The position numbers and the translations under genes were made by a program. DNA of 14,891 nt from Amoebophrya sp. AT5.2 (lineage: Eukaryota > Sar > Dinophyceae > Syndiniales > Amoebophryaceae): contig RXOD01005293.1 in NCBI GenBank assembly GCA_005223375.1, forward strand, positions 1-14,891, read 5' to 3'. Under the pieces are notes generated by a model. It worked only from the letters and a program-made list of their open reading frames with translations. It searched no databases and was not told the origin of the DNA. Within the stretch, counting starts at the first letter, position 1. Each line of letters begins with the position of its first letter. Positions 1 to 14,891 of the stretch are shown one piece after another.

Positions 1-1069
1 TACACCGAGTATGATCGAATCACGAGCTTTTAATTAAAAATAACAATGGAAGTACCGAGCCCCCAGACTGCCTGCTCGCAGAGCTCTTGGCGTAGTGCCT
101 GCTTGCTCTGCAGTATGGACAAGAAGGCGTCGATCCCGCCCGCCTGCACAACGAAGTGGGTGAATTTGGAATCCCCCGATGCGATGTTCGTGACCGCCCA
201 TGCCGTCTCCAGCGTCAACCTGGGGTCCGATGAAAGTGAAAGTGCGATGAATTGTGAATTGGAACGAAGAGTTGCTCATCAGATATTATTTTTTGGTGGA
301 GAAGAAAACAAGAACTCCTTGTTCTTTGCTGATTTGAGCCAGCAGCGGTCCTGCTGGAAATCGTATTGACACAAAAATTTGTTTCGGTCCTAGCGGCTAC
401 CATCGCCAGAAACTCAAACTATCAGGTGATAATTAAAGAAAGTATGTAACAGTATAGCTCAGTACTTTGGGTCCGTGCTGTTTTTCATGAGGTCCACGAG
501 CTTTGGCGTGAGATTTGCGGACACCACTTCTTCTATCGGTGGCGCCTCCTCCTTCGACAGGAGTTTTCGGACGACTATCACCGCCTCGAGCTGGGTCTCG
601 CGGTCGCTGTCGTTGAATATCGCGGCCGCCAATCGCGGGAGCTGCTTGTCCAGGGCTTCGCCGGCGGGGAACTTGCTGCTGTAATCAAGGTAATATTTTT
701 TTTCCCTTCTTCTATATTGGTTTTGGTTGCGGTGGAAGAAGCTCTATTTATAGCAGATCATCATAGCGGTAAGTACGCGCCCATCTGTGATCCGCTGCTG
801 CCTCCGCTGCCGCCCCCGTCGTTTCCGAAAATGCCGTTGCCCCCGCCGCCGAGCAGATTCCCCGAGCTGCTGGCGCTCCCATGATCAGGGGAGGTGGTGA
901 TCCCCGCGGTGGCGAAATTTTTGTTGCGCTTCTGCGCGAGAATGGCCTGCTTTTCGGCCTTCCGAATCTGCACCTCGTCCTCCTCACGCTTCCGTCGGAC
1001 GTCGTCCGGGTCCGCGGTGGCCTTGTACTGCAGCTTCCGGTTTTCAAACGCCTTCTCCCGGTCCGCCAT
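1..1069 (-). CDS. Importin alpha (karyopherin alpha), 5' portion, cut by window edge
   Basis: This is the nuclear-import adaptor that binds classical nuclear localisation signals and hands cargo to importin beta. Three exons are visible: 1069-777, 678-466 and 219-56. The next intron starts at 55 and the rest lies outside the window. Exon 1 carries the N-terminal importin-beta-binding domain (residues about 1-50: ENRKLQYKATADPDDVRRKR, EEDEVQIRKAEKQAILAQKR), then a Gly/Ser-rich linker. Exon 2 starts the armadillo repeats (QLEAVIVRKLLS, PPIEEVV). Exon 3 carries the hallmark ETAWAVTNIASG and EQAVWGLG. Joins are in frame: introns 776-679 and 465-220 are GT-AG, and all three donors read GTAC. The ATG at 1069 is the first in frame and gives a normal IBB start. 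The family is about 520-550 residues, so roughly two-thirds is missing here. The family call is secure; exact acceptors (one CAGCAG tandem at 680-675) are less so. Confidence 0.93.
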
Positions 1070-1264
1070 GTTCCTTCAAATTGGAGCGGGCGTCGGAGAC
1101 GCTCGCGCCACCTTTAACCGATTATATTTTGCGCCTTTACCGCTTTTTACCGTTAGGACGAGCTAGGTAGCGAACTACTCCACTTACACGGCGCATAAGA
1201 ATATGTATCTGTAGTATCACATGTCACACTCCTCAGGAGGTATCTATAGGATGAGGCACAGGTG

Positions 1265-2155
1265 CTATCGAAGGGTCCTGTAGTGCGATTGGAAGAGGCG
1301 AAGATGTGGAAGATTTCCGAATACTTGCAGCTTAGTCGTCGCGCATATCGCGATTTGGTGGCGGCGATCTGGGGAGTCACGTGTTTGATTTGGAGACCGC
1401 GATAGGATTCGAAAGTTCTTGATCGCACGAGCAGATCCTTCACAAAGCGCGGGCCACATGATCTTCGACATCCTTTCTTCATTTCTTGCCACGAGGATAC
1501 AATCGGATTGGGAACTGGCACTTGTCGCGATCATCAAATACGGAATATCTTCACTGAACACATTCGGTTGGACTCGCAGCCCGGGCCTGGGCACCAGTCC
1601 GCCGCTCTTCGCTTCGTCAGCAATTCTTTTCTGTTCCCTCACTCTTCCCGAAGTATTCAAATCAATAGCAAAATCACGGGAATTTTGTTCATTGCTGGTC
1701 CCAAATGCCGGTCTTTCAGTGGTGCCGCAGCGTTTCCCTGGTCGGGTCGATGAAGACCGCTGTGGACCCTGCTGTTGCGCAAAATGCTTCGCGGCCGTAA
1801 GCGTCGCGCTATGTATTTTGCAACTGTAGGGGGCGCACGTTTTGCCCGAGGCCGTGTCGCCGTCGCAAGACGTTGCCACGGCGATTCCCTTGGAATCATC
1901 TTTCGCGCAGCCGGTACCTGCACAATGTGCCACTTCGTCCAGACCCTGAAATTCCAATGTCAGGCTCTTCGGCTCCGTGAATTCCCCGACCTTCGATTGA
2001 CGCGAAGAATCAGTAAGATTCTCCTCAAGCAGCTGGAATTCGTACGGTCCCAGAAACCCACTCGTCGCGCTGCCCGTGCACGGCCATGGGTGGTTGCCAC
2101 AGCTGCAGTCCAGGGAAACGCTCGTCCCAAGTCGGTCGCAGCTCGACCGGGGCAT
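1265..2155 (-). CDS. Hypothetical ORF with cysteine-rich N-terminal third
   Basis: An uninterrupted 297-codon frame starts at an ATG at 2155, only 54 bp after the TrpRS stop, and ends at TAG 1267-1265. I do not recognise it. The first 110 residues hold about ten cysteines, in pieces such as DCSCGNHPWPC, HCAGTGC and SCDGDTASGKTCAPYSC. The last loosely resembles the C-x-G...G-x-x-C-x-x-x-C repeats of protist extracellular proteins. The rest is Ser/Arg-rich and less protein-like. No signal peptide is obvious, so a 5' exon could be missing. The frame overlaps a 41-bp copy of the TrpRS C-terminal coding end (1714-1754) read in another frame. Long open frames also occur on the opposite strand here because stops are scarce, which weakens the case. 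It may be partly intronic. Confidence 0.35.
   Translation of the reverse strand: MPRSSCDRLGTSVSLDCSCGNHPWPCTGSATSGFLGPYEFQLLEENLTDSSRQSKVGEFTEPKSLTLEFQGLDEVAHCAGTGCAKDDSKGIAVATSCDGDTASGKTCAPYSCKIHSATLTAAKHFAQQQGPQRSSSTRPGKRCGTTERPAFGTSNEQNSRDFAIDLNTSGRVREQKRIADEAKSGGLVPRPGLRVQPNVFSEDIPYLMIATSASSQSDCILVARNEERMSKIMWPALCEGSARAIKNFRILSRSPNQTRDSPDRRHQIAICATTKLQVFGNLPHLRLFQSHYRTLR
1714..1754 (-). repeat. Copy of the TrpRS C-terminal coding end, stop included
   Basis: This segment matches 2208-2248 in the same orientation at about 36 of 41 bases. The original encodes [16 protein letters not shown], the end of TrpRS. The copy, 494 bp further along the coding direction, would encode FIDPTRETLRHH-stop. 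Its upstream edge on the minus strand is preceded by a CAG (CCACAG) that could act as an acceptor. It may be an alternative terminal exon or a remnant of local duplication. Confidence 0.7.
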
Positions 2156-2209
2156 ATTATTAACCCCCACCTTACTACTGAAAGTACATGTGTTTTCCCC
2201 GACAAAGTT

Positions 2210-5200
2210 TCAGTAGTACCGCAGCGTGTCCCTGGTAGGGTCCATGAATTTGCGCACGACTTCGTCGTCGATTCCTTCCCTGTTCTGTTTGTGCTCGCCC
2301 ACGATCCGCTTCAGCTCGTCGATCAAAATCTGTTTTATCTCCCCCGTGGTCATGCGCCCGCTGCCGTATTCTTCCCCGATCCGCGCGTACTCCGCATCGT
2401 CCTCTAGCACGTAGCGCAAGTACTCGTATGGCACGTCCACCTCTAGGTTCGCGCCCTTCTCGCGGTGCTCCTCAAGCGTCAGTTACAAGCTAGTACAAAA
2501 CAATGCATTCTTTTTCTTAGATAGAATAGCAACATCTTTTGGCTGGAGGGAAAGGAGGAGGGGCGAGCCGTTGTGTGTGGGGGCAGGTGGATGCCGGGAG
2601 GGCGATAAATCGGGGCAGGAGTCAGGAGAAGAGGCATTCTGGAGTAGAGAGGAAAGATCGCTGGCTCATGGCTGCTGGAATCGACACGAGGGCAGCAGGA
2701 AAAGGAATCGACACGAGGACAGAACGGCTACTGCAGCCATCGACCGAGGCGCTATGGTTTTTCTCGGCGCTTCCAGGTACCAATCGCCCCCTGCTGTTGT
2801 CCTATACAATAGGCGCGCCCATAAAAACTCCCCCCACCCCTCCCACCACGCCAAATAAGGAGGATCGGCTCGTTCTGCATCGATGTATCAATCGATATTA
2901 TCGGATTCACTAGTCGGATGCATTTTTTTCATCAATTCGTAAGTCATCCCGCCCCCGGAAAGGGCGTACTTTTTTATCTTGTCCGCGATCTGCTTCTCGC
3001 TGTCCGTAACGAAGATCGTGGAGGGGGTCTCCGCGGAAGAGGACATCTTGGTGGTGTGGCCCTGGAGCGCAGGAAAAAACTTGGAGTGGATCAGCGCCGG
3101 CTTCTGCAAACCCAGCCGCGGAGCAATGTCGCGGGTTATCTGGTGATCGATGCGGTGGTCGAGTAGATTTTTATCATATAAATATGGCTATTAGATTAGA
3201 AGAAGCTGTTGATCTTGATGAAAACCACCGGTACATACTGGATCAGAAGATCTCGATCGCGGCGGGATCCCCCCCGCAGCAAAAAGAAAATCCATATCCA
3301 GACTGCGGACGGGATTGATTGAGTAAGTCAGTAATTGTACCCTGAAGAAGGGGTCCTGGTCTATCGCCTGCGGGATGAGGCAGCGCACGTCCGTTCTCCC
3401 GCCGAAGATGTGCGGGAAGGCTTCCGGGAAGCTGGGCGCCGCCTGCACGGCGGTGTAAAAGCACTTCCCGATGTTCGCGCTCTCGTTCAGGCCCAGCGCG
3501 CCCCGCACCTGGTTGAAGGTGATCTTCTTCGCGATCTTGCAGCACAGCGGGTACATGGTGCCCATGTAGTCGAAGTTGGTGAAAATGAAGGTTTTGTCCG
3601 GGTTGAACCCGCACGCGATGATGTCCTTTACATTCGCGTACGCGAGCCGGTGCGCCTCCTCCGCGGAGATGTTCTCCTTGAACAGCGACTTTTCGTCGTC
3701 CGTAAGCTGGATCACCAAAGGAACGTCGAAGGTGTCCTGCAACCACTTCGTGAAAAAAAAGGGCACCAGGTGACCTGTTGCCCGAGGTATTTGATGGAGC
3801 GATGGTCGGTCCGATGGATGGTCCGATGTTGGGGTGAATTTTATTACTATCGACTGAGCCGATTGATGGTGGGTGCCGAACCCAAATTGCTCAGTGCTAT
3901 CGGCCAAGGACTTTAGGACGCATCCTCTCGGCCGACAGCGGATCTCGGCGCGATGGATCTAGGACACCTCCGATAAGTACCTGCCATCGTCAACATTTCC
4001 ATCTGGGCTACATAGAAAAACGTAGGCGTGCTGGCGGGCAACGCGACAAGAATCGCGAAGATGCCATCTGGGCTACATAGCTTCTAGCGGTACCTATGTG
4101 CAGGCTTTCGCTGCTTGCTCCCCTTCCTGTGTACAGGTAGAAGGGGATTCCTTTTTCGTAGTTGTCCAGCAGCACGTCCAGGTCTCGGTGCGTGAAGAAC
4201 AACCCCCGTCGCAGAAACCGGTGTGGTTTTTTTCCCGTGAGCCGCTCGATGCGCTTCACCAAGTCCACGTCGATCTTGCTGCAGCCGAAGTCGCGGATCA
4301 GCTTTTCGTAGTCAATCCCCTGGTCCGCCTGCACGTCCACGGGGTTTATTACCTGCGACTCCTCCACCGGCTCGCACTCCTCCGGCAAAGGATGCAGTGG
4401 CCGGACCGCAGCCTCCGTTGCTGCGGGGGTAGAGTAGTTTGATCGAAGATCATCCGACGATCGCCATGTTCCGGGTGAGGAGCAGGAGATTGAATCCGTA
4501 TGCCAGAGAATGGGTATGGGAAAGGGAATGCCACCAAGGATGCGGGCCTATTAAACGGTCTACCATTTACGAAGCCGAATGCGACGAAGGACCACATCTA
4601 TAGATAGTAATATAGGTTGTACAAGAACTACCAAAACAAACAAGTGATACTGAAACTGATAGAAATATAAGTAGTAGTATAGGCACCCGTCTCCCCCTCC
4701 ACCGGACAGCAGGTGAGGGATATCTTCAGGGTCTGCTTTTCCTCGCTGAAGGTGAACTTGGTGAGTTCCACTTTCCCGATCAGAATCGTGCTCGCCAAAA
4801 TGCGGTTACTCTGGCAGTTCAGGTTCCAGTTTGGTAATCTGCACAGCCGCAGCGTGGTCACTGACTCCGGCACCGGGTACGAATCGTACATCGTGTCGCC
4901 GTATCTGTGGTCGCGATGAAGAATCGACTTCGATAGCATAGCTCATATGGCTATGATACTTAGGCATCAACTACGAGGCAATCCTGCCTCGAAAGCAACG
5001 AGAACGGCCTAACTCGGTATAATCGTTAATCGTCAGCAGGCCTCGGACGGCGATCCGATATCAAACATGGCTGATATCGGATTGCCGGCGACGCAATGTG
5101 CGATTCGTACCCGGTGACTCCGGCACCGGGTACGAATCGTACATCGTGTCGCCGCACCTGGTCGATCGATACGCTTCGTGTATGCTATCGAATCGATCAG

Positions 5201-5645
5201 ACACGCCGCTTCAACACTGCAATCCTGCCTCGACAGCAACGAGATGAAAGTCCTCGGTATATAGGTAAGTAGCCGTTGATCATCAGGCCTCGGACGCTGG
5301 TCCGATATCAAGCATGGCCTTCCTCGTGGCCGAGGCGGACGATAAAAAAGCAGTATGGTACAACTCCTCCGCCTTTTTTCTGTCCATTTCGAAGAGGTGG
5401 AAGGGTAGGTTTTCCGCGATTTTTTCGTTCACGAGGTCCTGCAGCTTCGCTTCGTGGCATTTTTCAAACTTCGCAATGGGACCGATCGTGATCGTGCCGC
5501 TGTGGACGCTCTCCTTGATCTGGTTCTGCACCGAGAGCGACGTGCGCCCGGTCTTTATGCGGAGCAGCTTCACCACGGCGCCCTTGAGGACGTGGAACGC
5601 CGAGTCCACGTAAATGGAGCGCGCGGCGGCGGGAGCGGCCGTCAT
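2210..5645 (-). CDS. WARS: Tryptophanyl-tRNA synthetase with N-terminal AlaX-like domain
   Basis: Cytosolic class I enzyme that charges tRNA-Trp. Proposed exons are 5645-5362, 4904-4687, 4420-4094, 3774-3341, 3139-2943 and 2477-2210; they join in frame to 575 residues. Exons 1-2 are an AlaX/AlaRS-editing-like domain ([60 protein letters not shown]). Exons 3-6 are the catalytic and anticodon-binding core: [18 protein letters not shown], then [13 protein letters not shown] (together the HIGH signature), [29 protein letters not shown], the KMSSS loop and [15 protein letters not shown]. Introns 5361-4905, 4093-3775 and 3340-3140 are GTAC...AG. Intron 2942-2478 is non-canonical. The link 4686-4421 (GTGCCT...CCCCCGCAG) is the least certain. 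It is supported by matching phase, by the lack of any other start for the core exons, and by the known AlaX-TrpRS fusion in apicomplexans. If that link is wrong, there are two adjacent genes: an AlaX-like protein ending at 4628 and TrpRS with an unseen start. Confidence 0.87.
2478..2942 (-). mobile_element. Introner-like element forming a non-canonical TrpRS intron
   Basis: TrpRS coding stops in a conserved stretch (SGGGMT) and resumes with [20 protein letters not shown]. Removing 465 bp restores the family's usual spacing (human SGGRDTIEEHR). No GT or AG can be placed at these edges. The cut instead falls in a 4-bp direct repeat, TGAC on the coding strand (plus-strand GTCA at 2943-2946 and 2478-2481), resembling a target-site duplication. 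The ends just inside are a degenerate inverted repeat (plus 2482-2509 against 2918-2942; shared TTAC...AAAA...AATGCAT, about 18 of 28 bases). No protein is encoded inside. It fits a DNA-transposon-like introner. Confidence 0.75.
3999..4080. repeat. 17-bp direct repeat pair in a TrpRS intron
   Basis: CCATCTGGGCTACATAG occurs twice on the plus strand, at 3999-4015 and 4064-4080, both inside the intron that splits the HIGH motif. The 65-bp offset suggests a partial tandem duplication or the scar of a small insertion. Confidence 0.85.
4864..5320. repeat. Local tandem duplication spanning a TrpRS exon-intron edge
   Basis: The first 40 or so coding bases of the second AlaX exon plus adjoining intron (about 4864-5066) are repeated about 250 bp away (5117-5312). 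Bases 4865-4901 and 5117-5153 are identical or nearly so, and 4975-5066 matches 5220-5312 with scattered changes. The copy therefore leaves a pseudo-exon ([13 protein letters not shown]) inside the 457-bp intron, preceded on the coding strand by CCAG. Using it would run to a stop after about 25 extra codons. Confidence 0.8.
5049..5153. repeat. Two abutting hairpins inside a TrpRS intron
   Basis: Hairpin 1 has 15-nt arms 5049-5063 and 5072-5086 (14 of 15 pairs) and an 8-nt loop. Hairpin 2 has 30-nt arms 5087-5116 and 5124-5153 (27 of 30 pairs) and a 7-nt loop. They touch with no gap. One arm of hairpin 2 is the pseudo-exon copy and the other is an inverted copy of the same exon edge, so that coding stretch exists three times within 300 bp. 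Confidence 0.85.
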
Positions 5646-5733
5646 GAGTATATCCGATAGAAAATGAAAGCAAAAACTCGAAATCAATGGGGTGTGGTCG
5701 CTTTTTACTGAACAGTAGAAAACTGCAGAGTGG
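5646..5733 (-). promoter_or_regulatory. 88-bp spacer between cysteine-rich gene A and TrpRS
   Basis: This is all that separates the stop of cysteine-rich gene A from the TrpRS start, so the A 3' end and the TrpRS leader must share it. Most of it is copied at about 11105-11191. No TATA box or poly(A) signal is evident. A spacer this short between same-strand genes would suit polycistronic transcription with trans-splicing, but that is inference. Confidence 0.4.
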
Positions 5734-8700
5734 TCAAAATGGAAAAATTTCTAGTGCGATACACGTTGTCGCACTCGCAGCGCTTTGAATCATGAAACAC
5801 GGCACGACAGATGAGTGGGATGACAAAAAAGTAGCAGCGGTCCTGGTCCCGGACCAGGCACAAGTACAGCAAAGTCCCGCGAAAAAGACTGGATCTTGTT
5901 GGTGGAACCTGAACCACGAATTTCATCATTATCACGATCACGAGGCGAATTTATTTGTCAAACAAGAGACTCGGATGGCCACAGGCAGCGCTGCGATGTT
6001 GTTGTTGACAGGGGCACGTCTATGACTGAATACAGCAGCGGCTGTTCGTTGCCTATAGCGTTTCGTAGTTGCGGACTTTTTGCTTTTTATTTTTTTGCGA
6101 TTATATTTTTTATATCCAGCATGCGCGGAGACGGGTCGAGTAGCATTTCTTCAATCCTGCGGCCCCCGGACAAATCAGTGCGCCGTTTTAAATGTATCCG
6201 CACTAACATGCTGCCAGCCGGGAAGCAACGTGTCCTTTTTTTTTAACATTCATTGCAGATGCAGTGTGCTTCTAGTTCAGACTTTGGTACAGGCGACGGT
6301 AAGTCTGCAGAACATAGCCCATCTCGGAAATCAACTATTGTGCAGCGACAACTGCGACAAGGCATTCTGGTTCTGTCCGTAAGGGTAAGACTGGGTAGCG
6401 TCATATTATCGGTACGGTCGGTAGCGCCGGCACAGCAGATGGATCTAGCAGAGGACGTTTTCTGCACTGGGTAAATGATATGGCTATCCAAGAAGTTGAA
6501 GTAGTACTGCAATGTAGTAGCTCGTCGGGGTCGATGGACAAGTAACGCGCACGAGAGTGCTAACGCGGAGAACAGCTTAAGTTTTGTCGATGTCGATCTG
6601 AAGCATAAATAAATTGCTGAATACTATGAATGTATAGTATTTGAGTGGTCCTAGCTTTGTTGATGTTCTTGTACACGCATTTTTATTGCTATAAACAAGA
6701 CACGCATTTTTATCGCTGGCGATCACGACACGCACAGTGTCTGTCACAGTGCTTGTTCCTATTAAGAGCGAACCTGTATGAGGTCGTGAGAGAAGGTTGC
6801 CTCTTTGTTCCATCAAGGAAGCGATGCTTGTTCCATCTGAATAGAACAATGTCTTTCCGTTCTTCACATTGTGGCTTGATAGATTATATATATTTTTTGT
6901 TGCAGTCAACGTTGAGCGCCCGTCCAATCCGAACTCCCCCATTTCCACTCATGCTAATCTGCCCGTGCCCGCGCAGACGGACTCGCCGCACCGGGCATGA
7001 TCCCGGATCATCACTAGACATTGATGAGAGCCGTACCCGCAAGCCACGCCGCGGCGGCCCCCTTGTAGTGAAGGGTCCGGTCCGTGCAATTCAGCCCGAA
7101 CTTTTTCGTTTCTTCGCGAAAGTCGCTACATTCATCGTACCCGGCCTCGGGGCAGCTGGTGCATCGATTCGTGCACGCAAAACCGAGACTTGTCCTCGAC
7201 GTAGCGAAACAGCCACGGCACGCCGAGCATTTGTCACTTTCCCCCGGTTGCGGTTTCGGCGTGAGCGCCGCCACAAACTTATAGGCTTCGAAAGACGCAC
7301 AGACAGCAACCGCTACTCAACTCCGGCTGATGTACAATTGCGACGCCTCTACCGAGACCGTCTGGCCAGGGACGACAACTAAGGATTGCTCTCTTTTTTC
7401 AACAACAGATATCTTGCTTTCGGGCTGCCCATCCGGACAGCTTGAGACGCGACGCGACATCACGGAAGACTCCATTCGGACCAACACCAACGCACTTGGC
7501 CACGCCTCAGTGGCTAAAGCGGCCTCCGGCAGCGCCACAGCCTGCGCATGTCCTTGCACTGAATAAAGGCATACGCACTAGTAAAACAACTCACCGAAAG
7601 CCAAACCACCCATAGGGACGGCATTCATTGGGCTGGGAAAGGAAGAAACGGCATGCCGCCGATACCCTGAACGATGAAAAACTACAGTCCACACTCCAGT
7701 CGAAAACGAAGAATATGCCTGTGCGTCTTCAAGGTTGTTGAATGTTCATAATGCAGCCGAGGCACTGTGCATCACTAACAAAGTCCGGGTCGGCCGGATC
7801 TGACGAACCCCCTGGCACGAGGGGATCGACGTAGAAGAAGTTCTGTTGGTCGGTGCTCGCCGGGAAAGACCATTCTTTTCGTCCGACGAGCCAGTTGGCC
7901 TTGTGAGCAGTACTTGACAGGATGGTATTGCTCACGTAGCACTTTTCGCGGAAGCAATGGTCGAAGGATTGGTGGGGGGCAAATTTCTCGCAAGCATGAG
8001 TCCAGCTGCAGCCGTCGGCCGCGCAAAATTCATGACAATCCAAATCTTCCCCGTCCTGCTGACGACTGAGACACAGGCGGCAGCTTAAGCAATCTTCTTT
8101 GGCCGCGAGCCATACCAAAAAATTACAGGCCTCGACGAGGTACGCACAAACTGCTTCGAGTGTCGACAGCCGCTGATTTGCAATCCCGACGCCTACAACG
8201 AGACCGACTGGCCGCGGACGAGAGCTCAAGGCTGGCCTCGTGTTTTTCCAACACGGGCTTTGGCTTCGGCCTACTAGTCCGGACAGCGCAACACGCGACG
8301 CGACATCACGCAAGAGCCCACTCGGCTTCATCCAGGGGGCCAGCGCGCTTGCTCATGCCTGGGCGGCTGAATCGGTCTGCGGCAGGGCTTCGACCTCAGC
8401 ATGTCCTTGTGCCGGAACGCATGCTAAGATTAAAGAAGTAACTCACCAAGTGGAACCAGAAGAGGGGCGAAGAGGGGCTGGGAAATGAAGAGACGGCGCG
8501 TCGGCGTCCTTCTACCGTACTACTTTTATTTGTTTTATACATGATCACTGGGGAAAAAGCTACAGGTAGCGGCCAAGAACGGGGACCACAGGTGTGTGCG
8601 ACTTCGAGGAGGATGCTGAATGAAAATTTTCATGATGCAGGGTAGGCAATGCGTAGTCTCGTCCACATCCGCGCACCCCGCCTTCTGCCCTTCTTGGTGG

Positions 8701-8915
8701 AAGGATGCGCTCCGGGCTTCCACTTCGTACCCGTCACCGGGTCCGTTGTTGACGTCCTCCTCGTCGGTCTTGTCCGTGAACTCGGTGAATTCGCCCAGGC
8801 CGTTGGCAAACTTCTTCTCGCCCGGCGAAGGGGGCTGCAGTGCGACACCGACCCCGACCCCGCTACCCAGTCCCACGATAGCCTGGAAGGCGAAGGCGGT
8901 CTTCCGCGCGCGCAT
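5734..8915 (-). CDS. Secreted cysteine-rich modular protein, paralogue A
   Basis: Unknown family. Exons 8915-8635, 8116-7751, 7272-7037 and 5888-5734 join in frame to 345 residues. The chosen ATG starts a signal peptide (MRARKTAFAFQAIVGLGSGV, then GVGVALQ); an in-frame ATG at 8924 is the alternative. After an acidic linker (GEFTEFTDKTDEEDV) come two cysteine modules. Module 1 has EDCLSCRLCLSRQQ...DCHEFC...CSWTHAC...KANWLVGRK; module 2 has DKCSACRGCFATS...CTNRCTSC...AAAAWLAG. Each module is introduced by CL[PG]C-M, and introns 8634-8117 and 7750-7273 fall inside that Met codon without GT-AG ends. Intron 7036-5889 is GTAC...CAG. The C-terminal exon (FFAGLCCTCAWSGTRT ... TCIALEIFPF) is almost identical in paralogue B. 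A secreted or surface role is inferred from signal and cysteines. Additional exons in the 1.1-kb intron cannot be excluded. Confidence 0.68.
5889..7036 (-). other. Long GTAC-AG intron of paralogue A, conserved with paralogue B
   Basis: 1148 bp between WLAG and the C-terminal exon. The donor is CGG|GTACGG and the acceptor ATCCAG|TC. It aligns with 11344-12628 over most of its length at high identity but with many indels that are not multiples of three, and frames open in one copy (for example PCRSCRC near 6380) are stopped in the other, so I read it as non-coding. Minor features are a repeated ACACGCATTTTTAT near 6671 and 6700 and AT-rich tracts at 6080-6115. No RNA gene is recognisable. Confidence 0.5.
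7273..7750 (-). mobile_element. Introner-like intron, copy 2
   Basis: This 478-bp non-GT-AG intron lies between modules 1 and 2 of paralogue A, at CLGC|M-AAL. Coding-strand edges are TGCAT / TATGAACATT and AAGTTTGT / GGCGGCG. An inverted repeat sits just inside the ends: plus 7286-7305 against 7716-7734, about 17 of 20 bases (CTTGAAGACGCACAGGCA type). It aligns along its length with 12880-13397. Confidence 0.72.
8117..8634 (-). mobile_element. Introner-like intron, copy 1 (absent from paralogue B)
   Basis: This 518-bp segment interrupts CLPC|M-VW in paralogue A. The coding-strand edges are CCCTGCAT / CATGAAAATT at the 5' side and AATTTTTT / GGTATGGCTC at the 3' side. Paralogue B reads CCCTGCATGGTATGGCTC with no interruption, so excision here restores the uninterrupted site exactly. 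The 5' edge begins a 14-bp palindrome (ATGAAAATTTTCAT). The sequence is related to introns 7273-7750 and 12880-13397 but is clearly the most divergent of the three. Confidence 0.75.
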
Positions 8916-8924
8916 GTTGGTCAT

Positions 8925-9745
8925 CTTCACCTGGGTGTCACTTCGAGTGGTGAACCTGGAGCTGAGTACTCGCTTTTTTGCCAATGAGCAGTCTCTTAGG
9001 GTCAGCGTGCGTTCGCGTTCCTCTGATTCTGCGTCTTCTGTTTTTAAGTCTCGGTGATCTCTCTGAGTCTCGATTCTCTGCACCTTTCCGACTTTCCAAA
9101 AAAACGCATCAGCTGCTCTTCTTGGTTTCGCGCGGATTCCGATACATCGCATGCACAAAAGTCGCGTTCGGTTTCGGACGCCCGTTCCCAATTTAGCCAG
9201 TACAGAAGCAGGAAGTACAACAGTATACGTATCTTAATGCGAATGCGCGTAGATCGTTTCGCAGCTAGCAACCCCACCCCACGAAAAATTCTTTTGGGTC
9301 CCTTCTTGTTCTTACCAGGAACGATCCCAACCCCCTGACAGTCAGACTAAACGCACAAATCTCCGACCGAAAATTCTTGGAACGGATGCGGACGCCCATG
9401 CGCACGATGTTATCACTGATTGACAGATTACGATTCAGATTCCTCCCTACTTCAATTTTTGGCCCCTAGCCGGCGTCCGTCGCGGACATACCGCTTGCCC
9501 CGCGGAACAAGACGTGCTTCTGTGCTCTGTCTTCAGTCTGTTTTTTCCGATGTCTTCATCTAAAGAACCAAGCGCAAGAGGAAGGTCCTGCCACAAAGTT
9601 CTCACAGTGGAAGTGTGATGCTGGGTAATTCCTACTGCTGCGTGAGAACCAAAACGGACCGAAGCGCCAGTGGGGGTGCAAAGTGACGAGGGGACCGATA
9701 TGGGACACCGCAGCAACCAAGCTGCGAACAATTATGACGACTACT
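8925..9745 (-). promoter_or_regulatory. Upstream region of paralogue A
   Basis: This 820-bp stretch lies 5' of the signal-peptide start and aligns with 14093-14866 at roughly 85-90% by eye. Frames open in one copy are broken by indels in the other (a 1-bp indel near 9553-9560), so most of it is probably non-coding. Close to the start the frame stays open in both copies and differs by 6 and 60 bp, so a longer N-terminus or a small 5' intron is possible. No TATA box was recognised. Confidence 0.4.
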
Positions 9746-10053
9746 AGCGAAGATGTTCGTGTATTCATCCGGGTGTCTTTCCAGCCTTCGCAATGGTCTG
9801 CGCAGTCCAACCAATCCACCACTGCCCGGTCGTTCCAACCAATCCACCCCGTCGCTCCAGCACGTCGATCAAAGTGTTCGCCCGCCGTCCGGCCCTTCGG
9901 CTTCATGCGGTAGCGGCCGACGTCCAGCTACCACAAGAATGAGTTCTCCCCAAGAACGTCGTTCTCCCCAAGAACGTCGTTCCCAGGAACCGCCAGTCGA
10001 CGTCATTCTTGGGGGGGATGAGGAGCGGCTCCGCAGTCCGAAAAATTCCTGCT
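9746..10053. other. Paralogue-A-side insert with short repeats, no gene recognised
   Basis: This is the left part of about 750 bp (9746-10495) that is present here but missing at the matching point near 14867. TCCAACCAATCCACC occurs at 9806-9820 and 9834-9848. A diverged copy of 9810-9836 recurs at 10246-10273. I see no convincing coding sequence. Confidence 0.4.
9943..9990. repeat. 18-bp tandem repeat
   Basis: GTTCTCCCCAAGAACGTC occurs at 9943-9960 and 9961-9978 with a partial third unit starting at 9979. The unit is a multiple of three; on the minus strand it would encode a repeating ERRSWG. Each unit contains a short inverted repeat (GTTCT...AGAAC). Confidence 0.9.
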
Positions 10054-10356
10054 TCATTTTAGCGTCCGACGTTCTTCGTGCTGCTTGGCGAAGAAAGGCT
10101 GCTCATGGTCCTCGGGGTGCGCGAGAATGAGCAGCGTCTCCTCGTCGCCACGGAGCTCCGAGGTCACCTTGGCTGAGCTGCACATAAGTCGCCTCTGCTT
10201 GTCCCAACCGCTGCTTCGTCCTCCAGCATTTACTCTCTCCCCCAGATCAATCCGCCACTGCCCAGTCGTTTCCCCGACGCTCCGGCACGACCGGCGCCCA
10301 TCCTTCGTCATCCCTATGCAACTGCTAGCTCGTTGTAATCCATAGGTTCCATACAT
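10054..10356 (-). CDS. Short ORF with weak PIG-L de-acetylase-like motif
   Basis: Open frame of about 100 codons on the minus strand. Its C-terminal third reads ELRGDEETLLILAHPEDHEQ followed by PFFA, recalling the N-terminal metal-binding motif of PIG-L N-acetylglucosaminyl deacetylases (LL..AHPDDE..FF). Here the second Asp is Glu and a His precedes the final Glu. The frame ends 13 residues later, so this could be one exon, a pseudogene fragment or chance. It lies in the segment found only on the paralogue A side. Confidence 0.2.
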   Translation of the reverse strand: MYGTYGLQRASSCIGMTKDGRRSCRSVGETTGQWRIDLGERVNAGGRSSGWDKQRRLMCSSAKVTSELRGDEETLLILAHPEDHEQPFFAKQHEERRTLK

Positions 10357-10365
10357 AACATTTGC

Positions 10366-10572
10366 TCATCTTGCTACTTCAACAGTCAACGCTGTCTTGG
10401 TCGGATTTTTGACAGTGGCACTCCGGGGTCCGGACGATGGCTCTGGTCCGGGCGCCACTCCCGTTTCTTTTTCCGGTTTTGGCGTCGGGCCCGGTTTCGG
10501 CGTCGCTTCCGTTTTCATTTCCGGTCCCACCGGCGACGGACGCGGTTCAAGCTGTTCTCCGGTCTTTTTCTC
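10366..10572 (-). CDS. Lys/Pro-rich exon or small ORF
   Basis: A 68-codon open stretch following TAG, a possible acceptor AG, and ending at TGA 10368-10366. The sequence is low-complexity and Pro/Lys/Glu-rich (MKTEATPKPGPTPKPEKETG, then VAPGPEPSSGP), typical of stalk or linker regions of surface proteins. The same sequence restarts at the right window edge (14891-14867) but is broken there after ATP, so it belongs to the duplicated unit. No start codon is obvious apart from an internal Met; it is probably an internal or terminal exon of an unresolved gene. Confidence 0.4.
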   Translation of the reverse strand, partial: EKKTGEQLEPRPSPVGPEMKTEATPKPGPTPKPEKETGVAPGPEPSSGPRSATVKNPTKTALTVEVAR

Positions 10573-10587
10573 CTACTTGTTCCAAAG

Positions 10588-10650
10588 CATCTGTGAGCGG
10601 TTGAAGTCCAACGCATCCATTCGAAGGCCCCATCTGTGAGCGTTTGAAGT
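10588..10650. repeat. 20-bp direct repeat pair
   Basis: CATCTGTGAGCGGTTGAAGT at 10588-10607 and CATCTGTGAGCGTTTGAAGT at 10631-10650 differ at one base. They lie between the Lys/Pro-rich exon and the 103-aa ORF. Confidence 0.85.
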
Positions 10651-10766
10651 TAGTGACGAGGATCTCATGATCCTTGGAAACAGGCAGGACGACACGCTAA
10701 CGCACAAACTGAGAAATCAAGACAACCCATAGCATACGATATAGACAGGAGACGCGCCACTGCTTA

Positions 10767-11078
10767 TTAGTCATCATCATCGTCGCGGTAGTGGTGACGG
10801 AGTCGCATTTTTGCTTCTTGTCGGTTCACGGAAACACAAGTGCGGAACGAGTACAGCCAGAGCATGCTGGGGCACGCACGCAACAACTTTGCAGGACGTC
10901 GGACGGATGTACGCATCACGAGAGCTGCGAAGGCAAGCGAACAGCTTCTTTCACAATGGAACAAGAGGATCCAGCGGAGCAAAAGGACAGGAATGCCATT
11001 TGGGCGACAGGCCGTCTTGCCTCTGCTCTGCGGGAAACAGCGAAACAGCCGCACTGCAAAATTTGTTTCTGCCGTCAT
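10767..11078 (-). CDS. Orphan 103-aa ORF starting in a copied TrpRS leader
   Basis: The ATG at 11078 and codons ATGACGGC, with the leader upstream, match the TrpRS start (5645) and its leader. After Met-Thr-Ala the sequence diverges completely. The product is basic and Arg/Leu/Cys-containing, has no recognisable domain and ends in five Asp residues. It is located downstream of paralogue B exactly as TrpRS is downstream of paralogue A. It could be a new gene using a captured start, or an untranslated remnant. Confidence 0.3.
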   Translation of the reverse strand: MTAETNFAVRLFRCFPQSRGKTACRPNGIPVLLLRWILLFHCERSCSLAFAALVMRTSVRRPAKLLRACPSMLWLYSFRTCVSVNRQEAKMRLRHHYRDDDDD

Positions 11079-11137
11079 GATGGTATCTATAGAAAATGAA
11101 AGCGGCCGTCATGATGGTATCTATAGAAAATGAAAGC
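11071..11137. repeat. 34-bp tandem duplication at the segmental-duplication edge
   Basis: Two near-perfect units, 11071-11104 and 11105-11137, each containing GCCGTCATGATGGTATCTAT and AGAAAATGAAAGC. Both are related to 5638-5671 around the TrpRS start. Each unit carries a minus-strand ATGACGGC start context, so there are two candidate starts; the upstream one continues in a different frame. Confidence 0.9.
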
Positions 11138-11191
11138 AAAAACTCGAAATCAATGGGGTGTCGCTTTTTACAACAGCAGAAAACTGCAGAG

Positions 11192-14092
11192 TCAAAATGG
11201 AAAAATTTCTAGTGCGATACACGTTGTCGCACTCGCAGCGCTTTGAATCATGAAACACGGCACGACAGAGTGGGATGACAAAAAAGTGGCAGCGGTCCTG
11301 GTCCCGGACCAGGCACAAGTACAGCAAAGTCCCGTGAAAATCACTGCCGTCGGGATCAGGATCACTCTTGTTAGTTCCTTCCTAGGTAGTACTACGACCA
11401 GATCTTCTTGGTGGAACCTGAACCACGAATTTCATCATTATCACGACGCGAATCAATTTATTTGTCAAACAAGAGACTCGGATGGCCACGGGTAGTGCTG
11501 CGATGTTGTTGTTGACCGGGGCACGTCTATGACTGAATACAGCAGCGGCTGTTCGTTGCCTATAGCGTTTCCTATTTGCCGGATTTTATTCTTTTTTATA
11601 AATATCCAGCCTGCGCGGCGGGTCGAGTAGCATTTCTTCAATCCTGCGGCCCCCGGAAAAATCAGTGCGTTGTTTTAAATGTATCCGCACTAACATGCTG
11701 CCAGCAGGGAAGCACCTTCTCCTTTTAAATTCACTGCAGATGCAGGGTGCTTCTAGTGCGACGAAAGACTTTGGTACAGGCTTCTTACGAAGTACGCGTG
11801 TTGGCTCAGTCTCAGGCATCTTCGCCTAAGGGCTGGTGATAGATACGGCATCGAAGGCCAAATAAGTCTACAACACAGGGCCCACTTCGGAAATCAACTA
11901 CAACTGAAACACGATCGTGCAGCGACGACCGCGACAAGGCACTCTGGTTCTGTCCGTAACGGTAAGACTAAGTAGCGTCATATCGGCACGGTCGGTGGCG
12001 CCGGCAGCGGCACAGCACCAGCAGATGGATCTACTAGAGAACGTTTTCTGCACTGAGTAATCATATGGCTATCCAAGAAGTTGAAGTAGTAGTAGTACTG
12101 CAATGTGATAGCTCGTCGGGGTCGATAGACAAGTAACGCGCACGAGAGTGCTAACGCGGAGAACAGGAGAACAGTTTTGTCGATCTGATTCTGAAGCATA
12201 AATATAAATAAAAAAATAAGTAAATGAATCCTGTACTGTAGTATTTGAGTGGTTTTAAGCTTTGTTCATGTTGCACACGCATTTTTTATTGTGCTCAGGT
12301 CGCTGGTATTCAGTGCTGAACTGGCGATCACGACACGCACAGTCACAGTCACAGTGCTTGCTCCTACTACGAGCGAACCCGACGTCGTAAGAGAAGGCTG
12401 CGTCTTTGTTCCATCAAGCGATGTCTTCCATCTTCCGAATAGAACGATGTCTTCCACTTCCCGTGTGGCTTGATTATACAAATATTTTTTGTTGCAATCT
12501 ATCACAACGCTGAGCGCCCGTCCAGTCCAAACTCCCGCATTTCCACTAATCTGCCCGTGCCCGCGCAGACAGACTCGCCGCACTGGGCATGATCCCGGAT
12601 CACCACTAGATATTGATGAGAGCCGTACCCGCAAGCCACGCCGCGGCGGCCCCCTTGTACTTGAGGGTCCCCTCGAGGCAGTTGGGCGAGAAGTTTTGCG
12701 CGTTGAAAATACCTGTGTAAGTAGTAAAAATCTTGGCACATGCTGTGAACCCGTCGGAGCACTTGCTGCATGAAGAGCTGCAGTTCTCGAGACCCGTAGC
12801 GAAACAGAGGCGGCATGAAAAGCAAGTGTCACGGCCGTCAGTCATCGTCGGCCCACCCGGAGGCGGCATGAGCGCCGTCAAAAAATTATGGGCCTCGAAA
12901 TACGCACAAACTGCTACTGCTACTCAACTCTGGCTGATTTACTCTTTGCGACGCCTCTACCGAGACCGACTGGCCACGGACGAGAACTGAGCATTGCTCT
13001 CCTTTTTCAACAACACACATCTTGATTTCGGGCTGCTCATCCGGACAGCTTAAGATGCGACGCGACATCAGACAAGACCCCATTCGGCCTGATCCATGCG
13101 GGCCAACACCAACGCACGTGCCCATGCCTTAGTGGCTGAAGCGGTCTGCGGCAGCGCCACAACCTGCGCACGTCCTTGCACCGACAGACAAACGCACTAA
13201 GAAAGGAGCTCACCAAAAGCCACAAGACCCATTCCCATAGGGACGGTATCCCATTCGTCGAGCTGGGAAATGAAGAAACGGCATGCCGTCCAAGAATGCC
13301 GATACTACATCACTGGGCAGAAAACTACAGTCCATACTGCAGACAGTCGAAAGCGAAGAATATGCCTGCGCGTCTTCAAGGTTGTTAAATCTTCATAATG
13401 CAGCTGAGGCACTGCGCATCACCAACCGTTCGCTTCTTCTCCGATGAAGCCATTGCCTGGAGGGCGAGGCCGTTCGGTTCGACTTCGACGGCGCTCGCGA
13501 ACGCAGGGGCCATCCATAATTGATCTTTTCGGCCGAGGAGCCAGTTGGCCTTGTCAGCAAGACGCGGCAGGGGGGTGAAGAGGGTGCTAACGCTCGTGTA
13601 GCACCTTTCGGGGAAGCAATTTTCCGCTTTATTTTTTCGTGCAAATATCGAGCAGGCTGTCGCCCAGGCGTTGTTCTTGCTTCCGGTCCAGTCGCAGGCG
13701 TCGGCCTCGCACGAGGCATCACATTCGTCCTCGATCTGCTGACGCCCGAGACACAGCCGGCAGGCAGAGCAACCCTCTCCTTTGTCCGCGAGCCATACCA
13801 TGCAGGGTAGGCAATCGTGATACTCGTCCACCTTCACATTTGCCGGGCATAGCGCCTTCTTCATTTCTTGGTGGAAGGATGCGCTCCGGGCTTGCAATTC
13901 GTACCCGTCCCCGGGTCCGTTGTCGACGTCCTCCTCGACGGTCTTGTCCGTGAACTCGGTGAATTCGCCCTCCGCGTCGTTGGCAAACTTCTTCTCGCCC
14001 GGGGAGGGGGACTGCAGTGCGACGCCGACCCCGACCCCGCTACCCAGTACCACGATAGCCTGGAGGGCAAAGGCGGTCTTCCGTGCGCGCAT
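11192..14092 (-). CDS. Secreted cysteine-rich modular protein, paralogue B
   Basis: Paralogue of the gene at 5734-8915, with unknown function. Exons 14092-13398, 12879-12629 and 11343-11192 join in frame to 365 residues. Signal peptide MRARKTAFALQAIVVLGSGV (then GVGVALQ) is followed by an acidic linker and module 1 (GCSACRLCLGRQQ, CDASCEADACDW, CFPERCY, DKANWLLGRK). Module 2 has DTCFSCRLCFATG, CSSSCSKC and AAAAWLAG. The first CLPC|M junction has no intron here. The second (13397-12880) has the non-GT-AG introner-like intron. The last intron 12628-11344 is GTAC...GGCAG. The C-terminal exon differs from paralogue A by one codon deletion and a few substitutions, whereas module 1 is strongly diverged. 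The start was chosen for the signal peptide; the frame is open further upstream. Extra exons in the last intron are not excluded. Confidence 0.68.
11344..12628 (-). other. Long GTAC-AG intron of paralogue B
   Basis: 1285-bp counterpart of 5889-7036. It carries extra segments relative to that copy, including about 75 bp near 11780-11860 and about 70 bp near 11345-11415. The latter contains an AACTAAC branch-point-like sequence before GGCAG. No RNA gene or conserved reading frame was recognised. Confidence 0.45.
12880..13397 (-). mobile_element. Introner-like intron, copy 3
   Basis: This 518-bp intron of paralogue B lies at CLSC|M-TAL. Coding-strand edges are TGCAT / TATGAAGATT and AATTTTTT / GACGGCG, matching copies 1 and 2 at both ends. 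Excision joins the reading frame exactly. It is very similar to copy 2 and less similar to copy 1. Confidence 0.72.
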
Positions 14093-14866
14093 GTTTGGCG
14101 ATGAGTAGTCTCTCAGGGTCAGTGTGCGTTCCTCTGATTCCGCGTTTCTGATTTCGCGTCTTCGGTTAAGTCTCGGTGATTCGTATGAGTCTCGATTCTC
14201 TACACCTTTCAGACCTTCCAAAAAAACTTGCAGCTGATCTTCTTGGTTTCGCGCGGATTCCGATACATCTCAGGCACAAAATTCACGCTCGGTTTCGGAC
14301 GCCCGTTCCCAATTTAGCCAGCACAGAAGCAGGAAGTACAACGGTATACGTATCTTAATGCGAATGCACGTAGATCTTTTTGTAGCTAGCAGCCCCGCCC
14401 CACGAAAAATTCTTTTGTGTCCCTTCTTGTCATATATTACGAGAAGTGATCCCAACCCCCTGACAGTCAGACTAAACGCACAAATCTCCGACGGAAAATT
14501 CTTGGAACGGATGCGGACGCCCATGCGCACGATGTTATCACTGATTGACAGATTACGATTCAGATTCCTCCCTACTTCAATTTTTGGCCCCTAGCCGGCG
14601 TTCGTCGCGGAAATATCGCTTGCCCCGCGGAACAAGAGGAGCTTCTGTGCTCTGTCTTCAGTCTGTTTTTTCCGACGTTTTCTCTAACGAACCAAGCGCG
14701 AGAGGATGGTCCTGCAACAAAGTTCTCCCACTGAGGGTGTGATGCTGGGTAATTCCTACTGCTGCGCGAGAACCAAAACGGACTGAAGCGCCAGTGGGGG
14801 TGCAAAGTGACGAGGAGACCGATACGGGACACCGGAACAACGAAGCTGCGAACAATTATGACGACT
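14093..14866 (-). promoter_or_regulatory. Upstream region of paralogue B
   Basis: Counterpart of 8925-9745, aligned from the signal-peptide start to the junction near 14867. Well conserved blocks include about 14445-14600. No gene is supported, because a frameshift relative to the other copy breaks the longest shared frame. Confidence 0.4.
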
Positions 14867-14891
14867 AATTCGGCGTCGCTTCCGTTTTCAT
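14867..14891 (-). pseudogene. Truncated start of the Lys/Pro-rich exon at the window edge
   Basis: The last bases match 10496-10518 (minus strand MKTEATP), then switch to upstream-region sequence and hit a stop two codons later. Relative to the other copy, about 750 bp are missing at this junction. Confidence 0.6.

Follow-up and report, generated by a model that had tools for sequence, protein, structure and literature searches.

The stretch of DNA analysed here (the window, 14,891 nt) belongs to an assembly of 50.7 Mb in 2759 contigs, in which its own contig is C1497. Its minus strand carries a gene for tryptophanyl-tRNA synthetase (TrpRS) and two genes, A and B, for a cysteine-rich protein, which lie in two duplicated blocks and are interrupted by the segments c1, c2 and c3 (Table 1). 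The joined exons of TrpRS find their best match in Amoebophrya sp. A120 (86% identity over 99%), the next-best match reaching 79% and that of Perkinsus marinus 65% among the best 120 of 6149 matches; judged by this one protein, the host is related to strain A120 and probably distinct from it. The TrpRS gene combines GT-AG introns with a non-GT-AG one, intron 3, the removal of which gives SGGGMTLEEH, the A120 counterpart reading SGGGQTLEEH. The borders of intron 3 carry TGAC as a direct repeat, its inverted repeats are weak (p 0.03), and one partial relative of it lies on contig C679 (70% over 144 query bases). An Rfam search of the whole window at E ≤ 1 gave two miRNA-like matches under their cut-offs (5088-5156) and, group I and group II introns included, no match inside c1, c2 or c3. 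The search with RF00003 (U1 snRNA) found no match here and none in control genomes, so that its outcome is uninformative.

Table 1. Features of the window, with their positions; an oblique stroke marks a border
Feature	Position	Strand	Description
Duplicated block with gene A	5634..9743		Window-against-window BLASTN, sliding identity
Duplicated block with gene B	11101..14867		Window-against-window BLASTN, sliding identity
Gene A exon 1	8635..8915	-	Signal-like N-terminus to CLPC, ends CTGCAT; frame open, 88.9% of nucleotides identical in B
Gene A exon 2	7751..8116	-	First Cys-rich domain, MVWLAAKEDC...; A/B indels 7/7 multiples of 3; Cys columns common with B
Gene A exon 3	7014..7272	-	Second Cys-rich domain, then hydrophobic C-terminus; frame open, homology to B
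Gene B exon 1+2	13398..14092	-	No interruption at site 1; CTGCAT/GG between 13801 and 13800
Gene B last exon	12606..12879	-	Second Cys-rich domain and C-terminus
c1, putative intron of gene A, site 1	8117..8634	-	518 nt; CTGCAT/CATGAA...TTTTTT/GGTATGG; B without it
c2, putative intron of gene A, site 2	7273..7750	-	478 nt; CTGCAT/TATGAA...GTTTGT/GGCGGCG; 84% identical to c3, same place in duplicated block
c3, putative intron of gene B, site 2	12880..13397	-	518 nt; CTGCAT/TATGAA...TTTTTT/GACGGCG
c2 inner stem, 5' arm	7717..7734	-	Holds AAGACGCACAG, 11 nt perfectly complementary to the 3' arm
c2 inner stem, 3' arm	7286..7304	-	Holds CTGTGCGTCTT
TrpRS intron	4093-3775	-	GT-AG
TrpRS intron	3340-3140	-	GT-AG
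TrpRS intron 3	2478..2942	-	Non-GT-AG; GGGATGAC/TTACGAATTG...CTTGTAACTGAC/GCTTGAG; separate from c1-c3

By the alignments, a segmental duplication in tandem gave rise to A and B. All 22 cysteines of the two proteins stand in common columns, and 150 of the 269 other aligned residues (56%) are identical. Indels between A and B are multiples of three in nine of nine cases in exons 1 and 2 (c1 aside), in two of seven in intron 2 and in two of six in the 5' flank, and the 3' flank has 14 such indels among 29; since this last fraction is so high, and since only one of the three indels of exon 3 (12, 7 and 4 nt) is such a multiple, indel length is a weak measure of coding constraint. Both genes nevertheless look functional, to judge from the common cysteines and the frame-keeping indels in exons 1 and 2. 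A protein search for relatives at E ≤ 1 returned one cluster, the two members of which are the window's own unspliced frame, no Pfam family was found at E ≤ 1, and a search of the assembly for a third paralogue at E ≤ 0.001 found none, two weak matches on other contigs having E values of 0.38 and 0.77. These searches thus found no relative of the cysteine-rich protein outside the window, and therefore no outgroup is at hand for rooting c1-c3.

The nucleotide identity of A and B is 0.889 in exon 1, 0.689 in exon 2 and 0.651 in exon 3, the last two values being lower than those of intron 2 (0.842), the 5' flank (0.912) and the 3' flank (0.845-0.917). The differences are spread evenly over the codon positions (39/39/39 in exon 2, 27/26/28 in exon 3), and dN/dS according to NG86 is 1.14 (0.453/0.398) in exon 2, 1.25 (0.463/0.370) in exon 3 and 0.83 (0.119/0.143) in exon 1. 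Among codons for identical residues, four-fold sites differ at 10 of 36 in exons 2 and 3 without the C-terminal tail, at none of 11 in the tail and at 5 of 40 in exon 1, and all 22 cysteine codons are identical. The pattern of exons 2 and 3 resembles that of a disulphide-rich protein, secreted or at the surface, under diversifying selection; such divergence is familiar from venom gene families.

A preliminary description of the window had reported three related segments, and c1, c2 and c3 were all recovered at their places. Of the edges that it held to be common, the start TGCAT/YATGAA is present in all three, and the TTTTT end fails in c2, which ends in GTTTGT. Its placement of all three in the same Met codon holds by position, each segment splitting an ATG as AT/G right behind CLxC. 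The hexamer CTGCAT occurs twice in each spliced coding sequence, of A and of B alike, exactly at sites 1 and 2.

The segments differ in their kinship, c1 being, as had been described, the most diverged. K2P distances over 454 ungapped columns are 0.445 for c1-c2, 0.369 for c1-c3 and 0.182 for c2-c3, so that the distance of c1 from c2 and c3 is 2.0-2.4 times that between the latter two, and all 1000 bootstraps join c2 and c3 as the closest. BLASTN of c3 against the assembly found c2 with E 3.8e-119 and c1 with E 1.8e-35 over 299 of 518 positions. Private changes number 97 in c1, 40 in c2 and 20 in c3, while c1 agrees with c2 against c3 at 20 sites and with c3 against c2 at 40. Given the tandem segmental origin of A and B, c2 and c3 are, by the same alignments, one intron copied along with its gene and not separate insertions. 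When the three copies are set against the gene duplication, a comparison that the preliminary description had proposed, c2 and c3 pair with the duplication of A and B, and c1 would lie deeper if rates are similar, the tree of three sequences being unrooted.

Gene B is uninterrupted at site 1, where it reads CTGCATGGTATGG, which is gene A minus c1 to the base; the global alignment of A and B has one single gap of 518 columns there, which agrees with the earlier remark that B matches the predicted excision product of A. Site 1 of B thus provides a natural joined sequence that pins the borders of c1 within one base: two registers, CA..TT or TC..TT, are allowed, which differ by a shift of one T and neither of which is GT-AG. 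We infer the borders of c2 and c3 from homology and frame. On these borders, c1, c2 and c3 all have the non-GT-AG ends that mark Amoebophrya non-canonical introns.

Within the exon frame, c1 contains 10 stops, c2 five and c3 eight, and the reading of gene A would require that c1 and c2 be spliced out. One way of doing so would be through conventional GT-AG introns, each segment being in part coding as an extension of an exon and the non-GT-AG borders being misread. We scanned donors from -30 to +59 and acceptors from -120 to +30 around the borders and kept the stop-free, frame-keeping combinations, of which there are 13 for c1 (with possible net gains of 3 to 58 residues), four for c2 and six for c3. 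At least 15 final codons, moreover, are open in all three segments and encode similar residues (VCAYLVEACNFL, VCASFEAYKFV and VCAYFEAHNFL), and a donor-like GGTGAGY lies in the middle of each. None of the 13, four and six combinations in the scanned range, however, yields a CLxCM product. All those for c2 and c3 remove the CLxC that is present in the uninterrupted domain 1 of B, all those for c1 replace the Met by IMKIFIQHPPR..., which is absent from B, the donor positions of c1 differ from those of c2 and c3, and the empty site of B coincides with the non-GT-AG borders. Excision at these borders gives CLGCMAAL and CLSCMTAL at site 2, which agree with the uninterrupted CLPCMVWL of domain 1 in B. 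Because the GT-AG options either delete CLxC (c2, c3) or insert residues that B lacks (c1), excision at non-GT-AG borders appears to be the better reading of the three segments, as the preliminary description had it, and partly coding GT-AG introns seem to us rather improbable. An internal exon between the donor-like and acceptor-like motifs in the middle of the segments was also considered and rejected, the enclosed lengths of 31, 38 and 49 nt being unequal modulo 3.

The ten stops in c1 might also be expected if c1 were a plain insertion that disrupts gene A and leaves it a pseudogene. Yet the frame is still open behind c1, in exons 2 and 3, all 22 cysteines are common to A and B despite the 56% identity elsewhere, and stops occur likewise in c2 and in c3, the latter of which is carried by B; we therefore regard a pseudogene A as highly improbable.

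The excision of c1-c3 may be assisted by pairing between their ends. Duplex energies of the terminal 45 nt are lower than expected from shuffles in all three (p 0.003 for c1, 0.0075 for c2 and 0.0025 for c3), those of the terminal 30 nt give p 0.29, 0.02 and 0.002, respectively, and pairing of the terminal 15 nt is not significant (p 0.47-0.54). At none of the tested lengths was end pairing found in the two GT-AG introns of TrpRS (p 0.28-0.97), and TrpRS intron 3 gives p 0.23-0.38. In minimum-energy folds of full length, end-to-end pairs number nine in c1, 17 in c2, 21 in c3 and six in TrpRS intron 3, against none in either GT-AG intron of TrpRS or in an importin-alpha intron. A stem common to c1-c3 joins alignment columns 26-43 with 523-544, from which the arm coordinates for c2 in Table 1 were derived; it is set off by 16 nt (c2, c3) or 25 nt (c1) from the 5' end and by 13 nt from the 3' end. 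Fourteen of its 18 pairs are intact in all three sequences and four are lost in one of them. No pair shows a change of both partners, and covariation contributes a slightly unfavourable term (+0.38) to the fold as a whole; with three sequences, the predicted end-pairing structure is not proved. The inverted repeat near the ends is significant in c2 (11/11 or 13/14 nt, p 0.004) and, with gaps, in c1 (p 0.0055), and in c3 it has p 0.38 under strict pairing and 0.002 when G-U pairs are allowed in 30-nt ends.

Searches for further copies bear on the origin of c1. When c3, c1 and c2 were searched as DNA against the 50.7-Mb assembly, they gave at least three, at least five and at least four matches, respectively, all inside the A/B pair; those of c1 and c2 include short ones (E 1-2) that lie within the three copies as well. 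A pattern made from the most conserved block matched the assembly three times, and a sequence profile of the 187 positions at the 3' end matched three times in 214,891 bases, the matches in both cases being c1, c2 and c3. A dispersed or mobile family, as might be supposed from the family of the preliminary description, is thus not borne out, the genome-wide DNA and pattern searches having found copies inside this gene pair alone. The sample of 214,891 bases consists of the window and the initial 10 kb of each of 20 contigs, C1-C20, out of 2759. It contains 87 inverted-repeat pairs, which are commoner there than in five block shuffles (16-35), and 4-nt direct repeats beside these pairs are not enriched (12/87, as compared with 1/16 to 5/27 in the shuffles). 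A self-BLAST of the 20 contig pieces gave nine matches, one of which (47 nt) links two contigs, the others being repeats or palindromes within a piece. Within this sample, which is too small to exclude introner families like those of A120, nothing points to a recent burst of introners. The genomes of A25 and A120 exceed 100 Mb. With an assembly of 50.7 Mb, as compared with the reported 127 Mb of Amoebophrya Kv, a donor copy may be missing, and the repeated genome-wide copies typical of introners were not found in searches that give lower bounds on an assembly that is perhaps incomplete.

A source of c1 is offered by the gene itself. The protein of B contains an internal repeat, CLPC-M...CRLC behind site 1 and CLSC-M...CRLC behind site 2, and the intron position falls in the same codon of each cysteine-rich repeat. 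In each of four comparisons, the score of domain 1 against domain 2 exceeded those of all 1000 shuffles (z 4.2-6.1). The exon JC distance is 0.60-0.82 between domains 1 and 2 and 0.32 and 0.54 between A and B within a domain, the closest values being those of B1-B2 (0.60) and A2-B2 (0.54). Nucleotide identity is 0.588 for B1/B2, above the maximum of the codon-shuffled control (0.531), and 0.54 for A1/A2, below the corresponding maximum (0.571), the mean identity of the controls being 0.41-0.43; the nucleotide signal for the repeat is therefore weak on its own. The distance of c1 from c2 and c3, which is larger than that between c2 and c3, parallels the distance between domains 1 and 2, which is larger than that between A and B within a domain, and c1 looks like an older sister of c2 and c3 that stems from the domain duplication. 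The domain repeat and its matching intron position are not mentioned in the preliminary description.

The preliminary description had offered either a loss in B or a gain in A. As the domain repeat with the same intron position makes an intragenic origin of c1 possible, the former is favoured over the latter; copies outside A and B are also lacking, and c1 shares fewer sites with c2 than with c3 (20 as compared with 40) and so is not grouped with the former, for which reasons we consider it probable that B lost intron 1 rather than that A gained it. From these comparisons we infer splicing, an order of events, a direction of loss, a cDNA route and a role for the pairing. An ancestral gene for a secreted-looking, cysteine-rich protein would have had one non-GT-AG intron in the ATG after CLxC. 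Duplication of the domain together with its intron within the gene would have given rise to the ancestors of c1 and of c2/c3, and the gene with its flanks would then have been duplicated in tandem to A and B, and c2 and c3 with them. Afterwards, the c1 copy of B would have been removed precisely between its splice borders, for which recombination with spliced cDNA is a plausible route; retention of a downstream intron is not usual in cDNA-mediated intron loss. The pairing of sequences near both intron ends probably joins the splice sites. Taken as a whole, the account of non-GT-AG introns of the A25/A120 type, inherited through duplication with no transposition and followed by loss in B, is in our view on balance probable. 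The greater age of c1, as read from an unrooted tree of three sequences, presumes that rates are similar and that c2 and c3 have not undergone gene conversion with each other, since such conversion would make c1 look older.

A gain would mean that, after the duplication of A and B, an introner-type element, either similar to a DNA transposon or reverse-spliced, came from a diverged relative of c2/c3 and entered the CTGCAT of domain 1 in A. Introners with non-GT-AG borders are known in Amoebophrya A25 and A120, as reported in PMC7789003, the two CTGCAT sites of each coding sequence coincide exactly with the intron sites, so that an element targeting CTGCAT would likewise land at the same place of both domains, and the inner inverted repeats of c1 and c2 are significant. 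The assembly, however, holds no copy beyond the gene pair, the direct repeat at the borders is just one T, c1 is not nested with c2, and the domain repeat already accounts for the common position; we consider a gain of this kind unlikely. Less likely still would be a homing-like introner that targets the CTGCAT of CLxC-M, moves between homologous domains and re-colonised domain 1 of A from a domain-2-type intron after the duplication; if it existed, it would be a targeted introner inside one fast-evolving gene family.

The A/B locus is useful for separating intron loss from gain. For orthologues of A25 and A120, Farhat et al. (PMC7789003) state that novel intron gain and ancestral loss are not distinguishable. 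The present locus is a within-genome case for arguing the direction, in which an intron common to internal repeats and tandem paralogues is missing once, and exactly. No report on such intron gain or loss between Amoebophrya paralogues was found in the open-licence PubMed Central literature; PMC9860276 names Amoebophrya a single time, among its references.

Among known systems, introners described as DNA transposons across eukaryotes (PMC9860276) resemble c1-c3 in that related introns stand at different sites and an empty site exists. They differ in that c1-c3 have no target-site duplication, no significant repeat in the outermost 15 nt and no outside copies, and duplication suffices to account for them. 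The nonconventional introns of euglenids, as outlined in PMC4770533, share with c1-c3 their variable borders and an RNA structure joining the ends, to which the predicted pairing of c1-c3 corresponds, and a euglenid intron present in one of several strains alone is comparable to c1, which is present in A and not in B. Euglenids are unrelated hosts, however, and their pairing of +4, +5, +6 with -8, -7, -6 is not seen here, c1-c3 having GAA at +4 to +6 and AAT, AAG and AAT at -8 to -6, which are not complementary, nor are the triplets of the other register, one T away.

The closest likeness is to the non-canonical introns of Amoebophrya A25 and A120, in which, according to Farhat et al. (2021; PMC7789003), more than 60% of the introns are non-canonical; GT-AG introns are reported for other Amoebophrya, AT5 and Kv (PMC7789003 among the sources). 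A lineage similar to that of A25 and A120 is indicated here by the TrpRS match together with the non-GT-AG TrpRS intron. The non-canonical introns described in PMC7789003 occur in related hosts and have variable non-GT-AG borders and complementary stretches near both ends, as c1-c3 do, and both intron types are mixed within genes, as in TrpRS of the window. They differ in their mean length, which is 240 nt in A120 as compared with the 478-518 nt of c1-c3, and in that their excision is known from RNA, c1-c3 being known here from DNA sequence alone. Introner elements, which in the same source make up 11% and 30% of the non-canonical introns of A25 and A120, are marked by inverted repeats of 8-20 nt and by direct repeats of 3-5 nt at the borders, and pairing of their ends is ascribed to them. 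Inner inverted repeats are present in part among c1-c3, that of c2 containing a perfect match of 11 nt; the repeat, however, lies 13-25 nt inside the ends, the segments share one T per border pair, and, unlike Amoebophrya introner elements, they have no dispersed copies in the assembly. Because both the border direct repeat and the dispersed copies are lacking, we do not class c1-c3 as introner elements; by lineage and borders, as far as these can be judged, they are putative non-canonical introns of the A25/A120 type. Of the introns conserved in position between A25 and A120, 98.6% are canonical (PMC7789003), whereas c1-c3, if read as proposed here, have outlived two duplications, which suggests that some such introns survive successive duplications and are not recent insertions.

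The tandem, minus-strand paralogues A and B, which encode a Cys-rich protein, differ from each other more in exons 2 and 3 than in their intron and in their flanks, with dN/dS of about 1.1-1.25 for these exons, while all of their cysteines (22 of 22), as well as the codons specifying them, are unchanged. This pattern looks like diversifying selection acting on exons 2 and 3. A 23-bp perfect match suggests that the duplication that gave the A and B blocks extends past the right edge of the window and that block B has suffered a deletion.

Coordinates of features in and around the A/B pair and the neighbouring TrpRS gene
Feature	Positions	Remark
Exons 2 and 3 of A and B	7014-8116, 12606-13800	Diverge faster than own intron and flanks
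23-bp perfect match	10496-10518, 14869-14891	Second copy at window's right edge
Acceptor-like YTCTTCMTTTCCCAG and donor-like GGTGAGY	8442-8493 (c1); equivalent columns in c2, c3	Mid-intron
Terminal 45 nt	8117-8161 (c1), 7273-7317 (c2), 12880-12924 (c3)	Open in downstream exon frame
Non-GT-AG intron, conserved TrpRS gene	2478-2942	TGAC direct repeat at borders
~200-bp direct repeat	4862-5071, 5115-5318	Within 4862-5318
69-bp palindrome	5086-5154	Within 4862-5318
41-bp repeat, 88%	1714-1754, 2208-2248	One copy is TrpRS coding 3' end

The 3' ends of the non-GT-AG introns of genes A (c1, c2) and B (c3) contain no stop and read alike (VCAYLVEACNFL, VCASFEAYKFV, and VCAYFEAHNFL, respectively), with one 3-nt indel in their alignment; possibly, they are alternative exon extensions. 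The acceptor-like and donor-like motifs are conserved in all three introns, separated by 31, 38, and 49 nt (counted by hand).

The region with the ~200-bp direct repeat and the palindrome, which gave weak miRNA-like Rfam matches, looks by eye like an intron of the tryptophanyl-tRNA synthetase (TrpRS) gene, and the direct repeat seems to include part of the adjacent exon. The second 41-bp copy lies downstream of the gene, ~500 bp beyond the first. A 144-nt stretch of the TGAC-flanked TrpRS intron has a 70% relative in another contig of this assembly (C679).
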